NCBI RefSeq assembly: GCF_022869165.1
Contig: NZ_CP094929.1
Coordinates: 2,356,001 to 2,420,000, forward strand
Reading direction: 5' to 3'
DNA from: Sphaerochaeta associata
GTDB lineage: Bacteria; Spirochaetota; Spirochaetia; Sphaerochaetales; Sphaerochaetaceae
Length of the DNA stretch: 64,000 nucleotides
Every line of letters begins with the position of its first letter. Position 1 is the first letter of the stretch. The notes under the pieces were generated by a model that worked only from the letters and a program-made list of their open reading frames with translations, was not told the DNA's origin and did not search any database. Shown piece by piece: positions 1 through 64,000 of the stretch. A program made the position numbers and the translations under genes.

Positions 1-150
1 CTGTCGCTCCTTCTGCGTGCTAACACGACAGTACAAGGCAACCCGGAGACGCTTGAAATGTCGCTTGGCTGGTATGACATGTATGATGGGTTTTCTTTTC
101 TCGTCGGGCATGATCTGTTCTGTATATCATGGATCGAGGGAGAAGGATAG
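1..150 (+). CDS. 3' end of an unidentified gene (partial)
   Basis: Frame 1 is open from the first base to a TAG at 148-150 and gives 49 residues ending in GHDLFCISWIEGEG. The composition is coding-like (NPETLEMSLGWYDMYDG), while the other frames look like shadows. The start lies outside the window, so the family cannot be named. The DNA after the stop becomes visibly more AT-rich, so this is probably the last gene before the defence island. I am moderately sure it is real and have no function for it. Confidence 0.4.
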   Translation: MSLLLRANTTVQGNPETLEMSLGWYDMYDGFSFLVGHDLFCISWIEGEG

Positions 151-516
151 TTTTTTGCTGTCTACAAGAAAAATTAAGATAGATTTGATTTCTGCATATT
201 GTGGTGATAAACAGCCACTAACAATCTTCATCCCTCATCTTGTAGAAGTTTGTCACAATCAATCGCGAATAATCCATTGAAAAGAACTAGGGCTGTGGAT
301 TGCCTACCTGTTACCCTATTTCGGGAAATCGCTCTGGACGTATCATTCAGCGATTTCTGTGGAAAAGTGAGAAGCCTACGGAACTCCCGGTCAGTATTTT
401 ACATCAATATTATGCAAGCGTTTCTGAATAAAAATCACATTTTCTGAAAGTACTCATTTGCGATATTGTTCATCAGAGTCTATACTTTTCATTAAGACTT
501 TAGACGGAGCCGTAAA
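151..516. other. Intergenic region at the left edge of the island
   Basis: No convincing gene is seen here. Two short open frames lack a good ribosome site and coding-like sequence. The stretch holds a 9-bp inverted repeat (GAAATCGCT at 325-333 against AGCGATTTC at 349-357) of unknown role and the promoter-like sequence listed separately for the gene at 517. Confidence 0.4.
458..486 (+). promoter_or_regulatory. Predicted sigma70-type promoter for the gene at 517
   Basis: TTGCGA at 458-463 and TATACT at 481-486 are separated by exactly 17 bp. They lie about 30 bp before the ATG at 517, which has a GGAG ribosome site 8 bp upstream. The boxes are seen directly; promoter activity is inferred. 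Confidence 0.45.
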
Positions 517-1788
517 ATGCCCTATGAAACCGAAGATAGGCTAAGAAGTTATCTTGATACTTATCAGCAAGGAAGAGAGCAATTGTGTCTTGCTGTATTA
601 CAAACTGATAGGTCCTACTCAGACATAAGACCGAGACAACCAAAAGGTGGACGCGATGGCAATCGTGACATCCAAGCAATTTACAAAGGAGAACAAGTTG
701 CATTTGGGGCTGTTGGATTTGTAAATGGAGCGAATGATTCAAGAAGTCAAAAAACAAAAATTCAAAATAAATTCAAATCGGACCTTACAGGTGCAAAAGA
801 AGAATGCAAGGACCTGAAAATATTTGTTTTCTTCACCAATATTATATTCACCGTTGGCGAGAAAGAGAAACTTGAAAAACATGCAAAGGATGCAGGAATT
901 ACTCATTGCGATATTTATGACAGAGAGAGAATTCGGATTGCCTTGGACAGTCCTGATGGTCTTGCTGCTCGTTATCAATATCTTGGACTTAAATTATCCG
1001 ACACAGAACAACAAGCCTTTTTTAATCGATGGGGTGATGATATTCAAACAATGATTTCCAATAGATTCAGTGAAATGGATACGAAACTCAATAGAATCCT
1101 GTTCTTAGAAGAATCCAAGACACCCCTTATTTATTTTTCAATCGGGTTTGAATTGAAACGGAAGTATGCAGCAGAGGAATTTGGGAATTATAGGGTGTTC
1201 TGCAGTTTAATGATGATTGAACCGAAGTTGAAGATTGCTGGGTTAAAATTTGGTTCATCAGATGCTTCATTGGATTCCAGCAATAGTGCTTGCTTGAAAA
1301 AAGGGAGAGGAATAAAAGATTCCATCAATACTTGGCAATGGATAGAAACCACCAATGAAGAAAATCTTAATCTTGAATTAGAGAGAAATGGTTCTGGTAT
1401 AGGTGTAGCTGAATTAGGTGGATTGTTTATAACTTACGAAACTGGAAGCTTTATCAGGTTGCGCCCTACAATCTCAATGATTGACTTGAATGATGCCACT
1501 TTTGTAATTTTTTGTAATAAAAAATTTGCAGAGAAAATAAAAACAATCAGAATCTATTCTAATGATTATTTTTTACATGAGATAGATAACTTGAAAATTG
1601 ACGAGTCCGAATTTGAACCAAATTTGCCAATTAGTTTTATTGAAGAGGATTTGTCAGACAAATGGGTACGAATAAGACGAGCAGATGGTTTGGGAGCTAC
1701 TTTTCATTTGGATTTTATTAGATTCACTCCAAAACGCTTGTATGCACCTAACGTAGTTTACGAAACCACAACAGAAAGGGAAAAATAG
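517..1788 (+). CDS. Uncharacterised protein with nuclease-like N-terminal domain
   Basis: A 423-aa soluble protein with no signal peptide or membrane segment. Residues about 40-95 hold a GGRDGNRDI stretch, then AIYKGEQVAFGAVGFVN and a later K-rich KFKSDL segment. This spacing of acidic and lysine residues recalls the compact PD-(D/E)XK-like domains at the N-terminus of several defence proteins. I cannot show a full active site. Residues about 230-420 are beta-rich and unrecognised. The gene is AT-rich, has its own promoter-like sequence, and is convergent with the protease gene downstream, so it looks like a single-gene cassette. Function unknown; a defence role is inferred only from its neighbours. 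Confidence 0.7.
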   Translation: MPYETEDRLRSYLDTYQQGREQLCLAVLQTDRSYSDIRPRQPKGGRDGNRDIQAIYKGEQVAFGAVGFVNGANDSRSQKTKIQNKFKSDLTGAKEECKDLKIFVFFTNIIFTVGEKEKLEKHAKDAGITHCDIYDRERIRIALDSPDGLAARYQYLGLKLSDTEQQAFFNRWGDDIQTMISNRFSEMDTKLNRILFLEESKTPLIYFSIGFELKRKYAAEEFGNYRVFCSLMMIEPKLKIAGLKFGSSDASLDSSNSACLKKGRGIKDSINTWQWIETTNEENLNLELERNGSGIGVAELGGLFITYETGSFIRLRPTISMIDLNDATFVIFCNKKFAEKIKTIRIYSNDYFLHEIDNLKIDESEFEPNLPISFIEEDLSDKWVRIRRADGLGATFHLDFIRFTPKRLYAPNVVYETTTEREK

Positions 1789-1994
1789 TGTTTTTCAAAT
1801 CTCTGCAAGAAATTTAAAATTATATTTTTTTTGTCAGTAGTATTTCGAGTATGTGAAAGCCCCTCTTAGGTATCGAAAGACATTTGGGGTAGCATCTCAG
1901 AAAAGCCTAACTTTTCGTCCGCACCTCCAGTAGTCTCCATTCATTCCTACCATGCAGTAATGGCTTATTAGAGAAAATACAATTTCAAGAAAAC

Positions 1995-2681
1995 TTAGTT
2001 CTTGTTTGTAATATCCTCAAGCACTTTCATGTACACTTGAATTTTCATTGCTTCAATTGTACTAGTTCCATCAAAATAATTATTTATTCCAATTAATTTT
2101 AGTCGATTATTATCAGTAAGCCACACTCCTGAACCGCTCATTCCACTTGGATGTGGAATATTACTATCGCTCCAATCTTCAGGGTATCTAATAAATATCT
2201 TGATTTGATTAATGCGTCTAGCATCATACTTCATTGTATTGTTCAATTTTGCTTTGCCATATAATAAGGTATATTTTACTTCACTACTTTTAGGAACAAA
2301 ATGGGATCTGGAAGAAGGGTACCCCAAAAGGAAAACTTCCTCTATTTCTTTGAGGTTTGGAAACGCAATCATGTTCCTGGTAATAAACTTATAGTTTTTA
2401 AATTTGCACACATCTGATTCATCGATCTTAAAAATTGCAATGTCCAAATTTTTATTATACGTAAGGTTTCCATTGATATTAATCATTTCTTCGCCAGATG
2501 GTATATGAAATCCCCACTCAGTCCCAAATTCCTCTAGAACATGGTAAGCAGTGAGAATATAGGACTGCCCCTCATGAGTGTATAACACACCAGAACCTTC
2601 GTATTGCGCTTGATCTTGACCATCCTCGTTCTCAATTTCTTTCAAAATCGGCAAGGTATATGTTTCTATACGTTCTTTCAT
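1995..2681 (-). CDS. Trypsin-like serine protease
   Basis: A 228-aa protein with the S1/trypsin-2 peptidase pattern. The catalytic His lies in TAYHVL (about residue 47), the Asp in NLDIAIF (about 80) and the Ser in GMSGSGVW (about 185). A conserved-looking GYPSS turn lies between them. There is no signal peptide, so it should act in the cytoplasm, unlike the exported DegP/HtrA proteases, and it lacks a PDZ domain. Cytoplasmic trypsin-like proteases occur in bacterial defence modules, where they cleave effector partners. No obvious partner is co-transcribed here: the nearest gene on its left is convergent and the next minus-strand gene is 800 bp away. Confidence 0.75.
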   Translation of the reverse strand: MKERIETYTLPILKEIENEDGQDQAQYEGSGVLYTHEGQSYILTAYHVLEEFGTEWGFHIPSGEEMININGNLTYNKNLDIAIFKIDESDVCKFKNYKFITRNMIAFPNLKEIEEVFLLGYPSSRSHFVPKSSEVKYTLLYGKAKLNNTMKYDARRINQIKIFIRYPEDWSDSNIPHPSGMSGSGVWLTDNNRLKLIGINNYFDGTSTIEAMKIQVYMKVLEDITNKN

Positions 2682-3262
2682 GTATGGCTCTTTACCAGTA
2701 TTGGGTTGGTTTACTTTCAGGATAGTATATCACTGTTTTCCATGAACCCAAAACGGTATAGTGATCGTCGCTCATTTAGAATTAGTGTGAGATATTCAAT
2801 ATCATCACTGAAGAAATCTTTTGTGGTCGGTAGGCTAATAGCATGACTAGGATCTTACAGGATGGGTGACTGTATTCTAAGGGGAAGACAGGGGTGAAAA
2901 GCCTCCTGCAGGACTTGCCCCCATACCGCAAACTCATTAGTTGTGATTTTAGTCAATGACATAATAATTTCAACTTCGATGATATTGAATCAGAAAACCC
3001 CTGCAATATTCAATGGCAGCAATTGTGTAAAATACCCAATCCTTTACATTGTATAATTTTATTTAGACTATACTTCATCAATGACAACCTGCCCATAATA
3101 CAAGATTACCCTATGCAAGTGTTTATTTTGTAAACACTTAATATTCTGGATTTTTTCCAGATTTTCAGCTTTTTTTAATAATTTAGACTACTCAATTTCG
3201 TCAATTTATACCCCACGTACGCACACTCGTATCCTCAACAATACCGTTGATTCTTATGCCAA
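2682..3262. other. AT-rich intergenic region without a gene
   Basis: This lies between the protease start and a gene remnant. No open frame with a ribosome site and coding-like content is seen on either strand. It probably contains the promoter for the minus-strand protease gene, but no clear -35/-10 pair could be picked. Confidence 0.4.
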
Positions 3263-3474
3263 TTAGTTTTCGGGTTTGGTGGTTTTCTTCGCCCTACTCA
3301 CGGCCTTCTTGGAGCTGTAGTGGGTGCTCTTACGGATCTTGTTCCCGTGCAGTGCTCATCGATCTCAATGTTGGAGCGTTTTGCCTTCAGTTTCTGAATG
3401 CGCTTGAAACGGCGCTCATGGATGATTGGGAGGTGATGGTTGAGTGATCGGTGGACCTCAAACGGGTCGCGAGC
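3263..3474 (-). pseudogene. Frameshifted gene remnant (3' fragment)
   Basis: On the minus strand an open frame runs from 3474, just after a TAG, through ARDPFEVHRS, IIHERRFKRIQKLK and SNIEIDEH. A one-base frame change near 3345 then continues as NKIRKSTHYSSKKAVS and KKTTKPEN to a TAA at 3263. Both halves are basic and coding-like, and the GC is higher than in the surrounding DNA. The remnant abuts the stop of the helicase gene at 3479. I do not recognise the family. It may be a residue of a host gene cut when the helicase cassette inserted. Confidence 0.35.
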
Positions 3475-3478
3475 CTAT

Positions 3479-6400
3479 TCATAACGAACAGATGAGTCTT
3501 GATTCAATACTATTTGTGTCCATCAAATAAGATTGGGTTGCTATAAGCATATTTTTCATCTGGATAGATATTTTCGTCTTACTCACACCTGGCTGGACGA
3601 GAATAATTGACAAATCAAGGCTCTTATCAATGAGCGACCTCTTCATGGTTCTAAAGTCATTACTTGACCCCTTTATAAACCTATTCTCTTTTCCCTTACT
3701 CCTCCTCAATAATTGTTTTAGTAAATTCGTTGATGCATTCTTCCACTTAGCAGAAAGTCGGGCTTGACCACATAATTCGTATAAATCTTTTTTCCTAGCC
3801 CCTGGCATATCCTCACTACTGTATTTGCAATGATAAAAGCATGCTCTAATGGAGTCATCAGTATCTTTCAAAGCAACAATATCTGCAATTTCTCCGCATC
3901 CATCATCAAGGTACAAGACATCCCATAAGTCTTTTTCTATTTCGAGAACTTTATATTGAACAGAATCAATATTATTCTTTTCTGGAATATATGATTCACT
4001 TCTAATATTCACTCCATCCCAATTCCAGACTTCTAGATAATCTTCATCAAGTTCTATCTCACTAGAGATTTCTTCAATCGGCACATAATATGCCCCAATC
4101 AGAAAGCTAAAATCAGCAAAAATGATTGATGGTGGGTTATCATTCAATAAAGCCTCAATACTCGAAATATAATTTCCTTTCTTTATTTTAATATCAGTTA
4201 ATAATTCTAACCTTTCAAATCTGAAACCTGAATTGTCTAGAGTCATTTTAAGAGGTACCTTTGCTCTGTTTCTCCCGATAAGCATTGAAATAATAAGATG
4301 ATATTGATTATACCCATCCTCCAGTTCAGGCTTAAGTTCTGTGTCAAAGATATCAATCTCTTGATTGTCAAGAATCACACTGTATTGAGATTCTCCCTTC
4401 TCAGAAATCAAATCAGAGTTTTGTTCAACACAAATTATACCAATCGGAGGGAGTTCTTCAATTTTCTTTGGTTTCAAAACACCCTTCAGTATTGATTCAA
4501 CCGAGATACTTGAATCTGTTAATTTTTCACCACATTGCTCAGCCCATCTTAAAAAATTATCCAGATTATCTTGTTTAAAAGACCAAATCCTTCCTTTTGC
4601 GGCGGCTCCTATTGTTTCTGGACCGCAACCCTCATAACCGGTTCCAAATAGGTTGGACTTTTGACTTGAATGTCTCAATATGTATGAGAGGCCATCTTCC
4701 ACATTACTTCCAATAAAAGATTGATAAGTAATGCTTCTATTCCCCATCATCTTCTTCAAACCAACATTCGATAATAACAAGCGCTTCATTCCACCAAATA
4801 CTCTAAAATTGAATTCAGGGTCTATGGTATACCTTGATGGTACTATAGCTTTTGCAAGGTCAAATTCATTTATTCCATGTTCTGAAGAGTTAACATAACA
4901 CAACTTACGTGTACGATCGATATATACCAAGCTATAGCCCCATCGAATATCTGTACACTCTGGCCCCGACATCCAATTTATTCGCATGGACTCTTTGGAA
5001 AACGAGATTAGCAGATTCTCATCATTTGTAACGTAAACCGCTGGATCGCCTTTTAGAACAACTCCCCAATTATTAATATTAATTGTGGAATCATCCGAAT
5101 ATCCAAATACTCGCATGCTTACAGTTGGTTTAAATATGGATAGTAGATGCGTTAATTCTAACTCCTCATCTTCGTTTTTCACGAACCGTTCAACTAGTTC
5201 CTGAAAAGAGGTTCTCCTCAGAACAGCATATCTAGATAATTCTGGAAGAACTTTATTCCAATCTGCATTCTCAATATATAATTTTTGCAAAGCAGGAATG
5301 AACGTTTCGTCTCCTAAATTTGCTACAAATTTAGCTTCTCCTAAATTTGCCTCACTTCTTGTGATTCTACCTATAAACTGCAGGGTAATTGGCAATGACT
5401 TGTACTGATCATGTAATGCAGCAATTTTTAAATTTGGTAAATCTATACCTTCCCCGAACATGTCAACAGATACAATTATTTTTGCTTGCTTTTGAGCAAT
5501 CAACTCCATCGCATGTTTGGGTTTCAATTTTTTTCGATCTGAAGTGACAAGTACAGGAAATAAATCGGAGTCTTCAGTAATGTTATAGAATTGATCATAT
5601 AGAAAATTCGCTCTATCAATTGTGTTTGCTCGAACTAGCAGCATATGATCTTTTCCAGCTTCACGGTCAGAGCGTAGCAATGAAAGGGCTTTTTTTGCTA
5701 TTTTCTTATCAGCACTGTTTCGATCATATTCATCTATTGGATGAAAATGAATCTTTGTGAATATGCCATCCCTCATTGCGTGTGATAGCGGGTAATTATA
5801 GATAATTTTCCCAAGAATAAGTTTTTCATCTCGTCTGAATGGGGTTGCTGTGAATTGGAGGATTCTTTTCCCAGCGAAGGCATTCCTGATCTTTGTCCAT
5901 GTCGGAGCTGTGGTATGATGTGCTTCATCAAAAAAGACTGCGTCATACTCACTAATCAAATCATGGAATTCCTCCTGCTTTTTTTTCGAGATCATCGCAA
6001 CTGTAGTTACAACCACATTGTTGTTCCTAAATATTTCAAAACATTTCTGGTGTGAAACTGGCCAATTTTTCAGCTCGAATACGTTGGGTTTTATTACACC
6101 TCCTTTTAGTAATCCGTATCGGCTTAAGATTCCTAAATCCTCAAATTTACTCGCTATTTGAGATCGTAATAACGCAGTTGGTACAACAACTAGAACATGT
6201 TCTAAGGATTCCCAAATCATGCAGGCAATCATTGTATCGGTTTTTCCTGAGCCTGTGGGCATTACAATTATTGCTGGCTTATTGTCATTGATAGACCAAT
6301 GAGCTTTTATTGCACAGATAGCACCTATCTGTGGTGTCCTTAGCCCCTTAATTGGATGTTCACTATCACTCAGACTCTCCTCACGCAAAACCAAGCCTTC

Positions 6401-6490
6401 ATTCCATGACTTAACAATAGATGATGTTGAGGAAACATTTTCAAATAACTCTGGTTGCTGACTTGTTAGGAACGAATTTACTTTTCCCAT
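3479..6490 (-). CDS. SF2 DEAD/DEAH helicase with C-terminal PD-(D/E)XK-like nuclease
   Basis: A 1003-aa protein. The N-terminal half is a superfamily 2 helicase of the type III restriction/UvrB-like class: Walker A MPTGSGKTD (about residue 85), DEAH box FFDEAHH (about 190), motif III FTATPFRR, and a C-terminal helicase lobe ending with QFIGRITRSE. A long unrecognised middle follows. Around residues 860-885 the pattern GEIADIVALKD...FYHCKYS (E, D and an H-x-K after a strand) looks like a PD-(D/E)XK nuclease core. It is probably a single-polypeptide DNA-translocating defence nuclease. No HamA, DISARM or Zorya partner lies beside it. The gene stands alone, separated from mcrC by 84 bp. Confidence 0.75.
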   Translation of the reverse strand: MGKVNSFLTSQQPELFENVSSTSSIVKSWNEGLVLREESLSDSEHPIKGLRTPQIGAICAIKAHWSINDNKPAIIVMPTGSGKTDTMIACMIWESLEHVLVVVPTALLRSQIASKFEDLGILSRYGLLKGGVIKPNVFELKNWPVSHQKCFEIFRNNNVVVTTVAMISKKKQEEFHDLISEYDAVFFDEAHHTTAPTWTKIRNAFAGKRILQFTATPFRRDEKLILGKIIYNYPLSHAMRDGIFTKIHFHPIDEYDRNSADKKIAKKALSLLRSDREAGKDHMLLVRANTIDRANFLYDQFYNITEDSDLFPVLVTSDRKKLKPKHAMELIAQKQAKIIVSVDMFGEGIDLPNLKIAALHDQYKSLPITLQFIGRITRSEANLGEAKFVANLGDETFIPALQKLYIENADWNKVLPELSRYAVLRRTSFQELVERFVKNEDEELELTHLLSIFKPTVSMRVFGYSDDSTININNWGVVLKGDPAVYVTNDENLLISFSKESMRINWMSGPECTDIRWGYSLVYIDRTRKLCYVNSSEHGINEFDLAKAIVPSRYTIDPEFNFRVFGGMKRLLLSNVGLKKMMGNRSITYQSFIGSNVEDGLSYILRHSSQKSNLFGTGYEGCGPETIGAAAKGRIWSFKQDNLDNFLRWAEQCGEKLTDSSISVESILKGVLKPKKIEELPPIGIICVEQNSDLISEKGESQYSVILDNQEIDIFDTELKPELEDGYNQYHLIISMLIGRNRAKVPLKMTLDNSGFRFERLELLTDIKIKKGNYISSIEALLNDNPPSIIFADFSFLIGAYYVPIEEISSEIELDEDYLEVWNWDGVNIRSESYIPEKNNIDSVQYKVLEIEKDLWDVLYLDDGCGEIADIVALKDTDDSIRACFYHCKYSSEDMPGARKKDLYELCGQARLSAKWKNASTNLLKQLLRRSKGKENRFIKGSSNDFRTMKRSLIDKSLDLSIILVQPGVSKTKISIQMKNMLIATQSYLMDTNSIESRLICSL

Positions 6491-6574
6491 TCTATTGACT
6501 CCTGATGAAAACGAATAGGTAAATCGGGGTCTTTCGCTTAAGTAAAATCGATGTTTCCAACATCAATACTTAAT

Positions 6575-7633
6575 TCATGCTACCCCGAAGTATTCCTCCA
6601 CAATTGCATTTAGCTGGTTAGCGATAACTTGGAATTCGCTGTTCAAATCTAACGTCTTCACACTGATTTTGTTCCCACTCATGCGGTACCCAGCATCCGG
6701 CTGGATCATTTCATCCGTCTTTGCATATAGAAGCATTCCGGCCACTTCGTAAGGTTTGTCGCCAATACTTGCAGTCTTGTTCTTCACATACGTAAATATC
6801 TGATAAAGGTTGCCGGAATGGATGGTATGCTTATCATATTGGGACTGGGTGGATTGTGCCCAAAACTTGGCATCGATGATAAGAATCTTATCTTCGTGCG
6901 ACAGTGTAATATCGCTTTTCATTTTCGGGAGCATGGTTTCGAATCCGTCATCGAGTGCCCAGGGAATTTGAGAGGCGCTCGCTTTTAATCGAGGGTATTT
7001 CTTGCTGTAATACTCAAGGATGAATTTTTCATATAACTGGAACATTTTCTGTTGATCCACGTATGAGGCCAACTTGTATGCTCCCTGATCAGTTGACAGG
7101 AGCATGCCCTCGAGGATGAACTGGCAGAGACCTATCAGCATCCGGTAGGTGTTGTTGTTGCGATGGAACCTTAGGTCAAACCACCGTATCGATGATGGCT
7201 CGATGGTGTCCACATTCGAGAAGAACAACATCTCCTTTTTCAGCTCATCCTTGTATGTTGTCTCTACATTGGCATGACGCAGGAGGATCATAACGGTAGT
7301 TTTCAGGATTTGGTTGAGTTGGTTGTTCTCAGTCAGCTCATCGTATTCGCAGGTCAACACCTGTTTGTGTTCAACCTTGTTTCGGACAGTTCCTGGCATG
7401 TCGATCTTTCCACGCATCACTGCCAGATCTTCTGTGAAATTCTGATACTCCCGATACAACCCCTGCTTCAATTGGAGTCCGATACCCTTTGCCAAGATGG
7501 AAGCAAACAGATTATGGATGTTGTCGAATTCTTCCTTAGCGATGTCCTCAAAGTTTTCCTGATGCAACGCGGTGAATGCGTAGGACAGCATATAGTAGAT
7601 ATTCTTGATAAAGACATTCCCATATTTCTTCAT
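6575..7633 (-). CDS. mcrC: McrC subunit of McrBC modification-dependent restriction
   Basis: A 352-aa protein. McrC is the nuclease partner that joins the McrB GTPase ring and cleaves DNA between modified sites. The N-terminus (IKNIYYMLSYAF) is the typical McrC opening. The PD-(D/E)XK core is visible as KSDITL (about residue 240) followed by ILIIDAKFW (about 254), then a conserved Q-rich YQIFTYVKN helix. I place the start at 7633, where the ATG overlaps the mcrB stop (ATGA, 4 bp). An in-frame upstream start would add ten residues inside mcrB and is less likely. The two genes are translationally coupled. Confidence 0.9.
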   Translation of the reverse strand: MKKYGNVFIKNIYYMLSYAFTALHQENFEDIAKEEFDNIHNLFASILAKGIGLQLKQGLYREYQNFTEDLAVMRGKIDMPGTVRNKVEHKQVLTCEYDELTENNQLNQILKTTVMILLRHANVETTYKDELKKEMLFFSNVDTIEPSSIRWFDLRFHRNNNTYRMLIGLCQFILEGMLLSTDQGAYKLASYVDQQKMFQLYEKFILEYYSKKYPRLKASASQIPWALDDGFETMLPKMKSDITLSHEDKILIIDAKFWAQSTQSQYDKHTIHSGNLYQIFTYVKNKTASIGDKPYEVAGMLLYAKTDEMIQPDAGYRMSGNKISVKTLDLNSEFQVIANQLNAIVEEYFGVA

Positions 7634-10020
7634 TGGAACACACCGAGCAGCAGACTCTCCCACCGCTGCAGTTTATTGGGATCATCGAACCAGTATTCAC
7701 TCAGCATGGGAAGGATTTCAAACTTGACTACTGATTCAAGCCACTCTTCAGAAAATTCATTCTGACCGCAGAAATAGCTGTGGCCGATGCAGAATCCTTT
7801 GCCCAGTGATTTGTCCAGCGAGATTTCCTTATTCAATTCCTTCACCCTGGCCAATAACTCATTGAGAGTCTCTTCATCTAAGGAATCCCGATACCGTAAA
7901 AAACCATCCGAATCAAATCCCGGTTCAAGTTCAAAGAAGCTGAAACGACGGCGAAGGGCGTAATCGATCATAGCGAGACTACGATCGGCCGTATTCATCA
8001 TGCCGATGATATACAGATTCTTTGGAACAAAGAATGACATCCCGTTATACGCTAGCGTCACCTTAGCCCCCCGGTAATCACGCTCTAACAACATGAGGAG
8101 CTCTCCGAAAATCTTGCTTAAATTCCCCCGGTTAATTTCGTCTATAATGAAGAAAAACTCTTTGTTAGGTTGGTTGGCGGCCTTCTGGCAGAATCGGTAA
8201 AAAATCCCAAACTTCAGCTCAAATTTGTCCTCCACCGGCTTATATCCCATCATGAAATCTTCGTATGAGTAGCTTTGGTGGAACTGTACAAACTCGATTC
8301 GGGTATCGTCCTTCTCTCCGATGATAGAATACGCAAGACGCTTTGCAGCGAAAGTCTTACCCACTCCTGGGGGGCCTTGGAGTATGATGTTCTGCTTGTT
8401 CTTCAAGACTGCTACCAGTGTATCGTATCGGTTTTCTGGCATGTATACTTCCTTCAGAAAGTCATTTTTCCCATAGGCCTCGACATGGTCCTTTGCAGCA
8501 ACCGGATTCTCCTCACGTATAAGATCCATTATGAAATCAAATTCCCCGTTGGTGAGCTTGAAAAGGCTACCCTGCGGATTCCTGAAATATTCCATCCTCT
8601 CAAGCTCGGGACACTCTTTTAATGTTTGGTAGTCAATCGGTACGGAAAGGCCTTCGATCTTTTCAAAATAGATCTTCTCACCATCCTGCTCAGCGACAAC
8701 CTTCCCGAGCGCAACAATCTTCTTGATCGGATTGGATTCATACCCAATGATTTGATCTCCTGCTTTGGCATCCAAGAAGTTCTGAAAAATACGACGTTTA
8801 TTTCCGTTGTCGTTATAGAGTGTATATGACTGTTCCTCCCCCACAGCGATATCTGAGAAACTCCAGATCTTGGGATTTGCATTCAACCACCAATAGCCGT
8901 GTATATCTTTCCCATCAGGCGGGGTAGCATATAATGCTACCTTGCTCAAATCGACTTTATCCAGGGCAACGGCTAGTTCATCCCTAAGTTTCCACACAAA
9001 ACTGCCTTGATCATCTTTACTTGCTTGACGGCCAACATAGAGTATCGGCCACCAGCGTAAGTTCTCATGGTCGTCTTTCCTGTGAGGACAGCCTGTTTTT
9101 TCGGCTATACGACGAGCGAGGGAGACCGACCCGCTATTGTAGAAATTTTTATTCTCTCCATATTTAGTCTCAAGTTGAGTGCATGTTGCCATACCACCGT
9201 AATCCTTAAACCTCTTCATGATCTCAAGACTGCTAGGGGTAAAGATCTCTTTGTCATTGAGAAGCTCAATCCATTTTTCCATTGAAATTTCTGGTGAGTA
9301 CTCTACGGGGATCCATGAATCATCTGAGATCAAATCCTTCTTTGAATAATAGCGGCTGATGTAGAAACCAACATCGATGGTCAACGTCTTTAATTCTGGA
9401 TCCGGATAGCAACTGGGAGTCAAGTGCTTCTCAAGAAGATCTACCAATTCCTTGTCTTTATGCAGTTCGTTGCAGATTTCGTTATACAGCAGAATGCTGT
9501 TTCGAATATTGTCGGCATATGCACCTTTTTTGAATCGGTAGTCACTGGACAACTCGTGGGCTACAGTCTTCATCTCTCCAAATTTATAGATGTAGTACTT
9601 GTCCGGATACCTGAGCCATAAATACGTACTTATTGCGTTTTCATTCTGATAATGTTGCTTCGCTCCTTCTCCATATTTTTCAAGCAGGATGGCAGATTGT
9701 GTTTTAAAAGCTTCAATGCGCTCAAAGACTTCTTCGTTTTCATCGAACAGTGCAATGAACATTGCCCGAACTTCCTCAGGAGCCCGAACAGCAAACTCTT
9801 TAATCATGTTGGAGGGAAGAAAGTTCATTGAGGCGAGCAGGTTCTCTGTCTTGGCAAGCGAGTTTGTCAGCATGGAGGCAAAATCTACTGAGTTCACCTC
9901 CCAATTGTCTTGGAAACATTTCACAGCTTCCCATTTATATTTCTCATCAGTCCATTGGGTGGTTGCGAAATCCTGTTTATACTTCTCTAGTACAGTTTCC
10001 AAGTGAACTTTGTCAATCAT
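7630..10020 (-). CDS. mcrB: McrB GTP-dependent motor of McrBC
   Basis: A 796-aa protein. McrB recognises modified DNA through its N-terminal part and hydrolyses GTP through an AAA+ module to drive McrC cleavage. The AAA+ module is clear: Walker A GPPGVGKT (about 552), Walker B FIIDEINRG (about 630), and the McrB signature MNTADRS (about 675) followed by DYALRRRF. The long N-terminal half includes an EVE/HI0933-like stretch (about 360-450: KIWSFSDIAVGE, AKAGDQIIGYES), a fold that in other McrB proteins reads modified cytosine. Assignment of that reader is inference. The ATG at 10020 has AAGGAG 9 bp upstream. Confidence 0.9.
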   Translation of the reverse strand: MIDKVHLETVLEKYKQDFATTQWTDEKYKWEAVKCFQDNWEVNSVDFASMLTNSLAKTENLLASMNFLPSNMIKEFAVRAPEEVRAMFIALFDENEEVFERIEAFKTQSAILLEKYGEGAKQHYQNENAISTYLWLRYPDKYYIYKFGEMKTVAHELSSDYRFKKGAYADNIRNSILLYNEICNELHKDKELVDLLEKHLTPSCYPDPELKTLTIDVGFYISRYYSKKDLISDDSWIPVEYSPEISMEKWIELLNDKEIFTPSSLEIMKRFKDYGGMATCTQLETKYGENKNFYNSGSVSLARRIAEKTGCPHRKDDHENLRWWPILYVGRQASKDDQGSFVWKLRDELAVALDKVDLSKVALYATPPDGKDIHGYWWLNANPKIWSFSDIAVGEEQSYTLYNDNGNKRRIFQNFLDAKAGDQIIGYESNPIKKIVALGKVVAEQDGEKIYFEKIEGLSVPIDYQTLKECPELERMEYFRNPQGSLFKLTNGEFDFIMDLIREENPVAAKDHVEAYGKNDFLKEVYMPENRYDTLVAVLKNKQNIILQGPPGVGKTFAAKRLAYSIIGEKDDTRIEFVQFHQSYSYEDFMMGYKPVEDKFELKFGIFYRFCQKAANQPNKEFFFIIDEINRGNLSKIFGELLMLLERDYRGAKVTLAYNGMSFFVPKNLYIIGMMNTADRSLAMIDYALRRRFSFFELEPGFDSDGFLRYRDSLDEETLNELLARVKELNKEISLDKSLGKGFCIGHSYFCGQNEFSEEWLESVVKFEILPMLSEYWFDDPNKLQRWESLLLGVFQ

Positions 10021-10527
10021 GCTACGACTCCTTCTTCTATACGCGTACGACAGCCTTTTAGAAATTGGGTTCCTTAAAAATCCAGAAATCTACCAATGTA
10101 TCGTCATATCGCTGTAGAGCAAGGATGAAGAACCTAAATACGGATACACCACCATATTGCGAGGAGACTTGTCGGGCATTACACGTTCCGAGTTAGAAAA
10201 CTATTTCTTCCAGCAGATCCGAGGCTTCTCCTTTCAATCATCACGGGTTGTGGAAAACCCATACAAGATTTTAACACAGAAATGTTTATAGAGGTGATTT
10301 TATTCCCTTCCAGTAATTATAAAGGCAATCCCAAATTTAACCCTAAAATACTGCCACAACATCGTCTTCGTTTTTTCTTCACTGAATGTAATTTCATTCT
10401 AGCCAAGACCATGTTATACACATATCTTACAGTAAACTTCAGCAATCACCTTTGTTTGTTCTCTATCATTATGTAGCGCAAAATCCGGAAATGAGACTTT
10501 TTTATGTTTTTTAAGTCGAAATACTAA
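10021..10527. other. Intergenic region between mcrB and hsdR
   Basis: About 500 bp of AT-rich DNA carries the upstream region of the minus-strand mcrBC pair and the 3' end of the hsd operon. A possible TATAGA -10 box lies about 35 bp before the mcrB start, without a convincing -35. No coding frame here is persuasive and no strong hairpin terminator was found after hsdR. Confidence 0.35.
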
Positions 10528-13500
10528 TCAAACTTCAAACCCACCTTTAATGATAAACTCCCTCAGGAGCTTGTCAATTTTCGCATTGACTCTGTACTCC
10601 TTGATTTTTGTTTTTTCCTCACTTTCGAAATATATTCTTGCTTTCGTCCTATCTACAGTGCTTTTCAAATCCTCGAATCGTCCATACTCATTGATATTTA
10701 TTGCTGTCGTTCGGGGCTTCATAAGTCTCCTCAACTTTCTCTCATCCAAACCGAATACCGAAGCTAGCTTGTGTATCTGATCGTTCTTGATCCTTGCCTG
10801 GTATTCAACTACATAATCCCTAAATGATTTCCCTGTCTCGATAATAACGCTCCCTCTTTGGACATCGTGCAAAAAAAGAGCTGCATACTTTTGTTCTTCC
10901 TGCGTAAGTGCGGCAAATGACTTGTGAAGGTCGTCCAGTGTTTTCTGCTTCTCTTTCTCATCGCCTAGGTTGAGAGCTTTTAGATACTTCTCGAACCGTG
11001 AATCCATGTATTCCCTATCAATCCTTCCGGTATCAATTTCCGTAAGGTTTCCGTCTATCGGATAGGGAATCTCATCAGGGATTCCTCCCCCACCGCCATC
11101 ACCATTGAAAAGTTCCTTGTATCGTTGTGCAAGTATGAGATATTCATTTTCATTGAACGCCACCCTAAGAGTTTTCTTGTCATCACCCTCGCCGAAGGAA
11201 TATATGGATTTTTCCCACACGAATCCCTGTACTCTTGCAGCTTCAAGGTAATCATTCAATTTCTTGAAAAGAGATGCAAACTTCGCCTTCTCAGAATTGC
11301 TGTCAGGGAGCTTTTCACGATCTGGAATTCCGGCTTGGATGAAAAGATCGGAAATCTCTGCATAAATAGAATTCAGCTTCTCCAAGTTCATATCCAGCTT
11401 TTCGACGAAAAGATCGAAAGGTCTGTCACCAGAATACAGTTTCACTGCCTTCTCAATATTCTTTCCCATCGTGTGGGGTTGCCTGTAGTATCTGATAGTC
11501 CCAAAAGGCTTGTCTTGACCGAATATCCGGTTAGTCCGAGAAAATGCCTGGATGATATTCTCGTACTTCAACACCTTGTCAAGGTACAAGGTGTTCAACC
11601 ATTTGGAATCAAACCCCGTAAGCATCTGATCCACAACGATCAAGATGTCAATCTGCTTCTCAGGGGTCCGTTCTATCAACCGATAAGGATCCTTGTGGGC
11701 TAGCCTGTTTGCAATATCCTTTTTAAACTTACCATAATTGGAAAGGGTAAAGTCTTGGCCGTATCGAGCATTGTAGTCCCTTACGATCTCAATAAGACCC
11801 TCCTCCTTGAATTCAGACCCCCCGTTATTATCTATCCCAGGATCGAAAAGACAGGTCACTTTCACATATGATCCCGCCGGCTTCAACAGCTTGTAGTAGG
11901 TGATTGCCTCGTTTATACTACTGGTCGCAAAGATCGCATGAAACTTATACCCATGACTTAAGGTTAGCCAATTTTCAAGAATATCTGTGACTACTGTTTT
12001 CTGATGTTCGCTGGAAAGATATTGCGATTGGGGAATGTAGTCCTCGATCCCCTTGATTCGTCTTCCGTCCGCAGTTAAATAGCCCACCATGGGAACATTG
12101 TTCATGTAATGGTAATAGATCCTGCTTTTCTTTGGATTCATCACCGCCTCAGCTTCTGTTGCTGCTTTTGCTTTATCCAATGCAACGGATTTCCTCAGGT
12201 CCTTATCCCTAAACGTAAGCACCTTGTATGGATCAAACCCAAGGACATTCCGATCACGTATCCCGTCTGCAATACTATATCTGTGAAGTTCATCCCCAAA
12301 TACTGTAGACGTAGTGCTTTTCTTTTTTTGGTTATCGTCGAGAATCGGAGTACCTGTAAACCCGAAGAACATTGCCCTAGGAAAGGTTTGCTTTATAGTC
12401 AGGAGCATCTGCCCAAAAGTGGAACGATGCGCTTCGTCCACGATGATCACCATCCTCTTGGAGTTGATCTTGGCCAAGTCCCTGGCACCGATTCCATCAT
12501 CATTGATCCTGCTCATCTTCTGTATCGATGTGACTATGAGTGTGTCAGCGGGATCAGTACTTTTCAATCTCGATATTAGAACATAGGTATCCTCTGTTGC
12601 TTGGACATCCTCAGTTTCGTTTGCGAATGCTCGGTATTCCTTGAGTGATTGGGTTCCAAGTTCAATCCTGTCCATGAGGAACACTACCTTATCGGCATCC
12701 TTGGAGTTGGCTATCAGCTGGGCAGACTTGAAGCTTGTCATGGTCTTCCCGGATCCTGTTGTATGCCAAATGTACCCGCCCCGCATTTCTCTTCCATCCC
12801 AGAGGGCTTTCGAGACGCGATCCGAGATCGCGCTAGCTGCATAATACTGGTAGCTCCGCATTACCTTGAGAATGCCGTCGGAGCCATCGGCCACAGTATA
12901 GAAGCCAATCAGCTGATGCGCCATCGGTATTGAGAGGAGCGAAGATGCAATATCTTGCCATCCATTGATCGGCTCATTATTGAAATCCGCCCAGTGAAAG
13001 TAATAGTCTTTGACAAAATTCCCTTCAGGACCCGGATTTGCGAAGTAAACCGTCTCGTTCGGCTCCATAGCTACAAATACCTGTATAAGCGAGAAGAGTC
13101 CTGAAAAAACTCCCTCGTATGCATACTTTTCAATCTGGTTGTACGCTTGACTGACTGAGATACCGCTCTTCTTCAATTCGATATGGATCACGGGCATCCC
13201 GTTAATCAACAACATCAAATCACCCCTTCGATCATTAGCGACGGCCTCACATGAGGGAAGGTCTGGTTGTTGTGCTATTTGATACCTGCTTTGTCCAGCT
13301 GCAATCTCGTTGCGGTCATATATTTTGAGGCTAATTTCCTTTCCAAGGTGCTCTATATCATTCGGGTTGTCTCGCTTGATGGAGACGGTCTTGCCGTTGA
13401 TGAAACCATTCAGCCTGAGAGGAGTTCTCAAAGCCACGATTTGTTCCAGTATCTGCTGCATCTCACTATCGGTCAGTGGGTAGCCATTAAGCCTATCACG

Positions 13501-13662
13501 AATCATATTGTTGTTATTAAGAATACGTCGCCAGTTCTCAACCAGATCTTTCTCAGTTGGATGCTTGATTACTTGATGTTCCCATCCTTTCCGGGAAAGG
13601 ACTTCTATGAGAGCCTCTTCAAATTCGGATTCCTTCGTGAATACTGTAGTAGCTTGAGGCAT
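10528..13662 (-). CDS. hsdR: Type I restriction enzyme, R (translocase/nuclease) subunit
   Basis: A 1044-aa protein. HsdR pulls DNA through the HsdM/HsdS complex and cuts at a distance. The N-terminal nuclease domain shows DLMLLINGMPVIHIELKK (PD-(D/E)XK, about 155-170). The SF2 motor has Walker A TTGSGKTMTS (about 305), DEAH motif VDEAHRSTFG (about 405) and GFTGTPI. The C-terminal assembly region is full length. The start is set at 13662 because AGGTGG lies just upstream; an earlier in-frame GTG at 13674 overlaps that ribosome site. It is last in the hsdM-hsdS-hsdR operon, 14 bp after hsdS. Confidence 0.93.
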   Translation of the reverse strand: MPQATTVFTKESEFEEALIEVLSRKGWEHQVIKHPTEKDLVENWRRILNNNNMIRDRLNGYPLTDSEMQQILEQIVALRTPLRLNGFINGKTVSIKRDNPNDIEHLGKEISLKIYDRNEIAAGQSRYQIAQQPDLPSCEAVANDRRGDLMLLINGMPVIHIELKKSGISVSQAYNQIEKYAYEGVFSGLFSLIQVFVAMEPNETVYFANPGPEGNFVKDYYFHWADFNNEPINGWQDIASSLLSIPMAHQLIGFYTVADGSDGILKVMRSYQYYAASAISDRVSKALWDGREMRGGYIWHTTGSGKTMTSFKSAQLIANSKDADKVVFLMDRIELGTQSLKEYRAFANETEDVQATEDTYVLISRLKSTDPADTLIVTSIQKMSRINDDGIGARDLAKINSKRMVIIVDEAHRSTFGQMLLTIKQTFPRAMFFGFTGTPILDDNQKKKSTTSTVFGDELHRYSIADGIRDRNVLGFDPYKVLTFRDKDLRKSVALDKAKAATEAEAVMNPKKSRIYYHYMNNVPMVGYLTADGRRIKGIEDYIPQSQYLSSEHQKTVVTDILENWLTLSHGYKFHAIFATSSINEAITYYKLLKPAGSYVKVTCLFDPGIDNNGGSEFKEEGLIEIVRDYNARYGQDFTLSNYGKFKKDIANRLAHKDPYRLIERTPEKQIDILIVVDQMLTGFDSKWLNTLYLDKVLKYENIIQAFSRTNRIFGQDKPFGTIRYYRQPHTMGKNIEKAVKLYSGDRPFDLFVEKLDMNLEKLNSIYAEISDLFIQAGIPDREKLPDSNSEKAKFASLFKKLNDYLEAARVQGFVWEKSIYSFGEGDDKKTLRVAFNENEYLILAQRYKELFNGDGGGGGIPDEIPYPIDGNLTEIDTGRIDREYMDSRFEKYLKALNLGDEKEKQKTLDDLHKSFAALTQEEQKYAALFLHDVQRGSVIIETGKSFRDYVVEYQARIKNDQIHKLASVFGLDERKLRRLMKPRTTAININEYGRFEDLKSTVDRTKARIYFESEEKTKIKEYRVNAKIDKLLREFIIKGGFEV

Positions 13663-13676
13663 ATTTATAACCACCT

Positions 13677-14879
13677 TTATATAAACATTTTATCGAGCAT
13701 TGATTTTTTTACATTCGTGAGCTTTTCAAGTTTTCGATGATGAAGGGTGATAAGGTTATCAATAGATAGAAATAATTCCCCAATTCTTTTTTGCTCAACG
13801 GTAATGGGTGAATTATATGTAAAAGAATTCAGCTCATCTCTGTTGATCTTGGGCATACCTGAGCGCTTAGAAACGGATACGGTGTAACGGTAAAAATAGT
13901 CTGACTGAATTAAGGCAAAAAGGAACTTTTGATCAAGCCCATTTTTTGAATTTAAAACATAAGCATCTGCACTTGTAAGCCCTTCAAACCTCATGAATGC
14001 GTACTTTCCTAGCTGTGGGTTGATTTTTCCATATATGATATCTCCATCATAGAAATGAAACTTTCCGCTTATTAAATTCTCTTCTTTTACGGTCTTCACA
14101 TTATCAAATACACGACCAGTAAAGGACTCAATATTCCCAGGTGCGACATGAGGCAAATCATCATAGTCACCACATTTTGGATCAACCATTTCTGTTGAAA
14201 TATCAACAGTATCTGACCACTTACGCTGTTCCCAAGGGTCAGTAAAACCACCGAATCTTATTTCAGGAACATTTGAACCGTTTTTGGGGAACATTTTCTC
14301 AAGCATGGCTTTCTTGACCGAAACCAGTTTGTCACACTTACGCTGATGAAGGGTGATAAGATTGTCTAGGTTTTTGAAAGTGATTCCAATACGTTCCTGC
14401 TCTGCTCTATCAAGAGGAACTCGGATCTCAATCTCAGCCAAATCGCTTGCATTGATTGCAGGATAGCTCGTACCGGTACATCTATCCAAAACATTTTTCA
14501 CAAATCTATCTTCTTGTATCCGGCTAAACAGAAACCGGCTGTCAATATGCGGCCTCATCTGAGCATAGCCAGTGGAAAAGACGAAGTTATCATAAGGTAA
14601 TTCAAAGAGATAGTTGTTTCTCTGATATGGCCTGACAGTCTGATAAAATACATCGCCCTGTTTTGCAAGACGTTGTGCCCGAGATGGTGCGGATTCACGT
14701 TTTTCTGTTCGATGACTTATCATGTCAGTACCAACAACCGATTCCAGGTCTACATACTCAAAGCTATCTGGCAAAACAGAATTAGGATTGAAGTCAGCAA
14801 TTTTTCCCAACTTACGCTGTTCCCAAGCATCATCAAATTCAGCAAATCGAATTACAGGTTTCTTTACATTCTCTAGCAT
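13677..14879 (-). CDS. hsdS: Type I restriction enzyme, S (specificity) subunit
   Basis: A 400-aa protein. HsdS holds the DNA-recognition determinants of the type I complex. It has the expected two-fold build: each half starts with a WEQRKL/WEQRKW-type motif, contains a variable target recognition domain, and ends in a conserved helix (ITLHQRKCDKL at about 190, ITLHHRKLEKL at about 385). These internal repeats are where recombination usually reshuffles specificity. The recognition sequence cannot be read from the protein. The start at 14879 lies one base past the hsdM stop; a longer in-frame start overlaps hsdM and is less likely. Confidence 0.92.
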   Translation of the reverse strand: MLENVKKPVIRFAEFDDAWEQRKLGKIADFNPNSVLPDSFEYVDLESVVGTDMISHRTEKRESAPSRAQRLAKQGDVFYQTVRPYQRNNYLFELPYDNFVFSTGYAQMRPHIDSRFLFSRIQEDRFVKNVLDRCTGTSYPAINASDLAEIEIRVPLDRAEQERIGITFKNLDNLITLHQRKCDKLVSVKKAMLEKMFPKNGSNVPEIRFGGFTDPWEQRKWSDTVDISTEMVDPKCGDYDDLPHVAPGNIESFTGRVFDNVKTVKEENLISGKFHFYDGDIIYGKINPQLGKYAFMRFEGLTSADAYVLNSKNGLDQKFLFALIQSDYFYRYTVSVSKRSGMPKINRDELNSFTYNSPITVEQKRIGELFLSIDNLITLHHRKLEKLTNVKKSMLDKMFI

Positions 14880-14880
14880 A

Positions 14881-17448
14881 TCACTCCACTCCCAACAATG
14901 ACATGAATTCGGCAAGACCTTTCAGGTCATGGTTGCTACCCGTGAGTTCTTTCACCATGGAACCCAAGGCAAATTCGGTCTCACATAGGTCATCCTCAAT
15001 TTCTGAGAAGGTAGTTTTGTACTTCTCAGCAAGCGACCTAACCTTAGTTACAAGCTCATCCAGGATTGCATTGGGAATTGAGTGGATGCTAGCCAATAGA
15101 GGGGCGATCCATTTAGCCTCGAGCAATGATCTTGCATCCTCATAAGACAAGCCCTCTATTACAGTTTTAGTCTTATTGTGGAGCGCAATACTCTCCTTTT
15201 TTAGTTTAGACTTCAACTGTTTCTCTTCCATCATAAGGCTATTAATAAGAAGCACCTTTTCTTCAAACGAATCCTCAGGTATTAAATATCCTTTCTTTTT
15301 ATCAGCCATCAATTTTTTTGCTTCTTTGACAATCCAGGATGAAAGGAAAGAATCTTTCGCTTCATTGATCCCCTCTGACTCTTTTTCTTCCTCAGATAAA
15401 CCATCCAATATCTCTGCATAGGTGCCATTGATCTCATATATCCTATCCTCAATCGCATGTAGGTGGTCACTCTCATCTTTGAGCAGAGTCTTTTCAACCA
15501 GTTCAAAGGGGATCACACGCCCCCTCCAACCATCCTGGACCTCTTCTTCCTTCTTGGTGACCATCCTTGGGTCTGCCTTTTTGGTTGCTTCAAATCCTTC
15601 CGTCTGCAGTATCTCCAAATCTATCGCTATGTTTGTCCATTCATCATCCAACAATTGATAAACATCATATTTATCGACCAGAGGAAGACCTTCAAAACGT
15701 GCAAAAATATCATCACTGAGAAGTAACTCTTCGTTTGTGATTTTTACACTCTCGAATCCATCAATCAGATCATTCCTGAGTCTATCTTCAAAACTTTCAA
15801 AGGAACTCTTAAAACTCTCGACAAATTTAATAACGCTAGGATGAGTCTTCACAGCCTCCCGTATATCATCCACAGCCAAAGTTCTGGGACCATCACCTTT
15901 GATAAACAATTTTTCCTCAAGACCAGGAAAAGCTTTCCAATATTCATGCAGGTCTTCAATCTCATTTTCAGGAATTCCTCCAAGCATCAATGAGTAGATG
16001 TCCCATTTCTCAGATGCCTCGGAAGAGTCAACATATCTTGGAATGTTAAGATTGTATTCATTCAGGCGTATCTCTTCTTTACTAACCAGCCTCGCAAACT
16101 TTGGTAGACTTTTCCGTTCCGTGACGACATCAACAGTTTTCTTGATGTCGCAAGCCCTGAGCTTATTTTTCTTTCCAACCTTGGTAAATCCTTTGGATGC
16201 ATCTATGATCAGCACATCATCTGTATTCCTAGTCATCTTCAATATCATGATAATTGTTGCAATTGGTGTACCAAAGAAGATATTCTCAGGAAGCCCAATG
16301 ATCGCATCAATATGGTTGTACTCAATAAGATTTCTCCTGATCCTCTCCTCCTCCCCACCACGGAACAACACTCCGTGGGGCAGGACGATGGTCATGATCC
16401 CATTGGGTTTTAGATGGTAGAGATCATGCAGAAGAAAGGCATAATCGGCCTTGCTCTTGGGAGCAAGACCAAAACGTGCGTACCGGGGGTCTGATTCTTT
16501 GTTGGAAGGATCCCACGCCTGGGAATAGGGAGGATTGGAGACCACCGCATCCACGTAGAGCGGGTTGTAGGTATTCAGCGGATCATTGTCCTCGAAATAC
16601 GGCCAATCTTCCTCTAGAGTATCTCCATTTCGTGTGACGATGTTGTCGGGAAGAATCCCCCGCATCACCATGTTCATACGAGTAAGATTATAGGTATTTT
16701 CCTTGAGTTCCTGCGCGTAATACTTGATGCTATTCTCATCATCAATATGTTTTGCAACCGACTGCCCAATATTGATAAGCAATGATCCAGAACCACTGGT
16801 GGGGTCATAGATCTTTATCTCTTTCTTGTCCTTGAGGTGGTCGGCAACTATCTCCGACATCAAGAGCGACACCTCGTGAGGAGTATAGAATTCGCCCGCC
16901 TTCTTGCCGGCATTTGCGGCAAACATGCTGATCAGGTATTCGTAGATGAATCCCAACACATCATAGCTCTGTCTACCGTCCATTGGGATAACCTTAATCA
17001 ATTGGATAAGATCCCGTATCGCCTTGGTCTGGGAGCTAGAGCTGTCACCAAGTTTGCTCAAGCCGGTCTGCAGCGTATCAAAGATCTTCTCGAACACTTT
17101 CTTGTGTGATGGGTTGATATTACGGTTGAACGCAGAAAGCGCATCCCTGACATTGGAGACATCGAAGTCCGAGCCCAACTCTATCCAAGTTGAGAAAAGA
17201 TGATCGTAAGAGATGAAATAGCCTACATTTTCCTTGATGAATTTCACATCATCAATCTCAGCTTCTGAAAGTGCCTGTATGTCTTCTTTTTTAAAATGAT
17301 TGTTTATAAAAAACTTCATTTCTTTATCAGATAAATATTTATAGAATATAAAACCTAAAATATAATCCTTATATTCATGGGCTTCAATCTTTGAGCGCAT
17401 TCGATTTGCGGCTTCCCAAATTCTTGAAGCCAACTGTTGCTTATTCAT
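14881..17448 (-). CDS. hsdM: Type I restriction enzyme, M (adenine methyltransferase) subunit
   Basis: An 855-aa protein. HsdM methylates adenine at host recognition sites and is required for restriction. The N-terminal helical domain (SRIWEAANRMRS) is followed by SAM motif I in YDPTSGSGSLL (about 219) and catalytic motif IV SNPPYSQ (about 306). It is longer than the roughly 520-aa classical HsdM: a C-terminal extension of about 330 residues, rich in charged helices, resembles the long HsdM variants that carry an EcoEI-like tail. The start at 17448 has TGGAGGAT as its ribosome site; an upstream in-frame ATG lacks one. First gene of the operon. Confidence 0.92.
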   Translation of the reverse strand: MNKQQLASRIWEAANRMRSKIEAHEYKDYILGFIFYKYLSDKEMKFFINNHFKKEDIQALSEAEIDDVKFIKENVGYFISYDHLFSTWIELGSDFDVSNVRDALSAFNRNINPSHKKVFEKIFDTLQTGLSKLGDSSSSQTKAIRDLIQLIKVIPMDGRQSYDVLGFIYEYLISMFAANAGKKAGEFYTPHEVSLLMSEIVADHLKDKKEIKIYDPTSGSGSLLINIGQSVAKHIDDENSIKYYAQELKENTYNLTRMNMVMRGILPDNIVTRNGDTLEEDWPYFEDNDPLNTYNPLYVDAVVSNPPYSQAWDPSNKESDPRYARFGLAPKSKADYAFLLHDLYHLKPNGIMTIVLPHGVLFRGGEEERIRRNLIEYNHIDAIIGLPENIFFGTPIATIIMILKMTRNTDDVLIIDASKGFTKVGKKNKLRACDIKKTVDVVTERKSLPKFARLVSKEEIRLNEYNLNIPRYVDSSEASEKWDIYSLMLGGIPENEIEDLHEYWKAFPGLEEKLFIKGDGPRTLAVDDIREAVKTHPSVIKFVESFKSSFESFEDRLRNDLIDGFESVKITNEELLLSDDIFARFEGLPLVDKYDVYQLLDDEWTNIAIDLEILQTEGFEATKKADPRMVTKKEEEVQDGWRGRVIPFELVEKTLLKDESDHLHAIEDRIYEINGTYAEILDGLSEEEKESEGINEAKDSFLSSWIVKEAKKLMADKKKGYLIPEDSFEEKVLLINSLMMEEKQLKSKLKKESIALHNKTKTVIEGLSYEDARSLLEAKWIAPLLASIHSIPNAILDELVTKVRSLAEKYKTTFSEIEDDLCETEFALGSMVKELTGSNHDLKGLAEFMSLLGVE

Positions 17449-17843
17449 AATAATCCTCCAGTTAAAATCCACCTTATTCAAAGCTGTGGTCGATAAAGCT
17501 GGAACTTACCAACTCAATGACTAGATAAACGTCCTTGCGAAAAGGTTTCTATGTGCATATTTTGTATGTAGGATACCCCTTAGCTCGGGATAATTGCAAG
17601 AAAAATAGCCCAAGTACACATTTAATGACCCTTTCCTATTCCCTTAAGATGTGTTGGAAACCGAGTCTGAGCGAAAACCAGTTGACACCTCCCCTCTTAT
17701 CCATTACCCTCAAGCCCATCCAAATACTACTTAACACCTGTTTATACTATTTTCCAAAATCCTATTGACCCTCAACCATCTTTCGTACTATCTTGCCTTC
17801 ATTGAGCCTGATGACTAACAGGCTTACAAGGATAGTAAGGATT
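17449..17843. other. Divergent promoter region between hsdM and the XRE regulator
   Basis: About 395 bp separate the minus-strand hsd operon from the plus-strand regulator pair. No gene is evident. The region must drive both directions, but no -35/-10 pair stands out. The left end of the prophage may lie here; no attachment-site repeat could be found because the right end is outside the window. Confidence 0.35.
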
Positions 17844-18227
17844 ATGAAGAAGACTACCGTGACTTTTGGCGAGTACCTAAAGCACAAACGCGATGAAAAG
17901 CAGATTAGCTTGCGTGAGGTGGCTCGTACTTTGGGGGTGTCAGCACCGTTTCTCAGCGATGTGGAGAACAATCGGCGTGCACCTTTGACCGAGGAAAGAC
18001 TGGCAGATTTGGCAAACGTGCTGAATCTGAATGAAAAAGAGAAAGCCGAGATGTATGACATAGTCGGCAAGCAAAAAGGCCTGCTCGCACCGGATCTGAA
18101 TCCGTATGTGACCGATAGGCCGTATGTGAACGCCGCACTCAGGACTGCAAGAAACCTGGAAGCGAACGAGGAAGATTGGCAACGATTTGTCGATGATCTG
18201 ATCAAGAGGAAACACGGGGACAACTGA
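17844..18227 (+). CDS. XRE-family transcriptional regulator (repressor-like)
   Basis: A 127-aa protein. The N-terminal helix-turn-helix is clear: FGEYLKHKRDEKQISLREVA, then TLGVSAPFLSDVENNRR (about 10-45), followed by LADLANVLNLNE. The C-terminal half (about 80-127) is helical and may be the dimer or protease contact. The start is taken at 17844, since upstream in-frame starts have no ribosome site. It is followed after 6 bp by an ImmA-type metalloprotease, the arrangement of ImmR/ImmA, where the protease removes the repressor to induce the element. It is the best candidate for the prophage repressor, though an antitoxin-like role is possible. Confidence 0.8.
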   Translation: MKKTTVTFGEYLKHKRDEKQISLREVARTLGVSAPFLSDVENNRRAPLTEERLADLANVLNLNEKEKAEMYDIVGKQKGLLAPDLNPYVTDRPYVNAALRTARNLEANEEDWQRFVDDLIKRKHGDN

Positions 18228-18233
18228 GGAAAG

Positions 18234-18953
18234 ATGAAAAGATGCGCATGTAGACTCGACGCCAACGGGATACCCCATTTGAGCAAGAACCAGCTGGAAG
18301 CCTATGGAGAACGAGTGCTGCGTGACTTTTCCCCTGAGGTCTTGCTAAAACCACAACCCATGGATATAGACAGGCTTATCACCCACTACATGGGCTTTAC
18401 CCTGGAATACCAATACCTGTCACATAACCAGGTGTATCTGGGAATCACGGTTTTCGAAGATACCGAAGCCCTGCCCGTGTATGTCCCTGAGTTGGACCAA
18501 GCCAAGTTCCTCTCGGTGAAGAAAAATACCATCATCATTGAGGGAACCCTTGCCGACAATCCATCGTTCATCCATCGTGAGCGGTTCACAGAAGGGCATG
18601 AGGCATCGCACGGGTTGATCCATCCCGAATATTATCAGCGGAAGGCCCAGATTGCCAGCTTGCACGATTACTGTGGTGGTATCTACTCAAAACCTGCCTT
18701 CCCTGATCTCAGCGGTGTCGATACCGACGGCAAACGCTTGAAAGGTGAGGCATGGCTCGAATGGCAGGCAAACTATCTGGCATCAGTATTGCTGATGCCC
18801 AGACATGCAGTCAAACGACTGAGGAATTTAATCGAACCCAAGGGTAGTCCATTCTGGCATCAAGAGCTGATCCAGACGATGGTCGAGGTGTTCAATGTCT
18901 CTGAGGAAGCTGCAAGGGTACGTCTGATCTCACTGCACTGCCTTCCCACATAA
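18234..18953 (+). CDS. ImmA/IrrE-family zinc metallopeptidase
   Basis: A 239-aa protein. The zinc-binding HExxH is seen in EGHEASHGLIH (about residues 119-129), with a downstream EAWLEWQANYLASVLLMP segment supplying the third ligand Glu and the typical ImmA helix. ImmA/IrrE peptidases cleave the XRE regulator encoded next to them. Here the two genes are 6 bp apart in one transcript. The N-terminus holds several Cys and His residues (CACRLDANGIPH) of unknown role. The C-terminus ends in a small helical domain (VEVFNVSEEAARVRL) as in the XRE-linked family. Confidence 0.85.
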   Translation: MKRCACRLDANGIPHLSKNQLEAYGERVLRDFSPEVLLKPQPMDIDRLITHYMGFTLEYQYLSHNQVYLGITVFEDTEALPVYVPELDQAKFLSVKKNTIIIEGTLADNPSFIHRERFTEGHEASHGLIHPEYYQRKAQIASLHDYCGGIYSKPAFPDLSGVDTDGKRLKGEAWLEWQANYLASVLLMPRHAVKRLRNLIEPKGSPFWHQELIQTMVEVFNVSEEAARVRLISLHCLPT

Positions 18954-19059
18954 CCAACAACCACCGGTGTCCGCCATGCAATCCCTGTGATCGTTAGCGG
19001 ATTGTCTATCATAAAGATTCCTGACTGCCACTTCGCAGCAGGTTTCTTTTTCACTTCTA

Positions 19060-19079
19060 TGTTAGCTTTACAGCTAACA
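19060..19079. promoter_or_regulatory. 20-bp palindrome, candidate repressor operator
   Basis: TGTTAGCT and AGCTAACA form perfect 8-bp arms around TTAC. The site lies 22 bp before the small zinc-ribbon gene and about 100 bp after the ImmA gene, at the likely start of the early transcript. Its position and symmetry suit an XRE dimer. No second copy was found by eye. Confidence 0.4.
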
Positions 19080-19101
19080 ATCTACAACAAGAGGAGTTGC
19101 G

Positions 19102-19296
19102 ATGAGTATTCCTATGAGATGCCCCAACTGCGGAAAGCGGGCATTCGATGCTTCCGGATTTCACAAGGCGGATGAACCGGTGGAGATCTCGCTCAAATGT
19201 CCGCAGTGCGGTCGATTCGTGAAAGTTCCTATTGCACAGCACATGTGCCTGCGCACGAGAAAAGGAGGAAAGCGCGTTCATATCATAAATACATAA
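19102..19296 (+). CDS. Small zinc-ribbon protein
   Basis: A 64-aa protein. Two CPxC knuckles (CPNC at residues 7-10 and CPQC at about 33-36) form a four-Cys zinc ribbon, followed by a basic tail (RTRKGGKRVH). This is the pattern of small Com-like phage regulators and of many phage adaptor proteins, so nucleic-acid binding is likely. The start has AAGAGGAG about 7 bp upstream. It is the first gene after the candidate operator and so probably an immediate-early gene. Precise role unknown. Confidence 0.6.
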   Translation: MSIPMRCPNCGKRAFDASGFHKADEPVEISLKCPQCGRFVKVPIAQHMCLRTRKGGKRVHIINT

Positions 19297-19383
19297 CACT
19301 GAGGGAAGCTCCTCCACTTAATATACCGACATCTTGCAAGTCGGACATACCGAGCAATGGGACCGCATGACGAGTCACCGAAT

Positions 19384-19433
19384 AGCCGGATGATGCACAA
19401 GACACACGTTTTGTAATCATCCGGCTTTCTTTT
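19384..19433 (+). terminator. Hairpin plus T-rich tract, probable terminator or attenuator
   Basis: AGCCGGATGAT at 19384-19394 pairs perfectly with ATCATCCGGCT at 19416-19426, and TTTCTTTT follows. The 21-nt loop has its own short complementarity (ACAA/TTGT). It would end the short early transcript before the sigma-like gene unless it is overridden. Confidence 0.5.
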
Positions 19434-19617
19434 GCCCGAAAATTCTTATTCAGGATCATCAAGACCCTTTGCTCCATAGGCCGAAGAGTGATGGTCATCA
19501 TCTTCTGGATTCGTTGGATCCAAACGACAGCATCCCTGTGCCAGGCCAGGATTCCCCACTGGGATGCACCATATCAATCACTGAACGCCGGATGTAGGGA
19601 ATGCGCCGGTCGAAGGT

Positions 19618-19691
19618 CAAAACGGAGATGCGTTTTGATTTCGGCCAGCATGCCCTCGTCGCTGCATACCCGAATGCCTGTCTCCGTTTTG
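19618..19691 (+). promoter_or_regulatory. Long inverted repeat in the leader of the sigma-like gene
   Basis: CAAAACGGAGA at 19618-19628 is perfectly complementary to TCTCCGTTTTG at 19681-19691. The second arm ends 22 bp before the ATG at 19714, just ahead of the AAGGAGG ribosome site, so the hairpin may affect translation or antitermination. Confidence 0.35.
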
Positions 19692-19713
19692 CCCGAACCC
19701 CAAGGAGGGGAAC

Positions 19714-20205
19714 ATGGCAAAGGACGCCAGGACAGAATTCTTTTATTGCATCGACGGAAAACCGTACCGACTTACCCCAGGTAAGGACGGAATTACAGAG
19801 GAGATCGTCACCGTTCTCCGTGACTCATACCATGCCGAGAAACTGAACGATCGGTATGAGGATGAACTGCAAGATGCAAAGTTCAAATTCTCAAAGACTC
19901 TTCACGATACCAATCCGGTAGCTCATCCTACCGACCCTATTGAGCACCTTGTGGATATTTCCCAAGCCCCAGAGGAGGTTCTCTTCCAGGAGGAGTTATC
20001 TCCCTCGATCAGGGATCAGGTACACGCGATCATTCCCCAATTGATCCCTGCCCAACAGGAGCTTTTCTGGAAGCTTTGCGAGGGTAGGCAACTCGTCGAT
20101 ATCGCCCGAGAGGAAGGGACCACGGACAATGCGATCCGTAGCCGCCGCAGGAAGATGTTCGATCGCATCAGGGCTCTCTATGCCGAGGAGTTCGGGGGTG
20201 CATAG
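19714..20205 (+). CDS. Phage sigma70-region-4-like regulator
   Basis: A 163-aa protein. The C-terminal 60 residues read like sigma region 4: IIPQLIPAQQELFWKLCEGRQ, then VDIAREEGTTDNAIRSRRRK as helix-turn-helix. The N-terminal half lacks a recognisable region 2, so it is more likely an ArpU/sigma-like activator than a complete sigma factor. Genes of this kind open the early operon of related phages and switch on the next gene set. The ribosome site AAGGAGG lies just upstream. It is preceded by a structured leader. Confidence 0.7.
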   Translation: MAKDARTEFFYCIDGKPYRLTPGKDGITEEIVTVLRDSYHAEKLNDRYEDELQDAKFKFSKTLHDTNPVAHPTDPIEHLVDISQAPEEVLFQEELSPSIRDQVHAIIPQLIPAQQELFWKLCEGRQLVDIAREEGTTDNAIRSRRRKMFDRIRALYAEEFGGA

Positions 20206-20250
20206 TCCCCGAATTCTCCTTGGGGTACGGATTTCAGGTATTAGGCAGAG

Positions 20251-20309
20251 GCTGTACACACGGGGTGATGCCACACCGAAACAGCTTCCGGGGAAACACC
20301 CCGTACAGC
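20251..20309 (+). promoter_or_regulatory. Interrupted 13-bp inverted repeat (leader hairpin)
   Basis: GCTGTA (20251-20256) and CGGGGTG (20261-20267) pair with TACAGC (20304-20309) and CACCCCG (20297-20303), leaving a CACA bulge. The arm ends 14 bp before the ATG at 20324. This strong structure in a 118-bp gap is likely an RNA element rather than chance. Confidence 0.4.
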
Positions 20310-20323
20310 GATGGAGAAACACA

Positions 20324-20536
20324 ATGAAACTTCAACACAGGGTCCAAATCAATGTGGCCCAAGGCGGGGAAGGAACCCAGGGGGTGCTGGGTAGCCGTGG
20401 ACGAAAGTTACCCGCAAGGTTGCTGCGATTCCTGTTCGGACAGTACAGCGAAGTGCTCGTACTTACACCGGGCAAGACGGTCAGGAGCGTCGAGATACAT
20501 GAGATGCAAGAAGGAGTGAATGAAAATGGAAGGTAA
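20324..20536 (+). CDS. Small conserved-type phage protein, unknown function
   Basis: A 70-aa basic protein. The middle (LGSRGRKLPARLLRFLFGQYSEVLVLTPG) has a short hydrophobic/basic helix and then a strand, ending in a VEIHE motif. Small proteins of this form sit at this place in related phage early operons, but I know of no function. The ATG at 20324 has GGAG 7-10 bp upstream and is preferred to an upstream in-frame start that lacks one. Its end overlaps the next gene by 11 bp. Confidence 0.6.
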   Translation: MKLQHRVQINVAQGGEGTQGVLGSRGRKLPARLLRFLFGQYSEVLVLTPGKTVRSVEIHEMQEGVNENGR

Positions 20537-21047
20537 AGCCCAGTTGTTGCTTGATGGAGCCAAGGGATTCAGATCCCTTGCGGAGGCGCTCGAGTTAGCC
20601 GCCGAAGTGCTTCGCACACAAGACCTGAAGAACCTGCTTGGACAAAAGGATATCCAACCAGACCTTTTTGAAGCGCAGGACTCACCAACGATTCAAGAGC
20701 CCCCAAAGGATGAAAATCCTTTGTCTTTGATCGATGTGCGCAAGATACTCGCAGAGAAGTCACGTGATGGTCACACGGACCAAGTGAGGCTGCTCCTACA
20801 AAAGTATGGAGCTGACAAGCTCTCAGCGATCGATCCCTCCCATTACAGAAATCTTGCCGATGAGGCTTTTTGTCTGGGAGCGACATTGGAAGATTTGAAG
20901 GCTGCCGTCGATGCAATCACCTCGAAGGACGAGGCCGATCAGCTGCCAGCCATCTTCGAACACCACTACGCCACCAGCCTTGAGGATCTGAAACCGGAAT
21001 ATTACCCGGGTTTCCTCCGGGATATCAGGAGGCTTGCCGATGAGTAG
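20526..21047 (+). CDS. Phage early protein of unknown function (Rrp5-misnamed type)
   Basis: A 173-aa protein. The N-terminal helix is followed by an acidic linker, and the C-terminal 110 residues contain DVRKILAEKSRDGHTDQVR, then LLQKYGADKLSAIDPSHY and EDLKPEYYPGFL. This domain is frequent in phage recombination/replication blocks and is often labelled a putative rRNA biogenesis protein without support. The start at 20526 is 9 bp from AAGGAGTG; an ATG two codons earlier sits too close to it. It overlaps the next gene by 8 bp. Confidence 0.65.
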   Translation: MEGKAQLLLDGAKGFRSLAEALELAAEVLRTQDLKNLLGQKDIQPDLFEAQDSPTIQEPPKDENPLSLIDVRKILAEKSRDGHTDQVRLLLQKYGADKLSAIDPSHYRNLADEAFCLGATLEDLKAAVDAITSKDEADQLPAIFEHHYATSLEDLKPEYYPGFLRDIRRLADE

Positions 21048-21577
21048 GCATGCCCTTCTCTCTCCCTCATCGGCCTCACGATGGACAATGTGTCCGCCAT
21101 CGGCACGCCTATGCGAACACATCGAGGAAAAATCCAGCGTCTTTGCCGAGGAAGGAACCGAAGCCCATACCCTATGCGAGTACAAGGTCAAGCTTGCCCT
21201 GGGAATCAAGATAGAGGACCCGAGACCCACCTTGCACTACCACAATGAGGAAATGGAAAGCTGTACCGATGAATATGCCGCATTCGTCCTCGAGGCATTG
21301 CAGCTTGAGAAGGATGCTCAAAAAGATCCGTTGATACTCCTTGAACAACGCCTGGATATCAGCACGTATGTACCTGAATGTTCCGGGACCGGAGACTGCA
21401 TCATCATCGCCGACAGGAACTGTGTAGCGTAAACTAAAAATCCCTAGAAAGATCACTTCATCTTCCTTGGTCTGATCACGGGAAATTCCCGGGATTGTTC
21501 AAAGGGACAGTTGAGAAGCTGCCCTTTGGAAAGTAACCTTTGATGTAGAAACAAATACATTAAAGGAGAAAGGAGAA

Positions 21578-23050
21578 GTGCTCAACATGTCCCAAATCAA
21601 TTGTATCAGAGATTTGAGGAAAGAGGGATACTCAGTGGCAAGGATTGCCAGGGAAGTATCGGTCGATGAGAAGACGGCGAGGAAGTACCTCTGCATGGAA
21701 GACTTCTCACCGAAGCCGCCTCAAAAGAAGGAGGGGTTGCCCAGCAAGCTGGACCCCTACAAGCCGCAGATAGACGGATGGCTTTCCAACGATGAAAAGG
21801 AGAATTCGAAACAGCGCCATACCGCCCAGCGCGTCTATGACAGGTTGGTGGAGCTGCATCCGGAATTCGGTTGCTCCTACCCAACGGTATCGCGGTATGT
21901 GAGGAAAACACGTGCACAACGCTCGAGTTACAGGGCCTGCCAGGAGCTGGTATGGCATCCGGGTGAGGCCCAGGGGGACTTCGGCGAGGCGGACTGCTAT
22001 GAAAGAGGCGTCAAGCAGCGCAAGCATTATCTTGTCTGCGTGTTTCCGAATTCAAATGCGGATTTTCCCCAGATGTTCAACGGAGAGACCAGCGAATGCA
22101 TCTGCCAGGGCTTTCAGGACGTCTTTGAGTTCATCGGCGGAGTCTTCCCCCTGGTTGTGATAGACAATGCCACCGGAGCAGGTCGTCGCATCGGGCAGGA
22201 GATACGGGAAGCGAAGCTCTTCGCCCAATTCAGGGCTCACTACGGCTTCTCCATACGATTCTGCAGTCCGGGTAGTGGATGGGAAAAGGGGTGCGTCGAG
22301 AATAAAATCGGCACGGTCCGCAGGAACCGGTTCGTTCCCCTGCCCGAGTTCGACGACCTGCAGCAATACAACAAGGGCTTGCTGGAGCAGGCGACGAGCT
22401 TTCAGGGAAATACCCATTACAAGAAGAACACAATCATAGGCGAGCTTTTCGAACAGGACCGCGAGGCACTGCTGCCGCTGCCCCGACACCGTTTTGATGT
22501 CTGTCGGTATGTGTACGCCAAGGCCGACGGGTACGGGAAGGTGGAGATTGACGGCAACCACCATTACTCAACCCGTCCCGAATACCGGGGAAGCGAAGTG
22601 CTGGTGGGCATCCGGGCCCACACCGTCGACATCTATGACGAGAAGCGCAAGATCCTGGTGAGCCACGTCCGCAAATTCGGCAAGGAGCGGTCCGACAGCG
22701 TCGACCCAAGAACCTCCATGGCCGTACTCATGAGAAATGTGGGAGCGTGGCCCAACAGCGGTGTGAGGGAGATGGTGTCCTCCCCCGTACGCGATTATCT
22801 CGATGCGCTGGACAGGGAATCGCTGAAGGATGCCCTGCGAACGATGAACCTGCTGAGCGAGCGCTACAGCTTCGAAAGAGCACTTGATGCGTTCGACCTG
22901 GTGCTGAGGAACCCCGGCAACGCCCCGTTCAGCGATGCAATGGTGTTTGCGGCGAGGATGGCGGAGTTCGGGGACCAAACCGACCTGGACGCCGGTCCCG
23001 ACCTTTCGTTGTACGACCAGCTTCTGGAACAACGGAGGGTGCAGCCATGA
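21578..23050 (+). CDS. istA: IS21-family transposase IstA
   Basis: A 490-aa DDE transposase. The N-terminus is a helix-turn-helix (INCIRDLRKEGYSVARIARE, VDEKTARKYL). The catalytic core is in the middle: GDFGEADCYE (first D, about 132), VVIDNAT (second D, about 195) and SGWEKGCVENKIG (E, about 235). A C-terminal beta-rich domain follows (YYAKADGYGKVEIDG-like). The start could be GTG 21578 or ATG 21587; AAAGGAG lies just before both. The stop overlaps the istB start (ATGA), as usual for this family. Confidence 0.93.
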   Translation: MLNMSQINCIRDLRKEGYSVARIAREVSVDEKTARKYLCMEDFSPKPPQKKEGLPSKLDPYKPQIDGWLSNDEKENSKQRHTAQRVYDRLVELHPEFGCSYPTVSRYVRKTRAQRSSYRACQELVWHPGEAQGDFGEADCYERGVKQRKHYLVCVFPNSNADFPQMFNGETSECICQGFQDVFEFIGGVFPLVVIDNATGAGRRIGQEIREAKLFAQFRAHYGFSIRFCSPGSGWEKGCVENKIGTVRRNRFVPLPEFDDLQQYNKGLLEQATSFQGNTHYKKNTIIGELFEQDREALLPLPRHRFDVCRYVYAKADGYGKVEIDGNHHYSTRPEYRGSEVLVGIRAHTVDIYDEKRKILVSHVRKFGKERSDSVDPRTSMAVLMRNVGAWPNSGVREMVSSPVRDYLDALDRESLKDALRTMNLLSERYSFERALDAFDLVLRNPGNAPFSDAMVFAARMAEFGDQTDLDAGPDLSLYDQLLEQRRVQP

Positions 23051-23838
23051 TGATGACTTCAACCATCCGCATCCAACGTAGGGAAGAGATATCGGACATG
23101 TGCCGGAAACTGTTCCTTTCCCAACAACTGGTAGCGTTGTGCCAGCAGGCAACGCCGAGGCAGGAAGAGTTCCTGCATGACGTGCTGTCAATGGAGGTGG
23201 AGAGCCGGGAACGCTCAAAACGCTCCAGGCTGCTCAACCGGGCCCGGTTTCCCATGCCCAAGAGCATGGAAGGCTACGACTATTCTCATGTGCGCCTGCC
23301 GCCTTCCATTACCAGGGTGGAACTGGAAGGCTGCGAATTCATTGGCAGGAAGACCAACCTGGTCTGCTATGGACCGGTGGGAACCGGGAAAACGCATATG
23401 GCCATAGCACTGGGGATGAAGGCCTGCGAGATGGGCCTTGCAGCCCGGTTCTATACGGTGACCGAGCTGGTGCTGAAACTGGCCGAGGCACGGAAGAACG
23501 GAGTCTTGGAACGCTTGGTGTCGGACATACGCAGACTGGATCTGCTCATTCTTGATGAGTGGGGGTACGTACCGGTGGACAAGGAGGGGTCCCAGCTCCT
23601 GTTCCGCATCATCAGCGACAGCTACGAGAGCAAAAGCCTCATTCTTACGACGAACCTCGAGTTTTCCAAGTGGGGTGGCATCTTCACCGACCAGCAGATG
23701 GCTGCAGCAATGATCGACAGGCTCATCCACCATGGGCACCTGCTTGTGTTCGAGGGGCAGAGCTACCGGATGGAGCATGCATTGATGCGGAAGACCGCAT
23801 CCGAGCGGTCGAAAGGGGGTGACGAACATGGTCGTTGA
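23047..23838 (+). CDS. istB: IS21-family helper ATPase IstB
   Basis: A 263-aa AAA+ ATPase of the DnaC/IstB family, which forms the target-capture oligomer for IstA. Walker A is GPVGTGKTHMA (about residue 110), Walker B is LLILDEWGYVP (about 170), and sensor I is LILTTNLEFSKWG. The C-terminal RLIHHGHLLVFEGQSYR is typical. It overlaps istA by 4 bp and the third ORF by 11 bp, so all three are coupled. Confidence 0.93.
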   Translation: MMMTSTIRIQRREEISDMCRKLFLSQQLVALCQQATPRQEEFLHDVLSMEVESRERSKRSRLLNRARFPMPKSMEGYDYSHVRLPPSITRVELEGCEFIGRKTNLVCYGPVGTGKTHMAIALGMKACEMGLAARFYTVTELVLKLAEARKNGVLERLVSDIRRLDLLILDEWGYVPVDKEGSQLLFRIISDSYESKSLILTTNLEFSKWGGIFTDQQMAAAMIDRLIHHGHLLVFEGQSYRMEHALMRKTASERSKGGDEHGR

Positions 23839-24193
23839 CAAACAATACTTGCGTGAATTGCGTTCGTGTTACCGATACGACGGTACAAAATTCACCGAGG
23901 AGCTCGAGCAGATCATATTGGACCGGTTGGGGATAGAACCCAGCCCGCATGAATACTCGGAACAGGACCTGCATGAGCAGGCCAGAAAGATAGTAATGCA
24001 GTACCAAAGCCCTGAAGGAAGGCTTCGACTGTTGTACGGCTTGGACAAGATCGAGAACGAGATGGCTTACCTGGGCAACAAGCTTGCCTACCTGAAAGGT
24101 AAAATTGCACATCAGCTGCATGGGGAAACGGATCCAAACGTGATCTTTGTGATTGAGGATGAATATGAGGATGTCCCTGATTACAAGCCATAG
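23828..24193 (+). CDS. Third ORF of the IS21 element, unknown function
   Basis: A 121-aa protein lying wholly inside the element and overlapping the end of istB by 11 bp. It is helical and charged (ELEQIILDRLGIEPSP, YGLDKIENEMAYLGNKLAYL) with an acidic tail (EDEYEDVPDYKP). Standard IS21 elements carry only istA and istB, so this is an accessory gene. Nothing in it resembles resistance or toxin proteins. It may help or restrain transposition; that is inference. The start at 23828 (ATG) is preferred over a GTG three codons earlier. Confidence 0.65.
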   Translation: MVVDKQYLRELRSCYRYDGTKFTEELEQIILDRLGIEPSPHEYSEQDLHEQARKIVMQYQSPEGRLRLLYGLDKIENEMAYLGNKLAYLKGKIAHQLHGETDPNVIFVIEDEYEDVPDYKP

Positions 24194-24293
24194 TTTCTGG
24201 ATATCTGCATAGATTCCTGTGCAGATGATAAAACCCGGGAATTTCCCGTGATTAGACACGGGATTCCCTGGTGATTAGACCAAGGATTTTTGC

Positions 24294-24321
24294 TTGACAA
24301 AACACAGAACCTGCATATCAT
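24294..24321 (+). promoter_or_regulatory. Possible hybrid outward promoter at the right IS end
   Basis: A consensus TTGACA (24294-24299) lies in the last 13 bp of the element and faces out. A TATCAT (24316-24321) in the target gene is 16 bp downstream. Outward -35 boxes at the right end are known for IS21. Here the pair could drive the DUF2800 remnant, DUF2815 and polA. Boxes seen; activity inferred. Confidence 0.5.
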
Positions 24322-25053
24322 CGACTTCAAGTACGGACAGGGGGTCGAAGTCTCTGCAGACCACAATACCCAGATGATGCTCTACTCCCTCGGAGCTCTT
24401 GATATGTTCGGCTCGCTGTATGAGGTGGAAGAGGTATCGATGACCGTATTCCAACCCCGCCTTGCAAACGTGAGCACATTCACCATGACTGCCGATGACC
24501 TAACCAACTGGGCTGAATCCTATCTCAAACCAAGGGCTGAATTGGCATTCCGAGGCAATGGTGAATTCTGCTCTGGTCCCCATTGCCGCTTCTGCAAGGT
24601 GAAAGCCACCTGCCGTAAGCGTGCCGAGGCAAACCTGGATCTCGCTCGCTACGAGTTCGCCGAGCCTGTACTTCTGGGAGTTGACGAGATTGCAGAGATC
24701 CTGAGGCAGGCTGACGAGTTGGCTTCCTGGGTAAGCGATATCAAGGGGTACGCTCTTTCGGTATTGGGTAGAGGAGGAAAACTGGAGGGATTCAAGCTGG
24801 TCGAGGGTAGATCGATACGCAAGTACACCGATGAGCAGGCTGTCGCCGAGGCAGTCAACTCATCCGGGTTTGATCCCTACGAACACAAGGTACTGGGAAT
24901 CACGGCAATGACCGATTTGCTGGGAAGGACACGTTTCAATGAGATCTTGGGCCCATTCATCTACAAGCCCAAAGGCAAACCGACGCTTGTACCGGAAAGC
25001 GATAAAAGACCGGCTATCACAATCAACGACTTTGACGACATGGAGGAAAAGTA

Positions 25054-25617
25054 ATGTCAACAATCGCTAATCCAATGAAGGTAATCACCGGAAAGAACAC
25101 CAGATGGTCCTACGCGAACGTGTGGGAGCCCAAGTCCATCAACGGGGGAACTCCGAAGTACTCGGTCTCCCTGATCATCCCCAAGAGCGACAAGGCTACA
25201 GTGCAGAAGATCAAGGCTGCCATCGAGGCTGCCTACAAGGAAGGCGAGGCAAAGCTCAAGGGCAATGGAAGAACAGCCCCGTCGCTTGCATCGCTGAAGA
25301 CTCCCTTGCGCGATGGTGATATCGACCGCCCGGATGACCCAGCTTACGAGAATGCGTTCTTCATCAATGCCAATAGTGCCACCGCACCCGGTATCGTTGA
25401 TGCGGATTGCAATCCCGTGCTGAACCGCAGCGATGTGTATTCGGGTGTCTACGGACGGGCCTCGATCACCTTCTATGCGTTCAACTCCAACGGCAACCGC
25501 GGCATCGCGTGCGGGCTTCAGAACCTGCAGCTGATTAAAGAGGGAGAGCCTCTGGGCGGTAAGGCGAGTGCCGAGAGCGACTTCGCCACCGACGACGAGG
25601 ATGATTTCCTTGCCTGA
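25054..25617 (+). CDS. DUF2815 single-strand DNA-binding-like protein
   Basis: A 187-aa protein. DUF2815 proteins are phage ssDNA-binding proteins of the T7 gp2.5-like class. Visible features are the WSYANVWEP opening, the PKYSVSLIIPKSD strand, an AFFINANS segment, VYSGVYGRASITFYAFN, and an acidic C-terminal tail (SDFATDDEDDFLA), the hallmark of SSBs that recruit partners by the tail. The start at 25054 shares its A with the TAA of the previous gene (TAATG). It is the natural partner of the polymerase that follows. Confidence 0.85.
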   Translation: MSTIANPMKVITGKNTRWSYANVWEPKSINGGTPKYSVSLIIPKSDKATVQKIKAAIEAAYKEGEAKLKGNGRTAPSLASLKTPLRDGDIDRPDDPAYENAFFINANSATAPGIVDADCNPVLNRSDVYSGVYGRASITFYAFNSNGNRGIACGLQNLQLIKEGEPLGGKASAESDFATDDEDDFLA

Positions 25618-25630
25618 TCCCTTCGGAAGA

Positions 25631-25660
25631 GGACGGTGGCAATATGCTGCCGTCCTTTTC
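25631..25660 (+). terminator. Intrinsic terminator after DUF2815
   Basis: GGACGGTGGC (25631-25640) pairs with GCTGCCGTCC (25646-25655) with two G-U pairs around an AATAT loop, followed by TTTTC. It stands between DUF2815 and polA, so polymerase expression would need read-through or antitermination. Confidence 0.65.
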
Positions 25661-25704
25661 ATATGTGTTTACTTGAAGCCCAACTTCGTTACCAGGAGAT
25701 CAGG

Positions 25705-27645
25705 ATGAACTACCTTAGCATCGATATCGAGACATATTCTTCGATCAATCTAGCCAAAAGCGGAGTTTACCGTTACTGCGAGGCAGAGGACTTCGAGATC
25801 CTCCTGTTCGGTTACAGCGTGGACGGCGGGGAGGTGAAGGTCGTCGATCTCGCCCGGGGAGAGAAAATCCCCAAAAACATATTCAGTGCTATCTCCGACG
25901 ATGGCATCATCAAATGGGCGTTCAATGCAACCTTCGAACGTATTTGTCTTTCCCGCCATTTGGGGTTGCCGACAGGTACCTATCTGGACCCGGTCTCTTG
26001 GCGTTGCACGATGATCTGGTCGGCGTATCTGGGACTACCCCTATCGCTGATGGGCGTCGGTGCAGTGCTCGGTCTTCAGAGACAGAAGCTCTCCGAGGGC
26101 AAGGATCTGATCAGATACTTCTGCACCCCATGCAATCCTACTATCACCAACGGCGGACGTACCAGGAATGCAGCTGATGATGCACCTGACAAATGGAAAT
26201 TGTTCATCGAGTACAACAAGCGCGATGTCGAGGTTGAGATTGCCATCCATCAGCGCCTCTGTCGATTTCCGGTTCCCGATGCCATCTGGGATGAGTACCA
26301 CCTTGATCAAGGCATCAACGACCGGGGTGTGTTGATCGACAAGAATCTCGTGGGTAATGCAATCAGGATGGATAAACGTGCCCGAGAAGAGTTGATTGCG
26401 AGGATGAAGGATCTCACTGATTTGGAGAATCCCAACTCGGTATCCCAGGTAAAGACCTGGCTGTCAGAGAACGGTCTTGAAGTCGATTCTCTTGGCAAGA
26501 AGGATGTGAAGGCAGCTTTGCAGGATGCCCCGCGCCAGATACAGGAAGTGCTCGAGCTCAGGCTTCAGCTTGCCAAGTCGTCGGTGAAGAAGTACCAGGC
26601 GATGGAAAACGCAGTTTGCAGCGATGGCAGGACTAGGGGCATGTTCCAGTTCTACGGGGCAAACCGTACCGGGCGGTGGGCCGGAAGACTCGTGCAAATG
26701 CAAAATCTACCCCAGAACCATCTGGAGGATCTGGAGACTGCAAGAACCTTGGTGAATAGCGGTGGGTATGAAGCGGTGCAGATGTTGTATTCCGATGTTC
26801 CCAACACATTGTCACAGTTGGTCCGTACTGCATTCATCCCCAGAAACGGATATCGATTCATTGTTTCGGACTTCTCAGCCATCGAAGCAAGAGTGCTCTC
26901 CTGGCTTGCAGGGGAAACCTGGCGCATGGAGGTCTTTGCGGGCAATGGCGACATCTACTGTGCATCGGCTTCACAAATGTTCAAGGTCCCTGTAGAGAAG
27001 CATGGCCAGAATGCCCATCTGAGGCAGAAAGGGAAAATTGCCGAATTGGCACTCGGTTACGGCGGATCGGTAGGAGCTCTGAAGGCGATGGGCGCCCTGG
27101 ATATGGGCCTTGAAGAGAATGAGCTCAAGCCATTGGTGGATGTGTGGCGGCAATCCAATCCAAACATCGTCCAGCTTTGGTGGAATGTGGACAAGGTGGT
27201 TAAGGAAGCGGTCAAGGATAGGATGTCGACCAACACACATGGCATCAGGTTCTCGTATGAGAGTGGCTTCCTGTTCATCACGTTGCCATCAGGCAGACGG
27301 CTTGCCTACGTGAAACCCCGTATGGGTACCAATGATTTTGGCAGCGATTGTGTGACCTATGAGGGCGTGGGAGCCACAAAGAAATGGGAACGCATCGAAA
27401 CCTATGGGCCCAAGGTGGTGGAAAACATCGTGCAGGCAATCAGCCGTGACATTCTCTGCTACTCGATGCAGCAACTCAAGGATCATCGGATCTGCATGCA
27501 CATCCATGACGAGATTGTCATCGAGGCACCTGATGAAGTGGAACTGAAAGACATCGAGGCTTCCATGGCGGCATCGCCATCATGGGCGGATGGATTGCTG
27601 CTCAATGCGGATGGCTTTGAGACCAAATTTTACAAGAAGGACTGA
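25705..27645 (+). CDS. Phage family A DNA polymerase
   Basis: A 646-aa protein. The 3'-5' exonuclease domain starts at once with YLSIDIETYSS (the D-x-E of Exo I). The polymerase domain has motif A DFSAIEARVLSWLAGE (about 390), motif B QKGKIAELALGYGGSVGA (about 435) and motif C CMHIHDEIVIEAP (about 601). There is no 5'-nuclease domain, as usual for phage enzymes of this class. The start at 25705 follows AGGAGATCAGG; a longer frame with no ribosome site is rejected. It sits with DUF2800/DUF2815 in the replication block. Confidence 0.93.
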   Translation: MNYLSIDIETYSSINLAKSGVYRYCEAEDFEILLFGYSVDGGEVKVVDLARGEKIPKNIFSAISDDGIIKWAFNATFERICLSRHLGLPTGTYLDPVSWRCTMIWSAYLGLPLSLMGVGAVLGLQRQKLSEGKDLIRYFCTPCNPTITNGGRTRNAADDAPDKWKLFIEYNKRDVEVEIAIHQRLCRFPVPDAIWDEYHLDQGINDRGVLIDKNLVGNAIRMDKRAREELIARMKDLTDLENPNSVSQVKTWLSENGLEVDSLGKKDVKAALQDAPRQIQEVLELRLQLAKSSVKKYQAMENAVCSDGRTRGMFQFYGANRTGRWAGRLVQMQNLPQNHLEDLETARTLVNSGGYEAVQMLYSDVPNTLSQLVRTAFIPRNGYRFIVSDFSAIEARVLSWLAGETWRMEVFAGNGDIYCASASQMFKVPVEKHGQNAHLRQKGKIAELALGYGGSVGALKAMGALDMGLEENELKPLVDVWRQSNPNIVQLWWNVDKVVKEAVKDRMSTNTHGIRFSYESGFLFITLPSGRRLAYVKPRMGTNDFGSDCVTYEGVGATKKWERIETYGPKVVENIVQAISRDILCYSMQQLKDHRICMHIHDEIVIEAPDEVELKDIEASMAASPSWADGLLLNADGFETKFYKKD

Positions 27646-27647
27646 AT

Positions 27648-28076
27648 ATGAATATTCGCAACAAGGAAGGATATATGGATAGGACCCCTTATGAGGCCAT
27701 GAAGGCTATTGAGAAACAAGCTAGACCACACTTTGATTATCATCCCATGGTATATATCTGCTCCCCGTATGCTGGAAATATCGAAGAGAATGTGTTCCAT
27801 GCCCGACGTTACAGCCGTTTTGCAGTCGAAAAAGGTTATCTCCCGATAACCCCTCACCTGCTCTATCCACAGTTTCTTGATGACGGTCTTCAGAGCGAAC
27901 GCGATCTGGGCATGTTCTTCGGCATTGTGCTCATGAGTAAATGTTCGGAGGTTTGGGTGTTTGGTGAAAGGATCAGTACAGGAATGCAAATTGAGATTGA
28001 GAGGGCTCGCTGCAAGGGATACAAGGTGAGATTTTTCGGCAGTGATTGTATAGAACTCAGTTGCAAGAAGGATTAA
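27648..28076 (+). CDS. DUF4406/nucleoside deoxyribosyltransferase-like protein
   Basis: A 142-aa protein. The core strand VYICSPYAGN (about 35-44), the HARRYSRFAVEKGYLPITPHLLYP helix-strand unit and the RISTGMQIEIERA region match the Rossmann-like fold shared by DUF4406/DUF7768 and nucleoside 2-deoxyribosyltransferases. In phages these may act on nucleotides or modified bases, which is not established. It starts 2 bp after polA. A second ATG at 27675 with GGAAGGA nearby is an alternative start. It is the last phage gene before the AT-rich cargo. Confidence 0.7.
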   Translation: MNIRNKEGYMDRTPYEAMKAIEKQARPHFDYHPMVYICSPYAGNIEENVFHARRYSRFAVEKGYLPITPHLLYPQFLDDGLQSERDLGMFFGIVLMSKCSEVWVFGERISTGMQIEIERARCKGYKVRFFGSDCIELSCKKD

Positions 28077-28232
28077 TAATCTGAATCTTAAGTTGCTTAT
28101 CAAACAGTCAAAATAACCAATCTGCATGACTAAACACAAATAGTAATATTTATCAATCAAACATTTGACAAAATCAGCATCAGACGAAAACAATGCTAAA
28201 ATTAAATGGGCTAAATAATATGCATAATATTT

Positions 28233-28261
28233 TTGCCCCATCATTCATAGTATGTTACAAT
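28233..28261 (+). promoter_or_regulatory. Predicted promoter of the HEPN-motif gene
   Basis: TTGCCC (28233-28238) and TACAAT (28256-28261) are 17 bp apart and end 24 bp before the ATG at 28286, which has AAGGAT as ribosome site. The cargo gene thus appears to have its own promoter, as expected for an autonomously expressed moron. Confidence 0.5.
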
Positions 28262-28285
28262 TTATTTTTAGAATAAGGATAAATC

Positions 28286-29713
28286 ATGATTGATAATGAT
28301 GTTGTACCTTTAGAATCTCAAGAACTTGCTGCCGAAACGGCAATTTTTACAAGTTATTTAGAAAAATTTGGTCTACCAACAGAGAATATTATCGCTACCA
28401 CGGATGAAAGGAAAATTGTAGGACAAAATTTACCGAGCTTTCTTGAAGCTCTCCCAATTGAGGAAAAGCGAGAAGCACGATACTTATCAAAGTTTATCGG
28501 TGCAACTGCAATTGGTCTATTTGATGCTGCCTTGAACTATGTTTGGAACGAAGTTGTCCTGAATCTTAGAAAAAAAGCAACAATCTACGGTATTGATTTA
28601 TTTTTTGACGCGTCAGTTGGGGGTTCGAACAGAGCTTCATATAAGGATGTATCTGATCTAGGAGGTCTAAAAGATAGCGTTCTTCTGGATACTTGTCGTA
28701 AACTAGAGCTAATCTCTGATATAGTCTATCGCAAGCTTGACCACATTCTAACTATGCGAAACGAAGTAGCTGCTTCACATCCAAATGTAGAAAGCATTGG
28801 TGGATTTGAGTTATTAGGTTGGCTCCAAACTTGCGTAAAGGATGTACTACAAGATAGGCCATCAGATTCTGCAATAAGAATCCGCGCCTTGGTGGACAAT
28901 TTGAAATCTAGGCAAGATGTAATAGATAAAGATTCCATAACACGCATCTCACATGAATTAACTAATCTTTCATTAGCTCACGTTCACAACCTTCTAGTAA
29001 GCATTTTCGGTATGTTTGTTGACCCCTCCACGAGTCAGATTCTTAGAAAAAACATTTCTCTTATAGCAATAGACGTTTGGAATTGCGCAGACACGACAGT
29101 AAAGTATAAAATTGGTGCAATGATAGATGGCTATCGAACAAACCTACAACAAGATCGTCTTGAAAAAGGAATTTTATTCCTAACAACTGTTGATGGAAGA
29201 ATGTATGAAACCCTTCCCGCAAAAACAGTCGCTCTCGAGACGTTAGCTGATAAGCTGGAAGATGCTCATGAAGGTTGGGATAACTACTATAATGAACCGC
29301 CGATAATGCAGGAGATTTTTGGATACTGCCGATCTTCAAATGATATTCCTAAAGAAATATTACCAAAACTGATCAGAGTAGTATTCCGCTGTCGAATTGG
29401 ACGTGGCCTTACTTATCGTAGTGGCGTAAGTCCTGACGGAAGACCTCTCTATGATAATTTCTTTTCTTTGATGGATGATGATGGGATTATCAATTGTATT
29501 CTTATAATTTTCCACCCAACTATCAACTCTAAACTCAACAATACTATTTGCCAAAATCATTTAGAGGCAATTTTAAAAATTTTACGACCGTTAGCAATCT
29601 CAGACCGTCTTAAAGAGATCCTTGAATTCCTAATTAGCGACATACCGAATGCAAGTAAAGCAAACAGAAACCCAAGATTCCGAGAGCTTTCTTCCCCATT
29701 CATTAGTTGGTAA
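28286..29713 (+). CDS. HEPN-motif protein, candidate abortive-infection ribonuclease
   Basis: A 475-aa AT-rich gene. At residues 158-165 the sequence MRNEVAASHP carries R-N-x5-H, the HEPN ribonuclease signature (R-x4-6-H with N after R). It sits in a helical stretch between VYRKLDHILT and FELLGWLQTCVKDVL. The first 150 residues are also helical, and residues 220-475 form an unrecognised helical domain. HEPN proteins of this size in phage cargo are often RNases that stop infection by rival phages. The gene has its own promoter and is flanked by convergent minus-strand defence genes. Family name unknown. Confidence 0.7.
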   Translation: MIDNDVVPLESQELAAETAIFTSYLEKFGLPTENIIATTDERKIVGQNLPSFLEALPIEEKREARYLSKFIGATAIGLFDAALNYVWNEVVLNLRKKATIYGIDLFFDASVGGSNRASYKDVSDLGGLKDSVLLDTCRKLELISDIVYRKLDHILTMRNEVAASHPNVESIGGFELLGWLQTCVKDVLQDRPSDSAIRIRALVDNLKSRQDVIDKDSITRISHELTNLSLAHVHNLLVSIFGMFVDPSTSQILRKNISLIAIDVWNCADTTVKYKIGAMIDGYRTNLQQDRLEKGILFLTTVDGRMYETLPAKTVALETLADKLEDAHEGWDNYYNEPPIMQEIFGYCRSSNDIPKEILPKLIRVVFRCRIGRGLTYRSGVSPDGRPLYDNFFSLMDDDGIINCILIIFHPTINSKLNNTICQNHLEAILKILRPLAISDRLKEILEFLISDIPNASKANRNPRFRELSSPFISW

Positions 29714-30060
29714 TAAACAAAGAATTCAGCGAATCTTACATAACTAAAAAAAGGTTACTAACTCTAGAGGGTCCATAATATTTGTCCCACTACCTATATG
29801 CAGATCTCACTTTATTACATGAGTTTTATGTGTTTTTATACTATAAAAGCCCCACGAGTCTCTTAAATTCTTCTTTGATAAGGAGAAAGATATATTGGTG
29901 CTGATTATGACAGGCTTATAATACAGTATAAATTATACTACAAATTCAACAGATAGATACATAGCTTAGGGAATGCTATTTCATTTAGATAGAATCATTT
30001 AGTCCCATGAAAATGAGTTTATAGTATAAAGCTGATTAAAAGTCACGTTTATTAGAGAGT
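29714..30060. other. AT-rich gap between convergent cargo genes
   Basis: This holds the 3' ends of the HEPN-motif gene (plus) and the Mrr-like gene (minus). I see no open frame and no strong GC-rich hairpin. Confidence 0.4.
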
Positions 30061-30777
30061 CTAGACTTCTTCTCTGTATAAAATTTTGTAATGCTTAAGT
30101 GCTTTTTCTTTATTTTCATTTATAAAATTAAATAGTTCCCTATAGGTGGTTATTGTCAAAGATCCAATTACTTCAAGACTATCATTGATAATTGGCAAAA
30201 CGAAAGGAAGATTCTTTGTATACGTACTTACCAAGTCATCACCTGGGCCAAGTTCACATATTGGTCGATATGCTTGATGAACCAAAATCCATTTCTTTGA
30301 GTCTATTGCTCCACCATCAGCTACCCGTTTACCAGGGTAATCCCAATATGGAAATAAGGGGTCAGCATACTTCCTATATTTTCTTGCCAGAGCTTTTTTC
30401 CATCTCTCAAAATACTGATTCTCAATATCTTTCAACGTCACAAGTTTAATGTTAGTTTTCATGGCTGCATCGATGCATCCTTGCTGAAACCCCACCTTTG
30501 ACACGATATAACCAAGGTTAGCACCATAGTCATTCAATACTGTTCGGAAAGAATGAATTACCTCTTGATCAATTGGCCTATTCCAAAACTTACATTCAAC
30601 TAGTATTACAGGTTTATACTCACTTTCAACATCTTGGACAAACACATCAATTTCTTTTTTGCCCCGTACAAGCTCAACTACTTTTGAAACTTCAGCGTTA
30701 AATCCACATTCACTGAACAATTGCCCTACAAATTTTTGGAGTTCTTTCCAGTCTTTCGGTTCTCGATCAAATATCAT
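30061..30777 (-). CDS. Mrr-like restriction endonuclease
   Basis: A 238-aa protein. The N-terminal 120 residues are an Mrr_cat-type PD-(D/E)XK domain: helix WKELQKFVGQLFSECGFNAEV, then KKEIDVFVQD (catalytic D, about 45) and VILVECKFWNRPID (E-x-K, about 60-62), then a helix and the GYIVSK strand. The rest (about 130-238) is a small domain of unknown type that may bind target or regulate. Mrr-type enzymes usually cut modified DNA. It is a stand-alone minus-strand gene in the cargo block with GGGG as a weak ribosome site. Confidence 0.8.
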   Translation of the reverse strand: MIFDREPKDWKELQKFVGQLFSECGFNAEVSKVVELVRGKKEIDVFVQDVESEYKPVILVECKFWNRPIDQEVIHSFRTVLNDYGANLGYIVSKVGFQQGCIDAAMKTNIKLVTLKDIENQYFERWKKALARKYRKYADPLFPYWDYPGKRVADGGAIDSKKWILVHQAYRPICELGPGDDLVSTYTKNLPFVLPIINDSLEVIGSLTITTYRELFNFINENKEKALKHYKILYREEV

Positions 30778-31267
30778 AACAACCCCTACGTCAAATATTG
30801 TCTCCTATCACATCATCCGATACAGCTGAAGTTAATATTCATTGAAACACTGCCTTCGTTTTTCACAGCATTAGCATTTCATTTTCTGTCCCTACTGAAT
30901 ATTTAAACAATTTACTACCCATACTCTACAGTATCTAAACAACCTCATCTACTAAATATCTCCGGGAAAATAAGTTCTTGATTAGAAATCTGGGTGAATA
31001 ATTTTATATCCTTACAATATTTTTACCATCTTCGCACACAATGACGTACTGTGGTACAGGGGATCATCTTTTTTGCAATTCTAAAGGGAGGCGTTCTTGC
31101 TGGTAGATAAGAAGTACATACCCGGCATGAATAGGCTCCATCTAAACGCAATGAAAATCGAGATTTATGGGACTCGTTGTAGCGGATAAAAGGTTAGATA
31201 TTTCAGGGATGATTGCAGGGAATATCCACCTTAAACTTTGCGACACGATCTGTACTGAAGCTACTTG
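30778..31267. other. Gap between Mrr-like and RloC-like genes
   Basis: About 490 bp. A short frame, LLVDKKYIPGMNRLHLN onward (31095-31187, plus strand, about 30 codons), follows AAAGGGAGG. It may be a truncated start of a displaced phage gene, but it is too short to support. Otherwise nothing is evident. Confidence 0.3.
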
Positions 31268-33421
31268 CTAGGAAGTTCTTGCACTATAACAAGTCATTTT
31301 CAGATGATGGTATTTATCACACTCTCTAATTGTATTTCGTAAAAATTTGGCTGCTTTATGTATCTCCGATGGATTGTGAGGATGTGTGGCCTTATGTGAT
31401 AAGATGTTACAAACAGAAAGGAGTAAATCAAGTTTTTGTTTCTTACTATTTGACAAATCACTAATCTCACACTTGAATAAGGCTTTAGCGATGTCCCCAG
31501 TATGAGTTGCAGTAGCATAGTCTAGGTTTACATTGAATTTGACATACTCCTCCAAAACTCTTCTCATCGTATTTGGCATGTGAAGTGATTCTTGGGGAGG
31601 AATTTCTTCAACTTTCTTGTTGCAGAAAGCGTCCACCTCGCAATACATTTGCATATATGGACTTAGTAGCTTGGATCCTTCAATTTCATTAATCCTGCTT
31701 ACTTGAGATTCCTTTTTAATCTCAAAAAATGCATAGGTATCTCTATCATTCCGACCATATGTCATGGCACAAAAATCATCCCAAGAGTGAGTGAGAATAT
31801 AGATCTTAGGCAAATCATAATCCAGCAGAGATTTTATTAGTTCTAATATATAGAATTTATTATTGTCATCTAAACTGGATATTGGATCATCCAATACAAT
31901 GCCTTCAATATCTTCCTTCAACGAGATTTCGTTGTCATCAAGCATTTCGTAGTAGAAATAAATCAATGAAAGCAAATTCCGTTCTCCTTCACTGACATCA
32001 TCTAGTCGCAATGTGGTTCCATCATTATGTTCGAGACGATATACATCCCCATCCAACTTGAGAAAGAAATCCAGGTTCATATCCCTCAATGTCGCATTCA
32101 AAAATCTGGCGAAATTAGACAAATCCGATTTTTCCGCTGTAAGGATCTCATTCTTATTCTCAAGGTCTGCCTTTTCCTTTTTAAGTCTTTGGACCTCATC
32201 TTCCCACTCAGCAATCTTTGCTAAATTTTCATTAACGATCTTTGAATTCTTTAATTCATACCCAATAGCACCTTTGACAAGAAGCTCTAACCGGTTTACC
32301 TTTTCAAGAATATTTTGTGAGTAGGCAATCTTAGAATCTTTTATGAATCTAACGCTATTGTTGACATCTAGAATTGCTTTCTTAAGTGAGTCAATCTCAA
32401 TTGAAACTGATAAATCCATCCTATCAGTTTTCAAATCAACAGCAGAGAGAGCATTATGAATCTCTCTTTCCGCGGCACTTATTACATTAAAATGATTGTC
32501 ATCCTCTTGTTGAAGAAACAAGTCTCTATATTTACCAAAATTCCTTTTTAATTCCTCAACTACTTGTTGAATAGCCACTAGTTCGTGATGAATCTCTGTT
32601 AGCTGCCTAGAGGCCTTTTGTTTCTCATTCTGTAAATATGAGGTTATATGATCATAAATATCATCGTAATGGATTGAGGATCCACAAAATTCGCACTTTG
32701 TTTTTCCCTTATGAATTTTTAGTCCTGTTTCCAACCAAGAAATTATTTCTTGGCTAGGAATATCAATATCCTTGAAATTTTTGCTGAGCAGCTCACTCAA
32801 ATTTTCAATCTTCAGCTTATTAATATCTATAGTATCAGGAACTATACATAAATTAACATTCTCACTCTCCACAGAAAAATTTGCATCACCAGTAATTTCA
32901 TTATATTTTTCATCTGGAAATAATTTTATGCTGTCGTCATAATCCTTAATCCATAAATTGACTTTCTCATGTACCGTCTTTGCTTTAGGCTTATTGTGAA
33001 TTTTATTATTTGTTCCCCTCCTTCGATTTAAAACATCTTCCATGAACTTTTCTGTGGTCTGAATAGAATCTTTTATTTTTTCATCATATCGGTTCATCTG
33101 TACTTTCCGGTCGTTGATTGCACTCAGGTTACCTTCGATTTGCTGCTCAATATCTACATTCTTCTTTCCAAAATTTGAGATTACACCGCGGATTCTGCCA
33201 TCCTTCAGTGAAAGGGTTTCCTTCACATAGTTCTCACTGAAAATTCGGAAATGCTTTGGATTATGTTTTCTGAAAAAATTGGCTTGTAGTATATTCGCAA
33301 GAGAACTTTTCCCTGAACCGTTTAGACCAAATATAATATTCTTTTGTTTAAAATTAACTTCATCAATATTCGAATTCAACTTCCAAGACTTCAAAATTCT
33401 CTCATCTAAACCTTCTGACAT
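31268..33421 (-). CDS. RloC-like SMC-type ATPase with zinc hook, candidate anticodon nuclease
   Basis: A 717-aa protein of the AAA_13 group. Walker A is GLNGSGKSS (32-40). Two coiled-coil arms flank a CEFCGS zinc hook at about 243. The ABC-type signature and Walker B lie at about 470-510 (DDVSEGERNLLSLIYFYYE, GIVLDDPISSLDD). The C-terminal domain has MRRVLEEY (R-x3-E, about 618) and a later NILSHKATH (about 682). RloC and PrrC are tRNA anticodon nucleases whose active triad is R, E and H in this order, so that role is plausible but unproven. The start has AGGTGG 8 bp upstream. Confidence 0.75.
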   Translation of the reverse strand: MSEGLDERILKSWKLNSNIDEVNFKQKNIIFGLNGSGKSSLANILQANFFRKHNPKHFRIFSENYVKETLSLKDGRIRGVISNFGKKNVDIEQQIEGNLSAINDRKVQMNRYDEKIKDSIQTTEKFMEDVLNRRRGTNNKIHNKPKAKTVHEKVNLWIKDYDDSIKLFPDEKYNEITGDANFSVESENVNLCIVPDTIDINKLKIENLSELLSKNFKDIDIPSQEIISWLETGLKIHKGKTKCEFCGSSIHYDDIYDHITSYLQNEKQKASRQLTEIHHELVAIQQVVEELKRNFGKYRDLFLQQEDDNHFNVISAAEREIHNALSAVDLKTDRMDLSVSIEIDSLKKAILDVNNSVRFIKDSKIAYSQNILEKVNRLELLVKGAIGYELKNSKIVNENLAKIAEWEDEVQRLKKEKADLENKNEILTAEKSDLSNFARFLNATLRDMNLDFFLKLDGDVYRLEHNDGTTLRLDDVSEGERNLLSLIYFYYEMLDDNEISLKEDIEGIVLDDPISSLDDNNKFYILELIKSLLDYDLPKIYILTHSWDDFCAMTYGRNDRDTYAFFEIKKESQVSRINEIEGSKLLSPYMQMYCEVDAFCNKKVEEIPPQESLHMPNTMRRVLEEYVKFNVNLDYATATHTGDIAKALFKCEISDLSNSKKQKLDLLLSVCNILSHKATHPHNPSEIHKAAKFLRNTIRECDKYHHLKMTCYSARTS

Positions 33422-33658
33422 GATTCGGCCACCTAAAATTAGTTAATTCATTAAATTGTTAACAAATAAAGATTACAGCGCAATCAGACCAAACTCAATC
33501 TTTTTTTCGACAACAGTACTATTTATCACTCATCCTATCAGAATTGAGCTTAAGTAATAGCTAATCTTCCACAATCATGGGTACGGTTTTTCGGTGGTAG
33601 GTAAGGAGTGTCTATTCGTCATGAAAACTCTCTACCTATCTACCAAGGAGGATACGAT

Positions 33659-36079
33659 ATGCGTAACCTACCCATAGCCTATGGCAACAGCTGTTATGCG
33701 AAAACCTGGACAAACAAGACCACGACATTCGATGAACTCTGCATGCGATTGTCTGAAACCATACGCACCACAGAATCAGTGGAGGAATACCCAAAGCTGT
33801 TGAAAGCAGAGCGCGACCGCATCAAGGACAAAGGTGGATTCGTCGGAGGACAGCTAAGGAATAACCGCAGAAAACGGGAATCCGTAGCTAGCCGCTCCAT
33901 GCTCACTCTTGATGCCGATCATGCGACACCTGAGTTAATCTCATCATTCAAGACCTCTTGTGCATACGCAGCGTGCCTTTATACCACGCACGGACATACC
34001 ACTGAGGCTCCTCGAGCGAGGATCATCGTACCGATGGTCCGTGATGTCACACCCGATGAGTACATCGCGATCGCACGCTATTTCACCGATAGTCTTGGAA
34101 TCGACCAATTCGATGAATGTTCCTACCGCCCGCACCAATTAATGTATTGGCCAACCACTCCATCAAACGGAGAATTTATTTTCTTGAAGACCGATGGGCA
34201 ATGGCTTGATCCGGATGCCTACCTCGCGTCACACCCGCATTGGGACGACTGCTCACTTCTTCCTACTTCCAGCCGAGAAAGTACAGTACATAATGCCACG
34301 GGAAGAAATGCAGAAGACCCTCTGAAAAAACCGGGGGTGATTGGAGCTTTTTGTCGGACATACACTATACAGGGAGCAATTGAACAGTTTCTTTCAGATA
34401 TCTATGAACCCTCAATTACCCCTGGCCGATATGACTATATCCCTGCCGATTCCAGTGCCGGCGTGGTGATCTATGATGAAAAATTCGCCTACTCACATCA
34501 TGCTACCGATCCCGCCTCAGGCAAACTCCTCAATGCGTTTGATCTGGTGAGGATCCATCGCTTTGGGGATGACGATCCGAAGAAATCCTTCAACGCGATG
34601 GCCGAGCATGCCAGCAAGGATGAAAGGGTTAAATTGCTGATTACCCAGGAGCGCCGTGCGGAGGCTGATGCCGACTTTGCACCCGAGGGGGATTGGGAAA
34701 AACAACTGCGGTACATGCCCCGAAGTAGCCTGTTGGAGAACAGCGTATGGAACCTCAACCTGATCCTCAACAACGATCCTGATTTCACCGGCTTCGCTTT
34801 CAACGAAATGGCGGGACGCATCCAAGTCACCTCCAAGATGCCTTGGGGCAGGCCTATAGGAAACCACTTCTGGCGCGATGCTGATACGGCCCAATTGAAA
34901 TCTCTCATCGACTCACGCTATCTCGCGTTCTCTGGTCGCAACCATGATGTCGCTTTCACAAAGGTCGCAGATGACCGTCGGTTCCACCCCATCCGTAATT
35001 ACTTGGATTGCTTGCCGCCATGGGATGGTATTTCACGGGTCGAAGAACTGTTCATTCGTTTTCTGAAAGCCGACAACACTCAATACACGCGGGCGATAAC
35101 CCGAAAAACCTTTGCTGCAGCGGTGGCCCGCGTCTACCACCCGGGAATCAAATTCGACAGCGTTCTCGTACTCGATGGCGAACAGGGAATCGGCAAGAGT
35201 ACGATCGTGAAGGATCTGGTAGGTAGCGATTACTACTCAGAGTCCCTCTCCCTGACCGATGTGAATGACAAGTCGGCTGCTGAGAAGTTGCAGGGTTTCT
35301 GGATTGTGGAGATAGGCGAGCTTGCAGGAATGAAGAAGGCCGACATTGAGAAGGTCAAGGCATTCTTCTCAACCTCGGACGATCAATATCGTCCAAGTTA
35401 TGGCAGGACGGTCGAAAGCCATCCCCGCCAATGTGTGATCATCGCGACGGTCAACGGGGAACATGGATACCTTCGGGATGTCACCGGGAACCGACGATAC
35501 TGGATCGTCAAGTCCAACCAGCCACGCCATAAAATGACTTGGCGATGCACCGAGGAATTCCGATCACAATTCTGGGCAGAGGCCAAGTCCATCTGGGAAG
35601 CGGGGGAAAGACTCTACCTCGAAGGTGATCTTCTGTATGAGGCAGAGGATGTCCAGACTCAAGCCATGGAAACTGATGACCGCGAAGGTCTTGTCAGAAA
35701 GTATCTCGACACCTTGTTGCCTGAGAACTGGGATGCGATGGACATGTACGAACGGCGCGCATATTTCTCCGAGAGGGGCAGCGGCATGGTGGCCAAGGGA
35801 ACTGTCAGACGAACGGCTGTATGCAACATGGAAATCTGGTGCGAGTGCTATGCAAAGGACCCCTCTACGATCAGCAAGAACGACTCATATGGCATCACTG
35901 CCATCATGCAGAAAATCGGAGGTTGGACCAAATATTGTGGAACGAAGAATGGAACGATGTACTTCCCGATCTATGGCAAGCAGCGAGCCTTCGTTCTACA
36001 GGATGTGGAACAAGAATCAGCTCGTTCCAAGCTTGTTCCAGAGCTCGTTCCACAAGAAAACGACGAAGTACCATTCTAG
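33659..36079 (+). CDS. VapE-family primase-helicase
   Basis: An 806-aa protein. The N-terminal part has a primase-polymerase-like core (SMLTLDADHA with D-x-D at about 82, then YTTHGHT and RARIIVPM). The C-terminal VapE/DUF3987-like helicase has Walker A DGEQGIGKSTIVK (about 507), Walker B FWIVEIGEL and an ATVNGEHGYLRDVTGNRRYW sensor/Arg-finger region. Such proteins initiate phage replication. The start at 33659 has AAGGAGGA 7 bp upstream; a longer frame to 33608 is unlikely. The 3' end of the gene lies inside a GGAAC/GTTCC repeat cluster. Confidence 0.88.
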   Translation: MRNLPIAYGNSCYAKTWTNKTTTFDELCMRLSETIRTTESVEEYPKLLKAERDRIKDKGGFVGGQLRNNRRKRESVASRSMLTLDADHATPELISSFKTSCAYAACLYTTHGHTTEAPRARIIVPMVRDVTPDEYIAIARYFTDSLGIDQFDECSYRPHQLMYWPTTPSNGEFIFLKTDGQWLDPDAYLASHPHWDDCSLLPTSSRESTVHNATGRNAEDPLKKPGVIGAFCRTYTIQGAIEQFLSDIYEPSITPGRYDYIPADSSAGVVIYDEKFAYSHHATDPASGKLLNAFDLVRIHRFGDDDPKKSFNAMAEHASKDERVKLLITQERRAEADADFAPEGDWEKQLRYMPRSSLLENSVWNLNLILNNDPDFTGFAFNEMAGRIQVTSKMPWGRPIGNHFWRDADTAQLKSLIDSRYLAFSGRNHDVAFTKVADDRRFHPIRNYLDCLPPWDGISRVEELFIRFLKADNTQYTRAITRKTFAAAVARVYHPGIKFDSVLVLDGEQGIGKSTIVKDLVGSDYYSESLSLTDVNDKSAAEKLQGFWIVEIGELAGMKKADIEKVKAFFSTSDDQYRPSYGRTVESHPRQCVIIATVNGEHGYLRDVTGNRRYWIVKSNQPRHKMTWRCTEEFRSQFWAEAKSIWEAGERLYLEGDLLYEAEDVQTQAMETDDREGLVRKYLDTLLPENWDAMDMYERRAYFSERGSGMVAKGTVRRTAVCNMEIWCECYAKDPSTISKNDSYGITAIMQKIGGWTKYCGTKNGTMYFPIYGKQRAFVLQDVEQESARSKLVPELVPQENDEVPF

Positions 36080-36229
36080 AATGCAGGTTTTCAAGGTTTT
36101 GGAACGATGGAACAAGAATATACCAAAAAGACTTTTTGAGGAAGAACAGAGGGAATGGGAAACATGGAGACGCCTATACGCACGCGTATAAATATATAGG
36201 AATTCTTGTTCCGGTCGTTCCGTCGTTCC
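35939..36229. repeat. Cluster of 11 GGAAC(A/G) or (T/C)GTTCC hexamers, iteron-like
   Basis: Hexamers begin at 35939, 35951, 36007, 36023, 36034, 36046, 36101, 36109, 36207, 36216 and 36224, in both orientations. They span the vapE 3' end and the gap to the VRR-NUC gene. The spacings of 8-12 bp within groups recall replication iterons bound by an initiator. In the vapE tail they force the LVPELVP-like protein repeat. Confidence 0.45.
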
Positions 36230-36244
36230 ATAGGGAGATTTGGA

Positions 36245-36526
36245 ATGCTTGAGAAAGAGATCGAGTTGCAGCTGCTTAAGGCTGTGAAGAAGAAGGGAGG
36301 TCGGGCTGTGAAATTCATAAGCCCGGGCTTCGATGGGATGCCGGACCGATTGGTGCTGCTGCCCGATGGGCGGTGCGGCTTTGTGGAAGTGAAGGCCCCA
36401 GGCAAAAAGATGAGGGCACTCCAACTGGTAAGACATGAAATGTTGAGGGCCCTGGGATTCAAGGCATACGTGCTGGATGCAAAAGAGCAGATAGAGGAGA
36501 TCATCAATGACATATACACCGCATGA
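36245..36526 (+). CDS. VRR-NUC domain nuclease
   Basis: A 93-aa stand-alone VRR-NUC protein, a PD-(D/E)XK-type Holliday-junction or flap nuclease family found in phage replication blocks. The sequence shows the E-rich helix LEKEIELQLLKAVKKKGG, then FISPGFDGMPDRLVLLPDG (catalytic D) and CGFVEVKAPGKKMRALQ (E-x-K), then the final VLDAKEQIEEII. The start at 36245 has GGGAG 7-8 bp upstream. It overlaps the SNF2 gene by 20 bp. Confidence 0.88.
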   Translation: MLEKEIELQLLKAVKKKGGRAVKFISPGFDGMPDRLVLLPDGRCGFVEVKAPGKKMRALQLVRHEMLRALGFKAYVLDAKEQIEEIINDIYTA

Positions 36527-37880
36527 CTACCAACAGTATGCGAGCGACTTTATTGAGCAACACCCCGTAGCAGCGATTTTGCTGCAGATGGGACTTGGCA
36601 AAACGGTCATCACCCTGACGGCCCTTTCCAACCTCCTCTTCGATTCGTTTCTGGTACGCAAAATACTGATCATCGCGCCCCTTCGGGTTGCACGGGATAC
36701 CTGGCCTACGGAAATCGGCAAATGGGATCACCTTGGGGATTTGATTCCGTCAGTGGCCGTGGGAAGTACCGCCGAGCGCCTTACTGCTTTGGAGCGCAAG
36801 GCTGACCTGTACATCATCAACCGCGAGAACGTTCAGTGGCTGATTGAGGAGACTACCCTGCCCTTCGACTTCGACATGGTCGTCGTCGACGAACTCTCGT
36901 CGTTCAAGAACCACCGCTCCAAGCGCTTCAGGGCTCTGATGAAGCGCCGTCCCGTGGTAAAGCGCATCGTAGGGCTCACAGGAACCCCGGCCAGCAACGG
37001 CCTGATCGACCTCTGGGCCCAGTTCAAGCTGTTGGACAAAGGTGTGCGCCTAGGCAGGTTCATCGGAGCTTACCGTGATGCGTACTTCTCCCCAGACAAA
37101 CGCAATGGACAGATCGTGTTCAGCTATAAACCCGCCCACGGTGCGGAGGAAAGGATCTACCAGGCAATCGAAGACATCACGATCTCTATGAAGGCTCAGG
37201 ACCATATCAGGATGCCCGAGCTCATGACCAATGAGTATAAGGTTACCCTCAGTGATGAGGAGCGGATGGTCTATGAGAGACTAAGGAAAGATCTGGTCCT
37301 GGATTCCTCGGGCGGACAAGTGACGGCTGCCAATGCAGCAAGCCTGTCGGGCAAACTGCTGCAACTGGCAAATGGGGCTGTGTACACCGACGATGGGGCG
37401 ACGATCGGCATCCATGACCGAAAGCTTGATCTATTGGAGGACCTCATCGAAGCAGCAAACGGACAAAGCGTACTGGTGGCCTATTGGTTCAAGCATGACC
37501 TTCAGCGGATTGCGGGGAGGCTGGAGAAGCTTGGCGTGTCGTTTTCAACTCTGGATACGAGCGAAAGCCTCCAAAAGTGGAATGAGGGAAAACTCCCGGT
37601 CGGGTTGATCCACCCCGCATCCGCTGGGCATGGGCTGAACCTCCAAAGCGGTGGCAACTGCCTGATCTGGTTCGGCCTGACCTGGAGCCTCGAGTTGTAC
37701 CAGCAGACGGTGGCGCGCCTGTGGCGCCAAGGGCAGCAGTCCGAGACGGTGGTGGTCCAACATCTCATCACCGAGAATACCATCGATGAGCGCATCATAA
37801 AGGTTCTTTCAGGTAAGGCACTAACCCAGGATGCTCTGATCGAGGCGGTGAAGGCCGAACTTACAGGGGGTAGCCGATGA
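36507..37880 (+). CDS. SNF2-family DEAD-box helicase (phage)
   Basis: A 457-aa helicase/translocase. Motif I is LLQMGLGKTVIT (about 24-35), motif II VVVDELSSFKN (DELS in place of DEAH, about 127), motif III GLTGTPASNG. The C-terminal lobe has LQSGGNCLIWFGLTWSLELY and motif VI QQTVARLWRQGQ (about 400). Compact SNF2 proteins of this type accompany VRR-NUC and VapE in phage replication modules and probably remodel replication forks. It is coupled by overlap to the genes on both sides. Confidence 0.9.
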   Translation: MTYTPHDYQQYASDFIEQHPVAAILLQMGLGKTVITLTALSNLLFDSFLVRKILIIAPLRVARDTWPTEIGKWDHLGDLIPSVAVGSTAERLTALERKADLYIINRENVQWLIEETTLPFDFDMVVVDELSSFKNHRSKRFRALMKRRPVVKRIVGLTGTPASNGLIDLWAQFKLLDKGVRLGRFIGAYRDAYFSPDKRNGQIVFSYKPAHGAEERIYQAIEDITISMKAQDHIRMPELMTNEYKVTLSDEERMVYERLRKDLVLDSSGGQVTAANAASLSGKLLQLANGAVYTDDGATIGIHDRKLDLLEDLIEAANGQSVLVAYWFKHDLQRIAGRLEKLGVSFSTLDTSESLQKWNEGKLPVGLIHPASAGHGLNLQSGGNCLIWFGLTWSLELYQQTVARLWRQGQQSETVVVQHLITENTIDERIIKVLSGKALTQDALIEAVKAELTGGSR

Positions 37881-38098
37881 CCGAGGCAAGTATGAGACAT
37901 CTGGCAGCGGCCATCGTGGAACGTGCAGTCACCGACTGGCACAAGGCGGTATCCCAGCTGGAGAGCAACCCCGATTATGTATACGCATGGGCGACCAAGG
38001 ATGAGATTGAAAGGTTTTTCGAGAGCAAGTGGTTCGAACTCCTGTGCGAGATCAGCCCCGACTTCACCAAGATTCACCTACAGGAGGCAAGAGCATGA
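37877..38098 (+). CDS. Small phage protein of unknown function
   Basis: A 73-aa helical acidic protein (RHLAAAIVERAVTDW, EIERFFESKWFELLCEI). It overlaps the helicase stop by 4 bp (ATGA) and the next gene by 4 bp, so it is translated with them. Proteins with this FFESKWFELL core recur at this place in related phages. No function is known to me. Confidence 0.7.
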   Translation: MTEASMRHLAAAIVERAVTDWHKAVSQLESNPDYVYAWATKDEIERFFESKWFELLCEISPDFTKIHLQEARA

Positions 38099-38505
38099 AA
38101 GCAAAGGAATATCTGTCGCAGGCATGGTATCTGGACAAACGCATCAAGACCAAGGAACGCCAGCTCGATTGGCTCAAAAGCCATGCCGTCTACGTATCCC
38201 CCAAACTCACAGAGGTGGCCAAGGCTCCGTCGATCCGTCGATCTCCCGTGGAGGAGGCGGTGGTACGGATCACCGAACTGGAAAATGAAATCAACACCAG
38301 CATTGCCCAGTTAATGAGACTGAAGACTGAAATCGCTGAAGCGATCCGGAGTGTGAACAGCATGGAGTGCGAGACGCTGCTGGAGATGCGTTACATCACC
38401 TTCCTAGGCTGGGACCAGATCGCATCCCAACTGAACTATAGCCAGGATTACATCTATCACCTGCACCGGAAGGCGCTGGCCCTGGTGAGGGTTCCTGGAT
38501 CCTGA
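38095..38505 (+). CDS. DUF1492 sigma/ArpU-like transcription regulator
   Basis: A 136-aa protein. A long N-terminal coiled coil (ITELENEINTSIAQLMRLKTEI) is followed by LEMRYITFLGWDQIASQLNYSQDYIYHLHRKAL, a region-4-like helix-turn-helix. DUF1492 proteins end the early operon in many phages and are thought to turn on the terminase/late genes, like ArpU. Here the gene is followed by 900 bp of repeat-rich DNA and then HNH-terS, which fits that role. The ATG overlaps the previous stop (ATGA). Confidence 0.75.
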   Translation: MKAKEYLSQAWYLDKRIKTKERQLDWLKSHAVYVSPKLTEVAKAPSIRRSPVEEAVVRITELENEINTSIAQLMRLKTEIAEAIRSVNSMECETLLEMRYITFLGWDQIASQLNYSQDYIYHLHRKALALVRVPGS

Positions 38506-38536
38506 CGGATCCTCCTATGAGATTCAATAATCCACT

Positions 38537-38760
38537 ATGGAGGCTCGCACCCCACCACACTACACAATCCATGCAGTCATTCAATCAGATGGAGAGCGTA
38601 TTCCTTCGCTTCAAAAAGCACTTATCAGCTGCAGAAAAGGGTAAACGGCGTGAACACCCGCGTGGTGTGTGCCAATATCGAGCTGGGTGATGTTGAGGAT
38701 GATTGCTCGGAATTTCTTGAGTCGGGTGAGAGTTTCTTCGCCCTCCAACAGGTAGGGTAA
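38537..38760 (+). pseudogene. Possible short gene with an internal frame change
   Basis: From ATG 38537 a frame reads HYTIHAVIQSDGERIPSLQK and SCRKG to a TAA at 38642. A step back of one base at AAAAGGG lets it continue as VNTRVVCANIELGDVEDD and SEFLESGESFFALQQVG to a TAA at 38758. Both parts look coding. This is either a decayed gene or an unrecognised frameshift product of about 74 aa. The ribosome site is poor. Confidence 0.25.
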
Positions 38761-38898
38761 CGCAGTAACGCGGTTTTTTCACATATACCCATGCTATAGG
38801 AGAAAAAAAACATGAGGGTGCCACACGCCACGCCACAGGTGAAAAATGGCGGGTGGGAGTATACTTTCTTTTTTTCCCTATACGAGCTTATCAATTTT

Positions 38899-39150
38899 AC
38901 GTTACTTACGTTACCTAGAGTTTTCTTCTTTCTAATTGCTTTCAATGATAACACATGGATAGGGTAACGTAGTGGTAGCGTAGCACCAGTTTTACGTTAC
39001 CTTTTTAGGGTTTTGGCCGGTTTGAGCCCCGGTGGCGGAGCCTCTCCGGTTTTGCCTGTGGTTCGGCACGCCATTCGGATCGTCACGCCACAAGGGCTCT
39101 TCTTGGCAGGTAACGCCCGAGGGTACCGCTGGGGAGGCCTTTTACGTTAC
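38899..39150. repeat. Cluster of five ACGTTAC/GTAACGT heptamers
   Basis: Perfect copies lie at 38899, 38908, 38964 (inverse), 38994 and 39144. Partial GTAACGC copies occur near 38757, 38765 and 39110, outside or between them. Several are preceded by TTTT. A 7-mer should appear about once per 8 kb on both strands, so five in 252 bp is unlikely to be chance. Confidence 0.45.
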
Positions 39151-39374
39151 GTTCACAGCCTAAACCACACAAAACAGGGAGAAGACTCAACCGCAAGATT
39201 GATTCCATTGTGGGGACTAGGCGAGCAAGGTGCTGTGCCTTTATCACAGGGTGCATGAACTGCGCTGGAATGTTCACGATATGTATGAAACCCAATCGTT
39301 AAAATATCAGAAAATAACAGTTGTGCTCAGTTCGTCTTGTACGCTACTGTACACTCAGACAAGTCCAATCGAGA

Positions 39375-39404
39375 GCTCGGGAATTCCTCCCGGGCTTTCT
39401 TTTT
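39375..39404 (+). terminator. Intrinsic terminator just before the HNH gene
   Basis: GCTCGGGA (39375-39382) pairs with TCCCGGGC (39388-39395), one G-U pair, ATTCC loop, followed by TTTCTTTTT. It separates the early transcript from the HNH-terS packaging genes and lies 20 bp before the HNH start codon. Confidence 0.7.
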
Positions 39405-39423
39405 GCCCCAAGGAGTACCCCTC

Positions 39424-39786
39424 ATGCCCTACAAGCCCAAGCGACCGTGCAGCCACCCAGGCTGTCCACATCTCACCGACGGTCGGTACTGCGAGGAGCA
39501 TGCGAAAGAGGCTGCGAGCACCTACGAACGCAACCAACGAGATCCCGGCACCCACAAGCGCTACGGATCCTCTTGGAGGAAGGCCCGGAAAACATTCCTT
39601 GAAGGGCATCCCTTCTGCGAGCTGTGCAGGAGAGAGGGACGCCTTACACGAGCGACGGTTGCCCATCATATCACTGCCACTAGATATGGTGGTACGGATG
39701 ACGAGGAGAACCTCATGGCACTATGCAACAGGTGCCACTCAGCCCTCCACGGGCGCCAGAGAGACCGATGGAACGTTAAAAGGTAA
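39424..39786 (+). CDS. HNH endonuclease (packaging-linked)
   Basis: A 120-aa HNH nuclease. The C-terminal HNH motif is AHHITATRYGGTDDEENLMALCNRCHSALHGR, with its zinc-binding CxxC pairs in FCELC and CNRC. A further Cys/His set (CSHPGCPHL, YCEEH) lies at the N-terminus. Small HNH proteins next to TerS/TerL in HK97-type phages stimulate terminase cutting at cos. The start at 39424 has AAGGAG about 9 bp upstream. Confidence 0.9.
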   Translation: MPYKPKRPCSHPGCPHLTDGRYCEEHAKEAASTYERNQRDPGTHKRYGSSWRKARKTFLEGHPFCELCRREGRLTRATVAHHITATRYGGTDDEENLMALCNRCHSALHGRQRDRWNVKR

Positions 39787-39920
39787 CTATTAGTAGCGCC
39801 AACCCTAGGGGTATCTGAATCTCTACACCATATGTAGTGTACAACAGGCAGGGGCAATCACGCGTAAAAACGGGAATTCAAACGGGGTATTAACCCCCTC
39901 ATAATCGAAGGCGGTGCAAC

Positions 39921-40454
39921 ATGGCAAAGGACGGTACCAACCGTGGCGGTGCCCGCGTCGGTGCAGGGAGGAAAAGCAAGGCTCTCTCAGAGAAGATCCA
40001 CGAGGGCAGAGACGCCCGCGTGGTTCAGCTGCCCGAGGCTCCCGAGCTGCAGGGCGCGGACATGCCTCCGGCCAAGTATTACATGACGGTGACCCAGAAA
40101 AGCGGTATCGAGCTCGATGCCGCAGAGGTCTACCAGGAGACATGGGACTGGCTTAAAGCCAGGCGGTGCGAAGAATTGGTGAGCAGCCAGATCATACACC
40201 AGTACGCGATGGCGGTGGCCCGATGGATCCAGTGCGAGATGGCCGTCAGTGAGTACGGCTTCCTCGCAAAGCACCCTACTACAGGTGCTGCGATAGCCTC
40301 TCCTTACGTGGCGATGAGCCGCGAATACATGAAGCAGGTCAACCAGATCTGGTACCAGATCTTCCAGATCGTGAAGGAGAACAACGCCACCTCATACCAA
40401 GGAGCGAACCCTCAGGATGACCTGATGGAACGACTGCTCACCGCACGCCGGTAG
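39921..40454 (+). CDS. terS: Terminase small subunit, P27 family
   Basis: A 177-aa protein. The basic Gly-rich N-terminus (GTNRGGARVGAGRKSKAL) and the later helical core (VYQETWDWLKARRCEEL, YAMAVARWIQCEMAVSEYG, YMKQVNQIWYQIFQIV) match the P27/phage terminase 4 family of DNA-recognising small subunits. Position after HNH agrees. TerL itself comes 7 kb later, an unusually wide separation filled by methylation, lysis and amidoligase genes. Confidence 0.85.
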   Translation: MAKDGTNRGGARVGAGRKSKALSEKIHEGRDARVVQLPEAPELQGADMPPAKYYMTVTQKSGIELDAAEVYQETWDWLKARRCEELVSSQIIHQYAMAVARWIQCEMAVSEYGFLAKHPTTGAAIASPYVAMSREYMKQVNQIWYQIFQIVKENNATSYQGANPQDDLMERLLTARR

Positions 40455-40488
40455 CGCAAAACAATCAAACAACCAAAGGAATTCAAAC

Positions 40489-41652
40489 ATGAAGAACCAC
40501 CTCACATCCGAGAGTGTCTGCCAAGGACATCCCGACAAGCTGTGCGACTATATCGCCGATTCGATACTCGATGCCTGCCTAAGCAGCGATGCATATTCGC
40601 GCGTGGCCTGCGAGGTCATGGCGACCAAGGGCCGGATCATCGTCGCCGGTGAGATCACCAGCCGCACCAAGGTCAATATTCGCGAAACAGTACGTACGGC
40701 CCTCTCCGAGAGCGGCTACAATCCCAAGGAATTCACCATCAGCGTGTTCCTCCACAACCAGAGTTCAGACATTGCAGGTGGCGTCGATACCGCCCTTGAG
40801 ATCAGGGAGGCCGAGGGTAAGGTGGATGAATTGGGAGCCGGGGACCAGGGTACTGTTTACGGATATGCAACCGATGAGACACCCACCTGCATCCCGCTGC
40901 CGCTTGAACTCTCTCACCGCATATGCAGCATCCTGGACAAGTGCAGGAAGAACGGTACCATCATGGGTATCCGCAGCGACGGCAAGGCCCAGGTTTCGGT
41001 GGAGTACGATGATGGCATTCCCGTCAGGGTTGCCGCCGTCATCGTCTCGGTCCAGCATGAGCGTGACAAGAACCTGGACACCCTCAAGGGAGAGCTCATC
41101 GAAAAGGTGCTCGAGCCTGCCTTCAGTCACTTCCCTCTCGATGCACACACCCGCATCCTCATCAATCCCTCCGGCCGTTTCGTCGAGGGCGGGCCTGCTG
41201 CCGATACCGGCCTTACAGGCCGCAAGATCATGGTCGACACCTACGGGGGTCTGGCATTGCACGGAGGCGGTGCCTTCAGCGGCAAGGATGCGACCAAGGT
41301 CGACAGGAGCGGTGCCTACATGGCACGCATGATCGCCAAAACCATCGTAGCCGCCGGCCTTGCCAAACGCTGCGGGGTAGCAATCTCGTATGCAATCGGA
41401 AAGGCCGAACCTGTCGCGGTACATGTACACACCTTCGCTACAGGAAATATCGACGATGAGCAGCTTGCGGATGCTGTCCGCACAGTCTTCAGCCTCAAGC
41501 CGAAGGACATCATCGAGGAGCTGGGGCTTCGCAGTCCCATATACAACCTCACCTCCTGCTACGGCCATTTCGGGAACTCCCTCTTTGCATGGGAGCAGGT
41601 GAGCGAACGGTATATAGAGGCGCTCAAGGGAGAACTTGATCATGACCATTGA
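40489..41652 (+). CDS. metK: Phage-borne S-adenosylmethionine synthetase
   Basis: A 387-aa MetK making SAM from ATP and methionine. Family signatures are present: SVCQGHPDKLCDYIADSILD at the N-terminus, GAGDQGTVYGYATDET (about 122), GRFVEGGPAADTGLTGRKI (about 225) and the P-loop-like GGGAFSGKDATKVDRSGAYMAR (about 262). Length is that of a complete enzyme. It overlaps the next gene, a DNA methyltransferase, by 11 bp, so the phage appears to supply SAM for its own methylation. It is GC-rich like its phage neighbours, not a recent host capture. Confidence 0.95.
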   Translation: MKNHLTSESVCQGHPDKLCDYIADSILDACLSSDAYSRVACEVMATKGRIIVAGEITSRTKVNIRETVRTALSESGYNPKEFTISVFLHNQSSDIAGGVDTALEIREAEGKVDELGAGDQGTVYGYATDETPTCIPLPLELSHRICSILDKCRKNGTIMGIRSDGKAQVSVEYDDGIPVRVAAVIVSVQHERDKNLDTLKGELIEKVLEPAFSHFPLDAHTRILINPSGRFVEGGPAADTGLTGRKIMVDTYGGLALHGGGAFSGKDATKVDRSGAYMARMIAKTIVAAGLAKRCGVAISYAIGKAEPVAVHVHTFATGNIDDEQLADAVRTVFSLKPKDIIEELGLRSPIYNLTSCYGHFGNSLFAWEQVSERYIEALKGELDHDH

Positions 41653-42886
41653 ACAGAAACACATCGATGAGCTGCTGCCTGCAGACTACAACCCGCGCAA
41701 GGACCTCAAGAGCGGTGATGCCGAGTATGAGAAGCTCAAGCGCTCGATCGAGCAGTTCGGCTATGTGGAGCCGGTGATCTGGAACAGGACCACCGGCCGG
41801 GTCGTTGGGGGCCACCAGAGGTTGAAAATCCTCAGGGACGCCGGGCATACCGAGCTCGAGTGCGTGGTCGTGGATCTCTCCGAGGACAAGGAGAAGGCCC
41901 TCAACATTGCATTGAACAAGATCAGCGGCGAGTGGGACAAGGACAAGTTGGCCTTGCTCATAACCGATCTGCAGGGTCTGGACTTCGACGTATCGCTCAC
42001 CGGCTTCGACCCGGCCGAGATCGACGACCTGTTCAAGGACTCGCTAGCCGAGGGCGTGCACGACGACGACTTCGACGTGGAAGCAGAACTGGAAAAGCCC
42101 GCGCTCACCAAGAGCGGGGACCTGTGGAAACTGGGAAGGCACCGCCTGGTATGCGGGGACAGCACCAAGGCAGAGACATTCTCCCTTCTCATGGCAGGGT
42201 CCAAGGCGAACCTGGTGGTCACCGACCCGCCGTACAACGTCAACTATGAGGGCTCGGCCGGCAAGATCAAGAACGACAATATGGCAAACGAGGCCTTCGC
42301 CCAGTTCCTGCTCGATGCCTTCACCAACACCGCCTCTCATATGGCCGACGATGCCTCCATCTACGTATTCCATGCCGATACCGAGGGACTTAACTTTCGT
42401 AAGGCCTTCAGTGAGGCGGGTTTCTACCTCTCGGGCACCTGCATCTGGAAAAAGCAGTCGCTGGTGCTCGGCCGCTCGCCCTACCAGTGGCAGCACGAGC
42501 CGGTGCTCTTCGGATGGAAGAAGAAAGGCAAGCACCTGTGGTACACCGGGCGCAAGGAATCGACCATCTGGGAATTCGACAAACCCAAGAAGAACGGCGA
42601 ACACCCTACCATGAAGCCGGTGGCCCTCCTGGCCTACCCGATCATGAACTCCTCGATGAGCAACACGCTGGTGCTCGACCCGTTCGGCGGCAGCGGAAGC
42701 ACCCTGGTCGCCTGTGAGCAGACTGAACGGAGCTGTGCCACCATCGAGCTGGATGAGAAGTACTGCGATGTGATCGTCAGGCGCTACATCGAACTCATCG
42801 GCTCGACGTCAGGGGTGACCGTCCAGCGCGACGGATTGGATTACCCCTATGAGGTAGTCGCCTCCCAGGAGGCCCAGGATGGATGA
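41642..42886 (+). CDS. DNA methyltransferase with N-terminal ParB-like domain
   Basis: A 414-aa protein. Residues 1-110 form a ParB/Srx-like domain (LLPADYNPRKDL, FGYVEPVIWN, GRVVGGHQRLKILRDAG). The methyltransferase has catalytic motif IV TDPPYNV (D195) before SAM motif I LDPFGGSGSTLVA (about 350), a beta-class order typical of N6-adenine or N4-cytosine enzymes. Such ParB-MTase fusions are usually phage solitary methylases that protect phage DNA. The ATG at 41642 has GGGAG upstream and overlaps metK; a TTG two codons earlier is less likely. Confidence 0.92.
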   Translation: MTIEQKHIDELLPADYNPRKDLKSGDAEYEKLKRSIEQFGYVEPVIWNRTTGRVVGGHQRLKILRDAGHTELECVVVDLSEDKEKALNIALNKISGEWDKDKLALLITDLQGLDFDVSLTGFDPAEIDDLFKDSLAEGVHDDDFDVEAELEKPALTKSGDLWKLGRHRLVCGDSTKAETFSLLMAGSKANLVVTDPPYNVNYEGSAGKIKNDNMANEAFAQFLLDAFTNTASHMADDASIYVFHADTEGLNFRKAFSEAGFYLSGTCIWKKQSLVLGRSPYQWQHEPVLFGWKKKGKHLWYTGRKESTIWEFDKPKKNGEHPTMKPVALLAYPIMNSSMSNTLVLDPFGGSGSTLVACEQTERSCATIELDEKYCDVIVRRYIELIGSTSGVTVQRDGLDYPYEVVASQEAQDG

Positions 42887-43184
42887 GATCACCCTCGTCA
42901 CCACCCTTTCGGTATGCCTGTTCGGCTCGGGGGGCATCGTCCTGTGGCTGCTCAACCGTCTTGCAAAGAAAAGCGACGACAGGCTTGCCTATGCCAAGGA
43001 CCTCAGGGAAATCAAGACCACCATCAGCAGGATCCAGATGGGACTGGTGATGGCCCTGGAAAACGACAAGGTCATCTTCAAGTCGCTGAGGACCCATGAG
43101 ATCAACGGGGAATCGGAGGAACAGGAAGCAAAAATGGACGAGTACTTCCTGTCGCTGCTTGGGAGCAAGGGGGAGCATACATGA
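42879..43184 (+). CDS. Small membrane-anchored protein near the lysis genes
   Basis: A 101-aa protein with one N-terminal membrane segment (TLSVCLFGSGGIVLWLLNRL) and a charged helical remainder (AKDLREIKTTISRIQM). It overlaps the methyltransferase stop by 8 bp and the holin-like gene by 4 bp. It has the shape of XhlA-like or antiholin proteins, and its place before a holin supports a lysis role. No family motif is recognised. Confidence 0.6.
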   Translation: MDEITLVTTLSVCLFGSGGIVLWLLNRLAKKSDDRLAYAKDLREIKTTISRIQMGLVMALENDKVIFKSLRTHEINGESEEQEAKMDEYFLSLLGSKGEHT

Positions 43185-43492
43185 TCCTCAGTGCCATATT
43201 ACTTGCCTTCGCCGCCTTTTTAGGCTTGGTGATGGAGCTCTACAAGAAAGGCCTTCGCCGTGACAGGGCAAGCGAGAACGAGATCAAGCTGGTCGCCCTC
43301 GCCTGCTCGGCGCTCCTGGGGTATGTGACATTCCGCATCGTTGCGGGGACCGGCATGGACGGCGGCCTGAACCCCACGCCATACCTGGTGGTCCTGTACA
43401 CCATTGTGATCTACCTGCTGCAGCTTCCTGCGTGCATGGCATTCTGGAAACCACTGGTCAAAAAGTTTATGGAGAGAAAAGCCGATGAATGA
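43181..43492 (+). CDS. Holin-like membrane protein
   Basis: A 103-aa protein with three predicted membrane helices (SAILLAFAAFLGLVMELY, KLVALACSALLGYVTFRIV, LVVLYTIVIYLLQLPACMAF) and a short basic tail. This is the topology of class I holins, which open the inner membrane to start lysis. The spanin genes follow with an 8-bp overlap, which supports the call. No endolysin gene is present in the window. Confidence 0.65.
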   Translation: MILSAILLAFAAFLGLVMELYKKGLRRDRASENEIKLVALACSALLGYVTFRIVAGTGMDGGLNPTPYLVVLYTIVIYLLQLPACMAFWKPLVKKFMERKADE

Positions 43493-43775
43493 AATCATGC
43501 AGATGCTCATCCTCATCATCCTTGGGTTGCTGGGGATCACACGATTGCAGGCACACAAGACCAAGGACCTGAAAAAGGATATCCAGCAAGCCCAGTTTAC
43601 GGTAAAGAAAAGAGAACAGGAATTGGAGAAGATCGATGAAGTACAGCAGAAGATCACCACCATCACCCAAGAAAAACCGCCTGAAAAGATCGAACCTCCT
43701 GAAAGCGGTGATTCTGCCGGCCGTCTTGATCGTCTCAACCGGCTGCACGAGCGTGCCAACAGTAGAGGAGAATGA
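43485..43775 (+). CDS. Rz-like inner-membrane spanin
   Basis: A 96-aa protein. A single N-terminal membrane anchor (MQMLILIILGLLGITRL) is followed by a long periplasmic coiled coil (KKDIQQAQFTVKKREQELEKIDEVQQKI) and a Pro-rich tail. This is the build of an i-spanin, the inner half of the complex that fuses inner and outer membranes at lysis. The ATG has GGAGAG 8 bp upstream. A lipoprotein gene starts inside it in the +1 frame, the classic Rz/Rz1 arrangement. Confidence 0.7.
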   Translation: MNEIMQMLILIILGLLGITRLQAHKTKDLKKDIQQAQFTVKKREQELEKIDEVQQKITTITQEKPPEKIEPPESGDSAGRLDRLNRLHERANSRGE

Positions 43776-43998
43776 CCCGTATCGCCAGGTCCTGGTCTCG
43801 ATGGCACCCGAGGCTCCAACGATCCCGGCCTTCCCCACCCTGAACTGGACATACCAGAATGGATTGTACTGCATATCGGAGACGGATGCCGACAAGCTTT
43901 TGTACTACGGGGAGAACGAACTGCCGCTTTTCGCTCACCGCTACAAGCAATACCTGCGCCAGATCGGCCTTATCTTGGAGGCGTTGTCAAAACCTTAG
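43636..43998 (+). CDS. Rz1-like outer-membrane lipoprotein spanin, nested start
   Basis: A 120-aa protein read in the +1 frame relative to the Rz-like gene, sharing 140 bp with it. A basic N-terminus leads to AVILPAVLIVSTGC, a lipobox with Cys at about 37, then a Pro-rich mature part (APEAPTIPAFPTL). Mature length is greater than in lambda Rz1. An o-spanin only makes sense in a host with an outer membrane. The start at 43636 has GGAG about 7 bp upstream. Confidence 0.7.
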   Translation: MKYSRRSPPSPKKNRLKRSNLLKAVILPAVLIVSTGCTSVPTVEENDPYRQVLVSMAPEAPTIPAFPTLNWTYQNGLYCISETDADKLLYYGENELPLFAHRYKQYLRQIGLILEALSKP

Positions 43999-44062
43999 GG
44001 TATGGGACTTGCTATTAGTGGAAACCTAGGCAATCAATGCAGCCTGACAAGGAGGGTACACC

Positions 44063-44311
44063 ATGGATGAGATGAACAAGAAACGAATTGAGGTACTCAA
44101 ACTCCAATACCCAAAGGGATGTACGGTTGAGCTGGTGCACATGGATGACGAGCAAGCCCCACCCAAGGGGACCAAGGGAATCGTGATCCAGGTGGACGAC
44201 ATTGGGACCATGCACGTTGCCTGGGAGACCGGCTCGACACTGGGTGTGGTGCCGGGTGTCGACATGGTCAGGAAACCGGGTGAGGAGATCCCCCGGCATA
44301 AGATCTTCTAG
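44063..44311 (+). CDS. DUF4314 protein
   Basis: An 82-aa protein matching the small beta-rich DUF4314 family: GCTVELVHMDDEQAPPKGTKG, IVIQVDDIGTMHVAWETGS and LGVVPGVDMVRK. The family is widespread next to amidoligase and terminase genes in phages; its function is not known. The ATG at 44063 has AAGGAGG 8 bp upstream. Its end overlaps the convergent minus-strand gene by 44 bp. Confidence 0.8.
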   Translation: MDEMNKKRIEVLKLQYPKGCTVELVHMDDEQAPPKGTKGIVIQVDDIGTMHVAWETGSTLGVVPGVDMVRKPGEEIPRHKIF

Positions 44312-45017
44312 TGTGCCTTTTCCACTTGAGACGGCAGGTTTCCTGAAGGTCGTCGTAAAGGGAAAGGAAATCCTCAAGGCTCATGACAAGGGTCGACGGA
44401 TCCTCATCAAGTGCATTGCTGGCGGCGTCGCCCCATGAGAGGATGAAGGTCTTCCATTCCATATCGCTGGCCCTTTTTTCAAGCAACAGCGATGCCAGTT
44501 CCGTTGCCTCATCTCTTTCCAGCCTTCGGTCCTTCAATGGGCCGGAGGCATTGTATCGTGCCCCAAGCTCTCTTCTCACTCGTTTGAACGGGTTACCCGG
44601 ATAGCATCTCACACCCTTAAGGAGCCGCCAGCCGTCGTTTCGTGAACGGAAGTACAGATGGTACAGCTTCTCCACGATCATCGGAGGCAGCATCGTAGGC
44701 GAGAGCAGAAGGGACGGACAGGCCGGTCCCATCAGGGCGAACAGAGGCTCGAGGTTCATCTCGAAGGCAGGAAGATCACCCAGGGCTGCCTTGCCGACCT
44801 CCATCACTCGCACTGATAGCGGGCTCAGCTCCAGGACGAGCATGTCAGCCTCATACAGATGTTCGGTCCTCCCAAAGCCCAGCACGAAGAGCGATGGATT
44901 GACCGGGTCGATCGTACCGCAGCCCATGAGAAGCTGGAAGGTTTTCATGCTGGTACTGTCCAGTGCCCTGAAAACGGGCACATCATGCATCGTGAATATC
45001 GAATTGGTGTTGCTCAA
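44268..45017 (-). CDS. Minus-strand phage protein of unknown function
   Basis: A 249-aa protein, the only minus-strand gene between vapE and the window end. The start is TTG at 45017 with AGGAGA 6 bp upstream. The sequence is soluble and helical, with LFVLGFGRTEHLYEADMLVL and GWRLLKGVRCYPGNPFKRVRR as distinctive segments and a basic C-terminus. I recognise no family. Lying opposite the late transcript and converging on DUF4314, it may be a moron expressed in the lysogen. Confidence 0.65.
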   Translation of the reverse strand: MSNTNSIFTMHDVPVFRALDSTSMKTFQLLMGCGTIDPVNPSLFVLGFGRTEHLYEADMLVLELSPLSVRVMEVGKAALGDLPAFEMNLEPLFALMGPACPSLLLSPTMLPPMIVEKLYHLYFRSRNDGWRLLKGVRCYPGNPFKRVRRELGARYNASGPLKDRRLERDEATELASLLLEKRASDMEWKTFILSWGDAASNALDEDPSTLVMSLEDFLSLYDDLQETCRLKWKRHTRRSYAGGSPHPVS

Positions 45018-45224
45018 GAGGATCTCCTAGGTTGTTTCTGGTATGGAATCCGGGTTGGGAACCTCATGCATTGTCATACAGGGTCCGTAAAAAGGCAACA
45101 AAAATTCGATCCATTCATAATACTAAAATAGTGTATCTTATTTGCTTATATATACTTGCTATATATCCCTCTTTGAGTGATTACTACAGTACGAAGAAAA
45201 ACACACCAAAGAGAGGTAGACGGC

Positions 45225-46130
45225 ATGGAAAAGACAACACGGTTCGGAATCGAGATAGAGATGACAGGCATCACCCGCAAGGACGCAGCCCTGGCTGCCC
45301 AGACGGTCCTCGGTGGAGAGCTGCTCTACGGTGGTTCCTACTACGACACCTACGAACTGAAGACCTTCGATGGCCGCACATGGAAGTTCACCTATGACGG
45401 ATCCATTCGATGCGAAACCAAGACTCGAGGGATCAAAGAGAGTGCATCACGCCTGTATAGCGTCGAGTTGGTCAGCCCGATCCTCACCTACGAGGCTGAC
45501 ATCGAGAACCTGCAGGAGGTCATCAGGGCACTGCGCAAGGCCGGGGCCTTCACCAACAGCTCCTGCGGCATCCACATCCACCTTGATGGACAGGACCACA
45601 CACCACGCTCGATCAGAAACTTCGTGAACATCATCTACGCCCGAAACGACCTGTTCTACAAAGCCCTCGGCATAGAGGCTTCACGGGCACGGTACTGCAA
45701 GAGGATGGACGAGCACCTCGTGGCGACCATGAACCGAGCCAAGCCGACCACCTTCGCCAAGATCGAGAGCATCTGGTACGAAGGCTACCGGGGAAACCGG
45801 GATGCTCACTACCACGAAAGCCGCTACCATTTCTTGAACCTGCACTCATTCTTCCACGGCCACAAAACCGTCGAGCTACGCGGTTTCAACAGCACCCTCC
45901 ATGCCGGAGAGGTCAGAAGCTACATCGTCCTTGCCCTCGCGCTGAACAGCCAAGCACTCTCACAAAGCTCGGCGAGCACCAAGAAGCCCCAAGCCGAGAA
46001 CGAGAAGTTTGCGATGCGCACATACCTCAACCGCATCGGTTTCATCGGCGACGAGTTCAAAGCCTGCCGGGAGCACCTGACCAAGCGCCTCACCGGATCC
46101 GCCGCATGGAGACGGCGGGTTGCCGCCTGA
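45225..46130 (+). CDS. Amidoligase-family enzyme
   Basis: A 301-aa protein of the amidoligase_2 group (glutamine-synthetase fold), enzymes that join amino acids or amines to carboxylates using ATP. Signatures are RFGIEIEMTG at the N-terminus (the E-x-E metal ligands), SVELVSPIL (about 95), CGIHIHLDG (about 125) and HKTVELRGFNSTL (about 235). The start at 45225 is set by AGAGGT upstream. A gamma-glutamylcyclotransferase-like gene and DUF5049 follow, an association described for phage amidoligases. The substrate is unknown: peptidoglycan or a protein tag are both possible. Confidence 0.88.
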   Translation: MEKTTRFGIEIEMTGITRKDAALAAQTVLGGELLYGGSYYDTYELKTFDGRTWKFTYDGSIRCETKTRGIKESASRLYSVELVSPILTYEADIENLQEVIRALRKAGAFTNSSCGIHIHLDGQDHTPRSIRNFVNIIYARNDLFYKALGIEASRARYCKRMDEHLVATMNRAKPTTFAKIESIWYEGYRGNRDAHYHESRYHFLNLHSFFHGHKTVELRGFNSTLHAGEVRSYIVLALALNSQALSQSSASTKKPQAENEKFAMRTYLNRIGFIGDEFKACREHLTKRLTGSAAWRRRVAA

Positions 46131-46210
46131 AAGGGCGACGGATCTGCAACCTGAGGGCGGGACAACCGCCCTTGGGGTGGTAGAAGACCAAGTGAAGGAG
46201 TGTAACAACG

Positions 46211-46657
46211 ATGAAGAAAGTCTATCTGGCCTATGGAAGCAATCTGAACCTCGAACAGATGGGAGAGCGATGCCCCGATGCCGCAGTCATCGGAACAACA
46301 GTACTGCACGATTATCAGCTGTTGTTTCGGGGAGGCCGACATACTGGCGTGGCCACCATCGAGATGAAACGAGGAGCAAGGGTTCCTGTGCTCCTGTGGC
46401 AGATCACCGAGAAGTGCGAGAAGGCCTTGGACCGCTACGAGGGTCACCCCCACCTGTATCGCAAGAAGAAGCTGATGGTGAATCTGGACGGTGATGAGTT
46501 GGTGGCGATGGCCTACGTCATGAACGAAGGACCTCCGCTGGCGATGCCGGATGCATACTATTACTCGACCATCCTTGACGGTTACTACGACTGTGGCTTC
46601 GATGAAGGTATCCTCAAGCAGGCGGTTATGGAATCGATGGAGGCCGCCAATGACTGA
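46211..46657 (+). CDS. Gamma-glutamylcyclotransferase-like (AIG2/GGCT) protein
   Basis: A 148-aa protein. The GGCT fold is marked by VYLAYGSNLNLEQM at the N-terminus (the YGSN substrate loop), LFRGGRHTGVATI, and ALDRYEGHPHLYRKK, which includes the catalytic Glu. GGCT enzymes release 5-oxoproline from gamma-glutamyl amines, so this could undo or edit what the amidoligase next door makes. AAGGAG precedes the ATG. It overlaps the next gene by 8 bp. Confidence 0.9.
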   Translation: MKKVYLAYGSNLNLEQMGERCPDAAVIGTTVLHDYQLLFRGGRHTGVATIEMKRGARVPVLLWQITEKCEKALDRYEGHPHLYRKKKLMVNLDGDELVAMAYVMNEGPPLAMPDAYYYSTILDGYYDCGFDEGILKQAVMESMEAAND

Positions 46658-46829
46658 GCAGATAAGGGATCAGATCCTCAAGGTACGTGACAGCGGTCTG
46701 ACGAACATGTTCAACACGGGGGCGGTCCAGTGGATCGCCTCCCAGATGGGACTTACGGAACTTGTCGACTACCTTGATGGGGACAACACAAGGGAATACG
46801 CTCACTTCATACTCACAGGCGAAGGATGA
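46650..46829 (+). CDS. DUF5049 small protein
   Basis: A 59-aa protein of the DUF5049 type (IRDQILKVRDSGLTNMFNTG, VQWIASQMG, YAHFILTGEG). It often accompanies amidoligase and GGCT genes in phages, as here, where it overlaps the GGCT gene. No activity is known. A longer frame reading back into the GGCT gene is rejected. Confidence 0.75.
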   Translation: MTEQIRDQILKVRDSGLTNMFNTGAVQWIASQMGLTELVDYLDGDNTREYAHFILTGEG

Positions 46830-46965
46830 CAGGAGCCTTCACAAGGTGTCATACCCGACTCTGCACCAGTAGTGTGTTTCTTCAAATTATTGCTCTGTAA
46901 CAGGTTGCTATAGTTTCCGATTTGAGGGATATATACACCAACAAAACGGACACGGAGGCAAGAGC

Positions 46966-47190
46966 ATGTGGAGAGAAGGAACTTTGGAGATCGGGAAGAG
47001 CGTTTTCACCTACTGTATCAAGGTGTACGGGGAGGGTTCGGAATACGGGATCGACGAGGGCAGGATCTCCAAGCTGATGCTCAAGAGGAATGGCAACGTC
47101 GTATGCAACTATGACCGCGGCTGGGACATCAGGCCACGTGACACTGATACCAGGCAGGCCCTTGTGAGCCTGAAGAAAACATACAACTGA
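46966..47190 (+). CDS. Small phage protein of unknown function
   Basis: A 74-aa protein with alternating strands (GTLEIGKSVFTYCIKVYGEG, SEYGIDEGRISKLMLKRNG, VCNYDRGWD). It is preceded by CGGAGG, a good ribosome site. It closes the accessory block and is followed by a terminator and terL. Similar small proteins with the CIKVYxEGSxYGI core occur beside terminases in related phages. Confidence 0.7.
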   Translation: MWREGTLEIGKSVFTYCIKVYGEGSEYGIDEGRISKLMLKRNGNVVCNYDRGWDIRPRDTDTRQALVSLKKTYN

Positions 47191-47213
47191 CAACAAGTAC
47201 CCACCACTTGAAG

Positions 47214-47235
47214 GGACCCACGCCGGGTCCTTTTT
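47214..47235 (+). terminator. Intrinsic terminator just before terL
   Basis: GGACCC (47214-47219) pairs with GGGTCC (47225-47230) around an ACGCC loop, and TTTTT follows; flanking A/T pairs can extend the stem. It lies 27 bp before the terL start and insulates the morphogenesis operon. Confidence 0.65.
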
Positions 47236-47261
47236 GTTTGCCCTGAGGAATGAAATAAGTT

Positions 47262-48863
47262 ATGCCGAAACCGAAGAAATACACTCCTACACCCTTCATG
47301 GCAAAGGAATCAACCTACGACAAGACCCTGGCCGACCGTGCAGTTGGGTTCATCGAATGCCTCTGCCACACCAAGGGGGTTTGGGCGGGAAAGCCCTTCA
47401 AGCTGCTTCCCTGGCAGGAGAGAATCATCCGCGACCTGTTCGGCATCGTCAAGAATGATGGATATCGGCAGTTCAACACCGCCTACATCGAGATCCCCAA
47501 GAAGAACGGAAAGAGCGAACTTGCAGCAGCGGTGGCGCTGTTGCTCACCTGCGGGGACTTCGAGGAACGCGCCGAGGTCTACGGGTGTGCAGCCGACCGC
47601 CAGCAGGCATCGATCGTATTCGAAGTGGCAGCGGACATGGTGCGCATGTGTCCCTCGCTGAATCGACGCGTCAAGATCCTCGCCGCTACCAAGCGCATCG
47701 TGTACCTGCCGACCAACAGCTTTTATCAGGTGCTGAGCGCCGAAGCTTACTCCAAGCACGGATTCAATATCCATGGGGTGGTCTTTGATGAACTGCACAC
47801 CCAGCCCAACCGCAAGCTCTTCGATGTCATGACCAAGGGCTCGGGCGATGCCAGGGCCCAGCCGCTGTTCTTTCTGATCACCACCGCAGGCACCGACCAG
47901 CACTCCATCTGCTACGAGCAGCACCAGAAGGCCAAGGACATCATCGAAGGTCGCAAACACGACAAGACCTTCTACCCGGTGATCTACGGCTCAGAAGAGG
48001 ACGACGACTGGACCGATACAAAGACATGGAAGAAAGCCAACCCGTCGCTTGGGCATACCATCACCCTCGAGAAGGTGAAGGCGGCCTGTGACAGCGCAAG
48101 GCAGAACCCGGGCGAGGAGAACGTGTTTCGTCAGCTCAGGCTCAACCAATGGGTCAAGCAGGCGGTGCGCTGGATGCCGATGGAGAAATGGGACCTGTGC
48201 AACTTCCCCGTCGATGCCGAGGAGCTCGAGGGCAGGGTCTGTTACGGGGGACTGGACCTCTCAAGCACCACCGATATCACTGCGTTCGTGCTCGTATTCC
48301 CACCCAGGAATGAAAATGACAAGTTCGTGATCCTCCCCTGGTTCTGGATACCCGAGGACAGCCTGGGCCTGCGTGTGAGGCGTGATCATGTGCCCTACGA
48401 CGTATGGGAACGAACCGGCCACGTACAGACCACCGAAGGCAACGTGGTCCACTACGGCTTCATCGAGGCCTTCATCGGCGAGCTCGGCAAGAGATACAAC
48501 ATCCGAGAGATCGCGTTCGACCGTTGGGGAGCGGTACAGATGGTGCAGAACCTTGAGGGCATGGGCTACACGGTGGTGCCCTTCGGACAGGGATTCAAAG
48601 ATATGAGCCCCCCGACCAAGGAGCTGATGAAGCTGGTATTGGGGCGGAGTATCGCACATGCAGGCCATCCGGTGCTCCGCTGGATGATGGACAACATTTT
48701 CATTCGCACCGACCCGGCTGGGAACATCAAGCCCGACAAGCAGAAGTCCACAGAGAAGATCGACGGCGCGGTTGCCACGATCATGGCACTGGACCGGGCG
48801 ATCAGGTGCGGCAACGAAGTGCGCGAATCGGTCTACGAGGACCGAGGCATCCTCTTCATCTAG
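47262..48863 (+). CDS. terL: Terminase large subunit
   Basis: A 533-aa packaging motor and nuclease of the HK97-type terminase_1 family. The ATPase has Walker A IPKKNGKSELAAA (about 80) and Walker B GVVFDELHTQ (about 175). The nuclease has GLDLSSTTDITAFVL (about 330, catalytic D), AFDRWGAVQMVQNL (about 420) and KIDGAVATIMALDRA (about 505). It is full length. It stands 6.8 kb from terS, a wide gap for the two subunits. Confidence 0.95.
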   Translation: MPKPKKYTPTPFMAKESTYDKTLADRAVGFIECLCHTKGVWAGKPFKLLPWQERIIRDLFGIVKNDGYRQFNTAYIEIPKKNGKSELAAAVALLLTCGDFEERAEVYGCAADRQQASIVFEVAADMVRMCPSLNRRVKILAATKRIVYLPTNSFYQVLSAEAYSKHGFNIHGVVFDELHTQPNRKLFDVMTKGSGDARAQPLFFLITTAGTDQHSICYEQHQKAKDIIEGRKHDKTFYPVIYGSEEDDDWTDTKTWKKANPSLGHTITLEKVKAACDSARQNPGEENVFRQLRLNQWVKQAVRWMPMEKWDLCNFPVDAEELEGRVCYGGLDLSSTTDITAFVLVFPPRNENDKFVILPWFWIPEDSLGLRVRRDHVPYDVWERTGHVQTTEGNVVHYGFIEAFIGELGKRYNIREIAFDRWGAVQMVQNLEGMGYTVVPFGQGFKDMSPPTKELMKLVLGRSIAHAGHPVLRWMMDNIFIRTDPAGNIKPDKQKSTEKIDGAVATIMALDRAIRCGNEVRESVYEDRGILFI

Positions 48864-48881
48864 GAATCAGGAGATACACAT

Positions 48882-50210
48882 ATGGGACTCTTATCCAAGC
48901 TTGTCACCAGAACGCGTGACAAACCGCAAAACAGGACCAGCGGGTCCTCATACAGTTTTCTCTTCGGAGGATCGACATCCGGCAAGGCGGTGAACGAACG
49001 ATCGTCGATGCAGATGACCGCAGTCTATGCATGCGTGCGAATCCTCGCCGAGGCGATCGCAGGACTGCCGCTACACCTCTACCGTCACGACGATGACTCG
49101 AGCAAACACAAGGCCAAGGATCATCCGCTGTACACCCTGCTGCACAGCGAGCCCAATGCGGAGATGACCAGCTTCGTGTTCCGCGAGACGCTGATGACCC
49201 ACCTGCTGCTCTGGGGCAATGCGTATGCGCAGATCATCCGAAACGGCAAGGGCCAGGTTGCCGCGCTCTATCCGCTGATGCCTAACCGCATGCAGGTCGA
49301 CCGCGACAAGAGTGGCAAGCTCTACTACCAATACACCACCAGCGCCGAGGACGCTCCCACCATGCAGGGAAACTCGGTGGTTCTGGACGCCTCAGAGGTG
49401 TTGCACATCCCGGGCCTGGGCTTTGACGGGTTGGTGGGCTACTCGCCGATTGCTATGGCAAAGAATGCCATCGGTATGGCGATAGCCTGTGAGGAGTATG
49501 GGGCGAAGTTTTTCGCCAACGGGGCTGCCCCAAGCGGGGTGCTGGAGCATCCGGGAACGGTGAAGGACCCTATACGCCTGCGCGATACGTGGCAAGGCCA
49601 ATTCGGCGGCTCTTCCAATTCGCACAAGGTCGCGGTACTCGAAGAGGGAATGAAATACACCCCCATCTCGATCTCGCCCGAGCAGGCGCAGTTTTTGCAG
49701 ACACGCAAGTTCCAGATCAACGAGATCGCACGCATCTTCCGCGTCCCCCCTCACATGGTGGGGGACCTGGAGAAGTCCTCGTTCAGCAACATCGAGCAGC
49801 AGTCCCTGGAGTTCGTCAAGTACACACTCGACCCGTGGGTCATCCGCTGGGAGCAGGCGCTTTCGCGAGCACTGTTGGCCTCCGATGAGAAGCAGACGCA
49901 TTTCTTTCGCTTCAACGTCGAGGGTCTGCTGCGTGGCGACTACCAGAGCCGCATGGGCGGGTATGCCACCGCACGCCAGAACGGTTGGATGAGTGCCAAC
50001 GATATCCGAACGCTGGAGGACATGGACCAGATAGCCGACGAGGACGGGGGGAACCTCTACCTCATCAACGGAAACATGCTCCCCCTCTCTCGGGCAGGGG
50101 CATTCGCAGACAAGGTTACCAACACATCCCAGGAGGAGAGTAATGAAGAACAAGAAGTTCTGGCAATGGAAAAACCAGAGCGAAGACGAAGGCAGAGCGA
50201 GAATCCTTGA
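48882..50210 (+). CDS. HK97-family portal protein
   Basis: A 442-aa protein forming the dodecameric DNA gate at one capsid vertex. Family features are SMQMTAVYACVRILAEAIAGLPLHLY near the N-terminus, LWGNAYAQIIRNGKG, and HIPGLGFDGLVGYSPIAMAK, with FQINEIARIFRVPPHMVGDL in the C-terminal half. The ribosome site is GGAG 8 bp before the ATG. The gene end overlaps the protease by 68 bp in another frame. Confidence 0.95.
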   Translation: MGLLSKLVTRTRDKPQNRTSGSSYSFLFGGSTSGKAVNERSSMQMTAVYACVRILAEAIAGLPLHLYRHDDDSSKHKAKDHPLYTLLHSEPNAEMTSFVFRETLMTHLLLWGNAYAQIIRNGKGQVAALYPLMPNRMQVDRDKSGKLYYQYTTSAEDAPTMQGNSVVLDASEVLHIPGLGFDGLVGYSPIAMAKNAIGMAIACEEYGAKFFANGAAPSGVLEHPGTVKDPIRLRDTWQGQFGGSSNSHKVAVLEEGMKYTPISISPEQAQFLQTRKFQINEIARIFRVPPHMVGDLEKSSFSNIEQQSLEFVKYTLDPWVIRWEQALSRALLASDEKQTHFFRFNVEGLLRGDYQSRMGGYATARQNGWMSANDIRTLEDMDQIADEDGGNLYLINGNMLPLSRAGAFADKVTNTSQEESNEEQEVLAMEKPERRRRQSENP

Positions 50211-50871
50211 GCTTTCGGGCACGATCGCCGAGGAGAGCTGGTTCGATGATGATGTCACCCCCGAGCAGTTCAAGGATGAGCTGTTCGCCGACAACGACGA
50301 GGTGACCATCTGGATCAACAGCCCCGGTGGGGATTGCATCGCAGCGAGTCGCATCTACGCGATGCTCATGGATTATCCGGGAGCAATCACGGTGAAGATC
50401 GACGGGATCGCAGCGAGCGCAGCTTCGGTCATCGCGATGGCGGGCACCAAGGTCCTGATGGCACCCACCGCACTCATGATGATCCACAACCCCATGACGC
50501 TCGCCTATGGCAACCATCAGGACATGCAAAAGGCCATCGGCATGCTCGATGAGGTCAAAGAGAGCATCGTGAATGCCTACGAGATCAAGACAAATCTCAC
50601 CCGGGCGAGGATCAGCCACCTGATGGACAACGAGACGTGGATGAATGCAAAGAAGGCCATCGAGTTGGGCTTCGCCGATGCGATCCTCGAGGACGCGAAG
50701 AAAGCGTCCAATGAGGCATCGTATGCATTCTCGATGCGCACCTCGCAGCTCTCACTGATGAACAAGATCACCGAAACCTATGCAATCGCAGAAGACCAGG
50801 AGCCACCTGAGGAAGGCACAACCGGGCTTAACGAGCTCGAGAAACGACTGAATCTCATCAAACCCCAATAG
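50143..50871 (+). CDS. ClpP-like prohead maturation protease
   Basis: A 242-aa S14-type head maturation protease. The catalytic Ser is in DGIAASAASVIAMAG (about 87) and the His in ALMMIHNPM (about 113), with WINSPGGD forming the oxyanion region. It trims scaffold and capsid during maturation. It begins within the portal gene, so the two are translationally linked, and lies 11 bp before the capsid gene. Confidence 0.93.
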   Translation: MKNKKFWQWKNQSEDEGRARILELSGTIAEESWFDDDVTPEQFKDELFADNDEVTIWINSPGGDCIAASRIYAMLMDYPGAITVKIDGIAASAASVIAMAGTKVLMAPTALMMIHNPMTLAYGNHQDMQKAIGMLDEVKESIVNAYEIKTNLTRARISHLMDNETWMNAKKAIELGFADAILEDAKKASNEASYAFSMRTSQLSLMNKITETYAIAEDQEPPEEGTTGLNELEKRLNLIKPQ

Positions 50872-50882
50872 GAGAAGACACA

Positions 50883-52085
50883 ATGGGAAAGATCAACGAC
50901 ATGCGTGCACAGCGCGCGAAGACCTGGGAACAGGCAAAGGCATTCCTCGACTCCAGGCGCAACGACAAGGGCATCCTGAGCGCCGAGGATACCGCGACAT
51001 ACGAAAGGATGGAGGCCGAGATCGTGGATCTGGGCCACGAGATCGAGCGCCAGGAGCGCATCGAGGCATTCGAGCGCGAGCTGAACGCACACGTGGGCTC
51101 TCCCATCACCAGCCGCCCCGATGGAGCACAGAAGGCTGAGAAGAAAGCTGGACGAGCTTCGGACGAGTATCGAAAGGCATTCTGGAACCACCTCAGGCGC
51201 CGCGAAAACGCACCAGAACTGCGTAACGCATTGCAGGTGGGAACCGACACCGAAGGCGGCTACCTGGTGCCCGACGAATTCGAACACACCCTCGTAACGG
51301 CACTGGAGGAGGAGAACCTGTTCCGCTCAATTGCCAGGATCATCCAGACTGCCAGCGGCGATCGCAAGATTCCCATTTCCGCATCCAAGGGCGAGGCGGC
51401 ATGGATCGACGAGGAGGGAACGTATCCTGAGAGCGATGACAGCTTCGGGCAGGTGAGCATCAGCGCCTACAAGCTGGGTACGATCATCAAAGTTTCCGAG
51501 GAGCTCATCAACGACAGTGTGTTCGACATCGAGAGCTACATCGCCACCGAGTTCGCCCGCCGCATCGGGGCCAAGGAAGAGGCAGCGTTCTTCACCGGGG
51601 ACGGATCGGGCAAGCCTCTGGGTATCCTCGCGGCCACCGGAGGGGCGCAGATCGGCGTCAACGCGGCTTCCGCAACCGCCCTGCATGCCGACGAAGTCAT
51701 CGATCTGTATTATGCACTGCGATCTCCGTATCGCAAGAATGCGGTGTGGGTGACCAACGATGCCACCGTCAAGGCGCTTCGCAAGCTCAAGGACGGCAAC
51801 GGGCAGTACATCTGGCAGCCTTCGCTGACTGCAGGCACCCCCGACACCATCCTCAGCTGTCCGGTGAAGACCTCGGCTTACATGCCCGAAATCGCAAGTG
51901 GAGCCAAGACACTGGCATTCGGGGACTTCTCGTACTACTGGATCGCCGACCGCCAGGGACGTACCTTCAAGCGTCTTGGCGAACTGTTCGCCCCGACCGG
52001 GCAGGTGGGATTCCTGGGAAGCCAACGTGTGGATGGGCGCCTGATCCTCGGTGAGGCCGTCAAGGTCCTGCAGCAGAAAGCCTAA
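50883..52085 (+). CDS. HK97-fold major capsid protein
   Basis: A 400-aa protein. The first 105 residues are a charged coiled-coil delta/scaffold domain (AKTWEQAKAFLDSRRND, EIVDLGHEIERQERIEAF) normally removed by the neighbouring protease. The HK97 fold follows: GTDTEGGYLVPDEF (about 122), IPISASKGEAAWIDEE, KVSEELINDSVFDIESYI, and GQVGFLGSQRVDGRLI at the C-terminus. The ribosome site is AGGAG. Confidence 0.95.
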   Translation: MGKINDMRAQRAKTWEQAKAFLDSRRNDKGILSAEDTATYERMEAEIVDLGHEIERQERIEAFERELNAHVGSPITSRPDGAQKAEKKAGRASDEYRKAFWNHLRRRENAPELRNALQVGTDTEGGYLVPDEFEHTLVTALEEENLFRSIARIIQTASGDRKIPISASKGEAAWIDEEGTYPESDDSFGQVSISAYKLGTIIKVSEELINDSVFDIESYIATEFARRIGAKEEAAFFTGDGSGKPLGILAATGGAQIGVNAASATALHADEVIDLYYALRSPYRKNAVWVTNDATVKALRKLKDGNGQYIWQPSLTAGTPDTILSCPVKTSAYMPEIASGAKTLAFGDFSYYWIADRQGRTFKRLGELFAPTGQVGFLGSQRVDGRLILGEAVKVLQQKA

Positions 52086-52097
52086 GGGAGGTAATTG

Positions 52098-52346
52098 ATG
52101 TCATACAACACCAAGAACTACCGCGAGCAAGGCGGTGAGAAAACTGTAATCGGCGGCGAGGTGATCCTCGCTGCGAATGCGAAGGTAACCATCGATCCTG
52201 CGGCAGTCATCGAAGGGCTGCCCGGTGGAAACTTCACCCCCGCTGCCAGCCAAGCAGATAGCACGGCTACCACCATCGAAGAGCTGGTGCTGGATTTCAA
52301 TGCACTGCTGGCTAAGCTCAGGAGTGCGGGTCTCATGGCCAGCTGA
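52098..52346 (+). CDS. Head fibre-like protein
   Basis: An 82-aa protein whose N-terminus, NTKNYREQGGEKTVIGGEV, matches the phage head fibre family (phi29 gp8.5-like N-terminal motif). A short linker (FTPAASQADSTATT) and a terminal helix (VLDFNALLAKLRSAG) follow. Position right after the capsid gene agrees with decoration of the head surface. The ATG at 52098 has GGAGG upstream. Confidence 0.75.
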   Translation: MSYNTKNYREQGGEKTVIGGEVILAANAKVTIDPAAVIEGLPGGNFTPAASQADSTATTIEELVLDFNALLAKLRSAGLMAS

Positions 52347-52415
52347 TAGTAAACGATTATGGGGGCATCCCGGTGAGAGCTGGGGTGTCCATCACCTTGA
52401 TGATGGAGGAAGCGC

Positions 52416-52961
52416 ATGATCGCCAGTATCGCCATGTTCAACACCTACAGCGGCAATTATGAGGACTCTCCTGAGGCCGTAGAGCTCAAGGGCGCTTTCC
52501 TCTGTACTGCCGAGGATATCGTGAGCTCGTACCTGGGCTTCGATCCAAAGCAGCAGGAGTATACCGATGTGGTTGCCTCGGGCTCGGGCTCCCGTCGCCT
52601 GTACCTACCCTGTCGCAACATCACCGCTGTCCAAGCGCTCACCGTAGGAACGACCGCTGTGGACACTGCCCTAGTAACCGCATGCGACGACCACATTCGC
52701 TACATCGACTACGCCACAAAGTTCCCCGTTGGCGAGGACAATATCCGCCTCAGCTACACCGCTGGATGGGAAATCGGGCAGATGCCTTCGGTGATCGTCG
52801 TCTCGATCCTACGCATCGCCACGCTCATGCTCAGCGAGACCGGGGGGAACATCGGCCTGACAGGCAAGAGCTTCGCCGACAACAGCCGCACGTTCGTCAA
52901 CTACAGCAACTACCGCAAGTACCTGCAGCCGCTGGACAGCTTGCGTATCCTGGGGTTCTGA
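52416..52961 (+). CDS. Head-tail connector protein (gp6-like)
   Basis: A 181-aa protein. The helical N-terminus (SPEAVELKGAFLCTAEDIVSSYLGF) and the middle beta-part (RRLYLPCRNITAVQALTVG, IRLSYTAGWE) match head-tail connector proteins of the HK97 gp6/SPP1 gp15 group, which ring the portal. GGAGGAAGC precedes the start. Confidence 0.75.
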   Translation: MIASIAMFNTYSGNYEDSPEAVELKGAFLCTAEDIVSSYLGFDPKQQEYTDVVASGSGSRRLYLPCRNITAVQALTVGTTAVDTALVTACDDHIRYIDYATKFPVGEDNIRLSYTAGWEIGQMPSVIVVSILRIATLMLSETGGNIGLTGKSFADNSRTFVNYSNYRKYLQPLDSLRILGF

Positions 52962-52962
52962 C

Positions 52963-53481
52963 ATGTTTGAGAGACGAAAACGGTACAGCACCGAAAGCGT
53001 ATCGGTCGAGACAGACCTGGCTGAAGCATTAGGGTACCTCGAATCCCTCGGGGTAAATCGGCACAAGGCGATGCGACGTATCCTGGGCGGCATCGGCACG
53101 GCCGCAAGAGCCCAGGTACGCAAGGCCTACAAGTCCCAAGGGCTCTCCAAAGGTAGTGGGGCGCTGTACAAGAGCATCAGCCGCCGCGTGATCCGTAGCG
53201 GCAAGGCCGTCATCGTCGAGGCGAAGGCCGCCTCCGATAAGACCAAGGTCTTCTACGGCTACGCGCTGGCCAAGGGAGCTCGGATCACAGCAAAGGACGG
53301 CGGGTATCTGACCTTCCAAAAGGACGGCAAATGGGTGCGCGTGCACTCGGTGAAGCTTCCCGAGCGCGACTTCGTGGCCGCTCCGGTGAAGAATTACCTG
53401 AGCACGACGGCCTTCAAGACGAAACTCGATCAGCTGGTGCAGCGGGAGGTGGCGCGCATCGAAAAGGAGAGTAAACGATGA
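52963..53481 (+). CDS. HK97 gp10-like neck/tail-connector protein
   Basis: A 172-aa basic protein. The core NRHKAMRRILGGIGTAARAQ, YKSQGLSKGSGALYKSI and the later FVAAPVKNYLSTT fit the HK97 gp10/tail-completion family that seals the head-tail joint. It starts one base after the connector gene and overlaps the next by 4 bp. Confidence 0.7.
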   Translation: MFERRKRYSTESVSVETDLAEALGYLESLGVNRHKAMRRILGGIGTAARAQVRKAYKSQGLSKGSGALYKSISRRVIRSGKAVIVEAKAASDKTKVFYGYALAKGARITAKDGGYLTFQKDGKWVRVHSVKLPERDFVAAPVKNYLSTTAFKTKLDQLVQREVARIEKESKR

Positions 53482-53936
53482 TAACTGAAATGCAGGTGCT
53501 TGAAAGGCTCAAGACAGTGATCACCACTGATATGATCGGATTGCAGGAGAGCGAAGAGGGGATTTCCATCGAGCACTTCGATGAGAAAAACATTGAGATC
53601 GATTTCCCCGATGTGGACAGTATGCGGCGCCCCACGATGCTCTACATCCAACCCGATTATGAGAACCTTGAGCCGCTAGGAATGCATAGCGACCTGGCCA
53701 CCATGCGCGCAACCATCTTTCTCCTCTGCAAGAGTGCACCCAACGCGATTCTGGTCAAGCGTGTATTCGCACTGTATGGAGCCCTGTACCTACTCGTACG
53801 AGGTGATCCCACGCTGGGAGGATTCATCGAGGACGCGCGCATCACCGACATGGACTACTACCCTGCCGTAACTGCAAGCACGACGGTCACCGCCATCGAG
53901 GCAAGCATTGATTTGCAGTGGTCCAAAGAATTCTAA
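53478..53936 (+). CDS. Tail terminator-like protein
   Basis: A 152-aa protein (EMQVLERLKTVITTDMIG, IDFPDVDSMRRPTMLYIQPD, LATMRATIFLLCKSAPNAI). Size, position between the gp10-like gene and the tail tube, and the beta-alpha pattern suit a tail terminator (lambda gpU-like), but no signature proves it. It is coupled by ATGA to the previous gene. Confidence 0.6.
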   Translation: MITEMQVLERLKTVITTDMIGLQESEEGISIEHFDEKNIEIDFPDVDSMRRPTMLYIQPDYENLEPLGMHSDLATMRATIFLLCKSAPNAILVKRVFALYGALYLLVRGDPTLGGFIEDARITDMDYYPAVTASTTVTAIEASIDLQWSKEF

Positions 53937-53954
53937 ACAAGAGAGGAAACGCAT

Positions 53955-54914
53955 ATGGCATTTTACACAGGAACGGGATCGCGGCTTCAGGCGGGCAAGG
54001 AAAGCTCCTTCGCCCAAGCGGCCAGTCCCACGACACTGGTCGACCTGACCAGCGAGAGCATCAAGGTGGCTGTCGAGAAAGGTGACGAGGGCTCGCTGCT
54101 GGGAAGCAAGACCGCATCAAATAGGGATCTGTTGGCAGTGACGGTGGAGGGCTCGGTGAGCTTCATCCTCCGGCCCGAATCGGCCGGTCTCATCCTGCAC
54201 GCCGCCCTGGGGGGAGAAGACACCTGCGCCCAGGTGGGAGACTCGGAATCGTACACCCACACCATCGGCCTTTGCGATGTGAACGAGGCACTTCCCAGCC
54301 TCACCTTCACCATCGACCGCAAGGCGGCAATCAAGCGCTACGCGGGGTGCACCATCAGCGCCCTCAGCCTGGATTGCGCAGCCGGCGATTATGTGAAGGG
54401 CAGCATAGACATCAAGGGGACCACTGAAGAGAACGGAACCATTGAAGAGGCACTGAAGAGCTTCTCCATCCCCTCGTACCGGTGCACCAATGCGACCTTC
54501 ACGGTCAACGGAAGCACGTACGACATCACCAGCGCATCGTTGAAGATCGACAACGCGCTCGAAAGCTCCCCGCGTACCTATGCCTCGGGCCTGTATGCAG
54601 GCAGGCCCCAGCATGGAAAGAGAGCTGTGACCATCAACTTCGAGATCCCCTACAGCGCCGAGGTGGAAACGCTCAAGAGTTCGTACCTGACCAGCGAGGA
54701 GAACGCTTCTGTTCAGCTGACCTTCTCATCCCCTACCGCAGGGCACAGCATCACCATCACCCTCTCGCATGTAGCGATCAGCGAGGTGGATGCAAATGTC
54801 GGGGGAACGGGCATACTCAGCTCCACCGTTGCAGGCGAGGCACTCAGTGTGGGAGAAGCCGAACCGATAACCATCGTGATCACAGACAAGATTTCCACAC
54901 CCTACGGAGGATAA
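53955..54914 (+). CDS. Major tail tube protein
   Basis: A 319-aa beta-rich protein. It opens with FYTGTGSRLQAGKESSFAQA and contains SLTFTIDRKAAIKRYAGCTI and NATFTVNGSTYDITSASLKI, typical of siphophage tail tube proteins that sense the host through a GxG-rich N-terminus. It is followed, as usual, by the tail assembly chaperone. AGAGGAAACGC precedes the ATG. Confidence 0.8.
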   Translation: MAFYTGTGSRLQAGKESSFAQAASPTTLVDLTSESIKVAVEKGDEGSLLGSKTASNRDLLAVTVEGSVSFILRPESAGLILHAALGGEDTCAQVGDSESYTHTIGLCDVNEALPSLTFTIDRKAAIKRYAGCTISALSLDCAAGDYVKGSIDIKGTTEENGTIEEALKSFSIPSYRCTNATFTVNGSTYDITSASLKIDNALESSPRTYASGLYAGRPQHGKRAVTINFEIPYSAEVETLKSSYLTSEENASVQLTFSSPTAGHSITITLSHVAISEVDANVGGTGILSSTVAGEALSVGEAEPITIVITDKISTPYGG

Positions 54915-54919
54915 GAACC

Positions 54920-55369
54920 ATGTTCATCAAGACAAAACATTATGACACGTGCATACAGAAGGTACGCATCGAAGTGGGAACACTGGTGGGACTGGAGGCG
55001 GACGATGAGGCATACATCGTGCTCAAGGAGCTGCCCACCTTGGAGATGCTCAAGCTGAAGGAAGCCTCCGAGCAGGGGGAGAACCAGACGCTCACCCTAC
55101 TTCGCGACCTGCTTCCCTCAATCCTGGTTGATCACAACTTCTACGAGGATGCGGATGCGAAACGCAAGATGGACAACCGCGAAGTTGCCTCACTGGTGTT
55201 CGAGTCGCTGGATCTGACGGTGAAGGTCGTCAACGAATACACCCATGCCGCTTTTTTTTCCCGTGCGGACACCAGCGGAGGCAGATCGCATCTCTCTGCA
55301 CAGAAGTCTTCAACGGAAGGCGTAGCGCCGAACTCTACCGCGAGTACGGCCACTGGCTCTTCTACATAA
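54920..55369 (+). CDS. Tail assembly chaperone, zero-frame product (G-like)
   Basis: A 149-aa protein, acidic and helical (EIVLKELPTLEMLKLKEA-like opening, LTLLRDLLPSILVDHNFYED), ending at 55369. It occupies the lambda gpG slot between tail tube and tape measure. At residue 111-113 the message runs through eight T residues (55252-55259). Beyond that point the zero frame turns Ser/Thr-rich and low in complexity (SSTEGVAPNSTASTATGSST), the look of a non-functional tail. GGAGG precedes the ATG. Confidence 0.85.
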   Translation: MFIKTKHYDTCIQKVRIEVGTLVGLEADDEAYIVLKELPTLEMLKLKEASEQGENQTLTLLRDLLPSILVDHNFYEDADAKRKMDNREVASLVFESLDLTVKVVNEYTHAAFFSRADTSGGRSHLSAQKSSTEGVAPNSTASTATGSST

Positions 55370-55542
55370 CCGACATCTATCTGCCCTGCTGCGACTCTGA
55401 GAGCGGGGACTTCAGGCACCTGCCATTCGCCGGCAGCCTCATGGACCAGCCGTACATGAGCATGCAGATCCTCAAGCTCATCCAGCTCAACTACCGGCGG
55501 CATTTGCATGAGCAGGCTAAGAAAATGACACAAAAACACTAA
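54920..55542 (+). CDS. Tail assembly chaperone, -1 frameshift product (GT-like)
   Basis: A -1 slip on C-TTTTTTTT (55251-55259) moves ribosomes into a frame open to TAA at 55540. It adds about 95 residues with clear coding character: SLCTEVFNGRRSAELYREYG, HWLFYITDIYLP and YMSMQILKLIQLNYRRHLHE. Total length is about 207 aa. This is the G/GT arrangement known from lambda and most siphophages, where the fusion chaperones the tape measure. Frames and the T8 run are seen directly; the frequency of slippage is not known. Confidence 0.85.
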
Positions 55543-55546
55543 TCAC

Positions 55547-55570
55547 AAGGCGTCCATGGGGCGCCTTTTT
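55547..55570 (+). terminator. Hairpin and T5 between the tail chaperone and tape measure
   Basis: AAGGCG (55547-55552) pairs with CGCCTT (55562-55567) around a CCATGG-containing loop that can pair further, with the T run at 55566-55570. It lies 24 bp before the tape measure ATG, so it would act as a partial terminator within the tail operon. Confidence 0.5.
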
Positions 55571-55593
55571 CATTGCATAAGGGGAACACGAGT

Positions 55594-57918
55594 ATGGCAG
55601 CACAAGCGAAAGTCATCATCAAAGGCCAGAACGATATCGGAGGGGCTGTCAAATCGGCCGCAGCCGACCTGGGAAGCCTCAAGGGTGCTGCAACCAAACT
55701 GGGTGGAGTGCTCAAAGGGGCCTTCGCTGCCACTGCGATCATCGCTTCAGTGAAGGCTTTGGGCAATGCAGTATCGGCAACATTCTCCGAGTTCTCCGTA
55801 GCCGAACGATCCTACAAGCAACTCGCACTTGCTCTTGGCGACAGCACCTCGTATGAGAAGGTTACCGCCGTGGTCGAGCGGCTGAGCAGTCAGACCCTCT
55901 CGGGCAAGGGCGATATCGAATCCATGGTCGCCCAGTTGGCCGCGCTGGGCAAGAGTGCCGACGAAATCGAAAGCATCTCCGAGGCTGCGGTATATCTGTC
56001 AAACGTGACGGGCAAGGACCTCAACGGCTCGATGATGAACCTGTTGGATTCGTACACCGGAGCTACCGGAGAGCTGAGGAAGCTTGGCATCGAGCTCGAT
56101 GGCCTCACCAAGGATGAGCTCGCACACGGAGCGGCGGTCGACAAGGTGATCGATAAACTAGGTACCTACTCGGCAATGATGGCTGATGGGGATACCGCCC
56201 AGCACCTGACGAACATGAAGAACACCTGGGGAGACATCCGCCAGCAGGTGGGCGGTATCATCGATTACAACTTCGGTCCGTGGTTGGGAGGCCTCGATGT
56301 AGCCTTCAGCGGCATCAAGACCAACCTGACTGCTATCATCAACTACGTGGGGGCGGTGATGAAGAACCTGCCCTCTGCCTTCAAGCTGACGCTGTCCACC
56401 GTGTGGGAACTGCTCAAGCGTACCTTCGAGTGGGACTCGCTCAAGCAGATCATCACCACCACAGCCCAGAATATCGGCATCGTCATCAGCGCCATGCTCA
56501 AGGCGGTGTTCGAAAGCATTCCCAAGCTGCTGGGCAATGCAGTGGTGGGCATCATCAGCTGGGTCACCTACATCGCGTTGAACATCGAAAGTGCGATCCT
56601 GGGGGCATTCCAGAATGCGATCAACAAGGCGGGGGACAAGATCCAGGGCACCTGGGTGGGAAAGATCTTCGGTTTGGGTGACAAGCTGGCAAACCTTGAT
56701 ATGGGAGCCCAGGCGAGCAAGGATGAGGCGACCTTCTACAAGCAGCAAGCCGACCAGAGCTTCGAGAATCTGGGACCGCTGTTGCGTGATGCGCTCACCG
56801 ATGCGATCGATACCGCCCAGACGGTCGTGCTCAATAGTGCCGACATGGTCTCTTCCCTGTACGGCGATATCGGCCTTGATTTCAAGACTGCACTCGATGA
56901 GATTGTCGCACCTGACCTTGAGGCGATCGCCCAGAAGGCCGATGCGGCGAACCAGAGCAAGCTGCTTTCTCAGATCGCTTCCAGTGGCGAGGGTACGGCA
57001 GCATCCACAGCCGAGACAGCCGAAAACACCAAGCAGACCGACACCCGCATGGGCTCTCAGATCGCCTCGATGCTCAGTGAAGGATTGACAAGTGTGTTCA
57101 CCGGCCTGTTCGGGGACGTCACCGGAGGCCTTATGGGAATGGTGGCCACCGAGATGCTGGGAGGGGTTACCGCGATCATATCAACGTTGCAGCCGATCAT
57201 CGACATCATCTTCAACACCCTCTCTCCCTTGGGCATCCTGCTCACCATCCTCCAAGGGTTCGTCTCGGTGATGGAGCCGGCGCTCACCGCGGTATTCCAA
57301 CCGCTGGTGGACGTGTTCACCTGGATCGGGACCACCTTGGCAAGTCTGTTCCTGCCGGTCTTGGATGTGCTGCACACAGCCTTCGCCTTGGTGGGAAACA
57401 TCCTTATGGCGGTCCTTACCCCTGTATTGCAAAGCCTTGCCCCGGTCTTCCAGGTCATCAGCGGCATCATGATGGCATTCTCACCCATCCTGCTGTTGGT
57501 GGCCAAGGCGTTCACGATCCTCATGAGCCCACTGCAGTACGTCGCGGACCTGTTGTCGTGGCTCGGAAGCTGGGTGCAGTACCTCGGGTCCGTGATTGCC
57601 ACCGCGGCCTACAACCTGGTGCACCCGTTCAGAAAGAAAAGCTATGCATCCAGTCCCGGATCCTTTTCCAGCGACGCCTTCAGCGGTCTTGCCGATCGCC
57701 TGGCAAACATCGATGCGATCGCAGACCAGGGGAACGTGGCAACCGACGCGGTCTCCACCACCACGGCAGTGGGAAACGCAGGGTATCAGGGAGCGACGCA
57801 AGTAACCATCAACATCTACCAGCAGGCGCCGGTCGTCGGCAGCGACGGGATGCGCGCCTTCGCCCAGATGATCCGAGGCGAGTTCGAGCGGCTGGACTAC
57901 TACGGAGTAACAACCTAG
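55594..57918 (+). CDS. Tail tape measure protein
   Basis: A 774-aa protein. The N-terminus (QAKVIIKGQNDIGGAVKSAA) and SVAERSYKQLALALGDSTSYE are typical tape measure openings. Several long hydrophobic segments occur (about 255-340 and 480-690, including GLMGMVATEMLGGVTAIIS), as expected for the membrane-inserting part. Length predicts a medium tail, roughly 115 nm at 1.5 angstroms per residue. The start at 55594 follows AGGGGAACACG. The gene ends with TAG immediately before the next ATG. Confidence 0.9.
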   Translation: MAAQAKVIIKGQNDIGGAVKSAAADLGSLKGAATKLGGVLKGAFAATAIIASVKALGNAVSATFSEFSVAERSYKQLALALGDSTSYEKVTAVVERLSSQTLSGKGDIESMVAQLAALGKSADEIESISEAAVYLSNVTGKDLNGSMMNLLDSYTGATGELRKLGIELDGLTKDELAHGAAVDKVIDKLGTYSAMMADGDTAQHLTNMKNTWGDIRQQVGGIIDYNFGPWLGGLDVAFSGIKTNLTAIINYVGAVMKNLPSAFKLTLSTVWELLKRTFEWDSLKQIITTTAQNIGIVISAMLKAVFESIPKLLGNAVVGIISWVTYIALNIESAILGAFQNAINKAGDKIQGTWVGKIFGLGDKLANLDMGAQASKDEATFYKQQADQSFENLGPLLRDALTDAIDTAQTVVLNSADMVSSLYGDIGLDFKTALDEIVAPDLEAIAQKADAANQSKLLSQIASSGEGTAASTAETAENTKQTDTRMGSQIASMLSEGLTSVFTGLFGDVTGGLMGMVATEMLGGVTAIISTLQPIIDIIFNTLSPLGILLTILQGFVSVMEPALTAVFQPLVDVFTWIGTTLASLFLPVLDVLHTAFALVGNILMAVLTPVLQSLAPVFQVISGIMMAFSPILLLVAKAFTILMSPLQYVADLLSWLGSWVQYLGSVIATAAYNLVHPFRKKSYASSPGSFSSDAFSGLADRLANIDAIADQGNVATDAVSTTTAVGNAGYQGATQVTINIYQQAPVVGSDGMRAFAQMIRGEFERLDYYGVTT

Positions 57919-59724
57919 ATGAGCATCATACACAGCCCCTCTCTCACCCTCACCTTCCTGGGAGGCGACCTGGAGGCGGGACACTCCTTGGTACAGACGA
58001 TCGGCGAACAGCATATCGCACGCAGGTCGATCACCTTCCACCAGCAGCTGCTGTCCGGCTTGAAAAGCGCTTCGAATCAGGTTGATCTGCTCTTGGATAA
58101 GGCTTGCCTTGCAATCGAGGACATCATTGCCACAGAAGGCGATGTGAAGGCCGTACTTGCCGACGGCACAGAGACCTTGTTCACAGGATATCTCTCGACC
58201 AGCTACAACTGGATGCTCACCCACAGCGGAAAGCAAGCGCTGGCGATCACCATCGAGGACACCGGCACGCGGTTGTTGGGAAAAGCCTTCATCGATAGCG
58301 GCAGGCACTTGTTCAACTGCATGGCCAGCGAGGCGATCGAGGCGATCTGTACAAGAGCGGGCATCACCGTATCACCGGATTGCATTTCCCTCACTGCACC
58401 GGTCACCCGAAGCGTGGATGGATCTGCAACCTGCGGCGAGCTGCTGGACCAATTGGTGTATGAGCTGGGTCATGTGCATTACTTCGATGCACTGGGACAC
58501 CTCAGGCTCTTCAAGGTGGACTGCACTTCCACTGAGAACCTTCCCACCCTCGATAAGGACGACTTGGTTGTGGTGGGAGGCAAGGCGATCACGCTTTCCA
58601 AGAAGATCCGCCAGTACAAGAGTGCGCGGGTTTCATTTACCCGTTTAGGGACGGCAGGCGACTATTTGGTGTACCGCAATACCACAGGAAGAGGGGATGG
58701 GCACCCGTATTGTTACCTCAAGCTGGAAGGTGGTGCGCACTTCGACGGCAGTGAAATCTATACCCAAGGAGAGTGGACCGAAGCCCAGACGGACAGCTTT
58801 CGCACTCCCGCTCTGATCGAAGCCTGCAACGCCGCTAGTGAGATCGATATCGTGGGATCGAGCGACATCATCGCCGTCTCGAACGTGCGCACCGAGTTCA
58901 CCGCCGAAAGCGGCTACATCACCGCCAACATCGCTGCGGCAGGCGGTCCGTACCTGCAGGTGGCGGCACACAACAACGGGACGCTGACCTACCACATCAC
59001 CAGACTCGATGCGTATGCCGACATCATCTATGTGCGTGACACGAACATCGTCAGGACTGCCGACAGTATCTACGAGGGAGAAAACTCGGACAACCTGCTT
59101 TCCGAGGAGCTGCTGTTCGTACACGAACGCACCTTGGCCCAAGAGCATGCAAACCTGCTGGGCCAGTTCCACCGCCATGCTGGCAGCCAGTACACCTTCT
59201 TCTCTGCTGTCGACTTGAATTGCGGCACCCTGGTACGCCTGATCGACGATGCCTTCAGCGGCCTGAATGTTTCAGTGCTGGTAACCGCACGCACCTTCAC
59301 CGATGAGAGTGCGGTGTATCGCTACGAGGCGGTGGGCATCTCGGCATTCGACCTGAGTGCCCCAGCCTACCTAGAGGTGCTCGACAGGGGCAAGAACGAC
59401 ACCGTCGGTTCCCCAGGGCTACCGGGGGTAGACGGCTCGTCGTACACCGTATCCATCCAGTCATCCAACGGTTCGATCTTCCGACCCGAGCAGGTCGATA
59501 CGATCCTAACCTGCCACGTCTTCCAAAACACCACCGAGATCACCGAAGCGCTGGATGCCTCGCGTTTCCAATGGAAGCGCCTCAGTGCCGATGTGGTCGA
59601 TGACGGGCGGTGGAACACCTCATCAAAGGCAATCGCCCATAAGAGTGTCGAAATCAAAAACGCAGACTGCGTCGGGCGTACGGTCTTCTTCTGTGAGATC
59701 GACCTGACCGGCTACGAAGCATAA
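57919..59724 (+). CDS. Tail hub-like protein with C-terminal Ig-like domain
   Basis: A 601-aa protein. The N-terminal 400 residues resemble siphophage distal tail/hub proteins (SITFHQQLLSGLKSASNQVD, GYLSTSYNWMLTHSGKQALA, LLDQLVYELGHVHYFDALGH). From about 500 a collagen-like GSPGLPGVDGSS hinge leads to an Ig-like module (YTVSIQSSNGSIFRPEQVDT) with FQWKRLSAD and TVFFCEIDL strands. It probably forms the baseplate hub. The start directly follows the tape measure stop. Confidence 0.7.
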   Translation: MSIIHSPSLTLTFLGGDLEAGHSLVQTIGEQHIARRSITFHQQLLSGLKSASNQVDLLLDKACLAIEDIIATEGDVKAVLADGTETLFTGYLSTSYNWMLTHSGKQALAITIEDTGTRLLGKAFIDSGRHLFNCMASEAIEAICTRAGITVSPDCISLTAPVTRSVDGSATCGELLDQLVYELGHVHYFDALGHLRLFKVDCTSTENLPTLDKDDLVVVGGKAITLSKKIRQYKSARVSFTRLGTAGDYLVYRNTTGRGDGHPYCYLKLEGGAHFDGSEIYTQGEWTEAQTDSFRTPALIEACNAASEIDIVGSSDIIAVSNVRTEFTAESGYITANIAAAGGPYLQVAAHNNGTLTYHITRLDAYADIIYVRDTNIVRTADSIYEGENSDNLLSEELLFVHERTLAQEHANLLGQFHRHAGSQYTFFSAVDLNCGTLVRLIDDAFSGLNVSVLVTARTFTDESAVYRYEAVGISAFDLSAPAYLEVLDRGKNDTVGSPGLPGVDGSSYTVSIQSSNGSIFRPEQVDTILTCHVFQNTTEITEALDASRFQWKRLSADVVDDGRWNTSSKAIAHKSVEIKNADCVGRTVFFCEIDLTGYEA

Positions 59725-59736
59725 GGAGCACATACA

Positions 59737-60783
59737 ATGGCAAAGACAAGCGCCAGTTTCACGCTGATGGATTATACCGACGGTATTTCCCTCATCACCG
59801 GTATCGACAGCAATCTGCCCCTCACCAGCCTGTACGATACATCGAACCAGACCCTCAATCCTTCGTGGGCAGGAGACACCTCGCTGCAGCTCTCCCCCGT
59901 GGTGCGCAAGGCAGGAGGGACCGATGTCGTTTCTACCATGACAGCCAAGGCCTGGAAGCGCCGCATCGCAGGTTCGGCCACCTGGACTACGGTCACCAGC
60001 GGTTCCAACGGTGAGACGATCAATGCCACCAGCGGGGTACTCACGGTGAGCGAGGACAAGCTCACGACCGATGTGTGGCAAATCGACTACCAATTCAGCG
60101 GCACCTACACCGATCCGGTTCTGAACCTCGCCTTTCCCGTCACGATCGTCATCACCCTCTCGCGGGTGGCAAACGGAACCTCATTCGTGGTCGCCCGGGC
60201 CTACGCCACCGGAGGCAGCCAGTTCAAGAACCACAGCCCTTCATCGCTTTCAGTCAAGGCTGAACTCATCCGCGGTACCACCAAGGACACGACAAACCTC
60301 GACTACCAGTGGAAAAAATCGATCAACGGGACCGTCTGGGAGGATATCGCAGGAGCAACTGCGGCCGCCTTGACGGTCACTCCTTCCATGGTGGATTCGT
60401 TTGCCATGTTCAAGTGCTCGATTCTGGACACCGACGCCACTTCCGACACTTTCAACATCAGCTACGACACCGAAGCCGTTTCGATCCTGGACGTCACCGA
60501 TCCCTACCAGGCGGTCATCGAGTCCACCGCGGGAAGCTATTTCAAGAACGACACGGGCAGCACCACCCTCATCTGCCGCGTATATCAGAACGGCGAGGAG
60601 ATCGACGGGACCGGGGTGAGTCTCACCTACACATGGACCAAGACAGACAAGGACGGAACAGCGGTGGCGTTCACCCCCACGGCGGTTGCCCATGGGTCGA
60701 TCGTGACCACCAAGAAGAAGGCCATCTCCGTCTCGCACGATGATGTGACGGTCAAGGCCACTTATTTCTGTTCGGTCAGCTGA
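59737..60783 (+). CDS. Ig-like tail protein
   Basis: A 348-aa beta-rich protein with at least two Ig-like units in the second half, each with a W...C pair. These are DYQWKKSINGTVWEDIAGA leading to AMFKCSILD (about 188-230) and LTYTWTKTDKDG leading to ATYFCSVS (about 292-348). The last unit resembles the C-terminal domain of the preceding hub-like protein. Likely a tail-tip or fibre-base protein for surface adhesion. AAGGAGCACA precedes the ATG. Confidence 0.7.
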   Translation: MAKTSASFTLMDYTDGISLITGIDSNLPLTSLYDTSNQTLNPSWAGDTSLQLSPVVRKAGGTDVVSTMTAKAWKRRIAGSATWTTVTSGSNGETINATSGVLTVSEDKLTTDVWQIDYQFSGTYTDPVLNLAFPVTIVITLSRVANGTSFVVARAYATGGSQFKNHSPSSLSVKAELIRGTTKDTTNLDYQWKKSINGTVWEDIAGATAAALTVTPSMVDSFAMFKCSILDTDATSDTFNISYDTEAVSILDVTDPYQAVIESTAGSYFKNDTGSTTLICRVYQNGEEIDGTGVSLTYTWTKTDKDGTAVAFTPTAVAHGSIVTTKKKAISVSHDDVTVKATYFCSVS

Positions 60784-60798
60784 CAAAAAGGAGAACAC

Positions 60799-63700
60799 AT
60801 GGCACTAACCGGCGCAAGTTATACCCTTACATCTCTCAGCGATGCTCCCTCGTACCAACTGCAGTTGACGATGTCTTCTGCCTCCTTGGGGACTTTGGAT
60901 CTGGCTTTCTACAAGAACGGGTCTTTGTTCACTCCCTCGGTATACGTGCATGCACGCAGCTGGGACGGCAGCAGCTGGGCCCAAAGCGGTGCAAGCGGGA
61001 CCATGACAGGGGGAGTTCGCTCGTACAGCTATAGCTCGGCGGGTGCCTTCGATGTGCAGATCTACACCGATTCGTCCAAGACCGAGCTGCTGGCCACCTC
61101 ATTCGTCTCCTATGGTGAGACCGGAGAAGCGGGCTCTGACGGGGCGGCGGGATCCAATGGGCTCAGTGTCACCTCGATCCACCAGTTCACGCTTCTTGAA
61201 GAAGGGGTATCACCGGGGGCCGCTACACAGTGGAGTGAAACCTTGCCCGGCCCTTGGTACTACGGCTATGAGTACTGGACGCGCGTCAAACAGGTTTGGA
61301 GCGACTCGACTCCCCAAGACCCCCATATCACCTACGCAGAACCGTTTTTGGATGTCGGGGCGAACACGCTGCTGCGCAATTCGATCTCGTTTGCCATCAG
61401 GAGCAACCGAAGCACCTATGAGCGCAATGTACGCAGCGTGGAAAACTCGGTCGTGGTTCTCACTGCCGACAGCCGAGGGTACGAGAACGCTACCTTCCAA
61501 TGGCTGATCAACGCCGAATCCTATGCGGGAGGAGAGCTGACACTCACCATCCCCAAGAGGCAGGCGCCACCCCAGATCGATATCACCTGCACGATGTCTT
61601 ATACCCGTCTGGGTAGTACCGAGACGATGATACGTTCACTCACCCTCTCGGCCAACGATGTGACCGAGTACACCAAGAGCTACGGGATCCTGGGGGGTCC
61701 CGGGACCATCAGCGATACGATCGAAGGGGATTGCTATGTGCTGCAGACGGGAGACGACTATGTACCCCAGGTGTTCGCCAGCGGTTCGTGGATTCCCATC
61801 ACCAGCCAGAACGCAGCCCAATATCCTGAGGCGATGAGCAAATGCGGCAACGCGGTGCTCCTCGGTGGGGCGAATATTCCCGTCACCTCCACCGCACTGT
61901 ACGCGTACTATCGTACCCTGTATGCGCAGTCGGCGAATATCGATGTGCTCTCCACACAGGATCTGCAGATTATCGATACCGGACGCATCCGCTCGATGGG
62001 AAAGCATGCTATCGGGGATGGGAATTCGGGTTTCATCATCAACAGCGACGGAACCAGCGAGTTCGTCGGTACGGTCATCCGTAACGCCGATCTCTCGGAG
62101 ACCCGCATCGAGCGCCTTGATGCCGATGTGCTGCGTACCGTCAACGAGGTGCGAACCGGCGAATCATTCAACGGCTCGTTGTCCTCCACCCCGTATTGGG
62201 ACTTGGGGACGGTGATGGGGGATCTCATCGCCCAGGTCACGCCCAACGCTGTGGTGCACAAGGGCGGCTCGTTCATGGCTACCAAGGTGGAAGGGGGCTC
62301 TGTATCCACCGTCTTCGAGAACGTGTTGCATGTCACCTCGTCTGGTGAGCGCGATCAGGACCGCAGCCTGCTCAGCCAGCAGATCACCACGGCAAATGCG
62401 GAAACCGCTTTCACCGTCCCCTCCCTGCCTGCTTACACCCAGTCTCCTCTAAAGCTTGGAGGAGTCAACTACCTTGCGAAAATCACCTCCACAGGTGCTG
62501 AGGTTGCAGGCAAGAAGCAGTACTCGCTCGATGGAGGGGGCACCTGGACCGACTACGACAGTCGCACACTCGATCATGCGACGGTTGCGGGCAAGACGGT
62601 CAAGGTGCGCCAAGTGCTCAGCGGCACCTTGTATGACCCAGGCAGTTGTACGACCGGACGAGTATCTGGCATCAGTTCGACATCCTCATCAACCCCTCAC
62701 TTGGCGGAGGGAAACGGCAGGATGGTAGTCGCTTGGGGCTCGACGCTCAAATCATTTCCCACCGGGAACGTGGGCTCGGTCTCATCCTATTCGCTGAGCA
62801 CCGCGTATCCTTCCACCATCGGTCTGGCATTCGGCAATGGTATCTTCCTGGCGCTCTGCTCGGGCTCGGTCCAACGCCGTGTACTCTCAGGTGGAGCGAA
62901 CGGCACTTCGTGGAGCGAGCTGTCCAGCGAAGCTTACGACAACCTGTTCTTCGCCAATGGATACTTTTACGCCCATGTGCTTGGCGGAGGGGCCTCCGAT
63001 TGGAAACGCTCGACCAACGGAAGCGGGTGGACAGCCGCAGGTTTCACCTGTGCCCATCCATTCCCATCCTACAATAACGATTTCATGAACTCACGCATCG
63101 CATACGGAAACGGCGTCTATATCCAGGTAAGCTATGTCACCCTCTCATCAGCATCGGTGTATCGAAGCACCGATGGGCAGAACTGGAGTGCGATCAATAT
63201 CGCCGCTACGTGTCCCACCGCCATCGCCTACGGATCCGGATTCTTCATCGCCTATGAATACGGCAGTGCGTATTACTATGTCTCGGGCAACGGAGGAACC
63301 ACCTGGTCCAAACGCTCCCTGGGCTACACGCCCACCAAGATGGGTTCTGCCGTCTATGCCGCCAGTGGAGCCAATCCCGCTTCGACGGGTACCACGCTAC
63401 AGCGGGTGTTCTACGCCATCGACAGCGCGGGGTATCTCAGTGCCCTGACGCTGGGTGAGGCAACACCCACCTCCTATACGGCCGGGACACTCAGTGCAGC
63501 CTACAACTACAGCGCCTATGATGTGGGAGTGAACCTCCTGGATGGGCAGGGGGCAAAGATCGGCAGCCATACCACGGCCAAGGATTATTATGCCGGTACG
63601 TTCATCTTCGATGGGACCAACCTCTCTGCAGCCTTGGGTTCGTACTACTACAAGTTCGCAGGCATCTTCAAAGCCGGCACCCAGGTGGCTGCCGGGGCCT

Positions 63701-64000
63701 TCGACATGTTCCAAAGCATCGCCATTGCATGGAACCGTATCTACAACAGCATCGAAAGTCCTGTGGCAAGTCCTGCGATCGTAAGCTGGTCGGGAACCAG
63801 TTTGACGATAACCGGTGCCGGGGGAGCGACCTCTCGCATCCGCAGCAACGACCTGTTCTCAGCCCTTTCAATCTCCTTCACCGTGATCGCCGAGGCGAAG
63901 GGAGCGTACACCAAGGCCCTGTATCCCCAACAAGCAGGCCAATATGACATCGGCGTGTCCTCGAATCCATATGCGAATGTCCATGCGAACACGTTCCATG
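60799..64000 (+). CDS. Long tail fibre protein (3' end outside the window)
   Basis: From ATG 60799 (AAAAGGAG upstream) the frame is open for 1067 codons to the window edge. The N-terminal domain is beta-rich. A short collagen-like GETGEAGSDGAAGSNG lies at about 110. Residues about 640-880 carry repeated units (LAFGNGIFLALCSGS, FFANGYFYAHVLGGG, IAYGNGVYIQVSY, IAYGSGFFIAYEYG) alternating with RSTNGSGW/RSTDGQNW turns, like a BNR or YCF48-type propeller. The last visible residues (DIGVSSNPYANVHANTFH) are a tail-fibre C-terminal motif. It is probably the receptor-binding fibre. Confidence 0.85.
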   Translation, partial: MALTGASYTLTSLSDAPSYQLQLTMSSASLGTLDLAFYKNGSLFTPSVYVHARSWDGSSWAQSGASGTMTGGVRSYSYSSAGAFDVQIYTDSSKTELLATSFVSYGETGEAGSDGAAGSNGLSVTSIHQFTLLEEGVSPGAATQWSETLPGPWYYGYEYWTRVKQVWSDSTPQDPHITYAEPFLDVGANTLLRNSISFAIRSNRSTYERNVRSVENSVVVLTADSRGYENATFQWLINAESYAGGELTLTIPKRQAPPQIDITCTMSYTRLGSTETMIRSLTLSANDVTEYTKSYGILGGPGTISDTIEGDCYVLQTGDDYVPQVFASGSWIPITSQNAAQYPEAMSKCGNAVLLGGANIPVTSTALYAYYRTLYAQSANIDVLSTQDLQIIDTGRIRSMGKHAIGDGNSGFIINSDGTSEFVGTVIRNADLSETRIERLDADVLRTVNEVRTGESFNGSLSSTPYWDLGTVMGDLIAQVTPNAVVHKGGSFMATKVEGGSVSTVFENVLHVTSSGERDQDRSLLSQQITTANAETAFTVPSLPAYTQSPLKLGGVNYLAKITSTGAEVAGKKQYSLDGGGTWTDYDSRTLDHATVAGKTVKVRQVLSGTLYDPGSCTTGRVSGISSTSSSTPHLAEGNGRMVVAWGSTLKSFPTGNVGSVSSYSLSTAYPSTIGLAFGNGIFLALCSGSVQRRVLSGGANGTSWSELSSEAYDNLFFANGYFYAHVLGGGASDWKRSTNGSGWTAAGFTCAHPFPSYNNDFMNSRIAYGNGVYIQVSYVTLSSASVYRSTDGQNWSAINIAATCPTAIAYGSGFFIAYEYGSAYYYVSGNGGTTWSKRSLGYTPTKMGSAVYAASGANPASTGTTLQRVFYAIDSAGYLSALTLGEATPTSYTAGTLSAAYNYSAYDVGVNLLDGQGAKIGSHTTAKDYYAGTFIFDGTNLSAALGSYYYKFAGIFKAGTQVAAGAFDMFQSIAIAWNRIYNSIESPVASPAIVSWSGTSLTITGAGGATSRIRSNDLFSALSISFTVIAEAKGAYTKALYPQQAGQYDIGVSSNPYANVHANTFH

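Follow-up and report, generated by a model that had tools for sequence, protein, structure and literature searches.

The window, meaning the whole stretch of 64,000 nucleotides of Sphaerochaeta associata DNA that was analysed, belongs to a genome consisting of a single 3.55-Mb contig. It contains a tailed-phage prophage with genes for a terminase, a portal, a ClpP-like protease, an HK97-type capsid, a tail tube, a candidate tail chaperone and a tape measure. Just upstream of the prophage terminase, at 45177-46657, an Amidoligase_2 gene (E 2.5e-72) lies beside a gamma-glutamyl cyclotransferase (AIG2-like) gene. According to Pfam and PHROG matches, the chaperone gene is flanked upstream by the gene of the tail tube protein (53955-54914, plus strand; Pfam Phage_tube_2, E 3.6e-33; PHROG 290) and downstream by that of the tape measure protein (55594-57918, plus strand; PHROGs 5493, E 1.3e-7, and 58, E 1.9e-5). 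A GGAGG motif (54906-54910, plus strand), nine bases 5' of the ATG at 54920, probably serves the chaperone gene as ribosome binding site.

Frame 0 of this gene (54920-55369, plus strand) encodes a product of 149 aa, the short form, in which residues 1-113 make up the conserved domain. On the same strand, it crosses a run of eight T (T8, 55252-55259) as GCT TTT TTT TCC; the candidate slip heptamer T_TTT_TTT occupies 55252-55258. The extension in the -1 frame (55258-55542, plus strand), recognized from its open reading frame, its constraint and its relatives, confirms the 95 open codons of the original prediction as 94 residues and a stop. Added to residues 1-113, it gives a predicted long form of 207 aa, which reads HAAFFFPCGHQR across the junction. 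The -1 frame is free of stops from 55132, upstream of the slip site, to the stop at 55540-55542. In a scan of the window, no ORF of at least 80 aa starting with ATG, GTG or TTG was found in it. Thus, the conserved second half lacks a start of its own, as had been claimed. A 132-aa open frame also lies antisense to the junction (55141-55539, minus strand). It is probably a by-product of codon usage; comparable antisense frames are found throughout the gene cluster.

In 12 structural coding regions of the prophage, the T8 at the junction is the only run of at least seven T. Phenylalanine is encoded in these regions by TTC 140 times and by TTT 19 times, and a T8 arises in 0.2% of synonymous-codon shuffles. 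The presence of T8 at the junction is not due to chance.

Relatives and protein-level selection

Relatives were gathered from IMG/VR, a genome collection and related genomes. Both halves are present at 102 loci, corresponding to 38 distinct sequences. In 37 of these 38, the second half follows the first in frame -1, with the switch at the same codon, and none of the 102 loci has both halves in one frame. The halves of L038 and its copies are not in -1 relation; this sequence was discarded, being a decayed remnant in which the first half is disrupted. L074 was discarded too, since it is an unrelated coiled-coil protein that matched by chance. Relatives devoid of the -1 extension or of a slippery run had been named beforehand as evidence that would speak against a frameshift; no intact relative lacks either. 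In L124, L126 and L129, ORFs of matching size, spacing and place surround the chaperone gene.

Among named records, a Sphaerochaeta MAG (L021) comes closest, its first half being 100% identical in the best segment. In several genomes of the same family, the second half survives only as decayed copies that contain stops (L039, L040, L055-L061, L076). These copies are remnants of related prophages. Another relative, with 64% identity in the best segment (L034, 3001-3599), comes from a MAG labelled Oscillospiraceae, which reflects either a wider host range of the phage family or an error of binning.

Selection was analysed in the 17 distinct sequences that align without gaps, using the synonymous fraction of changes in each frame. 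Upstream of T8, this fraction is 0.68 in frame 0 and 0.06 in frame -1. From T8 to the frame-0 stop, it is 0.54 in frame -1 versus 0.17 in frame 0, and past the frame-0 stop 0.66 versus 0.10. Protein-level selection acts on frame 0 before the T run and on frame -1 beyond it, and the constraint found in frame -1 after T8 bears out the earlier impression that this frame is coding. Moreover, the frame-0 tail past the slip site varies in length from 9 to 36 codons among relatives. The T run is conserved across independent assemblies. Together with the poorly constrained frame-0 tail and the constrained -1 frame, this makes it very unlikely that the run was miscounted and really has 7 or 9 bases, a possibility that the original prediction had left standing against itself.

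Slip sites and possible RNA structure

The heptamer U_UUU_UUU (T_TTT_TTT in the DNA) persists in 27 of the 37 distinct sequences, the next base being T or A. It is retained although the phenylalanine codon of the prophage is usually TTC. Variant sites sit at the same place: T_TTT_TTG (L072/L098), A_AAT_TTT (L124), C_CCT_TTG (L100, whose junction sequence was read by hand), G_GTT_TTT (L125-L128), A/C_CTT_TTT (L071, L073) and G_GCT_TTT (L033). In the diverged members L124 and L100, the sites are canonical X_XXY_YYZ heptamers without a long homopolymer. L033, L071, L073 and L125-L128 keep NNU_UUU alone, on theory a weaker site; slippage of a single tRNA-Phe would be the likely route in these members. 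Conservation applies to the heptamer U_UUU_UUU, or to a different slippery site in its place, and the eighth T is not required. Of the expectation that T8 would be conserved in relatives, what stands is the maintenance of a slippery site; T8 itself is not what is conserved. It may tentatively be proposed, at somewhat below even odds, that this is one chaperone family in which the slip site turns over among tandem and single-tRNA types while the frame switch stays fixed at the same codon.

Folding averages and shuffles suggest a possible stimulatory RNA structure 3' of the slip site (55262-55316, plus strand). On average over 22 sequences, the 50-base stretch of highest stability in the gene starts at the slip site (-17 versus a mean of -10.7 kcal/mol), and strong stems occur about 5-12 bases 3' of it in L010, L031, L032, L033 and L036. 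Compared with dinucleotide shuffles, the downstream structure has a combined z of about -4 in nine diverged lineages. Against a synonymous-codon null, however, the excess is gone (combined z -0.6, not significant). Covariation is nearly absent from the consensus fold, and no helix is common to the alignment. In view of this z and of the near lack of covariation, a downstream RNA stimulator is left as suggestive. Such a stimulator need not exist, since no hairpin is predicted at P2-type slip sites (PMC3091744).

Between the chaperone and tape measure genes, a hairpin is followed by a T-rich stretch (55547-55567; AAGGCGTCCATGGGGCGCCTTTTTC). It is kept in close relatives, partly with compensating changes, and shuffles also yield such patterns by chance. 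This putative leaky terminator may lower tape measure expression.

Predicted fold and comparison with known systems

An AlphaFold2 model of residues 1-113 was obtained with a pLDDT of 74. Its first PDB matches in Foldseek, and the first solved structures that it resembles, are the HK97 tail assembly chaperone (2ob9) and YqbN (3klu). The scores of these two are weak (Foldseek E 0.06-0.17, Z 3.6-4.6) and the identity is 9-15%. On realignment, the order becomes 3fgx, 5ir0, 3klu, 2ob9, again with weak scores (Z 5.5 to 3.6); 3fgx and 5ir0 carry the annotation 'uncharacterised'. Viral structure models matching the first domain include several annotated as tail assembly chaperones. The first half is thus predicted to fold like solved tail chaperones, with weak scores that agree with the position of the gene. 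For the second domain, the model predicts three helices (pLDDT 75), and no convincing structural match was found for the -1 half.

Pfam and PHROG scans gave no match for either half of the window's protein and no chaperone family for the diverged members. The latter weakly match DUF5081 (3 members, best 4.6e-6) and phrog_29170 (4 members, best 9e-4), two families to which no function is assigned. A tblastn search of INPHARED with the 207-aa product found nothing; a single match of the -1 half alone was set aside as chance. PDB sequence profiles gave nothing credible.

The gene resembles that of lambda gpG/gpGT in its location between tail tube and tape measure, in its predicted -1 shift late in the first gene and in the common N-terminus of the two expected products (PMC5009743). 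It differs by its slip site, U_UUU_UUU instead of GGGAAAG, by the lack of detectable sequence similarity and by the large share of the gene that the second half takes up (94 of 207 residues). In SPP1, gp17.5/gp17.5* also involve a -1 shift at a T-run heptamer, UUUUUUC, and the two forms have 112 residues in common, against 113 in the prophage (PMC6316719). However, the second part is longer in SPP1 (297 aa in all), and relatedness to the prophage protein family is not shown. T-run slip sites that need no hairpin are likewise present in the tail chaperone genes of P2 (E/E+E') and of P2-like phages such as Smp131: TTTTTTG (T6G) in P2, T7G and T7C in P2-like phages (PMC3931495, PMC3091744). These are P2-like myophages with short proteins (91 and 142 aa), unrelated in sequence to the prophage protein as far as tested. 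The original prediction was correct in contrasting a plain T8 with GGGAAAG, but such a site is not unusual among P2, SPP1 and P2-like phages.

Probable frameshifting, its alternatives and significance

The -1 relation in 37 of 38 sequences, the switch of selection, the conservation of the slip site, the gene order and the predicted chaperone-like fold argue for a lambda G/GT-type programmed -1 frameshift that would give the chaperone gene a short and a long form. To this reading, drawn from sequence, we assign a probability of roughly 0.9. The G/GT position and architecture proposed at the outset agree with the tail tube and tape measure flanks, the -1 second half and, with weak scores, the fold. 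Most ribosomes would stay in frame 0 and produce the 149-aa form. A minority would slip one base back on U_UUU_UUU, where tRNA-Phe in the A site and in the P site alike could pair again with UUU after the shift to frame -1, and would translate 94 further codons to give the 207-aa form. We infer both the slippage in the cell and its efficiency. As a counterpoint, ribosomes of E. coli shift less readily on U_UUU_UUU than on A_AAA_AAG (PMC5009743). In lambda, the two forms are made at about 30:1; the first binds the tape measure protein, and the tail tube protein is bound by the second domain (PMC5009743). If the prophage forms act like gpG and gpGT, the tape measure protein would be coated by the short form, and recruitment of tail tube subunits would fall to the second domain of the long one.

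The long form could also originate in transcription, if RNA polymerase added one U, or dropped two, on T8, so that part of the mRNA encoded it. The window and close relatives do have an 8-T homopolymer, and bacterial polymerases are known to slip on runs of 9 A or T (PMC5009743). Yet distant relatives hold the frame relation with T7, T5, T4, C_CCT_TTG or A_AAT_TTT, which are too short for known polymerase slippage, and the long homopolymer expected of programmed transcriptional realignment is not kept in all members. A polymerase slip of the T5C5 type deletes a base (PMC5009743) and would thus give the +1 frame, which is wrong and short here. Since A_AAT_TTT, C_CCT_TTG and the shorter sites lack a long homopolymer, ribosomal slippage is favored over polymerase slippage as the shared mechanism, and the transcriptional route is regarded as unlikely.

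That the -1 frame is a separate gene, translated from its own start or by reinitiation, is more improbable still. This frame is indeed open from 5' of the slip site, but no ATG, GTG or TTG start precedes the conserved second half, only frame 0 is constrained upstream of the run (a synonymous fraction of 0.06 in frame -1) and a slip site is maintained at exactly the junction. Hardly any weight falls on a broken gene or a sequencing or assembly error, the true gene being then a single frame with one extra T. Homopolymers are error-prone and a few relatives are clearly decayed remnants; against this, the same run and frame relation recur in independent assemblies and diverged phages, the two halves share a frame in no relative, and both frames are under protein-level selection.

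The G/GT arrangement and the T-run slip sites in tail chaperone genes are already known, so that for phage tail biology a known rule is confirmed, not changed. What is new, as far as sequence comparison indicates, is the protein family, whose member in the window is matched in none of Pfam, PHROG and INPHARED, and the range of slip sites that this family contains. An undescribed chaperone family would thereby be added from spirochaete prophages and related viral contigs, the second half of which is likely overlooked by ordinary gene callers. Its slip sites at one fixed codon would be useful for the study of -1 slippage of tRNA-Phe outside the usual model phages. If turnover of the slip site within one family is correct, this family would form a natural series for slip sites moving between tandem and single-tRNA slippage, in which lineage-specific RNA stems perhaps offset the weaker slip sites.
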